Assembly (NCBI GenBank): GCA_004322015.1
Contig: SCQT01000012.1
Location: 1 to 48,701 of the forward strand
DNA length: 48,701 nucleotides
Reading direction: 5' to 3'
From: Chitinophagaceae bacterium
GTDB taxonomy: Bacteria > Bacteroidota > Bacteroidia > Chitinophagales > Chitinophagaceae
A model generated the notes under the pieces. It saw only the letters and a program-made list of their open reading frames with translations. It had not been told where the DNA came from and ran no database searches. Each line of letters starts with the position of its first letter. Within the stretch, counting starts at the first letter, position 1. This document shows, piece after piece, positions 1 through 48,701 of the stretch. The position numbers and the translations under genes were made by a program.

Positions 1-1
1 C

Positions 2-412
2 ATAGAATACACAGGCAACAAGCTGACGGAGGCCGGCGTACCCATCATTCTTCCTACAGGCGGACATGCTGTCTATATTGATGCCAAAGCTTTTCTGCCG
101 CATATTCCGCCGCATGAATACCCCGGGCAGTCTTTATGTGCAGCCTTATACTTAGAAGGCGGAATCCGCGGAGTAGAAATAGGTTCGGTGATGTTCGGCA
201 AATATGATGAACAGGGAAACCTTATTCCACCACCTATGGAATTAGTTCGCCTGGCCATCCCACGCCGGGTCTATACTCAAAGTCACATGGATTATGTTAC
301 CGAAATCATCATAGATGTCTTTAAAAAGCGGGAACAATTAAAAGGAATGAAAATAACCTATGAAACACCTTATCTGAGGCATTTTACGGCGAGATTTGAG
401 ATAAAAGGGTAA
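2..412 (+). CDS. tnaA: Tryptophanase (beta-eliminating lyase family), C-terminal fragment
   Basis: The window opens inside this gene. The frame from base 2 is open to the TAA at 410-412 and gives about 136 residues, against roughly 470 for a full enzyme. The family is PLP-dependent and splits L-tryptophan into indole, pyruvate and ammonia; the close relative tyrosine phenol-lyase acts on tyrosine. Recognisable C-terminal features are GGHAVYIDA, LPHIPP, the VEIGS stretch, RLAIPRRVYTQSHMD and the terminal YLRHFTARFE. VEIGS, TQSHMD and LRHFTA look closer to tryptophanase than to tyrosine phenol-lyase, so I favour tryptophanase. The PLP lysine lies upstream of the window and cannot be checked. 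Confidence 0.85.
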   Translation: MEYTGNKLTEAGVPIILPTGGHAVYIDAKAFLPHIPPHEYPGQSLCAALYLEGGIRGVEIGSVMFGKYDEQGNLIPPPMELVRLAIPRRVYTQSHMDYVTEIIIDVFKKREQLKGMKITYETPYLRHFTARFEIKG

Positions 413-519
413 TTAAATGGAGATAGGACTTTTGATTCATTTACGAATTGTTAATTTTATGAAATAGAGCTGTTGATAAGTTTTACGTTGTCTTTTTCTC
501 GGATAAGAAAAAACATACT

Positions 520-527
520 TATATTTG
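520..527 (+). promoter_or_regulatory. Candidate -7 element (TATATTTG) before the membrane wHTH gene
   Basis: TATATTTG matches the Bacteroidota -7 consensus TAnnTTTG exactly and lies 50 bases before the ATG at 578. No clear TTTG sits about 20 bases upstream; the region there is a pyrimidine run. Only half of the promoter is therefore convincing. The rest of the 413-577 gap is AT-rich with no other visible feature. Confidence 0.4.
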
Positions 528-577
528 AGTAGGTGTTACGGCTTCTGAGTTGGTGAAATTAAACTCATGTTGATATA

Positions 578-1213
578 ATGGATGCAAAATATTTCAAAAT
601 TCTTTCCTTTTTATATGATAAAGGTATCGGGGAGTATGTAAACATTTCTCCAGTTTTACTAGAACTCTATCCGGACGTTAATAGAATGGATTTTGTAAGG
701 GCCGGATACGAAAGTGGGAGAGTTAGGCAGCTCTTAATAAGCATGACACAAAATGGGCTTATTGAGGTGAAACAATATTCTATTGGTGGTGGGAATAGAT
801 CTGTTGGGGTTGACTGGATTGATACAGTACAAATAATGGCAACAATTACTCAACAGGGGAAAGATAGCGTAGATGCCGAAAAAGAGAAAGGTGAAACCAT
901 ACGCTTAATGGAATCAACTATTTTGACAAACGAATCAGTGAGAGAAACTAATGATGCCACAGTTCAAAATTTACATTTCCAAAGAAAAGCTCAAACATGG
1001 ACAATTATTTTGGGTGCGTTATCAATGATATTTATATCTATAACGGTTATTCAGACAGCTATAAGTAGAACCGAGCAAGAGTTAAAAGGCATTGAAAGAC
1101 AAATGACAAGGCAATCACAAGCGATACAATTACTTGATTCTTCTCTTCAAGAGATAAATTATTCAATTCAAGACAAGAAGACTGATACCGTTTTTCTAAT
1201 ACGCAATAAATAG
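578..1213 (+). CDS. Hypothetical membrane protein: winged-helix-like head, one TM helix, coiled coil
   Basis: I do not recognise this family. Residues 1-95 look like a small helical/winged-helix domain: helices around 3-15 and 35-58, then a strand pair around the GGGNRS turn at 70-75. This resembles replication- or repressor-type wHTH folds, but that is inference. A charged linker (about 96-140) leads to a single hydrophobic segment at about 141-161. After it comes a Gln/Glu-rich, coiled-coil-prone tail (about 162-200). There is no signal peptide, so the head is probably cytoplasmic and the helix anchors it. The gene is visibly more AT-rich than prpBCD, as is the next gene, which suggests acquired DNA. 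It could be a membrane-tethered regulator or part of a small defence or stress module. Confidence 0.6.
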   Translation: MDAKYFKILSFLYDKGIGEYVNISPVLLELYPDVNRMDFVRAGYESGRVRQLLISMTQNGLIEVKQYSIGGGNRSVGVDWIDTVQIMATITQQGKDSVDAEKEKGETIRLMESTILTNESVRETNDATVQNLHFQRKAQTWTIILGALSMIFISITVIQTAISRTEQELKGIERQMTRQSQAIQLLDSSLQEINYSIQDKKTDTVFLIRNK

Positions 1214-1406
1214 GGTTTGGGGGCTAACATTTAAGGATATTCATTGACCAATAATATACTAAGTATAATGTAGGGTAACGGAGTTGTATTTCAGCACTTA
1301 CGATAGTTACAACATTCATCTAAAAAATACTTAGCTATACATGTCTTCAAAATATCAAATATTGACTTTGAAACCATTTAAAATGCAATCACTTAAGCCT
1401 ATATAA

Positions 1407-1949
1407 ATGAAAAAAGATTGGATAGCAATGCTTATAATAAACACTGGTCTTATAGAAATTTCGTTTTTATCAGTAAATGAACAATATGCACTTACCGCGT
1501 ATCTTCAAGAGAATGAAACCTATTCCAAAATTGGAGAGGAAATGCAGCTTACTGATGAAAGAGCCAGGCAACTAATAGTAAAGGGATTCGAGAAGATTTT
1601 ATTAACGATAAGGAGTCTAATTGCTAAATCAGTTCGTTTGGAATCAATTCTTATCGAGAAGGAGAATATTGGAAAAGAACTTTTCGCTTTACATGAGAAT
1701 TTTAAGGAGGAGCAGCAGTTATCGAAGGAAGGATTGATAAAATTAGTGCCTAACGGATCTAATAATCTTTTGGGAAGCATCCCTTTTTCTGTAAGAGCAA
1801 AAAGAGCCTTAGATACTCTTAAAATTGAATCTATAGCAGATTTGTCAAGTCTGACAAAAGAAAAGCTAAACAGCCTCAGACAAGTTGGTGTAAAGACTAT
1901 AGATGAAATCATTAGAAAATCTGAGGAATATGGAATTAAAATAGAATAA
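1407..1949 (+). CDS. Sigma-region-4-like HTH fused to RNA polymerase alpha CTD-like domain
   Basis: Residues about 21-65 read like sigma-70 region 4: an LSVNEQYAL start, then a helix-turn-helix TYSKIGEEMQLTDERARQL, the place of EIGxxLGLTxERVRQI in true sigma factors. Residues about 66-125 form a Lys/Glu-rich helical linker. Residues about 127-176 closely resemble the alpha-subunit C-terminal domain: PFSVRAKRAL, then ADLSSLTKEKL, then a helix-hairpin-helix at LRQVGVKTIDEI. No sigma region 2 and no alpha N-terminal domain are present, so it is neither a complete sigma nor an alpha subunit. It may bind promoter DNA and/or RNA polymerase as an accessory regulator. It follows the membrane wHTH gene on the same strand after 193 bases of AT-rich DNA in which I see no clear promoter. 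Confidence 0.7.
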   Translation: MKKDWIAMLIINTGLIEISFLSVNEQYALTAYLQENETYSKIGEEMQLTDERARQLIVKGFEKILLTIRSLIAKSVRLESILIEKENIGKELFALHENFKEEQQLSKEGLIKLVPNGSNNLLGSIPFSVRAKRALDTLKIESIADLSSLTKEKLNSLRQVGVKTIDEIIRKSEEYGIKIE

Positions 1950-2061
1950 TCGTGCTTAGATAATCCAGAACTTAAAAAATCGCCAAAAAGAAAATAGGAA
2001 GCCTGTTGACCTTTCTGTAGTTGTATGTGCGTTTTGCAGATCCGGCCTATAATCTTAACCT

Positions 2062-2076
2062 TGCCTACGGCAGGCA
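2062..2076. repeat. Short GC-rich palindrome (TGCCT-acggc-AGGCA)
   Basis: A 5-bp stem with a 5-base loop in otherwise AT-rich DNA, extended on its right by another AGGC. It lies 45 bases before the Rpn-tail ORF. A related CCTGCC/GGCAGG hairpin lies on the other side of that ORF. It could be a dispersed intergenic palindrome or the remains of a terminator. Confidence 0.5.
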
Positions 2077-2120
2077 GGCTTGAAAAATGATAGAGATTAA
2101 TCACCAAAAACAAAAGAACT

Positions 2121-2393
2121 ATGGGTATCAGAGAAATGGTGCTGGAAAAAGCAAAAAAAGAAGGCCTTGAGACAGGTCTTAAGACTGGCCTTAAAAGAGG
2201 GCGCCTGAAAGGCCGTGAGGAAGGTCTCGAAGAAGGCCTTGAAAAAGGCCTTGAAAAAGGCAAAGAGGTTAAAAGCTATGAGGTTGTAAAAAACCTTATA
2301 GAACGAATGGGTATGACCGATGCCCAGGTAGCCGATATTGCAGGTGTATCTGTAACTTTTGTAAAGAAAGTACGTAAGAGACTAAAGAAATAA
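2121..2393 (+). CDS. Orphan C-terminal tail of an Rpn/PD-(D/E)XK transposase-type nuclease
   Basis: This 90-residue product has three parts: a short start, a GL-x-x-G type repeat (about residues 15-48, alternating Gly-Leu with Lys/Glu/Arg), and a C-terminal helical/HTH-like end with GMTDAQVADIAGVS. This is the tail arrangement of Rpn-family recombination-promoting nucleases, which carry a PD-(D/E)XK domain of some 200 residues in front. No such domain is present, so the gene is either a decayed remnant or a stand-alone tail. At DNA level the repeat includes near-perfect 12-bp units: the decamer AAGGCCTTGA occurs at 2161, 2233 and 2245, the last two exactly 12 bases apart. Slippage could therefore change length without breaking frame. 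Whether it is expressed is unknown. Confidence 0.55.
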   Translation: MGIREMVLEKAKKEGLETGLKTGLKRGRLKGREEGLEEGLEKGLEKGKEVKSYEVVKNLIERMGMTDAQVADIAGVSVTFVKKVRKRLKK

Positions 2394-2469
2394 GTACTTG
2401 TATAAATAATTGTGTCTTCGGCCCAATAAAGTTGTTCATAGTTATTCGCCGTGCTCGAGGGCGGATAAG

Positions 2470-2486
2470 CCTGCCAGAGGGGCAGG
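2470..2486. repeat. Hairpin CCTGCC-agagg-GGCAGG
   Basis: A perfect 6-bp GC-rich stem with a 5-base loop, 19 bases beyond the 3' end of the minus-strand 2H phosphoesterase gene. The sequence resembles the palindrome at 2062-2076. There is no U-tract on either side, so if it helps termination it is not a classical intrinsic terminator. Confidence 0.5.
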
Positions 2487-2504
2487 TATTCCGGAAAGTC
2501 CTTT

Positions 2505-3056
2505 CTATCTTATTTCTTCAAAATTAAATCTCCGGTAAATATCATATTGTTTCAGATCTTCATTGAAACGGCGCAGCACGATATCGCTGCATACAAAATG
2601 AATATCCGCTTCCGGTATCAGTTTCCTGGCAACGGATAGTTGATAGACCGTCAGCCGCCTGCCTATTGATATATGCGGCGTTACCGACTGGCGTGCCGGT
2701 AAAGGTGCATCATTATGAAAAGCTTTCATCATTTCAACCAAGATCCGTTCGGAGGTTTTATCTGGAGCCAGGAAGAAAGCCCCGCCGGCAAAAGTGCCTG
2801 TGTGGTTGAATCGCAAAGGCGCCGGTGACTGTTGTGCGGCAAAGTGATTCATGTACGCTTCCCACAGTGTCAATGTCTCACTATTGGTTTGAAACACGTT
2901 GAAGGTAATGTGAGCCAATGCATTGACGCTATTAAACCACCCAATGTACGAACGAAGCTTTTGCTTTAGCTGCCTGACTTGTTCAATTACCATATCGGGA
3001 GGTGATACAGCCACGGAGCATTTGAGCAGGCGTGCATGATTATCAGTAGAATCCAT
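2505..3056 (-). CDS. 2H phosphoesterase / 2'-5' RNA ligase (LigT-like) family protein
   Basis: The two HxT/S motifs that define the 2H superfamily are both present: AHITF (His49, Thr51) and PHISIG (His128, Ser130), about 79 residues apart. The length of 183 residues is typical. Family members hydrolyse 2',3'-cyclic phosphates or 2'-5' linkages in RNA or nucleotides; the true substrate here cannot be read from sequence. The N-terminus has no signal peptide, so the protein is cytoplasmic. The gene is transcribed away from prpBCD, and the 159-base gap between them must hold both promoters. No functional link to propionate metabolism is implied. Confidence 0.8.
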   Translation of the reverse strand: MDSTDNHARLLKCSVAVSPPDMVIEQVRQLKQKLRSYIGWFNSVNALAHITFNVFQTNSETLTLWEAYMNHFAAQQSPAPLRFNHTGTFAGGAFFLAPDKTSERILVEMMKAFHNDAPLPARQSVTPHISIGRRLTVYQLSVARKLIPEADIHFVCSDIVLRRFNEDLKQYDIYRRFNFEEIR

Positions 3057-3215
3057 AGGCTTGAGACCGGCTTTAGTACGGCTAATGTACGAAATGCCAG
3101 CTCTTGCGCGACGGTTTTACATGGATAAGACCTGGACTTTTAAGCAGACAGCAACCGGTAATCATATCCCCAATAATACTTACATTTACCCAAATTTCAG
3201 ACAAGAAAATAATAT

Positions 3216-4121
3216 ATGGATCAGGCAGCAGCTTTAAAATCACCGGGGTCGCGTTTTCGCCGGGCAATGGAAAAGGAAAAGCCGTTGCAGATAGCGGGAG
3301 CTATCAATGCCAATCATGCTTTATTGGCGCAACAGGCAGGTTTCCGTTCCATCTATCTTTCTGGCGGCGGCGTATCGGCAGGTTCTCTCGGGGTGCCCGA
3401 CCTGGGGATTATCACTTTAGAAGATGTATTGATTGATATTCGCCGGATTACGAATGTATGTGATTTACCGCTTTTGGTGGATGTGGATACGGGGTTCGGG
3501 CCTTCTGCATTTAATATAGCCCGAACCGTTAAATCATTAATTAAAGCAGGCGCTGCCGCCTTACATATCGAAGACCAGGTGGGTGCCAAGCGTTGCGGGC
3601 ATCGTCCCGGTAAAGAAGTGGTCAATAAAGAGGAAATGATGGACAGACTGAAAGCTGCAGTGGATGCCCGCACGGATAATCAATTTGTGATCGGCGCCAG
3701 AACAGATGCTTTTGCAAAGGAAGGCTTGGAAAAAACGCTGGAGAGAGCAGTTGCCTATAAAGAAGCCGGTGCAGATTTCATCTTTGCAGAGGCTGTACCG
3801 GATTTGAGTTATTATCAAGAGTTCGTGGACGCCACAGGCATTCCTGTATTGGCAAATATTACCGAATTTGGTATGATCCCCATGTACACGGTGGATGAAT
3901 TAAGCAGGGCGGGAGTGGGGTTGATTTTATATCCACTTTCCGCTTTCCGTGCCGCGAATAAGGCCGCTCAAAATGTGTATGAGCATATCCGCAAAGACGG
4001 TACACAAAAAAATATACTAAACACTATGCAAACCAGGGAAGAGCTTTACCGCAGCATAGGATATTATGCCTATGAACAAAAATTAGATAACCTGTTTAAA
4101 AAGGATGAAAATGGCAAATAA
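3216..4121 (+). CDS. prpB: Methylisocitrate lyase PrpB
   Basis: Cleaves 2-methylisocitrate to pyruvate and succinate, the last step of the methylcitrate cycle for propionyl-CoA. The 301-residue product has the PEP-mutase/isocitrate-lyase signature KRCGHR with the catalytic cysteine at about residue 127. Upstream are [10 protein letters not shown] and the metal-binding VDVDTGFG segment, and [10 protein letters not shown] follows. Its length fits PrpB (about 295) and not isocitrate lyase (over 400). It is the first gene of a prpB-prpC-prpD operon; prpC starts inside its 3' end. The start at 3216 is preceded by an A-rich leader rather than a Shine-Dalgarno sequence, as is usual in Bacteroidota. 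Confidence 0.93.
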
Positions 4122-5262
4122 TGAAGGAGTATTTAAGCCTAAAAAAAGTGTGGCGCTTTCGGGTGTGGCTGCAGGGAATACGGCATTGTGCAGTGTGGGA
4201 AGAAGCGGAAATGATCTGCATTACAGGGGATATAATATCCTTGACCTGGCAGAAAAAGCTCAGTTTGAAGAGGTGGCTTACCTGCTTATTTATGGACAAT
4301 TACCTGCACATGCACAACTAAATGCCTACAAGAATAAATTAAGATCCCTGAGAGGACTGCCGCAGGCATTGAAATCTGTTCTTAAAAATATGCCTGTCGC
4401 TGCTCATCCCATGGATGTGATGCGAACGACAGTTTCTGTCATGGGAGCCCTGCATCCGGAGAAAGAGGACCACAGTGCAGCAGGAGCCAGGGATATAGCA
4501 GACAAATTATTAGCCTCTTTCGCTTCAGCTTTGTTGTATTGGTATCATTACTCACACAATGGAAAAGAAATAGAAGTGGAATCAGACGATGATACTATAG
4601 GGGGGCATTTTTTGCATTTACTGCATGGTAAAGTTCCGTCCGATTCCTGGGTAAAAGCCATGCAAACCTCGCTTAATCTGTATGCAGAGCATGAATTCAA
4701 TGCTTCGACTTTTACCGCACGGGTAATTGCCGGCACAGGTTCGGATATCTATGCCGCCATTACGGGAGCCATTGGCGCTTTAAGGGGTCCGAAGCATGGC
4801 GGAGCCAATGAAGTAGCATTTGATATTCAAAGCCGTTATCATTCTCCGGATGAAGCAGAAGAAGATATCCTTAAGCGATTGGCTAATAAAGAAGTTATCA
4901 TTGGTTTCGGGCATCCTGTCTATACTGTGTCGGATCCCAGGAATGCAGTCATTAAGAAAGTCGCTAAAAAGCTTTCTGAAGAAGCGGGTAACAGGTTGCT
5001 CTTTGATGTAGCTGAAAGAATAGAAACCGTCATGTGGCGGGAGAAAAAAATGTTCCCGAATTTGGACTGGTTCTCAGCGGTTTCGTACCATTTTATGGGA
5101 GTGCCAACACTGATGTTTACTCCGCTGTTTGTGATTGCAAGATCTACCGGATGGAGCGCTCATGTGATGGAACAAAGACAGGATGGTAAGATCATTCGTC
5201 CGAGCGCTAATTATACAGGACCTGAAAATAAAGAGTTTATACCTATTGAGAAGAGAGAGTAA
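4105..5262 (+). CDS. prpC: 2-methylcitrate synthase PrpC
   Basis: A citrate-synthase-fold enzyme that condenses propionyl-CoA with oxaloacetate. All three catalytic residues of the family are visible: His at about 231 (GPKHGGANE), His at about 270 (GFGHPVY) and Asp at about 321 (LDWFSA). The length (385) and the N-terminus ([22 protein letters not shown]) fit methylcitrate synthase better than hexameric citrate synthase (about 430). Operon position between prpB and prpD supports this. The chosen ATG overlaps prpB by 17 bases. A second ATG two codons on, at 4111 (MANNEG), is equally likely. The overlap suggests translational coupling. Confidence 0.92.
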
Positions 5263-5328
5263 AAGGCTGGATTTTCTGAATGATAAAGTAAAACTAATAG
5301 CCGATTAAGCTAAAATAATCTATCAAAC

Positions 5329-6780
5329 ATGTCATCACTCATTTCCAATAAAAGGGGGCGGCCCGATAAAGTATTAACGAATATAGCGGATTATGTATTA
5401 AACTACAAAATTAAAAGTGAGTTAGCGCGGAAGACTGCCCATTATTGCCTTTTAGATACCATCGGATGTGGCATGGAAGCATTAACTTATCCTGCCTGCA
5501 CGAAACTGTTAGGCCCCATTGTAAAAGGAACAATAGTTCCGAATGGGGCTAAAGTACCGGGAACATCCTTTCAGTTGGATCCTGTGCAGGCGGCGTTCAA
5601 TATAGGGACCATCATTCGGTGGCTGGATTTTAACGATACTTTCTTAGCTGCTGAATGGGGACATCCTTCCGATAATTTAGGAGGTATTTTAGCTACTGCT
5701 GACTGGTTATCAAGAACAAATATTGCCGAAGGAAAGAGACCTTTGAAAATGAACCAGGTGCTGGAAGCCATGATCATGGCTCATGAAATTCAGGGAGTGA
5801 TGGCGCTTGAAAACTCCTTTAACAAGGTTGGACTTGATCATGTACTTTTAGTAAAATTAGCATCAGCGGCTGTGGTTGGGAAGCTGATTGGGTTAACACG
5901 CGACGAGTTGATCAATACTATATCTTTAGTGTTTGTGGACGGGCAATCCCTGAGAACCTATCGCCATGCTCCCAACACAGGCAGCCGTAAATCCTGGGCT
6001 GCGGGCGATGCCACTTCCAGGGGGGTACGCCTCGCATTGATGGCCCAAACGGGCGAAATGGGCTATCCATCTGTACTGACGGCAAAAACATGGGGATTCT
6101 ATGACGTTTCATTCAGAGGAAATGAATTTAAGTTTCAGCGTGAGTATGGTTCTTATGTGATGGAAAATGTATTATTTAAAATATCGTTCCCGGCTGAGTT
6201 CCATGCTCAAACAGCAGTGGAAGCCGCCATGACCTTACATGAAAAATTAAAAGAGCAGGGAAAAACGACGGATGATATCCAAAAAATCACCATCCGCACA
6301 CATGAAGCCGCCATTCGCATCATAGATAAAAGAGGTCCGTTGTATAATCCTGCTGACCGCGACCATTGTATTCAGTATATGATAGCAATTCCCCTGATTT
6401 TTGGAAGATTAACGGCAGCGGATTATGAAGACAGAGTGGCCGCCGATCCGAGGATTGATATCCTCCGGGATAAGATGGAATGTGTGGAAGACATGCAGTT
6501 TACGAGAGATTATCATAATCCCGAAAAACGTTCTATTGCCAACGCTTTGACTGTGGAGCTTAACGATGGAACCGTGCTGGATGAAGTGGTGGTAGAATAT
6601 CCTATCGGCCATAAGCGAAGGAGAGAAGAGGGAATACCTAAATTAATAGAAAAATATAAAATGAACCTGGCGCGTATCTTTCCGGAAAAGCGACAGCGAG
6701 TGATATTGGAAAATTCGCTGGAGTACGAGAAATTAATAAGTATTGACGTTAATACTTTTGTAGATCTACTGATCCCATAA
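5329..6780 (+). CDS. prpD: 2-methylcitrate dehydratase PrpD
   Basis: A MmgE/PrpD-family enzyme that dehydrates 2-methylcitrate to 2-methyl-cis-aconitate. At 483 residues it has the usual PrpD length. Family features include [31 protein letters not shown] near residues 100-120, and [10 protein letters not shown]. It follows prpC by 66 bases and completes a three-gene methylcitrate module. No acnD/prpF pair is visible; PrpD together with a housekeeping aconitase would suffice. I see no regulator gene such as prpR nearby. The gene ends 10 bases before a convergent lipoprotein gene. Confidence 0.93.
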
Positions 6781-6790
6781 TCGAATAATC

Positions 6791-7486
6791 TTACAATTCT
6801 TTAGCCAGTTCTTGCATACAGGAGCGAGACATTTTTGCTATTTCATAATTATAACCTGAGACGAATTCCGAGGTCGCTGTTTTCCATGATTCGAGCATTT
6901 TTATTCCAACACCCTGCTGTGCATCGGGAACAGATACCTCTCCTGTTTTAACTATATGATCGCCATCTGACAGCTTATAGGAAACTACCAGGTCGGCAAG
7001 CTGAGGTCGCACAGACATTTTATCCCAGCCGAATGCATATAATACTACCCATATCATGTGCCCTTTATCATCTATGGTAAAAATATTCGGTAGCTGTTCT
7101 ACGGTAAGGTTTAATTTTTCATTGCCCAGCTTCGGGCCGATCCATCTTCTGGCCTCCAATGAAATAGTATTCGTGAATTTATTCACAAAAATAGCAGGAT
7201 TCATAGTGCATATATTCTGACGTTTGATCTGCCAGTAAAAGAGAAGCGGCAATAGGTGGCTGTATTTCACCACCGTATTAGATAAACCGGTAGCATTATA
7301 AGGCAAGGAAGCAGTAACGCTGATGTTATCATATCTCGTTTTTGATAACTTAGGTAATTCATTCCCATACTGCCCGGCGATAAACCGGTCTAATTTTTTG
7401 GAAGTTATACAACCCGAAAACATTGCCACGGCTAATAAAGTGCATGCGTATCCTTTATAAGAAAGGACGGTTTTTAAAAATGTCAT
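6791..7486 (-). CDS. Conserved lipoprotein, function unknown
   Basis: This 231-residue product starts with a hydrophobic signal (about residues 10-25) ending in a lipobox-like FSGC, with Cys26 as the predicted lipidation site, so it is probably exported and membrane-anchored. The mature part is mixed alpha/beta with no motif I recognise. It lies 59 bases downstream of the YgcG-like TPM gene on the same strand and may be the last gene of the lemA operon. That would suggest an envelope role, but this is inference only. Its 3' end converges on prpD with almost no spacer. Confidence 0.65.
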   Translation of the reverse strand: MTFLKTVLSYKGYACTLLAVAMFSGCITSKKLDRFIAGQYGNELPKLSKTRYDNISVTASLPYNATGLSNTVVKYSHLLPLLFYWQIKRQNICTMNPAIFVNKFTNTISLEARRWIGPKLGNEKLNLTVEQLPNIFTIDDKGHMIWVVLYAFGWDKMSVRPQLADLVVSYKLSDGDHIVKTGEVSVPDAQQGVGIKMLESWKTATSEFVSGYNYEIAKMSRSCMQELAKEL

Positions 7487-7545
7487 GTCTTTTTGTTTTT
7501 AGATTAAAAATGGAATCGGACGTTTGTGCGTTGTAGTGTGCACTC

Positions 7546-8385
7546 TCACCAGCTTCCGCCTGCACCTCCTCCGCCGAAGCTGCCTCCGCCGAAACCACCA
7601 AATCCGCCTCCACCTCCGAAGCCTCCGCCGCCCCGGTCTCCGAAACCGCCGCCAAGGATATTACCGGCAATCATGCCGCCAAGGAACGAACCTAAACCGG
7701 AACCTCTCCGGCTGTACATCGTACCGCCTCCGCCGCCGCCGCGGCTGATGAAAATGACAAACAAAATGATCAGGATAAAGATAATAAAGAAGATGGCGCC
7801 ACCTCCTCCGCCATTGTTTGCCTTTGGCGGGGCTTTGTACTGTCCGGCTGCAGCAGCAATAATATAGTTAACAGCTTCATTTAATCCTTCATAGTAATTC
7901 TGCTGTTTAAAATTAGGGATGATCACATTATCAATGATCTCTTTGCACACCGCGTCGGGAACTGAACCTTCCATGCCATAACCGGTGGCAATAAAAACTT
8001 TATGATCATTTTGTGAAACAAGGATGACGATTCCGTTATTAAATTGCTTGCCGCCGACTCCCCATTCTCTGCCAAGCTTTACCGCATAATCCACCATGGC
8101 ATAATCGCCTACGGTAGGTACGGTTACCATGACAATTTGAGTGGAAGTGCTGTCGTTATAGGTATCTAACCTTTGTTCTAACGCCGTTACCTGGGAAGGC
8201 ATCAGCATATTGGCGAAATCGTTGACTAACCTCGGCGGATTGGGCTTCGCAGGTATATTTTGCGCAAGCAAAACCTGTACCTGAAAAAAAGGAAATAAAA
8301 ATAATAATCCCGCGAACAGACCCTTCCGCAGGAAAATAACTGGTATTCGAATGGATGATCCGCCTTTTTTATGTATATAATTCAT
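7546..8385 (-). CDS. TPM-domain protein, YgcG-like, Gly-rich C-terminus
   Basis: The N-terminus has a signal peptide (hydrophobic to about residue 40, ending around VLLAQ). Then comes a TPM domain (about 50-185) with PRLVNDFANML, STQIVMVTVPTVGDYAM and GREWGVGGKQFNNGIVILV, typical of YgcG/Psb32-type proteins. A transmembrane helix follows at about 198-215, then an extremely Gly-rich tail that ends in GAGGSW. The family occurs with LemA in many bacteria and is thought to act in membrane-protein or photosystem-type repair; its biochemistry is poorly known. It is the third gene of lemA-TPM-ygcG, 11 bases after the second TPM gene. The long proline-rich frame on the opposite strand is a shadow of the Gly-rich tail. 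Confidence 0.88.
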   Translation of the reverse strand: MNYIHKKGGSSIRIPVIFLRKGLFAGLLFLFPFFQVQVLLAQNIPAKPNPPRLVNDFANMLMPSQVTALEQRLDTYNDSTSTQIVMVTVPTVGDYAMVDYAVKLGREWGVGGKQFNNGIVILVSQNDHKVFIATGYGMEGSVPDAVCKEIIDNVIIPNFKQQNYYEGLNEAVNYIIAAAAGQYKAPPKANNGGGGGAIFFIIFILIILFVIFISRGGGGGGTMYSRRGSGLGSFLGGMIAGNILGGGFGDRGGGGFGGGGGFGGFGGGSFGGGGAGGSW

Positions 8386-8396
8386 TGAATTCCTGG

Positions 8397-8846
8397 TTAT
8401 CTTCCGTAAACAATATCATCCGGAAGTTGATTTTCTCCATCCGACTCATAAGGGAAATATTGCTTAAGCGATTCTCCGATTTCAGTCACGCAATTAGCGA
8501 TTCCATCCACAAACCGGTTTTCGCGAAAATATTTTCCAAGATCAATCAGCTCCTGTTTCCAAAAATTATCGCCTACTTTCTGATGAATGCCTTCATCGCC
8601 TAATATGGCAAACTGACGGTCTTTCAATGCCAGGTACACCAATACTGCATTGTGATATTTAGTTTGGTGCATCTGTAATTTTCCGAAGATCTCAAAAGCC
8701 CTGTCCACAGCATTTACAAACCGGCAGTGATGTTCTACAAATACCCTGATCTCGCCGGAGGTCATCCGTTCAGCTTCTTTGATAGCCTGCACGATTTCCT
8801 GGCTCTGAGGTTCAGTGAAAAACGGTTTCTTTTTAAATAATGGCAC
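8397..8846 (-). CDS. TPM-domain protein (short form)
   Basis: A 149-residue product with one TPM domain (about 12-125): AIKEAERMTSGEIRVFVE, KYHNAVLVYLALKDRQFAILGDEGIH and FRENRFVDGIANCV. It has no signal peptide and no TM helix, unlike its larger neighbour. In Bacteroidota this short form usually sits between lemA and the YgcG-like gene, as here, with gaps of 29 and 11 bases, so all three are very likely co-transcribed. A cytoplasmic-face partner of LemA and YgcG is plausible but unproven. Confidence 0.87.
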   Translation of the reverse strand: MPLFKKKPFFTEPQSQEIVQAIKEAERMTSGEIRVFVEHHCRFVNAVDRAFEIFGKLQMHQTKYHNAVLVYLALKDRQFAILGDEGIHQKVGDNFWKQELIDLGKYFRENRFVDGIANCVTEIGESLKQYFPYESDGENQLPDDIVYGR

Positions 8847-8875
8847 CTTTCAACGGATTAAAAATGTTTTTCTAA

Positions 8876-9535
8876 TTACCGGGTACTATCGGACGCTTGG
8901 GCAGCGCCGGCAGCCGGCGTATTACTATTGCCTCCAAAGTTGACTTGCGGAGCTCTTTCCGCGCCTTGTTCCGCCTGGAAAAATCCTTTTATTTTGAATT
9001 TATTTTTGTAAAACAAAGATACCCACCAGGAAGTTGGAATACGTCCAAGTTCAGAATTATAAGTCTGCACGGAATTATTGAAATCCATCCTTGCCACGGC
9101 TATTCGATTCTCTGTACCCTCTAATTGTGCCTGGAGATCACGGAAATTTTGTGTGGCTGTCAGTTGCGGATAACGTTCTGACACAACCATCAACCTGCCC
9201 AACGCCTGTGAAAGCTGGCCCTGTGCCGCCTGAAATTCTTTGATTTTTTCAGGGCTGAGGTCATTCGGATCAACCTTGATTTGAGTGGCTGCCGCTCTTG
9301 CCTGAATAACCTGCGTAAGGGTTGATTTTTCAAAGTTGGCAGCGCCTTGTACGGTATTGACCAAATTAGGGATCAGGTCCATCCTGCGTTGATATTGGTT
9401 CTCTACCTGCCCCCATTTGCCCTGTACATCCTGTTGCATCGGTACCAATTTATTATTGGTATTGATTGCTCCGCAACCTACCCATAATATCAGAATAACG
9501 ATAATGACTATAATAAGGATTCCGCCTTTTTTCAT
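8876..9535 (-). CDS. lemA: LemA family protein
   Basis: LemA proteins are small, mostly helical and membrane-anchored, and of unknown biochemical role. Here a single N-terminal TM helix (about residues 4-22) is followed by the family core: NKLVPMQQDVQGKWGQVENQYQRRMDLIPNLV, then a long helical region with RYPQLTATQNFRDLQAQLEGTENRIAVAR. The C-terminus ends in a low-complexity Asn/Ala-rich tail. The length of 219 is slightly long because of that tail. It is the first gene of the lemA-TPM-ygcG cluster and has a good promoter candidate just upstream. Confidence 0.92.
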   Translation of the reverse strand: MKKGGILIIVIIVILILWVGCGAINTNNKLVPMQQDVQGKWGQVENQYQRRMDLIPNLVNTVQGAANFEKSTLTQVIQARAAATQIKVDPNDLSPEKIKEFQAAQGQLSQALGRLMVVSERYPQLTATQNFRDLQAQLEGTENRIAVARMDFNNSVQTYNSELGRIPTSWWVSLFYKNKFKIKGFFQAEQGAERAPQVNFGGNSNTPAAGAAQASDSTR

Positions 9536-9568
9536 AAAAATTCATTTTAGTTAACAAAACATAATATC

Positions 9569-9598
9569 CAAAGGTAATATTTTCATTGAAAAACCAAC
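9569..9598 (-). promoter_or_regulatory. Candidate Bacteroidota promoter for lemA
   Basis: Read on the minus strand: GTTG at 9598-9595, an 18-base spacer, then TACCTTTG at 9576-9569. The -7 box matches TAnnTTTG exactly, and the -33 box has one mismatch to TTTG. The expected start of transcription falls around 9562, giving a leader of about 27 bases before the lemA ATG. Confidence 0.6.
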
Positions 9599-9636
9599 AT
9601 AGCATCTTAAAAAAGGAGGGGAAAGTCTCTTTTAGA

Positions 9637-11571
9637 CTAAAATTCTATTTTATTATTACTTCTGTCCACGTCAGCCATCCTTTGCGTAGGATCTATTTCG
9701 ATGCGCCTGATCTTGGATTTATTCACCGGTAATGTGATTTCATAAACAGGATTCGTCCATGGCCAGGCCGGGTATGTTTCTCGATTGATAGCAGGATTCT
9801 CATCCGGCTTTTGGCCAAACATCATATACATAGGGATATATTCCATTTCCTGATGCCCGTCATTAAAAGTAACCAATAAATCAATAGGCATAGGCATTTC
9901 ACCAATGCGGCGTAAAAGTATTTTTGTTGTGTCCTTTTCATCCAGCACGGCATCTATGCTGTAATCAATAGTTTTGGTGCCGCGGATCCAATACTCTTCA
10001 TACCAATCCAGCTTCATGCCGCTTACTTTTTCTGCCACACGGATAAAATCATTTGCATCGGGATGCTTAAAACTCCATTCTTTATAATACTCCAATAAGA
10101 TTTTATCTAAAACTTTATCACCGACAATGTATCCTAATTGTTCCAGGAATACAGCTCCTTTTGAATAGGCATTTTCTTCATAAGCAAAGTTTGTCCTGTA
10201 ATGATCGGCATGTGTAGTCATCGGTTCTGCCAATCCGCTTTTCACTAAAAGGAAGTATCCGCGGTAAGCCCCTGATTCACCTAATGGAAGCTCCCGATCC
10301 AATCTGTCTAATGTTTTCTTCCTTCCTTCGGGATCATTTTTAAAAACTGAATCAGCAAAAGCGTGATAATAATAATCTGACACTTTCCCCTCGGCATAAG
10401 TTGTGAAACCTTCATCCATCCAGGGGACTAATGATTCATTTGTTCCCATCATCATTTGATACCAGCTATGCATCCATTCATGAAAGGCGGTTCCAAGGCT
10501 TGGACCTTTGATCAAAGTAGCCATGGGATATTCCATGCCGCCATCCCCGCCCTGTATAAAGGAATATTGCTTAAAGGGATAAGGTCCGAAATGTTTTTCG
10601 ATAAATGGCAGTACACGAATGGCTGCTTTTAGGAGATCATGCCAGGCCTGGTCTTTAGCGGAATCCTTCTTGTAAATTACATGGATAACAGTATGGGCTT
10701 TATTGCCAGCCACTGCTGAAATATGTTCATAATCCGGATCCGCTGCCCATACAAAATCATGCACATTGGGTGCATAAAAATGCCAGGTTAAATCTGCAGT
10801 CCGGGGACGGATCACTTTAGTTCCGGGCTTCCCGTAACCATCACCGATCTGTTGTGCATTTTGCAGGTATCCTGTAGCGCCCAACAGATAGTTTTTGTCA
10901 ATCGTGATGCTGACATCGTAATTTCCCCATACGCCGTAAAATTCACGGGCAATATAAGGGGTGGGATGCCAGCCCGTATAATCATATTCGCACATTTTCG
11001 GATACCACTGGCTCATGGAATAACGGATGCCTTCTGCGTTATCTCTTCCGCTGCGCCTTATTTGTACCGGTACCTGGCATTTGAACGTCAGATCGAAAAC
11101 AGCCTTTGTTTTCGGGGGAATGGGTGTGCTCAGGGGAATTTCCAGGATAGTTTCATGATAAATCATCCTTTGGGGGACGCCATTCATCCTGATGCTATTC
11201 ACGCTGTCATAGCCGATCTCATCCGAAGTCAAATGTGCGATGCGGTCACGCACGCGATTGTCCCAATCGCGAACAGTATCTCCTTTAGGACTTAACCCAA
11301 GAACAAATCTTCCTAACTCGCGGCTTCTCACATCCATCATGCTTCCCGGCTGAAACGCATTCCAGTATAAATGAAAGAATACACGATGAAGCGTGTCGGG
11401 AGAATTATTGGTGTAAGCCAGATACTGAATACCGGTAAGACGATTCGTCTCTACATTCATTCTTACATCCATTGTATAGTCCACATGCTGCTGCCAGTAA
11501 CCCTGTTGGGCAAAGGAAGGGATGGATATGGCTATGAAAAGGAGGGAAATGAGGGTACAATAAACTTTCAT
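9637..11571 (-). CDS. Secreted M1-family (gluzincin) metallopeptidase
   Basis: A zinc metallopeptidase of the aminopeptidase N type. I start it at the second in-frame ATG (11571) because a clean signal peptide follows there (MKVYCTLISLLF, cleavage near SFAQ). The upstream extension would bury that signal. The zinc site is visible as HEWMH at residues 364-368 and Glu387 in MDEGF, the HEXXH-X18-E spacing of clan MA(E). A GGMEYP segment shortly before it is a GxMEN-like substrate-binding motif, which argues for aminopeptidase activity. At 644 residues it lacks the long C-terminal domain of classical PepN. It is probably periplasmic and scavenges peptides. Confidence 0.9.
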   Translation of the reverse strand: MKVYCTLISLLFIAISIPSFAQQGYWQQHVDYTMDVRMNVETNRLTGIQYLAYTNNSPDTLHRVFFHLYWNAFQPGSMMDVRSRELGRFVLGLSPKGDTVRDWDNRVRDRIAHLTSDEIGYDSVNSIRMNGVPQRMIYHETILEIPLSTPIPPKTKAVFDLTFKCQVPVQIRRSGRDNAEGIRYSMSQWYPKMCEYDYTGWHPTPYIAREFYGVWGNYDVSITIDKNYLLGATGYLQNAQQIGDGYGKPGTKVIRPRTADLTWHFYAPNVHDFVWAADPDYEHISAVAGNKAHTVIHVIYKKDSAKDQAWHDLLKAAIRVLPFIEKHFGPYPFKQYSFIQGGDGGMEYPMATLIKGPSLGTAFHEWMHSWYQMMMGTNESLVPWMDEGFTTYAEGKVSDYYYHAFADSVFKNDPEGRKKTLDRLDRELPLGESGAYRGYFLLVKSGLAEPMTTHADHYRTNFAYEENAYSKGAVFLEQLGYIVGDKVLDKILLEYYKEWSFKHPDANDFIRVAEKVSGMKLDWYEEYWIRGTKTIDYSIDAVLDEKDTTKILLRRIGEMPMPIDLLVTFNDGHQEMEYIPMYMMFGQKPDENPAINRETYPAWPWTNPVYEITLPVNKSKIRRIEIDPTQRMADVDRSNNKIEF

Positions 11572-11614
11572 AATCAAGGGTTTGAGGAAATTAGAAAAAG
11601 CAAAAAAATACCTG

Positions 11615-12070
11615 TCAGTACATCGTGATGTTATCACTGATCATTCTTCCCCGGGTATTGAAAAAAAGATTACGTTTCTGAATGGCGCTCTTTTCTATTT
11701 GTAATTTATACCGCGTAATATTTCCGGGCATATTGACTAAAAAAGTATGATCAACCTGCCAGCCGAGGTATTTGCTTTTATTGAAGCCATCCTGCACTTC
11801 TCTGGGAAGTGAGGAAAAACGCATAGCTGTCTCCGTCCATTGCCATAAGCCTTTGGAGGTATATTTTGCGGTGCTGGCACTGTCACCCTGGTAGAAATGC
11901 ACCAATACAAAAACCAGCCTATCCTCATAATGTGCGCTGTCAGCATGCGGATATTGCTGGGTAAATGCATCTTTTACTGCGTCTGGTAAAGCTCGTACCT
12001 GAGCATTTGTATTGTGTGAAATGCAAAAACATGCTATCGCAAAAGTGAATATAAAAGCTATTTTCTTCAT
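11615..12070 (-). CDS. Secreted PepSY-like protein
   Basis: I chose the ATG at 12070 because it starts a standard signal peptide (MKKIAFIFTFAIACFC, cleavage near TNAQ). The 151-residue product then shows one PepSY-like unit, ALPDAVKDAFTQQYPHA, and a second related stretch, SLPREVQDGFNKSKYLGWQV. This is the repeat pattern of the small periplasmic PepSY-like/beta-lactamase-inhibitor-like proteins common in Bacteroidota, whose function is unknown. It lies 43 bases upstream of the M1 peptidase gene on the same strand. PepSY domains are often linked to peptidase inhibition, so a partnership is possible but not shown. Confidence 0.65.
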   Translation of the reverse strand: MKKIAFIFTFAIACFCISHNTNAQVRALPDAVKDAFTQQYPHADSAHYEDRLVFVLVHFYQGDSASTAKYTSKGLWQWTETAMRFSSLPREVQDGFNKSKYLGWQVDHTFLVNMPGNITRYKLQIEKSAIQKRNLFFNTRGRMISDNITMY

Positions 12071-12159
12071 TTCAGATATTTTTATAGTATGCAAATGTAT
12101 AAACGTCAAAGGAACGGGCAAAGTATATGCCGGAATGAACTGTTAAGGATTTGTAAAAC

Positions 12160-12194
12160 TTGTTGCTGGTTGCTTGTTCCTGGTTATTTGATAG
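12160..12194 (+). repeat. Degenerate heptamer array (TTGTTCC/TGGTTGC type)
   Basis: Five consecutive 7-base units start at 12160, 12167, 12174, 12181 and 12188, for example TTGTTGC and TTGTTCC, sharing the pattern TKGTTNC and decaying at the end. It lies in the 325-base gene-free stretch 12071-12395. That stretch also holds a palindromic 13-mer tandem and a second heptamer array, and no gene that I can see. Confidence 0.6.
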
Positions 12195-12244
12195 ATCATT
12201 CTACATATTTTATAACTGTATAACAGAAGTTTCAATATACCACT

Positions 12245-12277
12245 CCCGAAAGTTCGGGACGAAAGTTCGGGACGAAA
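12245..12277 (+). repeat. CCCGAA-ag-TTCGGG palindrome plus 13-bp tandem repeat
   Basis: 12245-12258 is a perfect 6-bp palindrome. GTTCGGGACGAAA is then repeated exactly at 12252-12264 and 12265-12277. A second copy of the palindrome type (CCCGAA-ga-TTCGGG) sits at 12358-12371, about 100 bases away. This looks like a dispersed intergenic palindrome family. Confidence 0.75.
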
Positions 12278-12284
12278 ATTTGGG

Positions 12285-12395
12285 GCTGCTTACCGCTTAT
12301 TGTCACTATTTACCACTAACTATTTACCGCTTACTGCCACTGCCGACTGCTCCTGCTCCCGAAGATTCGGGACTGCCTCTGCCGACTGCTCCTGC
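12285..12395 (-). repeat. Heptamer array (ACYNYYT type) abutting the rsmI stop codon
   Basis: On the plus strand the stretch 12305-12352 falls into 7-base units such as ACTATTT (twice), ACCGCTT and ACTGCCG. The 17-base run CTGCCGACTGCTCCTGC then occurs twice, at 12340-12356 and 12379-12395, with a CCCGAA/TTCGGG palindrome between. The second copy ends at the base next to the rsmI stop codon (12396-12398). A closely related array ends at the DUF2130 stop codon at 24638. Confidence 0.65.
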
Positions 12396-13070
12396 CTATC
12401 CTTCTCTCCCCGCCACCACGATTACGATCTCTCCCTTCACTTTTTTATCTTTGAAATAATCATGCACTTCGCTTAAAGTACCTCTTTTGTTTTCTTCAAA
12501 TATTTTAGTTAGTTCTCTGCTCACACAGCAGGCACGTGCTGCTCCGAAATAAAAGATAAATTCAGCTAATGTTTTAACTAAACGCATAGGCGATTCATAG
12601 AAGATCAGGGTTCGTTCTTCCTCGGCCAGTTTTTTCAACAAGGTTTGCCTTCCCTTTTTTAGGGGTAAAAATCCTTCAAAAGCAAAGCGGTTCATGGGGA
12701 TGCCGCTGTTGACCAATGCGGGGATAAAAGCAGTGGCTCCCGGCAAACATTCTACTGAAATACCATTTTTGATACACTCCCGTACCAATAAAAATCCGGG
12801 ATCTGAAATACCCGGCGTTCCTGCATCCGTCAGCAATGCCATTGTTTCTCCCTGCTGCAGGCGGTGAACTATGGTTGCCGTTATCTGATGTTCATTATGC
12901 TGATGATAGGAAGTGAGTGGTTTGAATATCTGGTAATGTTTTAATAAAACGGAAGAGGTGCGGGTATCTTCAGCCAGGATGGTACCCACTTCATTTAATA
13001 TTTTAACAGCACGGTAAGTGATGTCGCCAAGGTTGCCGATAGGCGTAGGTATAAGATATAGCCGGGACAT
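12396..13070 (-). CDS. rsmI: 16S rRNA 2'-O-methyltransferase RsmI
   Basis: Methylates the ribose 2'-OH of C1402 in 16S rRNA using SAM. The family N-terminus LYLIPTPIGNLGDIT and the EDTR segment (AEDTRTSSVLL) are intact. So are LLTDAGTPGISDPG, the LPGATAFIPALVNSG segment and the FYESPMRLVKTL stretch. At 224 residues it ends soon after the EIVIVVAG strand, close to the family core, and lacks the C-terminal extension seen in E. coli RsmI (about 286). It is on the same strand as purS but separated from it by a heptamer array. Confidence 0.93.
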   Translation of the reverse strand: MSRLYLIPTPIGNLGDITYRAVKILNEVGTILAEDTRTSSVLLKHYQIFKPLTSYHQHNEHQITATIVHRLQQGETMALLTDAGTPGISDPGFLLVRECIKNGISVECLPGATAFIPALVNSGIPMNRFAFEGFLPLKKGRQTLLKKLAEEERTLIFYESPMRLVKTLAEFIFYFGAARACCVSRELTKIFEENKRGTLSEVHDYFKDKKVKGEIVIVVAGREG

Positions 13071-13074
13071 TTTT

Positions 13075-13117
13075 TGATCTGTGATGTACGATCTCTGATT
13101 TAGTGATGTCTGATGTA
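13075..13117. repeat. Heptamer array (TGATNTR type)
   Basis: Units start at 13075, 13082, 13089, 13096 (one base longer), 13104 and 13111, for example TGATCTG and TGATGTA. The array fills nearly the whole 55-base gap between rsmI and purS. It is the inverse of the array at 29497-29546. Confidence 0.75.
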
Positions 13118-13125
13118 TGGAAACC

Positions 13126-13371
13126 TTATTTCACTTCCACCTCAAAATATTCCATCACCTGGTTGGCCAACAATTTTTTGCAGGCTTCTTCAGCGGTCTG
13201 TTTAGCCGCTTCTTTATTTTCAGCATCAATCTGTAAAGTAATGCGTTTTCCTATTCTTACATCGTGCACCCCTCTCAGTCCTAAATTTTTCAATCCGCCC
13301 ATCACTGCTTTCCCCTGCGGATCCAGTAATTCTTTCAAGGGCATGATATTGATGAAGGCTGTAAAAGTCAT
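13126..13371 (-). CDS. purS: Phosphoribosylformylglycinamidine synthase subunit PurS
   Basis: PurS is the small dimeric subunit that, with PurL and PurQ, converts FGAR to FGAM in purine synthesis and helps channel ammonia. The 81-residue length is right. Family features are PQGKAVMGGLKNLGL and VRIGKRITLQID, followed by a helix and the end strand YFEVEV. No purL, purQ or other pur gene is in the window, so the small subunit is encoded apart from its partners, at least on this side. Confidence 0.9.
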   Translation of the reverse strand: MTFTAFINIMPLKELLDPQGKAVMGGLKNLGLRGVHDVRIGKRITLQIDAENKEAAKQTAEEACKKLLANQVMEYFEVEVK

Positions 13372-13476
13372 CGTTTAATTTTTTGCAAACCTATGGTTTT
13401 GTCTCAGACTTTCCAAGTGTCTTTCTTTTATAGTAATATTTCGGCATGGGGTTTACATCTCAGTTAATGGCACACT

Positions 13477-13800
13477 TTATATGAACTCTACATGATCTTT
13501 CATGTCTGTTACATCAAGGATTTCGTGAATCAGTTGTAAATTCCGGATAATGTCACCGATGTTCGTCCCTTGTCGTGAATAAACGATTCCCGTATGTTTT
13601 GTGCCTGAAGCATGTAATTTCAGGAAATCAACATCCTGAGTAAACAGAACCCTTTGACAACTTTTGGCAAACTCAAGTTGATCCTTATCTGAAGTTCCTA
13701 ACATTTCCGCCTCCTGCGATGTAAGCACATCAATACCGCGACGCTTCAATCCCTTAGCTATGGCAATAGCAACCTGCTCATCCATGTAAAATTGTATCAA
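13477..13800 (-). CDS. DUF5615 PIN-like toxin-type ribonuclease
   Basis: A 107-residue protein with the DUF5615 PIN-like pattern. It has an N-terminal acidic site FYMDEQV, then GLKRRGIDVLTSQEAEMLGTSDKDQL, and a second acidic site in LFTQDVDFLKL. HTGIVYSRQ is the usual C-terminal strand. PIN domains are metal-dependent RNases. The gene overlaps the upstream DUF433 gene by 4 bases (ATGA), which indicates translational coupling and the usual antitoxin-first order. It is most likely the toxin of a type II-like pair; its target is unknown. Confidence 0.88.
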   Translation of the reverse strand: MIQFYMDEQVAIAIAKGLKRRGIDVLTSQEAEMLGTSDKDQLEFAKSCQRVLFTQDVDFLKLHASGTKHTGIVYSRQGTNIGDIIRNLQLIHEILDVTDMKDHVEFI

Positions 13801-14099
13801 TCGCGAAATTTATTTTTAAGTTTGGAAGGAATATTTGCCTTCATGCTACTTGCAAAACCCTCATCCTCATGAATTGACTGATCAATCTGTTCACGATGAT
13901 CATAGTAATAAGTAAGTGCTGCATATACTTCTGATAAATTGAGCGAGTACTCTGTGGCAATTTCATCAGCACTCATTCCTAAACGCTCATGCCATATTGC
14001 GATATTCTGAACAGTGATTCGGCGACCTGAAATGCGGGCTTTTCCACCATTTATCCCGGGGGTAGTTTCTATGTGACCATTTAATGTTTGAATAACCAT
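13797..14099 (-). CDS. DUF433 antitoxin
   Basis: A 100-residue protein of the DUF433 family (VapB-like). Diagnostic stretches are the N-terminal strand pair ending in PGINGGKARISGRRITVQNIA, then the HTH WHERLGMSADEIATEYSLNLSEVYAALTYYYDH. Family members pair with PIN-like toxins and repress their own operon by DNA binding; here the DUF5615 toxin gene follows with a 4-base overlap. The C-terminal 25 residues are probably the toxin-binding segment. Both genes look intact. Confidence 0.88.
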   Translation of the reverse strand: MVIQTLNGHIETTPGINGGKARISGRRITVQNIAIWHERLGMSADEIATEYSLNLSEVYAALTYYYDHREQIDQSIHEDEGFASSMKANIPSKLKNKFRD

Positions 14100-14171
14100 T
14101 TGAGGTAAACTTCTGTTCTTTAATATCTATTTGTAAAGATACTAAAAATCCCAGGAATAAAAAAGATATGC

Positions 14172-14185
14172 TTCAGGTTTCAGGT
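14172..14185. repeat. Two-unit heptamer repeat TTCAGGT
   Basis: TTCAGGT occurs twice back to back, followed by a decayed third unit. It lies 16 bases beyond the pssA stop codon. It is short and would be unremarkable alone; it is listed because several other gaps carry heptamer arrays. Confidence 0.45.
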
Positions 14186-14201
14186 TGAAATTTTCTTAGC
14201 G

Positions 14202-14966
14202 CTAATCAGGAAAAAACCAGTATTTTCCGAGAGAAAGCACCACATATAAGGCAAAAGCAAAAGCCACGACTCCCCATTTCAGAAAAGGAATGCTGATCAA
14301 AACAAGGATAATCAAAACATACCGCAATACATTATTCTTCCAGGAAAAACCTTTGATTTTAAGGCTAAAGAATGGAATATCACAAACCATCAAAATGCAA
14401 AGCAGAATAATGAGTACATATAAGAGCCAAATAGTTTGCAGCCAGACGTGTAGTACAGTATGATCATATAACATTAATAAAGGGAAAGAGGCTATCAGCA
14501 AGCCGATAGCAGGTGTGGGGACACCCCTGAATTCCGTATGTTGACGTTCATCCAGGTTGAATTTTGCCAAACGCAAAGCCGCAAAACAAGGGATCAGCAG
14601 AGCAGGTAACACACTCAGTAAACTCACTTCCATCGCATCGGGCTGTTGCATCCACGCGCCGCGGAGCAACTGGTACATGATCATACCCGGCGCTACTCCA
14701 AACGTAACGACATCTGCCAGGGAATCCAGCTCTTTACCGATAGGTGAACTGACTTTTAATAAACGCGCTGCAAATCCATCCAGAAAATCGCATATCGCAG
14801 CAATGCCGATCATCACTGAGGCCCAATATACCGGAGGAGGAGCGGTAACCATATAATCCTGTCCCTGATAAGTGGCGATAAAGGAAGGTGCATGTAAAGC
14901 AAAAATAATAGCCAGGGTCCCGCAAAAGAGATTGGCTAAAGTTAAAATATTGGGAAGATGTTTCAT
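14202..14966 (-). CDS. pssA: CDP-diacylglycerol-serine O-phosphatidyltransferase
   Basis: Makes phosphatidylserine, the precursor of phosphatidylethanolamine, in the inner membrane. The CDP-alcohol phosphatidyltransferase motif DG-x2-AR-x8-G-x3-D-x3-D is complete: Asp63, Gly64, Ala67, Arg68, Gly77, Asp81 and Asp85. The N-terminal LPNILTLANLFCGTLAI helix is typical of the PssA subclass. About seven or eight hydrophobic segments are present. The length of 254 fits type II PssA. No psd gene is in the window. Confidence 0.92.
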   Translation of the reverse strand: MKHLPNILTLANLFCGTLAIIFALHAPSFIATYQGQDYMVTAPPPVYWASVMIGIAAICDFLDGFAARLLKVSSPIGKELDSLADVVTFGVAPGMIMYQLLRGAWMQQPDAMEVSLLSVLPALLIPCFAALRLAKFNLDERQHTEFRGVPTPAIGLLIASFPLLMLYDHTVLHVWLQTIWLLYVLIILLCILMVCDIPFFSLKIKGFSWKNNVLRYVLIILVLISIPFLKWGVVAFAFALYVVLSLGKYWFFPD

Positions 14967-15006
14967 GGCCCCCTCGGTCCCCCGGAGGGGAAAGTTTATA
15001 ACGTTT

Positions 15007-16296
15007 TTATTTCATTAATCTTTCAATCTCATCCGCTTCTATTGGAATGTTTTTCATCAGGTCTATGTTACCTGACTTTTTTATCCACACATTATTCTCA
15101 ATACGAATACCTAAATGTTCTTGTTCTATATAAATGCCGGGTTCCACAGTCAGCACGGCGCCATCAGGTATCGGGCGGAAAAAAGATGGTCCAAGATCAT
15201 GCACATCCACTCCAAGATGATGTGAAATGCCATGGTACAAATATTTCCTGTAAGCCGGGTTTTCGGCATCCTCGTTTTTAATATCTGCCGGTGTCAATAA
15301 ACCGATTTTCACGAAAACTTTCCCTGCTTCCACCCCGATCTTATTATGATATTCCTGGATAGTGAGTCCTGGTTTTAATAAGTTTTTGGCAAATTTATGT
15401 AAATGCAAACAGGCATTATATACTTCTTTTTGACGTTTGGTAAATTTCCCGTTGACAGGAACGGAGCGTGTCAGATCCGCATTATAGTGGCCATATTCTG
15501 CGCCGAAATCCATTAAAATTATTTCGCCGTCTTTACATTGTTCATTATTAAAAACATAATGCAACGTTCTTGCCCTGTCGCCACTCGCGAGAATGGAACC
15601 ATAGGCTTCTCCTGCCGACCGGTTACGTAAAAATTCATGCACGATCTCCGCATGAATCTCATATTCCCAAACGCCGGGCCTTATAAATCTCAACAAACGG
15701 CGAAAGGTCTTTTCTGTAATGTCAATCGCTTTTTGCATCACTTCGATTTCATACCTGGTTTTTACCGAACGAAGGCGCTTCAGAATGGGTGCAGCCCGGT
15801 GATATTGATGCAGGGGATATTCCTTTCTCATTTTTTTGGCATAACGATAATCCCGTGTGGGAGGAGTATTACCTTTCCGGTCATTTTCGTTGGTATTCAG
15901 GTATACATTTTCAGCTTCGTGCATCCAGCGCTGAACCAGTGGTTCCAGTTCATCTAACCATACAATTTTTTGAATACCGGATATTTTCCTGCCTTCTTCA
16001 GCCGTTAACCGGTGACCATCCCATTTTTCCTTTAGTTCATTCGGGTGGACTAATACTAAGACTTCGCGATGTTTCGGGTCAGGATTATCGGGATACAGCA
16101 CCAGCATAGTGTCTTCCTGTTCAATACCGGTGAGCCAGAAAAGATCTGCATTTTGCTTAAAAGCATACAAAGCGTCTCCATTGGAAGTGACTTCGTCATT
16201 GGAATTAAAAATGGCAATGGAATTGGGTGCGAGTTCTTTTACAAAACGTTTCCTGTTCTCTGTAAAAAGTCGGGGATTTAAAGGAAGGTATTTCAT
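15007..16296 (-). CDS. pepP: M24 family Xaa-Pro aminopeptidase
   Basis: Removes the N-terminal residue from peptides with proline in second position. Residues about 1-160 form the creatinase-type N-terminal domain, with FKQNADLFWLTGIEQED and an LDELEP segment. The C-terminal pita-bread domain has the expected dinuclear-metal ligands: Asp in MDFGAEYG, Asp in YNADLTRS, His in ISHHLGVDVHD, Glu in TVEPGIYI and Glu in IRIENNVW. The length of 429 fits PepP. There is no signal peptide, so it is cytoplasmic. It lies 40 bases downstream of pssA's start, on the same strand. Confidence 0.92.
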   Translation of the reverse strand: MKYLPLNPRLFTENRKRFVKELAPNSIAIFNSNDEVTSNGDALYAFKQNADLFWLTGIEQEDTMLVLYPDNPDPKHREVLVLVHPNELKEKWDGHRLTAEEGRKISGIQKIVWLDELEPLVQRWMHEAENVYLNTNENDRKGNTPPTRDYRYAKKMRKEYPLHQYHRAAPILKRLRSVKTRYEIEVMQKAIDITEKTFRRLLRFIRPGVWEYEIHAEIVHEFLRNRSAGEAYGSILASGDRARTLHYVFNNEQCKDGEIILMDFGAEYGHYNADLTRSVPVNGKFTKRQKEVYNACLHLHKFAKNLLKPGLTIQEYHNKIGVEAGKVFVKIGLLTPADIKNEDAENPAYRKYLYHGISHHLGVDVHDLGPSFFRPIPDGAVLTVEPGIYIEQEHLGIRIENNVWIKKSGNIDLMKNIPIEADEIERLMK

Positions 16297-16433
16297 GTTA
16301 TCAATAGTTTATGTCCTTAAAACATGCGCAAAGTACGGATTTTAAAAGAAATACTTTTTAACCATTCATGGAAAATATTATTTTTATTGGGAGATGGATG
16401 GCGTACTTTTATCGTTTCAAAAAACATGTATAG

Positions 16434-17969
16434 ATGGAAAAAACATTTCTCCTTGTTTTCTTAATTGCCGCTTTCTCCTTTACTGGTTCAAGAGCACAAA
16501 ATAAGGCTGATGAAAAGCCGAAAACTGACATATCTCATCTGGAAAAGTCTGAAGGACTCAGGCTGCCGCCGGATACAGTGGTGGTGACTGACCATGAAGC
16601 TGCGATCAATGGTCAGCATTTTACTTATACCGCCACTGCAGGCACGCAGCCGGTTTGGGATAAAGACGGAAAAGTAATTGCTTCCCTGTTCTATGTGTAT
16701 TATCAACGGAATGATGTCAAAGACAGAGAAGATCGTCCGTTGCTTATTTCTTTTAACGGAGGACCCGGCACGGGGAGTGTCTGGCAGGATATAGGTTTTA
16801 CAGGGCCCGTGAGATTAAAGGTCAGTGATGAAGGTTATCCTGTTCAGCCTTATGGGGTGACTGCCAATCCATATTCCATTTTGGATATTGCAGATATCGT
16901 CTATGTGAATCCCGTTAATTGCGGTTTCTCCCGTATACTGGATCCTAAGGCGGATCATGGTGTCTTCTTCGGGGTGAATGCGGATATTAAATATTTATCT
17001 GACTGGATCAGTACTTTCGTCAGCCGTGAAGGGCGTTGGCGTTCGCCGAAATTTCTGTTGGGAGAGAGTTACGGCACCACACGCGTTTCGGGGATGGCGG
17101 ATGCTTTGCAGAATGCTGAATGGATGTATTTGGACGGAGTGATCTTAGTATCACCTACAGATTTAGGTATAAAAAGGGACGGGCCCGTGAACGAGGCATT
17201 AAATCTTCCATACTATGCAGCCACTGCCTGGTATCATAAGGCCTTATCACCTGATCTGCAGCAGAAAGACCTGGCGGATATTTTACCGCAGGTGGAGAAA
17301 TACACGATCAACGATTACATCCCCGTTTTAGCCAGAGGCGGATCATTAAGTGTACAGGATAAAGAGAAGGCAGCAGAAATGATCTCCAAATATTCCGGAT
17401 TGCCGGAAAAACATATTTTGCAACATAACCTGATCATTCCTCCCTCTTTTTTCTGGAAAGATCTTCTGCGTGATTCAGGCTACACTGTTGGCAGATTAGA
17501 CTCGCGTTATTTAGGTGAGGATGAGGAAAACGCCGGTACACATCCTGACTATAATGCGGAACTCACCTCATGGCTCGATGCTTTTACACCTGCCATCAAC
17601 TATTATTTAAGAGATGTTTTAAATTTCAAAACGGATCTGAAATATAATATGTTCGGCCCTGTATTCCCCTGGGACGATAAAGATAATTATACCGGTGAGC
17701 AGCTTCGCAGCGCGATGTTATCCAATCCTGCCCTGCATCTGTTGGTCATGTCAGGATATTATGACGGCGCCTGTGAATATTTTAATGCCAAATATTCCAT
17801 GTGGCAGATAGACAGCAACGGCAAACTGAAAAACAGAATGGAATGGAAAGGTTACCGCAGTGGCCACATGATGTATTTGCGAAAAGATGATCTGAAAAAA
17901 GCGAGTGAAGACCTGAGGAATTTTATTGAAAGTTCCATTCCTCCAAAAGGGCAAGCGATCAGGTATTAA
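16434..17969 (+). CDS. Secreted S10-type serine carboxypeptidase
   Basis: The N-terminal signal peptide (MEKTFLLVFLIAAFSF, cleavage near SRAQ) predicts export. The catalytic nucleophile elbow is GESYG with Ser212. The oxyanion-hole region FNGGPGTGSVW corresponds to NGGPGCSS of carboxypeptidase Y-type enzymes, but with TG in place of CS. Near the C-terminus, SGYYDGACEY supplies the probable catalytic Asp, and YRSGHMMYL supplies the His. The length of 511 fits. S10 enzymes are classically eukaryotic and active at acid pH, but distant bacterial members exist. It converges on the 964-residue HEXXH protein with an 8-base gap. Confidence 0.87.
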   Translation: MEKTFLLVFLIAAFSFTGSRAQNKADEKPKTDISHLEKSEGLRLPPDTVVVTDHEAAINGQHFTYTATAGTQPVWDKDGKVIASLFYVYYQRNDVKDREDRPLLISFNGGPGTGSVWQDIGFTGPVRLKVSDEGYPVQPYGVTANPYSILDIADIVYVNPVNCGFSRILDPKADHGVFFGVNADIKYLSDWISTFVSREGRWRSPKFLLGESYGTTRVSGMADALQNAEWMYLDGVILVSPTDLGIKRDGPVNEALNLPYYAATAWYHKALSPDLQQKDLADILPQVEKYTINDYIPVLARGGSLSVQDKEKAAEMISKYSGLPEKHILQHNLIIPPSFFWKDLLRDSGYTVGRLDSRYLGEDEENAGTHPDYNAELTSWLDAFTPAINYYLRDVLNFKTDLKYNMFGPVFPWDDKDNYTGEQLRSAMLSNPALHLLVMSGYYDGACEYFNAKYSMWQIDSNGKLKNRMEWKGYRSGHMMYLRKDDLKKASEDLRNFIESSIPPKGQAIRY

Positions 17970-17977
17970 TGATTGGA

Positions 17978-20872
17978 TCAGAAGAAAGAAACAGGCACTG
18001 TAATCTCTACTCTCCCTTTTCTTCCAGGATCAGTTAAATCTCTATCCAATAAATAGCTGTACCTGATTCCTATTGGAATGAGAAGCTGGTCGGTAAATAG
18101 ACGTGTATCTAAATAGAGGGTAGCGCCCACTGAGCGGAAAATATCATTGGCGGGATTGATACCGGGCAACATACCGGCATGACTATAATCAAAAAAGGTT
18201 TCTAAACGCAATCGCAATAAGTACGCCCAGGTAGTTCCCCAGTCAGGATATGCCAGCGGGAATTGATAATTAATGCCCAACATGTATATTTTTTGGTAAG
18301 GCACCGCGCTATAACCGTTAGGATATAAAAAATTATCAGTAAATTTATACTGCTTCTTATTATCTTTTTCAGAAAAAGCGGCGATAAAGTATAAACTGTT
18401 ATTCCTGAATAACCCCGGAAAGAAAAGAGCCAGGTTTCCGGTGAATTGCCTGGCAAAGATTTGGTTAACGGTGTGTTGAAAATCCAGAGAAATACTCTGT
18501 CCAAACTTTGGGTAAACCTGTTGTACCGTAGTGATGCGCCCGTTAGAAAAGCTGAGTGATTCTTCTAAGTAATTAACATCGGCAGTAGTTCTTTTGATGG
18601 CTGTGGATGGTTGAAATTTTGACGCATTTGTATTGAATGTGGCGCCAAAAGAGAGTGAACGGTTGTACAGGTTGGATGATAAATTTAACGGAATGGTGAA
18701 GCCTGCAGAGAAATTAGTTTCGTTCCACATAACGGTAGTGTCCTGGTTAATATAGCCGCTGCGATTAAAATGAGTGGCGTACCCTAATTGAAATATGGGA
18801 AATAAAGCCCCATAAGCAAGATTAGCGGCAATAAACGGGCTGTTTTCATTAAAATTATATCCTCCTCCTGCATTCCATTGCAAAGTGTTCAGCACATTTT
18901 GAGACTGGAGATAGATACCCACATCCGGATAAGCCGGCAGGAATGACCAGCTATGAATATTGACCAGATGTTTTATTCCGTTATATTTAGTTACCGGGTA
19001 TATATGATCAGGGATGCGGGTCAGGATTTCTCCGCCTTCGGCTTTCAGCGCTTCAGGTACGAAGGGATTTCTAATGACGGATAGTTGTGTGGTATCAACT
19101 GGCCGCCATGCTGCAGGGTTGAGAGGAATACTGTCTATGTGATAGCCGGTGGCTGCATATTCGTCAAAGATAAGGCGATGATGAACCGGATCTGCAGTCA
19201 CGCTGTAATTGCCCAAGGGTCTTTCCGCTATCTGATATAAATGACCGCGCTGCTTTTTGAGCGCATATAACTGCACATTATCTGAAAAGGCAGCAGGAAA
19301 GAAAATATAATTTTTCCCGGGAACAGGAGGCCCGATAGGCTTATGGGCAAACGGTGTGAGCGCCTCAATATCATGGTTTAAAACAGACTGCTTTATCAGC
19401 GCCATTTTACCCGACTGATCTCTCACCGCCGATATAATGAAACGATCATTTAAAGAAAAAACAGGATAAGTATAATAATAATGATCAGGATTTGACAAAG
19501 TATCTGTCACCTTTCCGGTGTGAGCATCTATAATTAAAAGATTCGTCTGATTGCCGGGTGTGACCTGTACAGTGACTATTTTAGAGGCATCGGCAGATAA
19601 AGCAGGAGAAAAATATCGCGAATGGTGTGAAAGCGTTTTGGTGCGATGGGTATTCATGTCATATATCCGGATAACTGAATATTCTACCCATCCCCAGCGT
19701 GCATCAGGCCGCATTTCTGTCCATACGAGATGATGATTTGCATAAGAATAGTAATCGCTTTGGATGTTACCCATTTGCACAATAGTTCGGGTTTCCCCTG
19801 AAGTATCTATCTCTATAATTCTCGGCAGGCGATTATAACCTTCGTTTATCGCCAGTATATTCCCATCGGGTAACCAATACGGATAGCGATAATTCGTCAA
19901 AGTCCTGTGGTTATTTTTAATCACATTCACAGTGTGGGTCATGATATGGTCATCAGCATTCTTCTGCCATTGCTTTGAAAAATAGCCTAAAGAGTGATGA
20001 TAGAAGCCTTTGATATTATAACCGGTGAAATATTTCAGTGCGGATGATAAAGGATAAATGCCATACTTAAACGGATGAAAGGGTCGTTGTTTGTACTTTT
20101 CATTGATTACCTTCGTCAACTGATGATTTAATAATGCTTCCTGGGTCACCATTTCCCAAAAATAAAGTCCCAGGGTATCTCTCCCGTAAGCTGACATCAT
20201 GTACCCCAAAGGATAATGGTCCGGAACCATATCCCTGTAAGAACCATTTCTGATCTTGGCATAGGAATAATGTTTACCGGAGAAATACAGGCTCTTGAAA
20301 GGCTCTAAAAATGAAGGCAACCTTCCTCTGCCCTGGTCGCTCAGCGATGTTTCCATAAATACCGCATCCCCTTCCCAGAACCAGTCTGGAATAAGCAAAT
20401 TACTGATAAAGTCCTGTCCGTTTTCTCCGAAAATATCATAGAAGGCTCTGCCAATCCCACTTCTGAAATTCATGTTCTGCAAAGCATGGCGGTATTCATG
20501 TAAACTAAGCTCCTGCAACCAGTTCATGCTACCTAAACTAAAATTATCGGAGGGCGGCATGGTTTGGAATACCGCGTGAAAGGGAGATAAAGTGACGAAC
20601 CCGTTGGAAGTAACCGTGCGGTTTTGCAACACGAGATTTAATTTCAATTCTTTATTACCTATAGATCCCCTGTTGTGCCTGTTTTCATACATGATCGTAT
20701 TGGCCACCCGTTGCGCCTGCTTTTCCATTCCCCGGGGAAAAATAACGCGCAGGCTGTCATTATTGATCTCCATCCATTTAGTAGATGGTGGGTTGCCTCC
20801 AAATTGTTGTGCGTGAACGGTACGAAAGCCGAATAATAATAATAGTACAGGGAAGACAAAGAATCTTTGCAT
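17978..20872 (-). CDS. Secreted HEXXH / TolB-like propeller / outer-membrane barrel protein
   Basis: A 964-residue protein with a signal peptide (cleavage near TVHAQ). Residues about 25-300 look like a gluzincin metallopeptidase: HEYRH at 125-129, followed by WFWEGDAVFMETS, which offers the third zinc ligand. Residues about 330-640 contain TolB/WD40-like repeats (YPYWLPDGNILAINEG, SRYFSPALSADASKIV, YPVFSLNDRFIIS). From about 650 to the end, alternating amphipathic strands rich in Tyr/Phe/Asn end in VPVSFF, a terminal aromatic typical of outer-membrane barrels. I do not know a named family for the whole. It may be a surface-anchored peptidase, but catalysis is not proven. Confidence 0.75.
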   Translation of the reverse strand: MQRFFVFPVLLLLFGFRTVHAQQFGGNPPSTKWMEINNDSLRVIFPRGMEKQAQRVANTIMYENRHNRGSIGNKELKLNLVLQNRTVTSNGFVTLSPFHAVFQTMPPSDNFSLGSMNWLQELSLHEYRHALQNMNFRSGIGRAFYDIFGENGQDFISNLLIPDWFWEGDAVFMETSLSDQGRGRLPSFLEPFKSLYFSGKHYSYAKIRNGSYRDMVPDHYPLGYMMSAYGRDTLGLYFWEMVTQEALLNHQLTKVINEKYKQRPFHPFKYGIYPLSSALKYFTGYNIKGFYHHSLGYFSKQWQKNADDHIMTHTVNVIKNNHRTLTNYRYPYWLPDGNILAINEGYNRLPRIIEIDTSGETRTIVQMGNIQSDYYSYANHHLVWTEMRPDARWGWVEYSVIRIYDMNTHRTKTLSHHSRYFSPALSADASKIVTVQVTPGNQTNLLIIDAHTGKVTDTLSNPDHYYYTYPVFSLNDRFIISAVRDQSGKMALIKQSVLNHDIEALTPFAHKPIGPPVPGKNYIFFPAAFSDNVQLYALKKQRGHLYQIAERPLGNYSVTADPVHHRLIFDEYAATGYHIDSIPLNPAAWRPVDTTQLSVIRNPFVPEALKAEGGEILTRIPDHIYPVTKYNGIKHLVNIHSWSFLPAYPDVGIYLQSQNVLNTLQWNAGGGYNFNENSPFIAANLAYGALFPIFQLGYATHFNRSGYINQDTTVMWNETNFSAGFTIPLNLSSNLYNRSLSFGATFNTNASKFQPSTAIKRTTADVNYLEESLSFSNGRITTVQQVYPKFGQSISLDFQHTVNQIFARQFTGNLALFFPGLFRNNSLYFIAAFSEKDNKKQYKFTDNFLYPNGYSAVPYQKIYMLGINYQFPLAYPDWGTTWAYLLRLRLETFFDYSHAGMLPGINPANDIFRSVGATLYLDTRLFTDQLLIPIGIRYSYLLDRDLTDPGRKGRVEITVPVSFF

Positions 20873-20972
20873 TAATAACGGTGTTTAAGTAAGTTATTTA
20901 TCACCGTAATGACCTTGAATTTCATAGGTAAGTACTTATTTTTTATCTTCAAAAATAAGATTTTTTCTTTTG

Positions 20973-22406
20973 TTAACATTCGGGTAAATTGACGGGAATA
21001 TGCACAGCCAGCCCGCCGTCGGCTGTTTCTTTATATTTGGTATTCATGTCCAGAGCGGTGTCCCACATGGTTTTTACGACTGTGTCCAAAGATACTTTTG
21101 CTAAATCGGGATTGCTTTGTAATGCTAATTGGGAGGCGGTGATCGCTTTTACGGCACCCATGGTATTCCTTTCGATACAGGGAATTTGTACTAATCCGGC
21201 TACTGGGTCACACGTTAACCCCAGATGATGCTCCATGGTAATTTCCGCTGCCATCAGAGCCTGGCGTTGTGTGCCGCCTAAACATTCCGTTAAGCCTGCC
21301 GCCGCCATGGCAGAAGAAACGCCTATCTCAGCCTGGCATCCGCCCATCGCGGCCGAAAGGGTAGCTCCTTTTTTGAAAATACAGCCGATTTCTGAGGCGG
21401 TCAGTAGAAAATTGATAATTTTTTCCTCCGTATTTCCATCGAGGAAAACAATATAATATTGAAGCACTGCAGGGATAACACCGGCGGCTCCGTTTGTGGG
21501 GGCAGTTACCACTCTTCCGAAGGAAGCATTTTCTTCATTGACACCTAATGCAAAACAACTGACCCAATCCAGAATGTAGGCGAAGTCTTTTCCTCCATCG
21601 CGGATAGCCGCAATCCAGCTATTATAATCAGCATAAGTTCTTCCTTTTAATAATTTCTTATTCAAAGCGAATGCTCTGCGTGCCACATGTAATCCTCCGG
21701 GTAATTCCCCCCCCTTATTGCATCCGCGATACATGCAGTCGCGCATGGTTTGCCATATCCTCATCACACCTTTTCCTGTTTCTTCCTCATCGCGCCAGCA
21801 GTTTTCGTTTTCCATGACAACTTCTGCAATACTTAAACCCGTTTTCCGGCACCAATGAAGAAGATCATCTGCACTGTCTATGGGGAATTGAAGACTGATA
21901 GCCGCTTTTGGATTGCCTCCGTCATTATTTTCTTTCACCACAAATCCCCCGCCAACGGAAAAATAAGTTTGTTCGTAAGCTTCTCCATGGGGCAATAAGG
22001 CCCGGAATGTTAAGCCGTTAGGATGAAAGGATAATGATTCGTTTTTTAAGAAAAGGATATCCTTTTCAGGGCTAAAATCTATCTCTTGTATTCCTGCTAA
22101 AAGGAGTTTGTTCCTCGTTTTGATATCGGATATTCGTGATGAAATCAGTTCTACATCAAAAGTTTCGGGGTATTCTCCGCAAAGGCCCAACTGTACTGCG
22201 ATATCCGTTCCGTGACCTTTTCCGGTTTTAGCCAGGGAGCCGTATAATAAGATTTCCATGCGGGTTACTCTATGCAGATAATCATTTTGTTTTAACCAGT
22301 CAATAAATAGCAAAGCCGCTTTCCATGGTCCCAGCGTATGCGAACTGGAAGGCCCGACCCCTATTTTAAAAATGTCAAAAACAGATATGGATTCGCGCGG
22401 CGTCAT
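20973..22406 (-). CDS. sdaA: L-serine ammonia-lyase (iron-sulfur)
   Basis: Deaminates L-serine to pyruvate using a [4Fe-4S] cluster. The single 477-residue chain contains both the beta-like domain ([21 protein letters not shown] at the N-terminus) and the alpha-like domain. Signature segments include [31 protein letters not shown] and [18 protein letters not shown], the last two supplying probable cluster cysteines. The length is normal for one-chain SdaA. An 8-base C run lies inside the gene at 21707-21714. A divergent gene starts 118 bases upstream; I see no convincing promoter for sdaA there. Confidence 0.93.
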
Positions 22407-22524
22407 ATAGTTAATGAATTTAATCTATATATTTTCAATCTAAACAGGTTAAACAAAAACTTGTTGAATTAAGAGAGCTTTTTTATGCAAATAACGTTAA
22501 ATTGTTTATTAAATTTGCCGGAAT

Positions 22525-23463
22525 ATGTTAGAAACCAATTCTTTAACCGGTTTATTAGCTTTTTTCTTTTACGAGAACAGGTATCTCAGCATTCCCGCAT
22601 TGGGAAGACTGGAACTTTCGGGGGATTCTCCTCCGGTACCGGAGGAGAGCCGCCAGCATGCTTTTCCTAAAGGCAGCATTTCTTTCGTATCGAATCAATC
22701 CGAACCCGTGGATCCTGTATTAGTGGAATATATTACCTCCAGAACGAGGAAGATGAAAGCGCTGGCTGTTGCTGATCTCAATTCTGTTTCAGATTTAGCA
22801 AAAGAGATGCTTAACATGCGGCAGTCCTACACTTTCGCTGGTATTGCCACTATTATTCCGGGTATGCATGGCGACTTTATCGTGACGCCCGAGAAGTTAT
22901 TGTCTGCACCCCAGCATGTAAGCAGGCAAACGGCCGGTGAAATGTTTCGGCAGGAAATTAAGGAAGATCCTCTTCATGAAAAGGAGGTTCATTCTTCCGG
23001 CGGGCGCAGGACTTTCGGAGGGGCAATTATTGTTATTATTTGTATCCTGATCGTAGTAGCCCTGGTATATTTCCTCCTTCCGCATGAAGAAACCAACTCC
23101 CCCCGTATTGTGACAAATGAGAAGAATGATCATGTTGTACAGTCTCCTGACAGTGTTGGAGCAGACCCGTCCCGGTCAGAAAAAGCTGCCTCTCCCGATT
23201 CCCTGGCTAAGAATGTGCGAAGTCCTTCTCTATCCGATACGGGCATGCTGCATTATGAAGTGGTGTTTGAGGAGGCAGACAGTGCCCGGGCTATCCGGCG
23301 CTATAACCAGTTGACCGGTTGGGGCCACAAGATCATTATGAGGACGAAAGATTCAAGTGTGTACAGCTTAGCGGTACCGGTCACGGGGGCTGCGGCTGAT
23401 ACCACAACCATCAAGGATTCCATCCGCGTTTTATACGGTCATCCGGTATATATCCGGTATTAA
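22525..23463 (+). CDS. HU/CCDC81-like domain protein with TM helix and SPOR-like C-terminus
   Basis: The N-terminus (LLAFFFYENRYLSIPALGRLEL) and the following FPKGSISFVSNQS fit the prokaryotic CCDC81-like HU domains found in Bacteroidota. The second domain (about 75-145) has VSDLAKEMLNMRQSYTFAGIATI. A TM helix lies at about 168-188, then a disordered Ser/Asp/Pro linker. The end (about 240-312) has a SPOR-like pattern (YEVVFEEADSARAIRRYNQL ... VYSLAVPV), expected to bind denuded peptidoglycan. So an HU-like head in the cytoplasm would connect to the cell wall through the periplasm. TAAATTTG at 22510-22517 is a perfect -7 match only 7 bases before the ATG, which would make the mRNA almost leaderless. 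Confidence 0.75.
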   Translation: MLETNSLTGLLAFFFYENRYLSIPALGRLELSGDSPPVPEESRQHAFPKGSISFVSNQSEPVDPVLVEYITSRTRKMKALAVADLNSVSDLAKEMLNMRQSYTFAGIATIIPGMHGDFIVTPEKLLSAPQHVSRQTAGEMFRQEIKEDPLHEKEVHSSGGRRTFGGAIIVIICILIVVALVYFLLPHEETNSPRIVTNEKNDHVVQSPDSVGADPSRSEKAASPDSLAKNVRSPSLSDTGMLHYEVVFEEADSARAIRRYNQLTGWGHKIIMRTKDSSVYSLAVPVTGAAADTTTIKDSIRVLYGHPVYIRY

Positions 23464-23475
23464 TCTTCCGGGTAA

Positions 23476-23507
23476 TTTGTTTTTTCCATAAAATTATCGG
23501 ACTTTTG
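23476..23507 (+). promoter_or_regulatory. Candidate Bacteroidota promoter for rpmB operon
   Basis: TTTG at 23476-23479, a 20-base spacer, then GACTTTTG at 23500-23507 (one mismatch to TAnnTTTG). It is 59 bases upstream of rpmB, well placed for a short leader. Confidence 0.6.
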
Positions 23508-23566
23508 CACTCCAAAATTCAGGAGAACGCCGGACAACCGGCTCAAATCATTTTAAATCAATTGTT

Positions 23567-23803
23567 ATGGCAAGAGTTTGTCAGGTTACAGGAAGAAAAC
23601 CGGTTGGCGGTAATTATGTTTCTTTTTCCAATATTAAAACGAAACGCCGGTTCATGCCTAATTTACAGAAAAAACGCTATTATTTTACGGAAGAAAATCG
23701 TTGGATCACCTTAAAGTTGACTACAGACGCCATCCGTACTATTAATAAAAAAGGATTAAGCACTGTGGTGAAAGAGATGCGGGCAGCGGGAGAGAAAGTT
23801 TAA
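23567..23803 (+). CDS. rpmB: 50S ribosomal protein L28
   Basis: A 78-residue ribosomal protein with the family start [32 protein letters not shown] and the end [14 protein letters not shown]. It is first in an rpmB-rpmG-DUF4295 operon, with a promoter candidate upstream and an intrinsic terminator after the third gene. No CxxC zinc motif is present, so it is the zinc-free form. A different plus-strand frame here (23505-23714) is a shadow. Confidence 0.96.
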
Positions 23804-23844
23804 TATTATTATTAAAAGCAGTTTTATACAAAAATATTCACATC

Positions 23845-24027
23845 ATGGCCAGGAAAGGAAACAGGGTACAGGTAATTCTGGAATGTACGGAGCATAAAGC
23901 TACCGGTTTACCGGGCACTTCCAGGTATATCACCACTAAAAACAAGAAAAATACACCGGCGCGTATTGAATTAAAGAAATACAACCCTATCATGAAAAAG
24001 GTGACTGTTCACCGGGAAATTAAGTAA
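23845..24027 (+). CDS. rpmG: 50S ribosomal protein L33
   Basis: A 60-residue protein: [18 protein letters not shown], then [23 protein letters not shown], which is standard L33. Only one cysteine is present in the N-terminal half and none at the C-terminal site, so it is the zinc-independent (C-minus) type. It is the second gene of the operon, 41 bases after rpmB and 33 before the DUF4295 gene. Confidence 0.96.
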
Positions 24028-24060
24028 GATCATTCATCATTCTGATAAAAATTATAAGTC

Positions 24061-24234
24061 ATGGCAAAACAGGCAAAAACAGCTATCAAAGCCGGAAAAG
24101 GTACACAGGATGCCGATGCTAAGTCCTGGACCAAAGTGATCCGGACCGTTCGCTCACCTAAAACAGGTTCCTACGCTTTTAAAGAATCCATTGTCCATAA
24201 GGAAAAAGTAAAAGATTTCTTGGCAGGGAAATAA
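24061..24234 (+). CDS. DUF4295 small basic protein
   Basis: A 57-residue reading frame: ATG at 24061, TAA at 24232-24234. It starts MAKQAKTAIKAGKG, then KVIRTVRSPKTGSYAFKE and ends DFLAGK. Proteins of this kind (DUF4295) follow rpmB and rpmG throughout Bacteroidota and are thought to be ribosome-associated because of that context and their strong basic charge; the role is unproven. It is the last gene of the operon, and a terminator follows 31 bases later. Confidence 0.9.
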   Translation: MAKQAKTAIKAGKGTQDADAKSWTKVIRTVRSPKTGSYAFKESIVHKEKVKDFLAGK

Positions 24235-24265
24235 GAAGCTGTTTCTTTCATTTAGAGATATTTAA

Positions 24266-24295
24266 AGCTATTCTGGTTTGCCTGAATGGCTTTTT
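24266..24295 (+). terminator. Intrinsic terminator of rpmB-rpmG-DUF4295
   Basis: Stem AGCTATTCTGG / CCTGAATGGCT around a TTTG loop: 11 positions with one G-T wobble and one T-T mismatch. Five T residues overlap and follow the right arm. It lies 32 bases after the last stop codon of the operon. Confidence 0.75.
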
Positions 24296-24313
24296 GCATT
24301 TTATGTTGGCAAT

Positions 24314-24341
24314 GGTATCGGGTTTCGGGCGTCAGGTATCA
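24314..24341. repeat. Heptamer array (GGTWTCR type)
   Basis: Four adjoining 7-base units start at 24314, 24321, 24328 and 24335, for example GGTATCG and GGTTTCG. The third is the most decayed. It is a different sequence family from the other arrays but has the same period. Confidence 0.65.
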
Positions 24342-24589
24342 GTTTTGGAAGCACGGATATTTTAGAATTCTTTAGGTTAAAAAAGGCTATAAAATCTGCT
24401 TATATAAATACTGGCTAATATAGAAATACAAGTTAAATATTCCTTTAATCGAGATTAGTTGCAATGGTGTTAATAAAGGTGAATTAGGATTTTGCAAGTA
24501 AAGTAATTGTTTCCTACTGATTTTATATTTTGGGTCCTTATAAGATAAAAGAGAAAAAGAAGTAAGGGAGAAAAATGAAAGATTTCAGA

Positions 24590-24638
24590 ACTGTTTACTG
24601 CTTACAGCTTACTGCCAACTGCCTTCTGCCGACTCCTG
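24590..24638 (-). repeat. Heptamer array (ACTGYYT type) abutting the DUF2130 stop codon
   Basis: Seven contiguous units start every 7 bases from 24590 to 24632 with no phase loss, for example ACTGTTT and ACTGCTT. The last unit ends at 24638, directly beside the stop codon of the minus-strand gene. It is the clearest array in the window and a relative of 12285-12395. Confidence 0.8.
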
Positions 24639-25880
24639 CTACTCTTCCTCTCCCCCTTCTAACAGCTTCACATCTCCAATATCCGCGCCGGCCAACCCTT
24701 TAAAAGAGCCATACATGTGTGTGGTATTCAGCAGCACTTTATCAATTTGTTTTTCACGTTCTTTCCATATTTTTTCCATCTGCAGACGTTCTTTATTAAT
24801 GCTGTTTTTAAGTTGTGTAAAGCCGTCCATAATAGCCTCCACCTGATGGCGGAATTCATTACTGGTAACGAACTGATAGACCATTTGCATTTTATCGCCC
24901 CTGTTTTCCTGACTTTTCATGGCCTGGTGGATTTTAATAAGGCTTTCCCGCAGCACCTGCGCCAGGCTGACAGCATCCTGGAATTTACAGATCCAGATAC
25001 CGTTTTTTTGCCCGAAATGCTCCATGTCTTTGGGCATAGCCTGCGTAACGATAATGGCGATATCGGCATGGATACTCCGCATATCAGTTTTCAGTTTTTC
25101 AATCCAGCCTTCGGAAAATGAATGAGTACGCTTACTTTCATAAATAATAGTTCCGCAGGCTTGCCCTAAATTGTTCCGGATTTCCTGCACAACATCGGCG
25201 CCGCGAACACCTTTCCCTATTTCAGAAATAATATCGTAAGGAAAGCTGGTCCGCAAGATATCTTCCAGCACCAGTTCCTGCGCCTCACCCTGCATTTGCA
25301 TAGAACCTTGCTCACTTTTCCTTTTCATCTCTTCAATCAGTTTTTTCATCTGGTCTATCTGCATCTCTTTTTCTTTCAGCTTCAATTCCTGTTCATCCTG
25401 GGCATGCTTAAGCGCTTTTTCTTCTATTTCTTTTGTTTTTTCCAATAATTTTTTCTGAAGTTGTAAATCCATTTCATTTCTTTGCTCTTTTAATCTTTGC
25501 TGAAGCTGCAATACTTCCATTTCTTTTTCACGGGCCAGCTTCAGCTTTTCTTCATTGTCATCCAGCGTTTGTTTCATCAGCTTCATTCTGTTTTCATAGT
25601 CGCTGCTGACGGATTTCCTGATTTGTTCCTGCAATTCCTGCTGCAGCTTCTGTTTTTCCTTTTCTATTCGTTGGCTGAATAATTCATTCTCATGCTGTTT
25701 TTTCTCTTCAAAATCCTTCTGTTGTTTTTCCAATAATTTTTTTTCTCTTTGAAGATTTTCCACAGAGGTTTTCAGCTTTTGCTCATATTGTTGCTTAAGC
25801 GATTTCTCCACATCTTCGGTCAACACATCTTCGAGGTTAAATCGCGTATGACAATTCGGGCAGGTAATTTGCGTGCTCAT
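24639..25880 (-). CDS. DUF2130 coiled-coil protein with zinc-ribbon-like N-terminus
   Basis: I start it at 25880, where MSTQITCPNCHTRF begins; the frame is open 14 codons further upstream but that extension has no family character. The order is a half zinc-ribbon CPNC, a very long Lys/Glu/Gln coiled coil (about residues 20-200), then the DUF2130 domain (about 205-400). That domain has LEDILRTSFPYDIISEIGKGVRGADVVQEI and ACGTIIYESKRT, consistent with a PD-(D/E)XK nuclease-like core (GADVVQ and the E-x-K in YESKRT). The function is unknown; its distant resemblance to nucleases suggests nucleic acid work. It diverges from the macrodomain gene with 71 bases between them. Confidence 0.85.
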   Translation of the reverse strand: MSTQITCPNCHTRFNLEDVLTEDVEKSLKQQYEQKLKTSVENLQREKKLLEKQQKDFEEKKQHENELFSQRIEKEKQKLQQELQEQIRKSVSSDYENRMKLMKQTLDDNEEKLKLAREKEMEVLQLQQRLKEQRNEMDLQLQKKLLEKTKEIEEKALKHAQDEQELKLKEKEMQIDQMKKLIEEMKRKSEQGSMQMQGEAQELVLEDILRTSFPYDIISEIGKGVRGADVVQEIRNNLGQACGTIIYESKRTHSFSEGWIEKLKTDMRSIHADIAIIVTQAMPKDMEHFGQKNGIWICKFQDAVSLAQVLRESLIKIHQAMKSQENRGDKMQMVYQFVTSNEFRHQVEAIMDGFTQLKNSINKERLQMEKIWKEREKQIDKVLLNTTHMYGSFKGLAGADIGDVKLLEGGEEE

Positions 25881-25951
25881 GATGTAACTTTTTTGTGTAA
25901 ATTTAAAGCTATAAAAGTGCAATGTATTTACATTTTGAAAAACTTTTAATA

Positions 25952-26467
25952 ATGTCCGAAATAAAGATCATCCGGGGAGATATTACCACACTGAGCGTGG
26001 ATGCTATTGTGAATGCTGCCAACAGCTCGCTTTTGGGTGGAGGAGGTGTGGACGGCGCCATTCACCGGGCCGCAGGACCTCAATTATTGAAAGAATGTAA
26101 AACATTGGGCGGTTGCAGGACCGGCGAGGCAAAGATCACCAAAGGATATTTATTGCCGGCAAGATTTATTATTCATACAGTAGGTCCGGTATGGCATGGA
26201 GGCGGTCATGAAGAGTACAAGTTGCTTGAAAATTGTTACCGGAATAGTTTGCAGTTAGCAGTGGATCACCGGTTGCGATCCATAGCTTTTCCTGCTGTCA
26301 GCACGGGCGTTTACGGATATCCTTTTGATCTGGCATCCCGGATTGCAATCACTACTGTCGGCGATTTTCTGGAAAATAATCATACGCTGAAAGAAATCAT
26401 TTTTGTATTATTCAGTAAAAGCGATTACGAAATATTTAAAACGATTTATGCTACTTTTGAATCATGA
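25952..26467 (+). CDS. Macrodomain O-acetyl-ADP-ribose deacetylase (YmdB-like)
   Basis: I start it at 25952 ([12 protein letters not shown]), the normal start of the family; an earlier ATG at 25922 adds ten uncharacteristic residues. The 171-residue product has the substrate loop [24 protein letters not shown]. Asn21 and Asn24 and the catalytic Asp34 match YmdB-type MacroD hydrolases. [12 protein letters not shown] supplies the second ligand loop. Such enzymes hydrolyse O-acetyl-ADP-ribose and can remove mono-ADP-ribose from acidic residues. Its stop overlaps the start of the ogt-like gene by four bases (ATGA), so the two are translationally coupled. Confidence 0.92.
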
Positions 26468-26964
26468 ATGACAATAAAGGAAACGGTTTTCAATCCTTTT
26501 ATCAAAGCCCTGTAGGCTGGTTGAAATTGACCTCGTCGGGTAACGGATTGACCGGCATTTGGTTTTGTGAAAGCAGGGATGAAAAAGATTTTCCTGATGA
26601 GTTCACCGGGAGGGCTGAGAAACAGTTAAAGGAATATTTTGACAAAAAAAGGATACAATTTGATTTGCCACTGGAAATAACGGGAACCGGTTTTCAGAAA
26701 AAAGTGTGGCTCGAATTATTACATATTCCCTTCGGTAAAACTCTCAGTTATCTCGAATTATCCAAACGTATCGGGAATGTCAAAGCGATAAGGGCTGTGG
26801 GTCATGCCAACGGACAGAACCCGCTTCCTATTGTGATCCCCTGTCACCGGGTCATTGGCAGTGATGGAAGCCTCACGGGATATGGGGGCGGGCTTTGGCG
26901 AAAAGAGTGGTTGCTAAAGCATGAAGGTGTGTTGCCTCAACAGGAATTTGGCTTTGATTTTTAA
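26464..26964 (+). CDS. ogt: Methylated-DNA-protein cysteine methyltransferase
   Basis: A suicide repair protein that moves the alkyl group from O6-alkylguanine to its own cysteine. The active site PCHRVIG is intact, with Cys127, preceded by the HTH recognition region [34 protein letters not shown]. The 166-residue length and the absence of an Ada zinc domain indicate the Ogt/AGT form. Its 3' end overlaps the convergent lipoprotein gene by four bases. Coupling to a macrodomain hydrolase hints at joint expression during alkylation stress, which is inference. Confidence 0.93.
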
Positions 26965-28055
26965 GGCAAAATACTCAATGGGATTCTGATCCCGCGTGGC
27001 CGGTAATAATTTGGATCGCTTCTTCCGTTAATACAAATGTTTACACATTTCCCGTAACCATTGATGCAATAGGTAACCAGCAATTCATTGTTTTTGATGT
27101 ATTCGGGATGAGCTGTAACACTATAAAAGAACGGATAATGTCCATCCAAAGTGTCCGTAATTGTGTAAATAGGTTTATTGGCGGTGAAAGGGCCTGTAGG
27201 GCTGGCGCTGGTAGCGGCGAATATTCTTTTACCCATATCACAATCCACACTAAATTCCGAGCTAAGCATCAAAAATTGATTACCCACTTTGCTCACCGAA
27301 ATACTACTGGACTCTCCGGTTGCAATCCCTGCCGCTTTAGTTACATCATTATTCCATGTCTTTCCATCCCAGAACTGCCAGGGTGCATTGGGATGACTCA
27401 TTTGAATTCGCGCCACATATAATTCTCCCGAAATAAAGTCCAACTTTGCTCCGTAAGCGTAAATATATCCGCTTGACTCATTTTTAACGAAACCTGCACC
27501 GAAACTGATACTGTCAAAATTCTGCAATGGGGTATAAGCAACCACTTTCATATCAGGCATAGTCATTTTTTCCCACATATCCGGGCCGCCGCTTCCCCAT
27601 GCCCAAGCGCCATTACCGGTACGTTTCAGATTGCCTAAAAAAACATATACTGTATCTCTTAGTTGAAACCCCGAACCGGGCCAAAACCAGTAATTGTCAT
27701 CAGGATTATTTTTAAAAAGATTTTTAAATCCCGGCCCTGTACCTATGAATGTTTGCGTGTTTTGCCAATTCCAGTCACCTTTCGGTTGAAGCATGGCACA
27801 ATTTCTCACTTGAAAAAGACACGGGGTTGTTTTTGTAGCGGTATCGTAATCATTGACGTGGCTGTCACCAAAAAGCCACAATACTTTTCCAGTTGATAAA
27901 GGAATGCTGATAGCGCCATCGCTGGCTATCCAGCCCGTTTCACGATGGAAGAAGTCCGTAGCAAGGGTATCTAAGTAAGCCTGTGAGTGTACCGATGGGT
28001 TCTTTTGACATTGTGTAAAAAGAAATGTCATTAGTAGAATAATTAAATCTTTCAT
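26961..28055 (-). CDS. Predicted lipoprotein with glycosidase-like beta-propeller (DUF4185/DUF5005-like)
   Basis: A short hydrophobic N-terminus ends in LFTQC, a plausible lipobox with Cys16. The body has repeated features of five-bladed propeller proteins related to glycoside hydrolases: KVLWLFGDSHVND, FWPGSGFQLRDTVYVFLG, GYIYAYGAK, LYVARI and SPTGPF. DUF4185 or DUF5005 is my best guess. It would be on the cell surface or in the periplasm and may bind or cut carbohydrate, but no catalytic residues can be assigned. There are no SusC/SusD genes beside it, so it does not belong to a standard polysaccharide-utilisation locus here. Confidence 0.65.
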   Translation of the reverse strand: MKDLIILLMTFLFTQCQKNPSVHSQAYLDTLATDFFHRETGWIASDGAISIPLSTGKVLWLFGDSHVNDYDTATKTTPCLFQVRNCAMLQPKGDWNWQNTQTFIGTGPGFKNLFKNNPDDNYWFWPGSGFQLRDTVYVFLGNLKRTGNGAWAWGSGGPDMWEKMTMPDMKVVAYTPLQNFDSISFGAGFVKNESSGYIYAYGAKLDFISGELYVARIQMSHPNAPWQFWDGKTWNNDVTKAAGIATGESSSISVSKVGNQFLMLSSEFSVDCDMGKRIFAATSASPTGPFTANKPIYTITDTLDGHYPFFYSVTAHPEYIKNNELLVTYCINGYGKCVNICINGRSDPNYYRPRGIRIPLSILP

Positions 28056-28100
28056 GGTGAAAAGTGTAGATTATAGCTGCAAAAACCCACCTGTAGCGAA

Positions 28101-28619
28101 TTAAATCATCTTTGGCAGATTGATTTTCTTTGCCAGCCAACTTTCCTTTAACTTCATTATCCAATTATTCTCCAAAGACGATTTAGTAGTAACGGTATTA
28201 TTGAAATAGAGAGTATCCTCATTGATCAGTCCATTTTCCAAAGCTTGATTGATCTTATTTACCGGATATACTTTAATATGATCATTTACCAAAAATGCCA
28301 TCATCATCCGATCAAGAAGACTGAGTTCAAACTGATTTTCAATTTCTTTGATAAAACGAATGGAATTGTCCACTGCGGAACCGCAAAGCCTGTCCTGGGT
28401 GTCATCGGATATAAAAACGATAAACTGATTGAACAGGATCTTTGCCCATCCTTTTACCGGGCGTCCATGCGACATCCATTCATCACAAAAAATATCCAAC
28501 TTTTCTTTTAGTTGATTAGTTTCACTTTCATTAAGCTGTCTGTTGGCCTGATATATCCAAACCCGCGATTCAGTTGAAAATCCCTGAGGCAGCTCTGCTT
28601 TCCAATTTTCTGTTTTCAT
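28101..28619 (-). CDS. Conserved hypothetical protein of Bacteroidota
   Basis: A 172-residue cytoplasmic protein with a distinctive start (SRVWIYQANRQLNESE), then LDIFCDEWMSHGRPVKGWAKILFNQFIVFISDD and CGSAVDNSIRFIKEIE. I recall similar Bacteroidota proteins labelled 'ABC transporter ATPase' in databases, but there is no Walker A, Walker B or signature motif here, so that label should not be used. The function is unknown. It shares a strand with the lipoprotein gene downstream, 45 bases away. Confidence 0.75.
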   Translation of the reverse strand: MKTENWKAELPQGFSTESRVWIYQANRQLNESETNQLKEKLDIFCDEWMSHGRPVKGWAKILFNQFIVFISDDTQDRLCGSAVDNSIRFIKEIENQFELSLLDRMMMAFLVNDHIKVYPVNKINQALENGLINEDTLYFNNTVTTKSSLENNWIMKLKESWLAKKINLPKMI

Positions 28620-28685
28620 TCTTAAAACTTTTAACTCGTACCTGCAATGGCCCGCGAAGGTAGTTCAAAATAAACTGACAGCTCC

Positions 28686-29501
28686 TTACTCCATACTCTG
28701 TGCCACTAATTCTGCAATATCCAATACCTGCAAATCCTCTTCCCTGCCATTGGCCTTCACGCCGTCACTAAGCATAGTCATACAATACGGGCAGTTGGAT
28801 ACGATCAGGGATGCACCTGTGGCTTCGGCTTCTTTTACTCTTGCTGCATTTATCCTGATATGGCCTTTTTCTTCTTCTTTCCACATTTGCGCCCCCCCCG
28901 CCCCGCAACACATTCCTCTGCTGCGGCAATGCTTCATTTCCACTAATTCCGTATCTAATGCTTGCAATACTTTCCGCGGCGCTTCATAAATATTATTCGC
29001 CCTGCCGAGATAACAGGAATCATGATAGGTAATCCTTTTCCCTTTAAAAGCATTACCTTCTTTCATTTTAATCCTTCCTTCATCAATCAATTGCTGTAAC
29101 AATTGTGTGTGATGAATTACTTCATAATGGCCTCCTAAAACGGGATATTCGTTTTTGAAGATATTAAAACAGTGCGGACAGGTAGTGACTATCTTTTTAA
29201 TCCCGTAATTATTGAGTGTCTGAATGTTTCCGTAAGCCATCATTTGAAATAAAAATTCATTGCCTGCTCTGCGTGCAGGATCGCCGTTGCAACTTTCTTC
29301 ATTTCCAAGGATGGCAAACCTGATCCCTACTTTCTCCAATATTAAAGCAAAAGCCTTTGTGATCTTTTGTGCGCGTTGATCAAAACTGCCTGCACATCCC
29401 ACCCAGAACAATACTTCGGGCGATTCTCCTGCTGCTGCCATTTCAGCCATCGTTTTTATTACCATAACTTTTGTTTGGGGTTTGACCATTCCAAAAATCA
29501 T
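28686..29501 (-). CDS. CCG-domain iron-sulfur protein (HdrB/HdrD-like)
   Basis: Two cysteine-rich CCG domains are visible, the fold of heterodisulfide reductase subunit B and the GlcF/LutA C-terminus. The first has FWVGCAGSFD ... NEESCNGDPARRAG ... TTCPHCFNIF. The second has YHDSCYLGR ... CRSRGMCCGAGGAQMW ... SNCPYCMTML. The second has the full CX(n)CC..CXXC set; the first lacks the CC pair. The function is electron transfer to an unknown acceptor. The upstream gene supplies a membrane cytochrome-like anchor and ferredoxin clusters. The start may be 29501 or the ATG four codons on (29489). The first lies inside a heptamer array. An 8-base C run at 28892-28899 falls in the CCG motif. Confidence 0.88.
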   Translation of the reverse strand: MIFGMVKPQTKVMVIKTMAEMAAAGESPEVLFWVGCAGSFDQRAQKITKAFALILEKVGIRFAILGNEESCNGDPARRAGNEFLFQMMAYGNIQTLNNYGIKKIVTTCPHCFNIFKNEYPVLGGHYEVIHHTQLLQQLIDEGRIKMKEGNAFKGKRITYHDSCYLGRANNIYEAPRKVLQALDTELVEMKHCRSRGMCCGAGGAQMWKEEEKGHIRINAARVKEAEATGASLIVSNCPYCMTMLSDGVKANGREEDLQVLDIAELVAQSME

Positions 29502-29546
29502 ACATCATAAAATCATACATCACAGATCACACATCATACATCCTCC
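29497..29546 (-). repeat. Heptamer array bridging stop and start of two coupled genes
   Basis: On the minus strand, TGATGTR-type units cover 29497-29546; starts on the plus strand are at 29497, 29504 (8 bases), 29512, 29519, 29526, 29533 and 29540. The stop codon of the membrane iron-sulfur gene (29534-29536) is the TGA of one unit, and the possible ATG of the next gene (29499-29501) is made by another. Confidence 0.8.
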
Positions 29547-30853
29547 CTCCATTTATCTCTTTCTTCCGGTGAAAATTTCCAGGGAGCACGATTGTTCTCA
29601 ATATTGCCGAACATGGCATTCCACTCTGCCGGCGCTTTGGCATCGTCCATTACCATTGTTCTTCTTAATTGTAGAATAATATCCAATGGATTAATGCTCA
29701 CGGGACATTCTTCTACGCAGGCATTGCATGTAGTGCATGCCCATAATTCTTCCGGAGTGATATAATCATATAATAGTGATTTACCGTCGCCCTCAAATTT
29801 TCCGTTTTTATTGATCTGCTCTCCTATTTCTTCCATCCTGTCGCGGGTATCCATCATAATCTTGCGTGGAGAGAGTAATTTACCTGTTTGACTGGCAGGG
29901 CAGGCAGCAGTGCATCTGCCGCATTCGGTACAGGTATAGGCATCCATCAGGTTTTTCCAGTTAAGATCAGGCACGTCTTTAGCCCCGAACCTTCCGGGAG
30001 GGGGAGGCTCTGTTGCGGTATTATCAGGAGGGGGGGGCTCAAACATCAGGTGAACTTCATGCTCTATTTCAGGCATATTGTCCATTTTCCCTTTCGGCTC
30101 CAGGTCGGCATAGTACGAATTAGGGAATGCCAGAATGATATGAAAATGCTTGGAATAAGGAAGATAATTCAGGAAAAACAGCACCCCGGTGATATGGAGC
30201 CACCAGGCGCCGCGTTCCAGCCCAATGAGCGTGCCGGTGTGAGCCTGTCCGAACAGAGGAGCCAGCAAAGCGCTGATCCAGAAAGGTCCTGTTTGAGTGT
30301 AATGTACAATATGACGTAATTGCAATTCCCTGTCAGTGGTATTCATCGTGAGAAAAAGCAACATCAGGATTATTTCCATAATCAGGATATAATTGGCATC
30401 CGACTTCGGCCAGCGGGTCATTTCCCTTTGCTGAAAACGTTTTACTCTCAGGATATTCCTCCTGATTAAAAATACCGCACATCCGAAAATGACGAGTATG
30501 GCCAGTATTTCGAAACATCCGATCAATACGTTATACAACGGACCTAACAAGGGAGAAAACATGCGATGTGTTCCGGTAAGCCCGTCCAGAATAATTTCTA
30601 AGATCTCAATATTGATAATAATAAAGCCGGCATATACGAAGAAATGAAGTATGGCGGGTATCCAGTTACGGAACATTTTCTTCTGACCGAATGCCAGAAG
30701 CAATACATTACGCCACCGTTCCCGTTTATGATCCTGGATATTTTTGCTTTTACCCAGAAAAATATTTCTCCTGATTTGTCTTACCTTTCGGGTAAATAAA
30801 TAAACGGCAATGATAAACAGGAGGATAAATAAAACTTGCTGAATAATGTGCAT
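29534..30853 (-). CDS. Membrane-anchored 4Fe-4S protein (HdrC/NarI-like fusion)
   Basis: 439 residues. The N-terminal part has hydrophobic segments at about 5-20, 66-86, 112-131, 156-171 and 215-232, resembling the NarI/HdrE cytochrome b membrane domain. A Pro-rich linker (EPPPP twice, about 272-286) follows, encoded across an 8-base G run at 30030-30037. Then come two ferredoxin-type clusters: C308-x2-C311-x2-C314-x3-C318 and C373-x2-C376-x2-C379-x3-C383. With the CCG protein just downstream it forms a two-gene quinone- or menaquinol-linked electron transfer module common in Bacteroidota. The physiological partner is unknown; a respiratory or lactate-type role is possible. Confidence 0.87.
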   Translation of the reverse strand: MHIIQQVLFILLFIIAVYLFTRKVRQIRRNIFLGKSKNIQDHKRERWRNVLLLAFGQKKMFRNWIPAILHFFVYAGFIIINIEILEIILDGLTGTHRMFSPLLGPLYNVLIGCFEILAILVIFGCAVFLIRRNILRVKRFQQREMTRWPKSDANYILIMEIILMLLFLTMNTTDRELQLRHIVHYTQTGPFWISALLAPLFGQAHTGTLIGLERGAWWLHITGVLFFLNYLPYSKHFHIILAFPNSYYADLEPKGKMDNMPEIEHEVHLMFEPPPPDNTATEPPPPGRFGAKDVPDLNWKNLMDAYTCTECGRCTAACPASQTGKLLSPRKIMMDTRDRMEEIGEQINKNGKFEGDGKSLLYDYITPEELWACTTCNACVEECPVSINPLDIILQLRRTMVMDDAKAPAEWNAMFGNIENNRAPWKFSPEERDKWREDV

Positions 30854-30927
30854 ACGCTACATTTGACAGGCTAATTTAATAGAAATATTTATATATCACC
30901 TAATTTAAACAATTAATAAATCCGATT

Positions 30928-31431
30928 ATGGGTGGAAATCATAGCGAGCTTATTTTAAACAGGGAGGTTATTGCCTGGAAAATACGCCGGATGGCGTATG
31001 AGATTTATGAGCGGAATATGGATGAGAAAGAGCTGATCCTTGCGGGTATTTATGACAGGGGTATGGCGGTAGCAGAGCGTGTGGCCGAAGTACTAAAAGA
31101 TATTTCTCCTTTTAAGCTGCATCTGATTAATTTGAACCTGGACAGGCAAAGTCCTGTGAATGTAACTGTTTCTCCTGAAATTGATTTTACGGATAAGGTG
31201 ATTATCGTGATAGATGATGTGGCTAATTCGGGAAGAACTTTGTTGTACGCTATGAAACCATTGCTGATGCGTTTGCCGAAAAGTATCCAGACGGCAGTAC
31301 TGGTTGATCGGATGCATAAAGCTTTTCCTGTGATCATTAATTATGTAGGTCATTCCCTTTCGACTACTTTACAGGAGAATATTCGTGTGGATATACGGGA
31401 AAGTGAAATCGGAGCTGTTTATCTGAGTTGA
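30928..31431 (+). CDS. PyrR-like phosphoribosyltransferase
   Basis: 167 residues with the type I phosphoribosyltransferase fold. The PRPP loop VIIVIDDVANSGRT is at 91-104, and the N-terminal LAGIYDRGMAVAERV at about 38-52 corresponds to the PyrR GIxxRG segment. The length and the C-terminal VDRMHKAFPVIINYVGHSL stretch fit the PyrR family, whose members bind RNA and/or have uracil phosphoribosyltransferase activity. No pyr genes are in the window, and I see no attenuator-like RNA structure around it. It could be PyrR or another family member. It diverges from the iron-sulfur operon. Confidence 0.8.
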   Translation: MGGNHSELILNREVIAWKIRRMAYEIYERNMDEKELILAGIYDRGMAVAERVAEVLKDISPFKLHLINLNLDRQSPVNVTVSPEIDFTDKVIIVIDDVANSGRTLLYAMKPLLMRLPKSIQTAVLVDRMHKAFPVIINYVGHSLSTTLQENIRVDIRESEIGAVYLS

Positions 31432-31450
31432 AAGAGAGTGCTCGCAACAA

Positions 31451-31482
31451 TTTGCAATAGTCTGTTCACGTTTGTAACTTAG
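31451..31482 (+). promoter_or_regulatory. Candidate Bacteroidota promoter for the PKD adhesin
   Basis: TTTG at 31451-31454, a 20-base spacer, then TAACTTAG at 31475-31482 (one mismatch to TAnnTTTG). It lies between the PyrR-like stop and the adhesin ATG, 27 bases before the start. Confidence 0.5.
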
Positions 31483-31509
31483 CCTCATTTTACAGGCTAT
31501 CCCGTTTCT

Positions 31510-34500
31510 ATGAAAAAACCGCCTCACATCATTCTTCCGGGGAGCTTTAAGAAGAAAACGCATTATTTATTAATAATTTGCGGTATAGGTTGTTTTTTCC
31601 TATTTATGCTGCCAGCCACGGTCCAGGCCCAGGTGCAGGCTAAGTTTACCGAAAATCCTCCTACGGCCTGCGGTCAGGCTTCTATACAGTTTACAGATCA
31701 GTCAGCGGGTAATCCTTCCAGTTGGTTATGGGATTTCGGGGATGGAAGCGGCCCTGTTACTGTACAAAATCCCCCGCATTTTTATACCTCCCCGGGTACC
31801 TTTAAAGTGACGCTTACAGTTTCCAATGGTGTTTCTTCCAGCACTACTACGGGTACTGTAACCGTTTACAATAATCCAACTGTAAAGTTTTCAATGGATA
31901 CTACCTCGGGCTGTTATCCTTTAACAGTCAACTTTAGCGATCAATCCTCTGCAGGAACCGGAAACATCATAGGCTGGCAATGGGATTTCGGGGATGGTAG
32001 CCCATTTTCTACTCAACAAAATCCAAGTCATACTTACAACACTTCAGGGAACTTTGCAGTGAAACTGACGGTGAAAAATACGGCAGGTTGTATTTCAAGT
32101 AATCAGGCTGCAAAGGAAGTAGTCACCAACCAGGGAGTTACTGTTGATTTTTCTGCCGACAAAACGTATTCCTGTTCAGCCCCTGCTACTGTAAACTTTA
32201 CTGCTACCACATCCAGTGCGCAAAGCATTACTTATCATTGGGATTTCGGAGATGGGAAAACGGATACGGGGAAAACTGTCTCCCACACTTATGCTCAAAC
32301 CGGAAACTATACGGTTTTACTGACGGCTGCGGTCAATGGGGGCGGGTGCCAGAGTACCGTCACTAAGCAAGGCTATATTAATATCGGAAATTTTACTTCT
32401 GATTTCATTATACCTCAGGGTTGCGCCAACGTGCCGCTTAATTTCAGGAATACGAGTAACCCCCTGCCGGTTTCTGCGACCTGGACTTTCAGTGACGGAA
32501 CTGTGGTGAATGGTATTGACGCAAGCCATTCTTTTAATGCGCCGGGAACCTACCAGGTAAAGCTGGTCAATAACTTCAACGGATGTGCTGATTCGGTTAC
32601 CAAAACCATCACTACGTTTCCTTCGCCTAAAGCAGATTTTAAGGCGGACAGTGTGTTTTATTGCGGAGCCCCTGCTGCTGTGCCCTTTCAAAACCTTTCC
32701 CAGGGTGCGGTTTCCTGGAAATGGAATTTTGGGGATAATGATACTTCCTCCCTGCAGCAACCGACTCATACCTATACGAATGGAGGATATTATGATGTTT
32801 CATTAATAGCTACTAACTCGAACGGTTGCGCTGATACTGCTGCCAGACCCAAATACATTCATATAGATGCTCCCAATATTCAGTTTAATGCTTCACCAGG
32901 ATACGGATGTGTGCCATTGAACACTACTTTCTCTTTACCATCAGGCAGCGCTGGGGATATCGCTTCCTACGATTGGGATTTCGGAGACGGAACTGCTCAT
33001 TCCAATAGTGCCAATCCGTCCCACCAATATACTACCCAGGGAAATTTTACAGTTACCTTAAAAGTAAACACCAATGCCGGGTGCAGCCTTTCCTCGCAGA
33101 AAGTGGATTACATACATACAGGCACAGTTCCCAATATTGATTTTACCGCGACACCGCTGACCCCGTGTCTTTCCACCCCGGTTCAGTTTACCAATAAGTC
33201 CGTTCCTGAAGGTACTATCTGGAAATGGATATTTCCTCAGAATGGAGATAGCATGCTCAACCAGGAAAACCCGGTGTTTACTTTCAGTCAACTGGGAGAA
33301 CAAGATGTAACCCTGCAAGTATTCAATAACGGATGTGCCAATTCACTTACTAAAAAGAATTTTATTGATGTAAAACTGCCGAAAGCAGATTTTACCCGGC
33401 AATTGATATCCTGCTCCAATCCCTATCAGTTTCAATTTACAGACGAATCAACCGGCGATTCTATCAGGGCATGGAATTTCGGAGACGGTAAAACGGACAC
33501 CTCACAAAATCCTATACACACTTATACCGCCCCGGGTGCATATCATGTTATCCTCGTGGTCAGTAACGGAACTTGCCAGGATACCTCAGATAAATGGTTG
33601 CAGGTGGTGGATGAGCATCCTCAGATAACCGTTAGTAAAAGTACAGTTTGCCACGGTGATTCTGTGACTTTATCGGTAACTCCTTTTTATAATAATCAGT
33701 TTGAAAATTACCTGGTTTGGTATAATGGCAGAGGAGACAGCGTGGTAATTGCTAAAAATAATATCAGTTCAGGAACCAACCGATATGCATTTATATATCA
33801 GAAAAACGGTCAATATACTCCGTCTCTGAAAGTGGGTTATGTGAACGGGTGCTATGACTCTGTTTCAGGCTCGCCTGTTAGTGTTCAGGGACCAGCAGCC
33901 GGATTTACCATGAGTCAAAGCAGTATTTGCCAGGGCAGTCACGTTACATTCCATGACAATAGTACCGCAAACCCCTCTTCCGCAACAATTCGACGATGGA
34001 TATGGAATTTTGCAGACGGAACAGGTGATACAACCACTATAGATTCTATTACTCATACTTATACTCAAAACGGGCCTTTTAAAGTCCAGTTAAAAGTCAC
34101 AGATGCCAATGGTTGTTCAGATTATGCTTCAGGTGTAAACAGTCCGGTCATAACAGTCAATCCGTCCAAAGCATCTTTTTCTACTCCGGATACACTGGTT
34201 TGTCCGGGCACTATCATTCAATGGAATAATAATTCTGCAGGGAATAATGCCACTTACCTGTGGGATTTTGGAGATGGGACCACTTCTACGGTTGCCACTC
34301 CTGCCAATAAATCTTACGGTAAAGATTCCTTATACACAGTGTCCCTGAAGATCACTACTCAGGAAGGTTGTAAGGATTCTCTCACAAAAATTAACTATAT
34401 CCGCGTAGGCACTCCTCATGCTGTCATGGCTGATTCATTACCGGTTACTATTTGCCGGATATATCAAGACACTTCTATCAGTTTATCTCAGAATTTTTCA

Positions 34501-35970
34501 AGTATTCTTTGGAATTTCGGGGATGGTTCCAAATCTTCATTTGACACGGCATATCATACTTATAATGTCCCCGGCACCTATACTCAGAAATTGTATATAA
34601 ATGGCTACAGTCCGGGGTGCATGGATTCCGCCTCGAGGGAAATAACTATAGCCGGCCCCACCGGAACACCCATCTTAAGCGACACGGCAGGTTGCAGTCC
34701 TCTCACCGTCAATTTTTCGGCAAAAAATGTACAAAGAGCCGTTTCATATCAATGGGAGTTTGGAAATGGGAGTCTGTCTGCCCCTTCTTCATCTGGAAAT
34801 ACTACCTATACCTATAGTACGGAAGGCCTTTTTCATCCTACCCTGAAATTAACCGATGATACAGGGTGTTATGTCATTGTTCCTTTTAATGATACCTTAA
34901 ACGTGGTAGTGGACACCGTCGGAGTAAAGCCTGACTATACCTGGCCCTCCGTATGTGATTCTAACCGGGTGCAATTCGGTTTCTCGGGTAAGATTTTTTC
35001 ATTGGACAGTTTAGGAAAACCTGCCGCCTATGTCTGGAATTTCGGGGATCCGCTTTCCATGAATGATGTGTCTGATCAGCAAAATCCTGTGTACCGTTAT
35101 ACTAAACCGGGGACTTATAATGGGAATTTGAAAGTCACAACTTTTTACGGGTGCGTGAATTATACTCCTTTCACTGTGACTATTCCCGACTCGACACAAA
35201 TAAACGTGCAGGCGACTGTTTCTCCCGGAGCTATATGTCAGGGAAAATCAGTTCAGTTGCAGGCATCTTCAAATATCGGAGGAACCTATGTCTGGTCGCC
35301 CGCCCAGGGATTGGCTCACCCTGATTCTGCTGTGACTATGGCCTCTCCCGATGCTACGACTACCTACACTGTGACCACATTCAGTAAGGGAAATTGCCAA
35401 ACCGATACGGCCTCGGTAAATGTCATCGTTCATAATAAGCCACAGGTAAGCGCCGGAGCGGATCAGACTTCTACCACCGGATCTACCGTACAATTGCAAG
35501 CCACCGGCAGTCCGGATGTGGTGCAATGGCAATGGTCGCCGCCGGATAATTTGAGTTGTACGGCTTGCGCTAATCCTGAAAGTACGCCTGTACAAAACAT
35601 GACCTATGTGGTTACCGGAACGACCGCATTTGGTTGTGCCACCTCTGATTCTACTAATATTTTCCTCATCTGTGATGAAGGAAAAGTGTTTATTCCCAAT
35701 ACTTTTACACCTAACGGCGACGGGAAAAACGATATCTTTTACCCCAGAGGGAGAGGAGTTAAAATTGTATTATATTTCCGTATCTATAACCGCTTCGGGC
35801 AATTAGTTTACGAGCGCACTAATTTCGGGTTAAATGATAAAACTGCAGGCTGGGACGGCACTTTCAAAGGTCAGAAGTTAACGCCGCAGGTATTTGTTTA
35901 TACCACTGAAATGATCTGCGACAATAATAAACTGTTTAAGCTTTCGGGAAATGTGACCCTGCTCAGGTAG
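31510..35970 (+). CDS. Giant PKD-repeat adhesin with type IX secretion C-terminal domain
   Basis: 1486 residues. A long N-terminus is followed by a signal anchor (LIICGIGCFFLFMLPATVQAQ, about 20-40). Then come about 14 PKD modules, each with a WDFGDG-type turn and a (Y/F)xxxGxYxVxL strand; two are degenerate, with WIFPQNGD and VWYNGRGD at that site. Two further Ig-like modules (PGAICQGKSVQLQA and PQVSAGADQTS) precede the end. The last 90 residues are the CHU_C/gliding-motility type domain, with NTFTPNGDGKNDIF and RIYNRFGQLVYE. This domain directs export by the type IX system and cell-surface attachment. Most modules carry a pair of cysteines. No PorP/SprF gene is beside it. Confidence 0.92.
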   Translation: MKKPPHIILPGSFKKKTHYLLIICGIGCFFLFMLPATVQAQVQAKFTENPPTACGQASIQFTDQSAGNPSSWLWDFGDGSGPVTVQNPPHFYTSPGTFKVTLTVSNGVSSSTTTGTVTVYNNPTVKFSMDTTSGCYPLTVNFSDQSSAGTGNIIGWQWDFGDGSPFSTQQNPSHTYNTSGNFAVKLTVKNTAGCISSNQAAKEVVTNQGVTVDFSADKTYSCSAPATVNFTATTSSAQSITYHWDFGDGKTDTGKTVSHTYAQTGNYTVLLTAAVNGGGCQSTVTKQGYINIGNFTSDFIIPQGCANVPLNFRNTSNPLPVSATWTFSDGTVVNGIDASHSFNAPGTYQVKLVNNFNGCADSVTKTITTFPSPKADFKADSVFYCGAPAAVPFQNLSQGAVSWKWNFGDNDTSSLQQPTHTYTNGGYYDVSLIATNSNGCADTAARPKYIHIDAPNIQFNASPGYGCVPLNTTFSLPSGSAGDIASYDWDFGDGTAHSNSANPSHQYTTQGNFTVTLKVNTNAGCSLSSQKVDYIHTGTVPNIDFTATPLTPCLSTPVQFTNKSVPEGTIWKWIFPQNGDSMLNQENPVFTFSQLGEQDVTLQVFNNGCANSLTKKNFIDVKLPKADFTRQLISCSNPYQFQFTDESTGDSIRAWNFGDGKTDTSQNPIHTYTAPGAYHVILVVSNGTCQDTSDKWLQVVDEHPQITVSKSTVCHGDSVTLSVTPFYNNQFENYLVWYNGRGDSVVIAKNNISSGTNRYAFIYQKNGQYTPSLKVGYVNGCYDSVSGSPVSVQGPAAGFTMSQSSICQGSHVTFHDNSTANPSSATIRRWIWNFADGTGDTTTIDSITHTYTQNGPFKVQLKVTDANGCSDYASGVNSPVITVNPSKASFSTPDTLVCPGTIIQWNNNSAGNNATYLWDFGDGTTSTVATPANKSYGKDSLYTVSLKITTQEGCKDSLTKINYIRVGTPHAVMADSLPVTICRIYQDTSISLSQNFSSILWNFGDGSKSSFDTAYHTYNVPGTYTQKLYINGYSPGCMDSASREITIAGPTGTPILSDTAGCSPLTVNFSAKNVQRAVSYQWEFGNGSLSAPSSSGNTTYTYSTEGLFHPTLKLTDDTGCYVIVPFNDTLNVVVDTVGVKPDYTWPSVCDSNRVQFGFSGKIFSLDSLGKPAAYVWNFGDPLSMNDVSDQQNPVYRYTKPGTYNGNLKVTTFYGCVNYTPFTVTIPDSTQINVQATVSPGAICQGKSVQLQASSNIGGTYVWSPAQGLAHPDSAVTMASPDATTTYTVTTFSKGNCQTDTASVNVIVHNKPQVSAGADQTSTTGSTVQLQATGSPDVVQWQWSPPDNLSCTACANPESTPVQNMTYVVTGTTAFGCATSDSTNIFLICDEGKVFIPNTFTPNGDGKNDIFYPRGRGVKIVLYFRIYNRFGQLVYERTNFGLNDKTAGWDGTFKGQKLTPQVFVYTTEMICDNNKLFKLSGNVTLLR

Positions 35971-35997
35971 TCCTTTCATGAAGGAATTGTTTGCTGG

Positions 35998-36027
35998 TTT
36001 GATTGTTCCATTGTTTCGTTAATTTTA
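35998..36027 (+). promoter_or_regulatory. Possible promoter for recN
   Basis: TTTG at 35998-36001, an 18-base spacer, then TAATTTTA at 36020-36027 (one mismatch). The spacer itself looks like a decayed TTGTTCC-type repeat, so the match may be chance. Just upstream, 35971-35985 can form a weak TCCTT/AAGGA hairpin. Confidence 0.35.
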
Positions 36028-36054
36028 CATGTTTTTGAAAACAACAGGAACCTC

Positions 36055-37713
36055 ATGCTGCTTCGTCTTTACATAAAGAATTATGCTATCATTGAAGAAC
36101 TGGAGATTGGTTTTTCCGGCAACCTGAATGTGATCACAGGGGAAACAGGGGCAGGTAAATCCATTTTGCTGGGGGCTTTGTCTCTTATTTTAGGTGAAAG
36201 AGCCGACCTGAATGTGCTGAAGGATACCAGGGATAAAGCTATCATAGAAGGGGTATTCAATTCAACAGGAAAAGAAGATATACAACATTTTTTCAGGGAA
36301 AATGAATTGGATACCGGCAGGGAGATTATCATTCGCAGGGAAATAAATCCTTCGGGAAAATCAAGGGCTTTTATCAATGATACACCGGTCAATCTTCAGC
36401 AACTGAACCAATTAGGTACTTTATTAGTTGATCTGCATCAGCAATTTGATACGTTGCAACTTCACCGTGCCGATTTTCAATTGGAAGTGCTGGACGCTCT
36501 TGCTGGAAACCAGGCTTCATTAAAGCAATACGGTGAGATTTTCTCAAAATACGTGCGCAAGCAGAAAGAACTGGATCTTCTGCGCGAACAGTATGAAAAG
36601 AATGCCCGCGAACTGGATTACGATCAATTTCTTTTTGATGAATTAGAAACGGCAGGATTTAAAGAAAATGAACTGGAGGACCTGGAGCAGGAGCAACAGA
36701 TGCTTACACATGCAGAAGATCTGAAAAATGCCTTGTCTGCTGCCAATGCGGTGCTTCAGGATGATGAATCCTCGGCAGTGTCTTTATTAAGGCAGGCGCA
36801 AAGTAAACTGGAGAATATTTCAAGGTACCAAGCTGATATTCCCGGTTTGCTGGATCGTCTGCACTCGTCAGCTATTGAATTAAGTGACATTGCTTCCGAA
36901 CTGGAACGTATTAATGATCATGCTTCCATAGATAATGAACGGACTGATTATATTCAGGAGAGATTAGATACAGGATATAAGTTATTAAAAAAACATGGCG
37001 TTCATACCACAGCGGATTTATTGAATATTAAAAAGGAATTGCAGAAAAAATTGGATAATGTACAGCATGCGGAAGAAGACCTGTCCATCCTGGAGAAAGA
37101 AAGAGATCGCCTGTTGAAACAATCCGGAGAAACTGCAGGTAAATTGTCCGCGGCCAGGAAAAGCATACTGAATGATTTCATAAAGAAGACAAATTCACTC
37201 ATGGCGACCGTGGGCATGCCGAATGCTCAGATAAAAGTGGAGATTCACCAGGTGGACTTAAATGAAACAGGACAGGATGCAGCGACCTTCCTGTTTGATG
37301 CCAACAAAAGCGGGAATTTCCAACCGGTTCGTAAAGTGGCTTCCGGCGGTGAGCTCAGCCGTTTGATGCTTTGCATTAAATCCTTCATTGCACGTTCCGT
37401 TTCATTACCCACGCTTATTTTCGATGAAATTGACAGCGGCATTTCGGGAGAAGCGGCCAGGCAGGTGGGAAATATCATGAAAGACCTGGCGAATACACAC
37501 CAGGTGATCTGCATCACACATCAGCCGCAAATAGCAGGCAAAGCACACACTCATTTTGAAGTCTTTAAGGAAGATAAAAACGGAAAGGTGCAAACAGGTA
37601 TCAGGGCGCTTTCACGGGAGGAAAGGGTTCAAACCATTGCGCAAATGCTGAGCGGGGATAAGCCTGGCAAAGCGGCGCTGGAAAATGCGCGGGAACTGAT
37701 GGAAGGGGTCTGA
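36055..37713 (+). CDS. recN: DNA repair protein RecN
   Basis: An SMC-like ATPase acting in double-strand break repair. Walker A (GETGAGKS) lies at about residues 30-37, preceded by LYIKNYAIIEELEI. The central 150-370 region is an antiparallel coiled coil. The C-terminal ATPase half has the ABC signature VASGGELSRLMLCIKS, Walker B TLIFDEIDSGISG and the HQPQIAGKA loop. The length of 552 is normal for RecN. The 3' end (TGA at 37711-37713) is continuous with a heptamer array. Confidence 0.95.
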   Translation: MLLRLYIKNYAIIEELEIGFSGNLNVITGETGAGKSILLGALSLILGERADLNVLKDTRDKAIIEGVFNSTGKEDIQHFFRENELDTGREIIIRREINPSGKSRAFINDTPVNLQQLNQLGTLLVDLHQQFDTLQLHRADFQLEVLDALAGNQASLKQYGEIFSKYVRKQKELDLLREQYEKNARELDYDQFLFDELETAGFKENELEDLEQEQQMLTHAEDLKNALSAANAVLQDDESSAVSLLRQAQSKLENISRYQADIPGLLDRLHSSAIELSDIASELERINDHASIDNERTDYIQERLDTGYKLLKKHGVHTTADLLNIKKELQKKLDNVQHAEEDLSILEKERDRLLKQSGETAGKLSAARKSILNDFIKKTNSLMATVGMPNAQIKVEIHQVDLNETGQDAATFLFDANKSGNFQPVRKVASGGELSRLMLCIKSFIARSVSLPTLIFDEIDSGISGEAARQVGNIMKDLANTHQVICITHQPQIAGKAHTHFEVFKEDKNGKVQTGIRALSREERVQTIAQMLSGDKPGKAALENARELMEGV

Positions 37714-37785
37714 TGTTCCATTGTTCCAGATTCATCCCTTCTTCTGTTCCTTGTTCCTTGTTCTTTATTCTTAATTCTTAAATTA
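37713..37785 (+). repeat. Heptamer array (TTGTTCC type) starting at the recN stop codon
   Basis: ATGTTCC begins at the last base of the recN stop codon. After an irregular stretch, units start at 37744, 37751, 37758, 37765, 37772 and 37779, drifting from CTGTTCC through TTGTTCC to TTATTCT and TAATTCT. The array fills the gap up to 10 bases before the amylase ATG. Confidence 0.75.
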
Positions 37786-37794
37786 ATTTCCTTT

Positions 37795-39678
37795 ATGAAA
37801 AAAGGGTTTCTTCTCCTTGCTCTCTTTTTCCTTCCGTCTGCCGGAATAGCCCAATCGTACTCCACAAGCGGGATGAAGGAAGATACAGCCATTTTTGATC
37901 ATATCAATCCTCCGAACTGGTGGACGGGTATGAAAGACCATTTTCTGCAAATTTTATTTCACGGGAAAAGTATAGGAAGCGCTCAGGTGACTTTATCTTA
38001 TCCAGGGGTTCAGCTTCTGAAGGTCCACAGGGTGGAAAATAAGAATTATCTTTTCGTTGACTTAAATATCAGCTCGTCTGCCAGGCCGGGTAAAATCCCG
38101 ATCCATTTTGATTTTGACGGGAAGAAGCCGTTTGTTTATCAATATTCATTAGAGAGGAAGAGCCCTGATGACGGCATTACGCGGGCTATGGGAGTAAGCC
38201 CTGAAGATTTTATTTACCTGCTGATGCCTGACCGGTTCTCTGACGGAGATACGACTAATGACCGCGTCCCCGGTATGTTGGATCAGTCGCTGAACCGTGA
38301 TTCCATGTACGACCGCCATGGAGGGGATATTCAGGGAATTATGAACCATCTGAATTATTTTAACCAATTAGGAGTAACGGCATTATGGCTTAATCCTGTA
38401 ATTGAAAATGATGAGCCGCATGCTTCCTATCACGGATACGCTTTTACTGATAATTATAAAGTGGATCCACGTGTAGGAACTAATACATTATATGCACGGT
38501 TCGTAAAAGATGCGCATACCCATCATCTGAAAGTGGTGCAGGACATTGTGTTAAATCATGCAGGTGACCGGCATTGGATACTCAAAGATATGCCTATGAA
38601 AGACTGGCTGAACGAATGGCCTTCCTACACGCAAACTTCTTACCGGGAATCTCCGTTATTTGATCCGTATGCTGCAGCATCAGATAAAAAGAAAATGAGT
38701 GACGGATGGTTTGTTCCTTCCATGCCTGACCTGAATCAACGGAATCCGTTTGTAGCAAATTATCTTACGGAAAATGCGATCTGGTGGGTGGAATATGCAG
38801 GCATTGATGCGTATCGTGTAGATACTTACATTTATTGTGATCTTGGTTTTTTAAATCGTTTTAATGCAGCATTGCTGCGGGAGTTCCCGCATCTGTTCAT
38901 TTTCGGCGAAACATGGGTGCATGGCGTAACGGCTCAGGCGTATTTCGCAAGAAACAGATTTAATATCCCCTTTAAATCCAATCTGCCTGGCGCAGAGGAT
39001 TTTCAGCTCAATTTTGCTGTCAAAAATGCTTTTACTCAACCGCCGGGATGGACGGAGGGCATTAATCAACTATATCTTACGTTAGCTAAAGATTTTGTTT
39101 ATCAGGATCCGATGGACAACGTTATTTTTCTGGATAATCATGATATGACGCGCTTTTTGAGCACAGTAAATAATAATGTGGCCAGCTTTAAATCAGGCTT
39201 TGCCTGGCTATTGACCACCAGAGGAATTCCACAGATGTATTATGGTGATGAAATATTAATGGATGGGATTGATAATCCAGATGGGAAAGTGCGCCAGGAT
39301 TTTCCCGGAGGCTGGCCGGGGGACAAGCAGGATAAATTTCTTGCTTCCGGAAGAACACCGGCAGAAAATGACATGTATAATTATGTCAGCAGACTGGCGC
39401 ATTACCGGATGCATAGTACTGCCTTGCAAAACGGGAGCCTCATGCAATATGTGCCGGAAAATAATATCTACGTATATTTTCGTTATGACACGAAAAGCAC
39501 CATCATGGTGATCATGAATGCGAATGATCAGGAGAAAACTCTAACGACAGACCGTTTTACAGAAAGAATGAAAGGTTTTACAAGCGCTAAAAATGTGGTT
39601 ACAGGAAAATCGTTACCTGATATTAAACAGATTGAACTTAAACCTGATCAGACTTTGGTTCTTGAATTAGAGCATTAA
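37795..39678 (+). CDS. Secreted GH13 alpha-amylase family hydrolase
   Basis: 627 residues with a signal peptide (FLLLALFFLPSAGIAQ). Residues about 25-125 form a cyclomaltodextrinase-type N-terminal domain. The (beta/alpha)8 core then has QDIVLNHAG, VDTYIYCDL with nucleophile Asp343, FGETWVHG with acid/base Glu372, and FLDNHDMTRF with Asp450. All three catalytic residues are present. The DQSLNRDSMYDRHGGDIQGI stretch and the cyclomaltodextrinase-type N-terminus suggest neopullulanase/SusA-like specificity for starch-derived oligosaccharides. It is periplasmic or secreted; no CHU_C tail is present. There are no susC/susD genes adjacent, though glgB lies 7 kb downstream. Confidence 0.92.
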   Translation: MKKGFLLLALFFLPSAGIAQSYSTSGMKEDTAIFDHINPPNWWTGMKDHFLQILFHGKSIGSAQVTLSYPGVQLLKVHRVENKNYLFVDLNISSSARPGKIPIHFDFDGKKPFVYQYSLERKSPDDGITRAMGVSPEDFIYLLMPDRFSDGDTTNDRVPGMLDQSLNRDSMYDRHGGDIQGIMNHLNYFNQLGVTALWLNPVIENDEPHASYHGYAFTDNYKVDPRVGTNTLYARFVKDAHTHHLKVVQDIVLNHAGDRHWILKDMPMKDWLNEWPSYTQTSYRESPLFDPYAAASDKKKMSDGWFVPSMPDLNQRNPFVANYLTENAIWWVEYAGIDAYRVDTYIYCDLGFLNRFNAALLREFPHLFIFGETWVHGVTAQAYFARNRFNIPFKSNLPGAEDFQLNFAVKNAFTQPPGWTEGINQLYLTLAKDFVYQDPMDNVIFLDNHDMTRFLSTVNNNVASFKSGFAWLLTTRGIPQMYYGDEILMDGIDNPDGKVRQDFPGGWPGDKQDKFLASGRTPAENDMYNYVSRLAHYRMHSTALQNGSLMQYVPENNIYVYFRYDTKSTIMVIMNANDQEKTLTTDRFTERMKGFTSAKNVVTGKSLPDIKQIELKPDQTLVLELEH

Positions 39679-39687
39679 AGGAATTTG

Positions 39688-40626
39688 TTATTTCTTTCTG
39701 GCAATAAAAAGCCATAGAGCCATTTCAAAATTTCCATTAGTATAGTTCCTTACCTGAGTTGTCTGGGTCAGGTAAAATAATTGCAGTCCAAGCAAATTTT
39801 TATAAGTCACTCCCGTTCCGAGGCTTACATTGCCCTGTGTGCCCATCATGGCTGTAAAATTAAGAATACGATGTAACAGAATGAGGTTGGCGCCCACATT
39901 CAACAAACTGTTATATTTTTTAACTCCCTGGAAAGTCGCTTCAGGCTCTATGGAGTTCACGGTACCCTCAAAATTAAATTTGTATGCTGCAGCAGCATAA
40001 AAAGTAGAAATATCAGAAGTGTTGTTGCCCGATTTCTCAGCATAACCCAACACATTAAAAAGAGATGCCTGAAGTGTGATATGAGGATCTGTATAAGCCA
40101 TACCGTAATCCACTTCAAAAGTATTCTTGCGGGCATTGAATTGAGCAATGGCGGGGTCGGTTTGATCGCCTGTAATTCCCTTGGGATCCAATGAGGTGTG
40201 GGCGAATGCGGCAGAGAGGCCAAAGTGCAATTGCTGATCGAACCTGTTGAGCGGCAGGTGATAAGCATAAGTCAGTGCAAACCGCGTCCTGTTTATCAGG
40301 CCGGCCTTATCATTATAAGCAATGAGGCCGACTCCGACTCTTTTACCAGGGTTATAATCTGCAGTGAATGCTCCTGTGACCGGCGCTCCCGGCATTCCGG
40401 AATATTGCTGACGATAGGCCGCATTCAATGTCAGGCCCGAATCTATTCCGGCCATGGATGGGTTGGCTAAGTACCTGTTGGTAAAATATTGGCTCTCGAA
40501 TGGATCGGATACCTGGCTTGAATTACCGAAGTACTGCGCATTTACCTTCATGAACACCCCTGTTAAAAGCAAGGCTGCTATAGCAGAAACTCTGCATGGC
40601 AAAAGAAATTTTAAAAGTATTTTCAT
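39688..40626 (-). CDS. PorP/SprF family type IX secretion membrane protein
   Basis: 312 residues with a signal peptide (LLLTGVFMKVNAQ). The family start is clear: QYFTNRYLANPSMAGIDSGLTLNAAYRQQYSGMPGAPVTGAFTADY. It continues as alternating beta strands that suggest an outer-membrane barrel, with VGVGLIAYNDKAGLINRTRFALTYAYH. In flavobacteria, SprF-type proteins are needed to export and hold the matching adhesin with the CHU_C-type C-terminus. Such an adhesin gene lies immediately upstream on the same strand, 49 bases away, so the two are very probably one operon and a matched pair. Confidence 0.9.
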   Translation of the reverse strand: MKILLKFLLPCRVSAIAALLLTGVFMKVNAQYFGNSSQVSDPFESQYFTNRYLANPSMAGIDSGLTLNAAYRQQYSGMPGAPVTGAFTADYNPGKRVGVGLIAYNDKAGLINRTRFALTYAYHLPLNRFDQQLHFGLSAAFAHTSLDPKGITGDQTDPAIAQFNARKNTFEVDYGMAYTDPHITLQASLFNVLGYAEKSGNNTSDISTFYAAAAYKFNFEGTVNSIEPEATFQGVKKYNSLLNVGANLILLHRILNFTAMMGTQGNVSLGTGVTYKNLLGLQLFYLTQTTQVRNYTNGNFEMALWLFIARKK

Positions 40627-40675
40627 TCGTATAAGGTTAAAATTTTAAGGTAGAAAATTCCGGCTCCTCTCTGAA

Positions 40676-43600
40676 TTACCATTTTCCGTTCAGTAACTCA
40701 ATAAATCCTTTAAACACCTGGCTTCCGTTATTAGCGGTAAAGATGTAATAATAAGTTCCCTCCCTCAGTGGATAGCCATTTAACGTACCGTCCCATTGAT
40801 TGTCATAATCCTTTTTATGATAGATTATTCTTCCCGCACGGTCATATATCATTACTTCATTATTGGGGAAACTGGTAATATTTTTAATAAACCAGGTATC
40901 ATTTTTACCATCTCCGTTTGGACTCACAATATTGTTAACAATCAGACTTTTATCTGTCATCAATTGAATAGAATAACTCTGTTGTGAGCTGCAGCCCAAA
41001 GCGCTTGTTCCGGTAACGGTATAGGTTGCTTCCTGTGTGGGAATAATAGATAATACGCTGTCTGTCCACCCGCTCTGGATACCCGGTGAATTAGCCCATT
41101 GGTAATTTTTGGCGCCTGATGCTGTCAGTTGCGTAAGCACACCCCGCGGAACGGGATTATTAGTTTGAGGTGTAATGATAATCTGAGGTATAGCGCCCAC
41201 CGTGAGGATGACACTGTCTGAAACAAGACTTGCACAGGAAGAGTTGACCCACACATGATAATAGGCGCCGCTGTTGTTTGCCGGCACATTGGATATTGTT
41301 AAAACAGAATCATTTCCTCCTGACACATTATTCCATGTTTTACCGTCAGCAGATGACTGCCATTGGTATTGTAATGCATGACCCACTGCTTTTATTTTAA
41401 ACTGAGCGGCGCTTCCGGCGCAAACCGTATCATTAACCGGTTGCAGGGTAATAGTTGTAACCGGAAAGACTGTCAATAGTACACTATCTGAAGTAACAAC
41501 GCCGCAGGTTCCCGAAACAATGACCCGGTACCGGTTTCCGTTATCAGAAGAATCCACATTTGAAATGGTCAGGGAATCTGCATTTGCTCCTGAAATATTC
41601 TTCCAGGTTGTAGTACTATCTGTTAACGTTTGCCACTGATATTGAATAGCAGTGCCGGATGCTTTTACTTTGAAGGTCGCATTTCCGCTGTCACAGACAT
41701 TTTGATTTGATGGCTGAATAAGGATATCAGTACTTGGGTTAACTGTTAGTCTGGCAGCGGCAGAAAAAGTGTTTTCACAGAAACTGCTGACTACTGCACG
41801 GTAGAAAGTGCTGTTAGCAGCGGTGGTTACCGTATCCAGCACGAGGGTGTCTTTTATCGCACCTTTTATGTTTGTCCATGTTAAACTATCGGCAGATGAC
41901 TGCCATTGATAACTCAACGCAGGACCCGTAGCAGTTATATTAAAGATAACATTGGAACTGTCACAAACCGTTTGATTTACAGGCTGCGTAGTAACAGTTG
42001 TCGGCTGATTAACAATGGTCAGGATGGCAGGAGCAGAAACAAGATTACCGCAGGTCCCGTGTAAGATTACACGGTACTGTTCATTGTTATTGTTGGTAGT
42101 AGCTTGTGAAATCATCAGCGTATCTTTTGTTTCTCCATTGATATCAATCCAGGTGGTGCCCCTGTCAACAGAGGATTGCCATTGATAGCTTAAGTTTGCA
42201 CCGGTAGCACTCACAGCAAAGAAAACCTGTGAACTGTCACAGGCGCTTTGGCTTTCAGGCTGCTTCAAAATGGTTGTCATTGGTGTAACCTGTAAAGTGA
42301 CAGCATTGGAAGTAACGCCGCTACATGCACTTTCCACAAGTACCCGGTATTGGTTTCCGCTGTCAGCAGAGGTTACATTCGGAATATTCAATATTGAATC
42401 TGTAGCGCCGTTTATATTGGACCATGTTTTTCCTTTATCACTGGAAGACTGCCATTGATAGGTCAGGTTGGTACCGCTTGCAGATACGCTGAATGATGTG
42501 CCGGAACTGTCACAAACTGTCTGATTTACAGGCTGACTGCTGATGGTTGCCTTCGGCCGCACAGTTAAAGTGGCCGGACCGGATATCTGATTTCCACAAG
42601 CGCTTTCTATGATCACCTGGTATTGCATGGGTGTCTTAGAGAAAGGAACGTTACTGAGTGAGAGAGAATCGCTTGCAGCGCCTGCTATATCGTTCCAGGT
42701 TTTCCCGCTATCCGCTGAAGATTGCCACTGGTATCCTGTGGCATTATTTGCAGAGATACCAAATGATACATTACTTCCTTCGCATACGGTTTGACTCTGC
42801 GGATTAGAAGTAACGGTGATGCAGGAACCGGTACTTAGGATTGTCAGGGTGTAATCTTTCGTCAGGGAAAAAGGTGCTCCTTTCCCCGTACTGTTATCGG
42901 TCACTGTAATTTTTATAGGATAACTTCCGGTTGCACCGGGAGTGCCGCTGATACTTCCATTCGTGAAAGTAATACCTGATGGCAGGGTACCGGTCTCTTT
43001 ATAAGTGTAAGGGGGAGTCCCTCCCTGAGCCGTTAATGTTTGTGAATAAGGAACACTGACATAACCGGGTGGTAAAGTGGCCGGGTTTAAAATTAATACC
43101 GGTGGATTTACCGATAAGGTAGCTGACTTAGAAGTGTCATTTGCACAAGGGCCTTCGGCAATAACACGGTATTGATAACCATTTTGTGCATTGGTAATAT
43201 TTGACAGCAGTAAGGTATCAGCCGTAGCGCCTGAAATATTATTCCATGTCATTCCGCTGTCTGCAGAGGATTGCCATTGATAGCCGATAATAGTTCCTGA
43301 AGCTGCTATGCTGAAAGAAGCGCTGTTTCCCGGATCAACGGTTGTATCTTTCGGTTGCGCCTGAATGGAAGGAGGTAAATTTACATGTAACAAAGCTATG
43401 GCTGAAGTATCTGTATTCCATGAACCGGTTATAATAACTCTGTAACGGTCACCGTTATCAGTCGCTTGTACACCGGAAATTTTTAAGGTATCGAATGTCC
43501 CGCCTGCCTCATTATTCCAGGTCTTCCCGCTGTCCACTGAAGATTGCCATTGATAAAGAAGCCCATCACCCGTAGCCGCCACCGCATAAAATATATTGGC

Positions 43601-46093
43601 TCCGGGGCAAACTGTAGTATCTGAAGGTTGCGTATTAATTACCACATAATTGGGAATATTTTGATATTCATAAGCTCCCATATCTACAATGCCGCCGGTA
43701 GTTTGCTGAAAGATACGCGGATTACCATCCAGATCAGTGGGATCATTAGCAGGTAATGCCTGATTGCTGCCTTTATTTACAGCAGGACTTCCTGCCTGCA
43801 AACGATAGTTACCATTGGAAAAAGGAGCATTAGTGTATAAAGGGCTATTGTTGAATTTGGGATTGGCGGTATCGGGCAAATTACCGGAACCTCCGCCTTG
43901 CCAGCCTTGTACCACACTGTAAGTGACGGCTGTATTATTTCCCGAAATCCCATCACTGTTTGCCCAAATAATGGAATTAGTCAGCGTAGGAGAAGATGTA
44001 TTCTGATTATTCATCCCTCCACCGCTTCCTGAGGGCGCTTTGTTCCCTGCAAGAGTACAATTAATCAGTATGGGAGAAGAGGTGTAGTTATATATTCCGC
44101 CTCCACCGCCAAAACCGGTTGCACCGGTTAAATTACCGGAGAATAAACAGTTTACTATGGTGGGAGAAGACAATTCATTGAGCATTCCGCCTCCGTAAGT
44201 ACTGGAAGTATTCCCTGAAAATATACAGTTAATAATAAACGGAGACGATTGGCTGTTAAACATTCCACCTCCATTGACAGTTCCGGTATTTCCAATAAAG
44301 TTACATTGAGAAATAGTCGGAGATGAATTGTAGTTATACATACCCCCGCCATTGGCTGCTTTCCCGCCGGTAATGATAAATCCGTTGATCAGGGCGGTAT
44401 TGGAAAGCGCGTTACTGTCATTCCTGATGACATTACTGCCATTGCCCTTTAAAATACTTGTCAGGCCGGCGCTTAAATTACGTTGTGAAATACTGGTTTC
44501 GTTACCTTGAAAGCTGCCGTATATCTTTACATTTTTGCCCATCACGAATGATTGCCCCGAAGCGGGACTGTAAGTGCCCTGCGCCACCCAGATCTGGCGA
44601 ATGGAGGTGTCCGTATTGGTTGCTGCAAGCGCAATATTAAGAGAGTCAATGGCATTAGCCCAACTGCTGCCATCTCCGCCGCCTGAAGCGCCGCTGTTTA
44701 CATAAACGATTCCACCGGCATTGGGAAAAACAAGATATTGATCCTCATAGGCGCCTAAATCAACAATCCCCCCCACAATCCTCCTGGCGCCGGCGAGGTC
44801 AATTGTATCATTTGCATGTAAGGCTGCATTATTACCTGCATTGATACAAAGACTGCCGGTAAGCAGTTGATAATTGCCATTTGTAAATGGAGCTGCGGTA
44901 TAAGCCGGCGCATCTGTGAATAAAGGATTGACCGTTCCTGCCAGGTTTCCATTTGTTCCGCCCTGAACTCCTTGAATTAAACTATAAGTAATAACAGGAT
45001 TACTTCCGTTATTAGTTATACCATCGCTGTTTCCCCAGATAATGCTATTGGTGATGATTGGTGAAGAGTTTTGATCATAGATGCCTCCTCCGTTGCCGGA
45101 TGATACATTGTTTCCGGAGACAGTGCAATTGATGAGCACAGGGGCGGCATTCTGATTATACATTGCGCCTCCTTGTCCTATGGATACACTGTTTCCGGTA
45201 AAACCGCCATTTGTGATAACGGGGTTGGAACTGATATTTTGCATCCCCGCGCCCAAACTGGCGGAGTTGCCTGAAAAGCTGCAATTATTGAAAGTCCCGG
45301 AGGATCCGTTATTATTCTGTACCCCCCCTCCGGCACTGGCGGTATTGACGAAAAAGTTACATCTGTTAATGGCAGGAGCAGAGGAGGAGTCGTTGCAAAT
45401 ACCCCCCCCGTTTCCGGCATTGTTATTTGAAAAAATACAATTTGAAAGAGTGGGGGATGAGTGATTATTATACATGCCGCCACCGTTGAACAATACTTTA
45501 TTATTAGTGAAAGTACAGTTTGCAATAGTCGGGGAAACATTTATATTGATTATACCGCCGCCATTGTTGCCGTTGCCGTTAGTAATGGTAAACCCGTCTA
45601 AAACGGCGCTGTTAGTCAGGCCGTTATTATCATTGATCAGCACACTGTTAGAATTTCCTTCTAAAATACTGGTGTGTCCCGCTGCGAGGTTACGTTGGGA
45701 AAGCAGGGTCTCATTCCCCGCAAATCCACCATATATTGTAACGTTGTTTACCAGGAAAAATGAGATGCCTGATGCCGGCTGATAGGTTCCTCCGGCTACC
45801 CAGATTTGTTTTATTGAGGTATTGAAGGTGGCTGCCTCCATAGCATTATTCAAAGAATCCACTGCAGTGGACCAACTGCTGCCATTCCCGCCCGGTAAGG
45901 CATTTGCATTGACATATACCACCCCGTTTAAATCAGGGACTATTGCTGTGCCCGGTGCAGAGGCATTAGTATGCTCCTTACTGTATGGATTTACCTTTAT
46001 TGGCAGGTTTATTTCTGCCGGTTTGTGCAGGTAACTTGCGTAGGTGAGTACATAGCCCAATAATAAAAAGAGGGTAAAGGTCGGTTTTTTCAT
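40676..46093 (-). CDS. 1805-residue beta-helix/Ig adhesin with type IX secretion C-terminal domain
   Basis: A signal peptide (FTLFLLLGYVLTYAS) precedes two homologous right-handed beta-helix units (about 50-450 and 455-830). Each begins VYVN...GxGSSW and runs through Gly-rich GGGMYN repeats to GGIVDxGAYE(D/Y)Q, the choice-of-anchor pattern. Next come eight Ig-like modules, each with (T/N)xVCxGxxxxF and YQWQSSxD; a putative-Ig (PPGYVSVPYSQTL) module sits after the second. A final TASGAKNYQW module precedes the CHU_C domain (VSPNGDGKNDTWF, MIYDRAGRIIYHK, FIELLNGKW). It is secreted by the type IX system and probably a surface adhesin or carbohydrate-binding protein. The next gene on the same strand is its likely PorP/SprF partner. 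Confidence 0.9.
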   Translation of the reverse strand: MKKPTFTLFLLLGYVLTYASYLHKPAEINLPIKVNPYSKEHTNASAPGTAIVPDLNGVVYVNANALPGGNGSSWSTAVDSLNNAMEAATFNTSIKQIWVAGGTYQPASGISFFLVNNVTIYGGFAGNETLLSQRNLAAGHTSILEGNSNSVLINDNNGLTNSAVLDGFTITNGNGNNGGGIININVSPTIANCTFTNNKVLFNGGGMYNNHSSPTLSNCIFSNNNAGNGGGICNDSSSAPAINRCNFFVNTASAGGGVQNNNGSSGTFNNCSFSGNSASLGAGMQNISSNPVITNGGFTGNSVSIGQGGAMYNQNAAPVLINCTVSGNNVSSGNGGGIYDQNSSPIITNSIIWGNSDGITNNGSNPVITYSLIQGVQGGTNGNLAGTVNPLFTDAPAYTAAPFTNGNYQLLTGSLCINAGNNAALHANDTIDLAGARRIVGGIVDLGAYEDQYLVFPNAGGIVYVNSGASGGGDGSSWANAIDSLNIALAATNTDTSIRQIWVAQGTYSPASGQSFVMGKNVKIYGSFQGNETSISQRNLSAGLTSILKGNGSNVIRNDSNALSNTALINGFIITGGKAANGGGMYNYNSSPTISQCNFIGNTGTVNGGGMFNSQSSPFIINCIFSGNTSSTYGGGMLNELSSPTIVNCLFSGNLTGATGFGGGGGIYNYTSSPILINCTLAGNKAPSGSGGGMNNQNTSSPTLTNSIIWANSDGISGNNTAVTYSVVQGWQGGGSGNLPDTANPKFNNSPLYTNAPFSNGNYRLQAGSPAVNKGSNQALPANDPTDLDGNPRIFQQTTGGIVDMGAYEYQNIPNYVVINTQPSDTTVCPGANIFYAVAATGDGLLYQWQSSVDSGKTWNNEAGGTFDTLKISGVQATDNGDRYRVIITGSWNTDTSAIALLHVNLPPSIQAQPKDTTVDPGNSASFSIAASGTIIGYQWQSSADSGMTWNNISGATADTLLLSNITNAQNGYQYRVIAEGPCANDTSKSATLSVNPPVLILNPATLPPGYVSVPYSQTLTAQGGTPPYTYKETGTLPSGITFTNGSISGTPGATGSYPIKITVTDNSTGKGAPFSLTKDYTLTILSTGSCITVTSNPQSQTVCEGSNVSFGISANNATGYQWQSSADSGKTWNDIAGAASDSLSLSNVPFSKTPMQYQVIIESACGNQISGPATLTVRPKATISSQPVNQTVCDSSGTSFSVSASGTNLTYQWQSSSDKGKTWSNINGATDSILNIPNVTSADSGNQYRVLVESACSGVTSNAVTLQVTPMTTILKQPESQSACDSSQVFFAVSATGANLSYQWQSSVDRGTTWIDINGETKDTLMISQATTNNNNEQYRVILHGTCGNLVSAPAILTIVNQPTTVTTQPVNQTVCDSSNVIFNITATGPALSYQWQSSADSLTWTNIKGAIKDTLVLDTVTTAANSTFYRAVVSSFCENTFSAAARLTVNPSTDILIQPSNQNVCDSGNATFKVKASGTAIQYQWQTLTDSTTTWKNISGANADSLTISNVDSSDNGNRYRVIVSGTCGVVTSDSVLLTVFPVTTITLQPVNDTVCAGSAAQFKIKAVGHALQYQWQSSADGKTWNNVSGGNDSVLTISNVPANNSGAYYHVWVNSSCASLVSDSVILTVGAIPQIIITPQTNNPVPRGVLTQLTASGAKNYQWANSPGIQSGWTDSVLSIIPTQEATYTVTGTSALGCSSQQSYSIQLMTDKSLIVNNIVSPNGDGKNDTWFIKNITSFPNNEVMIYDRAGRIIYHKKDYDNQWDGTLNGYPLREGTYYYIFTANNGSQVFKGFIELLNGKW

Positions 46094-46336
46094 TCAGGAT
46101 AAATTACATGGTTAAAGAAAGGCAGTCGTCATAAGAGCGCATTCCTTTACCTCAATTAAGCGGTTGCGCGAAGGTTGGGCGTTTTCATCGCACACCTCCG
46201 GCAAACTAACTATAAAGGATATGGCGGCGTAAAGGAAATAAATAAAAATTATTTTTCAAAATAAGATTTGACCCTTGGTTATCCATAAAATGATAATTGT
46301 CTTAAATATTGTATTTTAGTCCCATAAACTACCATT
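46094..46336. other. 243-base divergent control region
   Basis: Separates the adhesin operon from glgB. On the plus strand, TATTTTAG at 46312-46319 is a near match to TAnnTTTG 17 bases before the glgB ATG, but no TTTG is at the right distance. On the minus strand TTAGTTTG (a one-mismatch -7) ends at about 46202. I see no other feature. Confidence 0.35.
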
Positions 46337-48490
46337 ATGGCACCTGCAAAGAAAGACTCTCCGAAACCTGCTAATAAGCCCGAAGGATCAACCCCTGCAA
46401 AAGCAACTAAACCTTCTGTGTCTCAGTCCGCCGTGAAAACGGCGCAAAGTAGCTCGCGGGCAAAGGCAAAAAAGGAGGCCGTGGTGAATCCCGCCGGGCA
46501 GCCTGAGCGCCGGGTAAAATCTCCAGAAACCGCCTCCGTTCAATGGCAATCTCTTCCGGGTGCGGTAGATATTAATAACCTGAAGCCCGTGGAGTCCCTG
46601 TCCATTTTTACCGATTTTGATATCGAATTATTCCAGGCTGGAAAACATTGCAGACTATATGAAAAATTAGGCGCTCATGAATTAGAGTACGAAGGTATAA
46701 AGGGAATATATTTTGCCGTATGGGCGCCCGATGCGGCCTTCGTGTCGGTAACAGGAGATTTTAATGGTTGGGATACGTTCGCTCATACTTTATATCCACG
46801 CTGGGATGAGTCGGGCATCTGGGAGGGATTTATTCCTCATTTACAGAAAGGTGCATTATACAAATATTTCATTCGCGGTAATAACGGAGATCATTTTTAT
46901 AAAGGAGACCCGTTTGCTCATTTCTGGGAAGTGAAGCCTAAAACAGCTTCTGTTATTTGGGATGTAAACTATGACTGGAAAGATAGTGCATGGATGCGGA
47001 CCCGTAGCAAAAAAAATTCATTGGAATCCCCTTTTTCCGTGTATGAATTGCATCTGGCTTCCTGGCGCAGGCCTGATCCTGATAATGAAGATATTTATTA
47101 TTCTTATGAAGAGATAACTAAGCAATTAGTGCCTTACGTAAAAGAAATGGGGTTCACGCATGTGGAGTTTATGCCGGTCATGGAGCATCCTTATGACGGT
47201 TCATGGGGCTACCAGCAGACGGGATATTTTGCACCCACTTCGCGTTTCGGCAATCCGCAGGAGTTTATGCAATTGGTAGAAGCTTTGCATAAAGAAAATA
47301 TCGGCGTGATTTTAGACTGGGTTCCTTCCCATTTTCCTTATGACGCCCACGGTCTTTATCGCTTTGATGGCTCCAATGTGTATGAATATGCAGATATGCG
47401 TAAGGGTTTTCAGCCTGACTGGAACAGCTATATTTTTAACTATGGAAGAAATGAAGTACGTTCTTTTCTTATCAGCAATGCACTTTTCTGGTTTGATAAG
47501 TTTCATGCAGACGGATTAAGGGTGGATGCGGTGGCCTCTATTATTTATTTGGATTATTCACGCAAGGAGGGGGGGTGGGAACCCAACCGGTATGGCGGCA
47601 GAGAGAACCTGGAGGCTATAGATTTTTTAAGAGAATTAAATGAAACTATTTACAGGGAATACCCCGATGTCCAAACTATTGCCGAGGAATCCACTTCTTA
47701 TTACGGGGTCTCCAAACCGGTGTACATGGGCGGATTAGGTTTTGGAATGAAATGGATGATGGGATGGATGCATGACACATTAAATTATTTCAAGCGTGAT
47801 CCTTTCTATCGTCAATGGCATCAGAACCAGATCACTTTCAGCATTTTGTATGCCTTCAGCGAGAATTTCATGCTGCCCTTGTCCCATGATGAGGTAGTAC
47901 ATGGCAAGTCGCCGCTGATTTATAAAATGCCGGGGGATGAATGGCAGCGTTTTGCCAACCTGCGTACCTTATATACCTACATGTTCACACATCCCGGTAC
48001 CAAACTTTTATTTATGGGCGGCGAATTTGCCGAAACCGGCGAATGGAATTATAAAAGGGAGCTGAACTGGGGATTACTCCAATACAAACCGCATAAAGGC
48101 ATGCAACAATTGATCAGGGATCTGAATGCACTGTATGTTAATGAACCCGCCTTGTATGAGAAGCAATTCAGTTATGAAGGCTTTGAATGGAACGATCTTT
48201 CTGATCAGCAAAACAGTGTCATGATTTATTATCGCAAGGGTAAAAAAGCAAATGACACGTTGTTGATTATTTTAAATATGACCCCGGTCGTGCGGGAATA
48301 TTATCGGGTCGGTGTATTTCTTTCTGAGGCATGGAAAGAAATATTCAACAGCGATAATACGAAATATTGGGGCGGAGGTGTTGTAAATCATGGGGTTATT
48401 AAAATCAGTAAAGAGCCTCATAATGGTAAACAAAATTCGATGCAGCTTACTCTCCCCCCTCTCGGCGCAGTAGTTTTAAAACAGGCTTAG
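46337..48490 (+). CDS. glgB: 1,4-alpha-glucan branching enzyme with basic Lys/Pro/Ala N-terminal extension
   Basis: 717 residues. About 95 residues of a Lys/Ala/Pro/Ser-rich, disorder-like extension come first. Then a CBM48 domain (AVWAPDAAFVSVTGDFNGWD, about 130-150) and the GH13 core. Catalytic features are GLRVDAVAS with nucleophile Asp397, IAEEST with Glu450 and LPLSHDEVVHGK for the third Asp; YAPTSRFG-like YFAPTSRFG is also present. This fits GlgB, which makes alpha-1,6 branches in glycogen. There is no signal peptide, so it acts in the cytoplasm, unlike the neighbouring secreted amylase. A 7-base G run lies at 47569-47575. No glgA or glgC is in the window. Confidence 0.94.
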   Translation: MAPAKKDSPKPANKPEGSTPAKATKPSVSQSAVKTAQSSSRAKAKKEAVVNPAGQPERRVKSPETASVQWQSLPGAVDINNLKPVESLSIFTDFDIELFQAGKHCRLYEKLGAHELEYEGIKGIYFAVWAPDAAFVSVTGDFNGWDTFAHTLYPRWDESGIWEGFIPHLQKGALYKYFIRGNNGDHFYKGDPFAHFWEVKPKTASVIWDVNYDWKDSAWMRTRSKKNSLESPFSVYELHLASWRRPDPDNEDIYYSYEEITKQLVPYVKEMGFTHVEFMPVMEHPYDGSWGYQQTGYFAPTSRFGNPQEFMQLVEALHKENIGVILDWVPSHFPYDAHGLYRFDGSNVYEYADMRKGFQPDWNSYIFNYGRNEVRSFLISNALFWFDKFHADGLRVDAVASIIYLDYSRKEGGWEPNRYGGRENLEAIDFLRELNETIYREYPDVQTIAEESTSYYGVSKPVYMGGLGFGMKWMMGWMHDTLNYFKRDPFYRQWHQNQITFSILYAFSENFMLPLSHDEVVHGKSPLIYKMPGDEWQRFANLRTLYTYMFTHPGTKLLFMGGEFAETGEWNYKRELNWGLLQYKPHKGMQQLIRDLNALYVNEPALYEKQFSYEGFEWNDLSDQQNSVMIYYRKGKKANDTLLIILNMTPVVREYYRVGVFLSEAWKEIFNSDNTKYWGGGVVNHGVIKISKEPHNGKQNSMQLTLPPLGAVVLKQA

Positions 48491-48516
48491 TAAAGAACTT
48501 TTATTGTGATATTAAA

Positions 48517-48564
48517 CCTTTCTTTTTCCGGAGAGTCTTAGAAACACATCCGGATAAAAAAGGG
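48517..48564. repeat. Imperfect inverted repeat between glgB and the next gene
   Basis: The left arm (48517-48532, ends TTTTTCCGGA) and right arm (48549-48564, begins TCCGGATAAAAA) form a 5-bp CCGGA-type core with A/T-rich extensions and one bulge, around a 16-base loop. It could be a weak terminator of glgB or part of the next gene's leader. Confidence 0.35.
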
Positions 48565-48601
48565 AGTAAAATCCTATTATCAACTTTAAAAATCAAAAAC
48601 T

Positions 48602-48701
48602 ATGAAACCATTATCAAAAATTCTACTGGTGCCTGCGGTATTATTATTTGCAGGTCCCGCCTTTGCTCAATCGGTGAGTACAGGCGTTACTACCGGTGTC
48701 A
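48602..48701 (+). CDS. Start of a secreted protein (cut by window end)
   Basis: The ATG at 48602 opens MKPLSKILLVPAVLLFAGP, a clear signal peptide with cleavage expected after AFA, before QSVSTG. Only 33 residues lie in the window, so the family cannot be named. The mature start is Ser/Thr/Val/Gly-rich. Confidence 0.6.
   Translation, partial: MKPLSKILLVPAVLLFAGPAFAQSVSTGVTTGV

Follow-up and report, generated by a model that had tools for sequence, protein, structure and literature searches.

Region 4 of the sigma factor (sigma4) and the C-terminal domain of the alpha subunit (alphaCTD) normally belong to different RNA polymerase subunits, and between them they recognize the upstream half of bacterial promoters. 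A small protein that carries both raises the question of what it is and what it might do outside either subunit. Such a protein, of 180 residues, had been proposed in a preliminary description of the window, i.e., the whole stretch of 48,701 nucleotides from a Chitinophagaceae bacterium that was analyzed here. Our results confirm that sigma4 and alphaCTD are joined in one 180-aa chain, encoded by a gene with the following parts.

1407-1949 (+): sigma4-alphaCTD fusion gene, with an ATG start, 180 aa and no stop inside the frame
1416-1625 (+): sigma region 4 fold, residues 4-73, with a Pfam core at 23-64 and the recognition helix from residue 50
1554-1733 (+): single predicted helix, residues 50-109, comprising the recognition helix and its continuation as a long arm, perhaps a coiled coil
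1722-1766 (+): probably flexible linker, residues 106-120, of low model confidence
1758-1946 (+): alphaCTD fold, residues 118-180, by Pfam, structure alignment and residue alignment

Both proposed modules were recognized by Pfam above the family cut-offs. RNA_pol_A_CTD (PF03118) matched residues 126-171 (E = 5.9e-9, 36 bits against a cut-off of 23.8), and Sigma70_r4 (PF04545) matched residues 23-64 (E = 6.7e-6, 26 bits, just over the cut-off of 24.1), close to the ranges 125-177 and 20-65 put forward earlier. In a phmmer search of PDB sequences, RNA polymerase alpha accounted for 11 of the 14 distinct matches at E ≤ 1 (best 7.1e-4, over residues 122-179). A chance match to the two families was rejected from composition-preserving shuffles of the protein, none of which (0/9) matched either family at E ≤ 0.1; two of the nine matched other, unrelated families (best 8.7e-4), all under cut-off. 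A generic helix-hairpin-helix assignment of the C-terminal domain was also considered. HHH_5 reached 15.3 bits (cut-off 27) against 36 bits for RNA_pol_A_CTD, and the alphaCTD is therefore preferred.

The protein has region 4 of the sigma-70 factors and the alphaCTD of the alpha subunit, and at E ≤ 1 no Pfam match was obtained to Sigma70_r2 (region 2, for core binding and -10 melting) or to the alpha N-terminal assembly domain, in agreement with what had been read from the sequence before. All 180 residues are accounted for in the AlphaFold model by sigma4, helix, linker, and alphaCTD. Six NCBIfam alpha-subunit models gave 17-35 bits with the window protein, against cut-offs of at least 227.8. 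The host genome contains two matches to the alphaCTD family, namely the fusion gene and a separate 331-aa RpoA, whose alphaCTD is 30% identical to that of the window protein. The order sigma4 then alphaCTD in one chain, with both domains above their cut-offs, is found in the window protein and in its same-genus sister (L002, also labeled L037). A role as a defense gene was rejected: among the PADLOC models, PglW matched at the alphaCTD (5.2e-4 for the window, 1.4e-7 for L037), DrmD (0.027) and Cas8a (0.029) were weaker, and no defense context is claimed. As a separate observation, models of the BREX kinase PglW match the alphaCTD part of the window protein and of L037:6490-7038, which suggests that PglW may contain an alphaCTD-like domain.

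The predicted structure is consistent with the domain assignments. The AlphaFold model of the window protein, built from a 4-row alignment, had a mean pLDDT of 81.6 and a pTM of 0.44, so the relative placement of the two domains is not fixed by it. Helices were modeled at residues 5-13, 15-18, 23-33, 39-45, and 50-109, with a low-confidence segment at 106-120 and the alphaCTD helices at 129-174. In VIA-align, where a Z below about 13 may reflect an arrangement common in helical folds, SigR region 4 (5fgm) aligned with residues 4-73 (Z = 10.0, 65 residues, 2.5 Å) and the alphaCTD 1z3e_B with residues 115-180 (Z = 10.3, 66 residues, 2.6 Å). Thus both folds were found, a structure with neither being the outcome that the preliminary description had named as speaking against it. 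Foldseek with the window model gave nothing at E ≤ 0.001 (best 8.2e-3), and its best 50 rows were mostly alpha-subunit and sigma-4 chains. The fold evidence is given weight here for its agreement with that from the sequence. Dimerization through a coiled coil of the long helix was also tried, and the observed periodicity was reached by 174/2000 and 592/2000 shuffles, i.e., it was not above shuffles. The model of the phage fusion protein described below was too poor for use (mean pLDDT 49.6).

Close relatives of the fusion are few. A scan of genome contigs found one relative, the sister, which comes from the single further genome of this genus that was covered and has 34-35% identity over nearly the full length. 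Its Pfam scores of 39 bits for alphaCTD and 35 bits for Sigma70_r4 are both above those of the window protein. In the family, 45 of 394 genomes matched a two-sequence profile at 1e-6. In 41 of these 45 the match was the alphaCTD region of 300-375-codon frames, read as RpoA, in one (L009) it was the sigma4 part only, and the whole architecture was present in 3/394 genomes (window, sister, and L010). The L009 frame (826-1092, +) codes for 89 aa with an 18.2-bit sigma4 match under cut-off, is uncounted as a fusion, and has an N-terminal motif similar by eye. In the order, 4/396 genomes matched a three-sequence profile at 1e-9. Besides the window, the matches are L118 and L119, both fusions and both in a single genus of a different family, and one RpoA-like frame of 343 codons. 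L118:1237-2067 (-) and L119:1258-2070 (-) have an extra C-terminal stretch that looks, by eye, similar to a second alphaCTD or helix-hairpin-helix, unrecognised by Pfam. In the class, 273 of 295 genomes matched at 1e-8, mostly through RpoA; among the matches listed, nine genomes had more than one match and at least four were fusions (window, L052, L053, and L054), a count that leaves out the short frames G930 and G879 (78 and 174 codons) and the extra matches of G728, G816, G848, G881, and G936.

In addition, longer forms of the fusion are located on a mobilizable Chryseobacterium plasmid (L038) and on phage or element contigs (L039 with its near-copy L042, and L040 with its near-copies L049-L051). 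The window protein itself found nothing among plasmids and phages at E 0.01 and no relative among viral contigs. The links to the plasmid and phage proteins from the sister protein were weak in pairwise comparison (E 2e-3 and 3e-2, respectively), and firmer links came later, from L039 to L040 (6e-26) and from L052 to L038 (3e-7). The L039 phage search gave 12 records, of which the query and L040 were kept and 10 alphaCTD-only or RpoA-like records, including L041, were dropped. Of the plasmid matches, 1/11 (the query itself) and 1/22 (L038, found from L052) were kept, as was 1/2 (L038) with the sister protein, where the other covered residues 21-64 only (E 0.3). The plasmid fusion protein matched 0/296 genomes at 1e-12 and no viral contig.

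The domain content of 12 fusions (window, L002/L037, L010, L038, L039, L042, L050, L052, L053, L054, L118, and L119, with L039 and L042 being near-copies) was scanned with Pfam. The alphaCTD was above cut-off in 12/12 and sigma4 in 8/12. Sigma4 was under its cut-off of 24.1 in L053 (20.6 bits), L118 (20.0 bits), and L119 (23.4 bits), and L010 had no sigma4 match at E ≤ 1, suggesting that DNA reading by this domain is not kept in every member. An extra HTH_17 domain passes its cut-off in three of them (L039, L042, and L050) and narrowly misses it in L054 (26 vs. 27 bits); L038 has an N-terminal extension with no Pfam name above cut-off. The PHROGs matched by the N-terminal helix-turn-helix of the phage fusion are excisionase, MerR-like, and small-terminase families; the middle part of the protein matches a sigma-factor PHROG (3.6e-4).

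The neighbors of these longer forms and of several other fusions include genes typical of phages and recombination. The order of genes in phage record MT835636 is integrase, PAPS-reductase-like, ParB-like genes, the fusion, and then terS, terL, and portal. Integrase genes are near the fusion in L040 and L050, and a serine-recombinase gene is about 4.3 kb from it in L116. An XRE-IrrE gene adjoins the fusion in L115, and a large helicase gene is located two genes upstream in L114. In a phylogeny of alphaCTDs that combined 12 fusions with 25 RpoA proteins, the best tree needs four label changes to accommodate the fusions, and a constraint to one clade was not rejected (p-AU 0.274); both results are soft owing to long branches. 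The window, L037, and L010 copies group together at 91/86 (unstarred). Most likely, the window copy is a shorter member of this wider set of fusions that became stranded in a chromosome, and we infer its descent from a mobile element. On the other side, its nearest relatives, L037, L010, L118, and L119 (the last near a contig end), are located among ordinary-looking chromosomal genes, as judged by eye over 8-16 kb, so that the case for a mobile origin of the window copy is indirect.

The fusion gene is at different chromosomal sites in the two sister genomes. In the sister it is located 5 bp before argH and after argE (gene names by eye). The counterparts of these two genes in the genome of the window are 5 bp apart with nothing between them, and the argH counterpart is 78% identical, so the fusion gene either moved or was gained separately. 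A search for the boundaries of a mobile unit found no common flank between the two copies other than short matches at chance level, and neither gene has inverted or flanking repeats. The AT-rich character noted for the window gene was borne out, with a GC content of 0.33 in both fusion genes against 0.44-0.47 in three window genes from 3216 on and, on the sister contig, 0.38-0.41 in six arginine genes. The neighbor at 2505-3056 is missing from all 7 of the other genomes searched. ORF 2121-2393 (+), of 90 aa, resembles Rpn/putative transposase families in its C-terminal part (TIGR01784, 9e-5; phrog_3300, 5.8e-6) and appears to be a piece of a protein from a transposase family; it has a repeated glutamate/glycine-rich stretch, and FliH models also match the ORF at 6.7e-8, far under cut-off. 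ORF 578-1213 (+) codes for a 211-aa AT-rich orphan (GC 0.35) with one likely membrane helix predicted from its sequence. The Bacteroidetes promoter consensus has a single exact match in the window (below the chance mean of 2.46), at 12092-12122 (-), away from the fusion gene.

The residues used for contact with DNA are partly conserved. R130, G161, K163, and E167 of the window protein correspond to R265, G296, K298, and E302 of E. coli RpoA. When alphaCTDs of 12 fusions were aligned to E. coli RpoA (with L040 replacing L042, and L040 and L050 being near-copies), equivalents were kept for R265 and G296 in 12/12, K298 in 10/12, N268 and E302 in 9/12, N294 in 8/12, K291 and S299 in 7/12, and E261 in 3/12. 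In alphaCTD, R265 and N294 are reported to insert into the minor groove, with phosphate contacts made by K291 and K298 (PMC7822876). The equivalents of N268, K291, and N294, on the DNA-contact surface, are all lost in the window, L037, and L010, in which those of R265, G296, and K298 are kept, and this loss suggests that the DNA grip of the alphaCTD may be altered in this lineage. Position 261 of alphaCTD contacts sigma R603 in a model (PMC7419079); the window protein has proline at this position and the sister has glutamate. In sigma 4.2 of the window protein, the equivalents of E585, R586, R588, and Q589 are kept and that of R584 is D. E585, R586, R588, and Q589 have a role in reading the -35 element.

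We consider it probable (roughly 0.6) that the small window protein regulates transcription by binding DNA and that it descends from a mobile element. The sigma4 helix-turn-helix would read a putative -35-like site, and the alphaCTD, held on the long helical arm and flexible linker, would grip the neighboring AT-rich minor groove, i.e., UP-element-like DNA, or alternatively contact sigma or alphaCTD bound to polymerase. The arm and linker would fix the spacing between the two contacts, and polymerase might be recruited or blocked at a few promoters, giving activation or repression. The members with an added excisionase/MerR-like helix-turn-helix support this use in DNA binding. They also bear on the possibility that the protein is an accessory factor or decoy, whose sigma4 would occupy the docking site of sigma region 4 on the beta flap and whose alphaCTD would compete for UP elements or activators, with the holoenzyme appropriated or damped as a result. 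A sigma-4 fold modeled over residues 4-73, beyond the helix-turn-helix alone, would suit such docking, and the lost alphaCTD contacts of the window lineage fit a protein-binding role. However, R265, G296, and K298 are the equivalents that this lineage kept, and a decoy would have no need of the further DNA-binding domain of the phage and element members. This domain favors an ordinary DNA-binding regulator, and we regard a decoy as possible but doubtful.

It is less probable still that the gene is a functionless, decaying chromosomal remnant of a mobile-element regulator. Such a fate would agree with the rarity of the whole architecture in the family, with the loss of some contact residues, and with a low-GC stretch beside the transposase-family-like ORF 2121-2393 and the orphan 578-1213. 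However, both sister genomes retain an open frame at this low protein identity (34-35%), with both domains above the Pfam cut-offs, and a neutral remnant is unlikely to keep domain signatures over such divergence. The preliminary description had also suggested that the fusion and the membrane protein 578-1213 may be a two-gene signaling unit. The two genes are adjacent, on the same strand, and similarly AT-rich (GC 0.35 for 578-1213 and 0.33 for the fusion). This pairing was not supported by the comparison of genomes: at E 0.001 the 578-1213 protein has no relative in any of the 58 other genomes searched (58/58), the sister fusion is located elsewhere, between the arginine-biosynthesis genes and with no counterpart of 578-1213 beside it, and 193 bases separate the two window genes. 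A signaling unit is therefore very improbable, and a DNA-binding regulator derived from a mobile element is the reading that we prefer.

Such a regulator is related to known systems in its parts. It shares with the RNA polymerase alphaCTD (1z3e_B, 3n97) the domain family, the predicted fold, and the R265/G296/K298/E302 equivalents, but it has no alpha N-terminal domain, and its lineage is without the N268, K291, and N294 equivalents. With sigma-70 region 4 (PF04545; 5fgm, 2h27) it shares the family, the predicted fold, and E585/R586/R588/Q589, whereas region 2 is absent, the recognition helix continues into a 60-residue helix, and an alphaCTD is attached. Structure 3n97, by its title, has alphaCTD and sigma region 4 on UP/-35 DNA as separate polypeptides, in contrast to the one chain here. 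UPF0122/YlxM (1xsv, 1s7o) combines a sigma4-like helix-turn-helix with following helices, and 1xsv aligned with a Z of 9.7 over 91 residues at 4.6 Å. The window protein has no match to Pfam UPF0122 at E ≤ 1, L052 reaches 17.9 bits (under the cut-off of 22.7), and to our knowledge UPF0122/YlxM has no alphaCTD. Whatever sigma-likeness regulators of the Ltr/RinA kind may have, we likewise know of no alphaCTD in them. Late regulators of the Ltr kind in Gram-positive phages activate late genes and are encoded upstream of the packaging genes (PMC13123087). The likeness to the Ltr/RinA kind is that of a phage regulator upstream of packaging genes, the L039 fusion gene being about 4.3 kb upstream of terS. 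The window protein has no Pfam or PHROGs match at E ≤ 1 to families of this kind. Ltr-kind regulators serve as a functional precedent and not as demonstrated kin. A literature search of titles and abstract openings, covering few subscription journals, found no published description of a sigma4-alphaCTD fusion.

A broader proposal can be offered tentatively. Phages and mobile elements, apparently of Bacteroidota, might carry detached promoter readers, in which sigma4 and alphaCTD form a one-piece surface that binds a composite -35/UP-like site and pre-assembles or blocks polymerase at element promoters, sometimes aimed by an extra helix-turn-helix, and which host chromosomes capture. The gene on the Chryseobacterium plasmid is annotated as 'DNA-directed RNA polymerase subunit alpha C-terminal domain-containing protein', suggesting that such annotation names can hide unstudied regulators. 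With a one-chain sigma4-alphaCTD protein, recurring on phage and mobile sequences, host polymerase would be steered by very compact means. Nature would also have provided a test of the idea that these two domains are enough to specify a promoter's upstream half.
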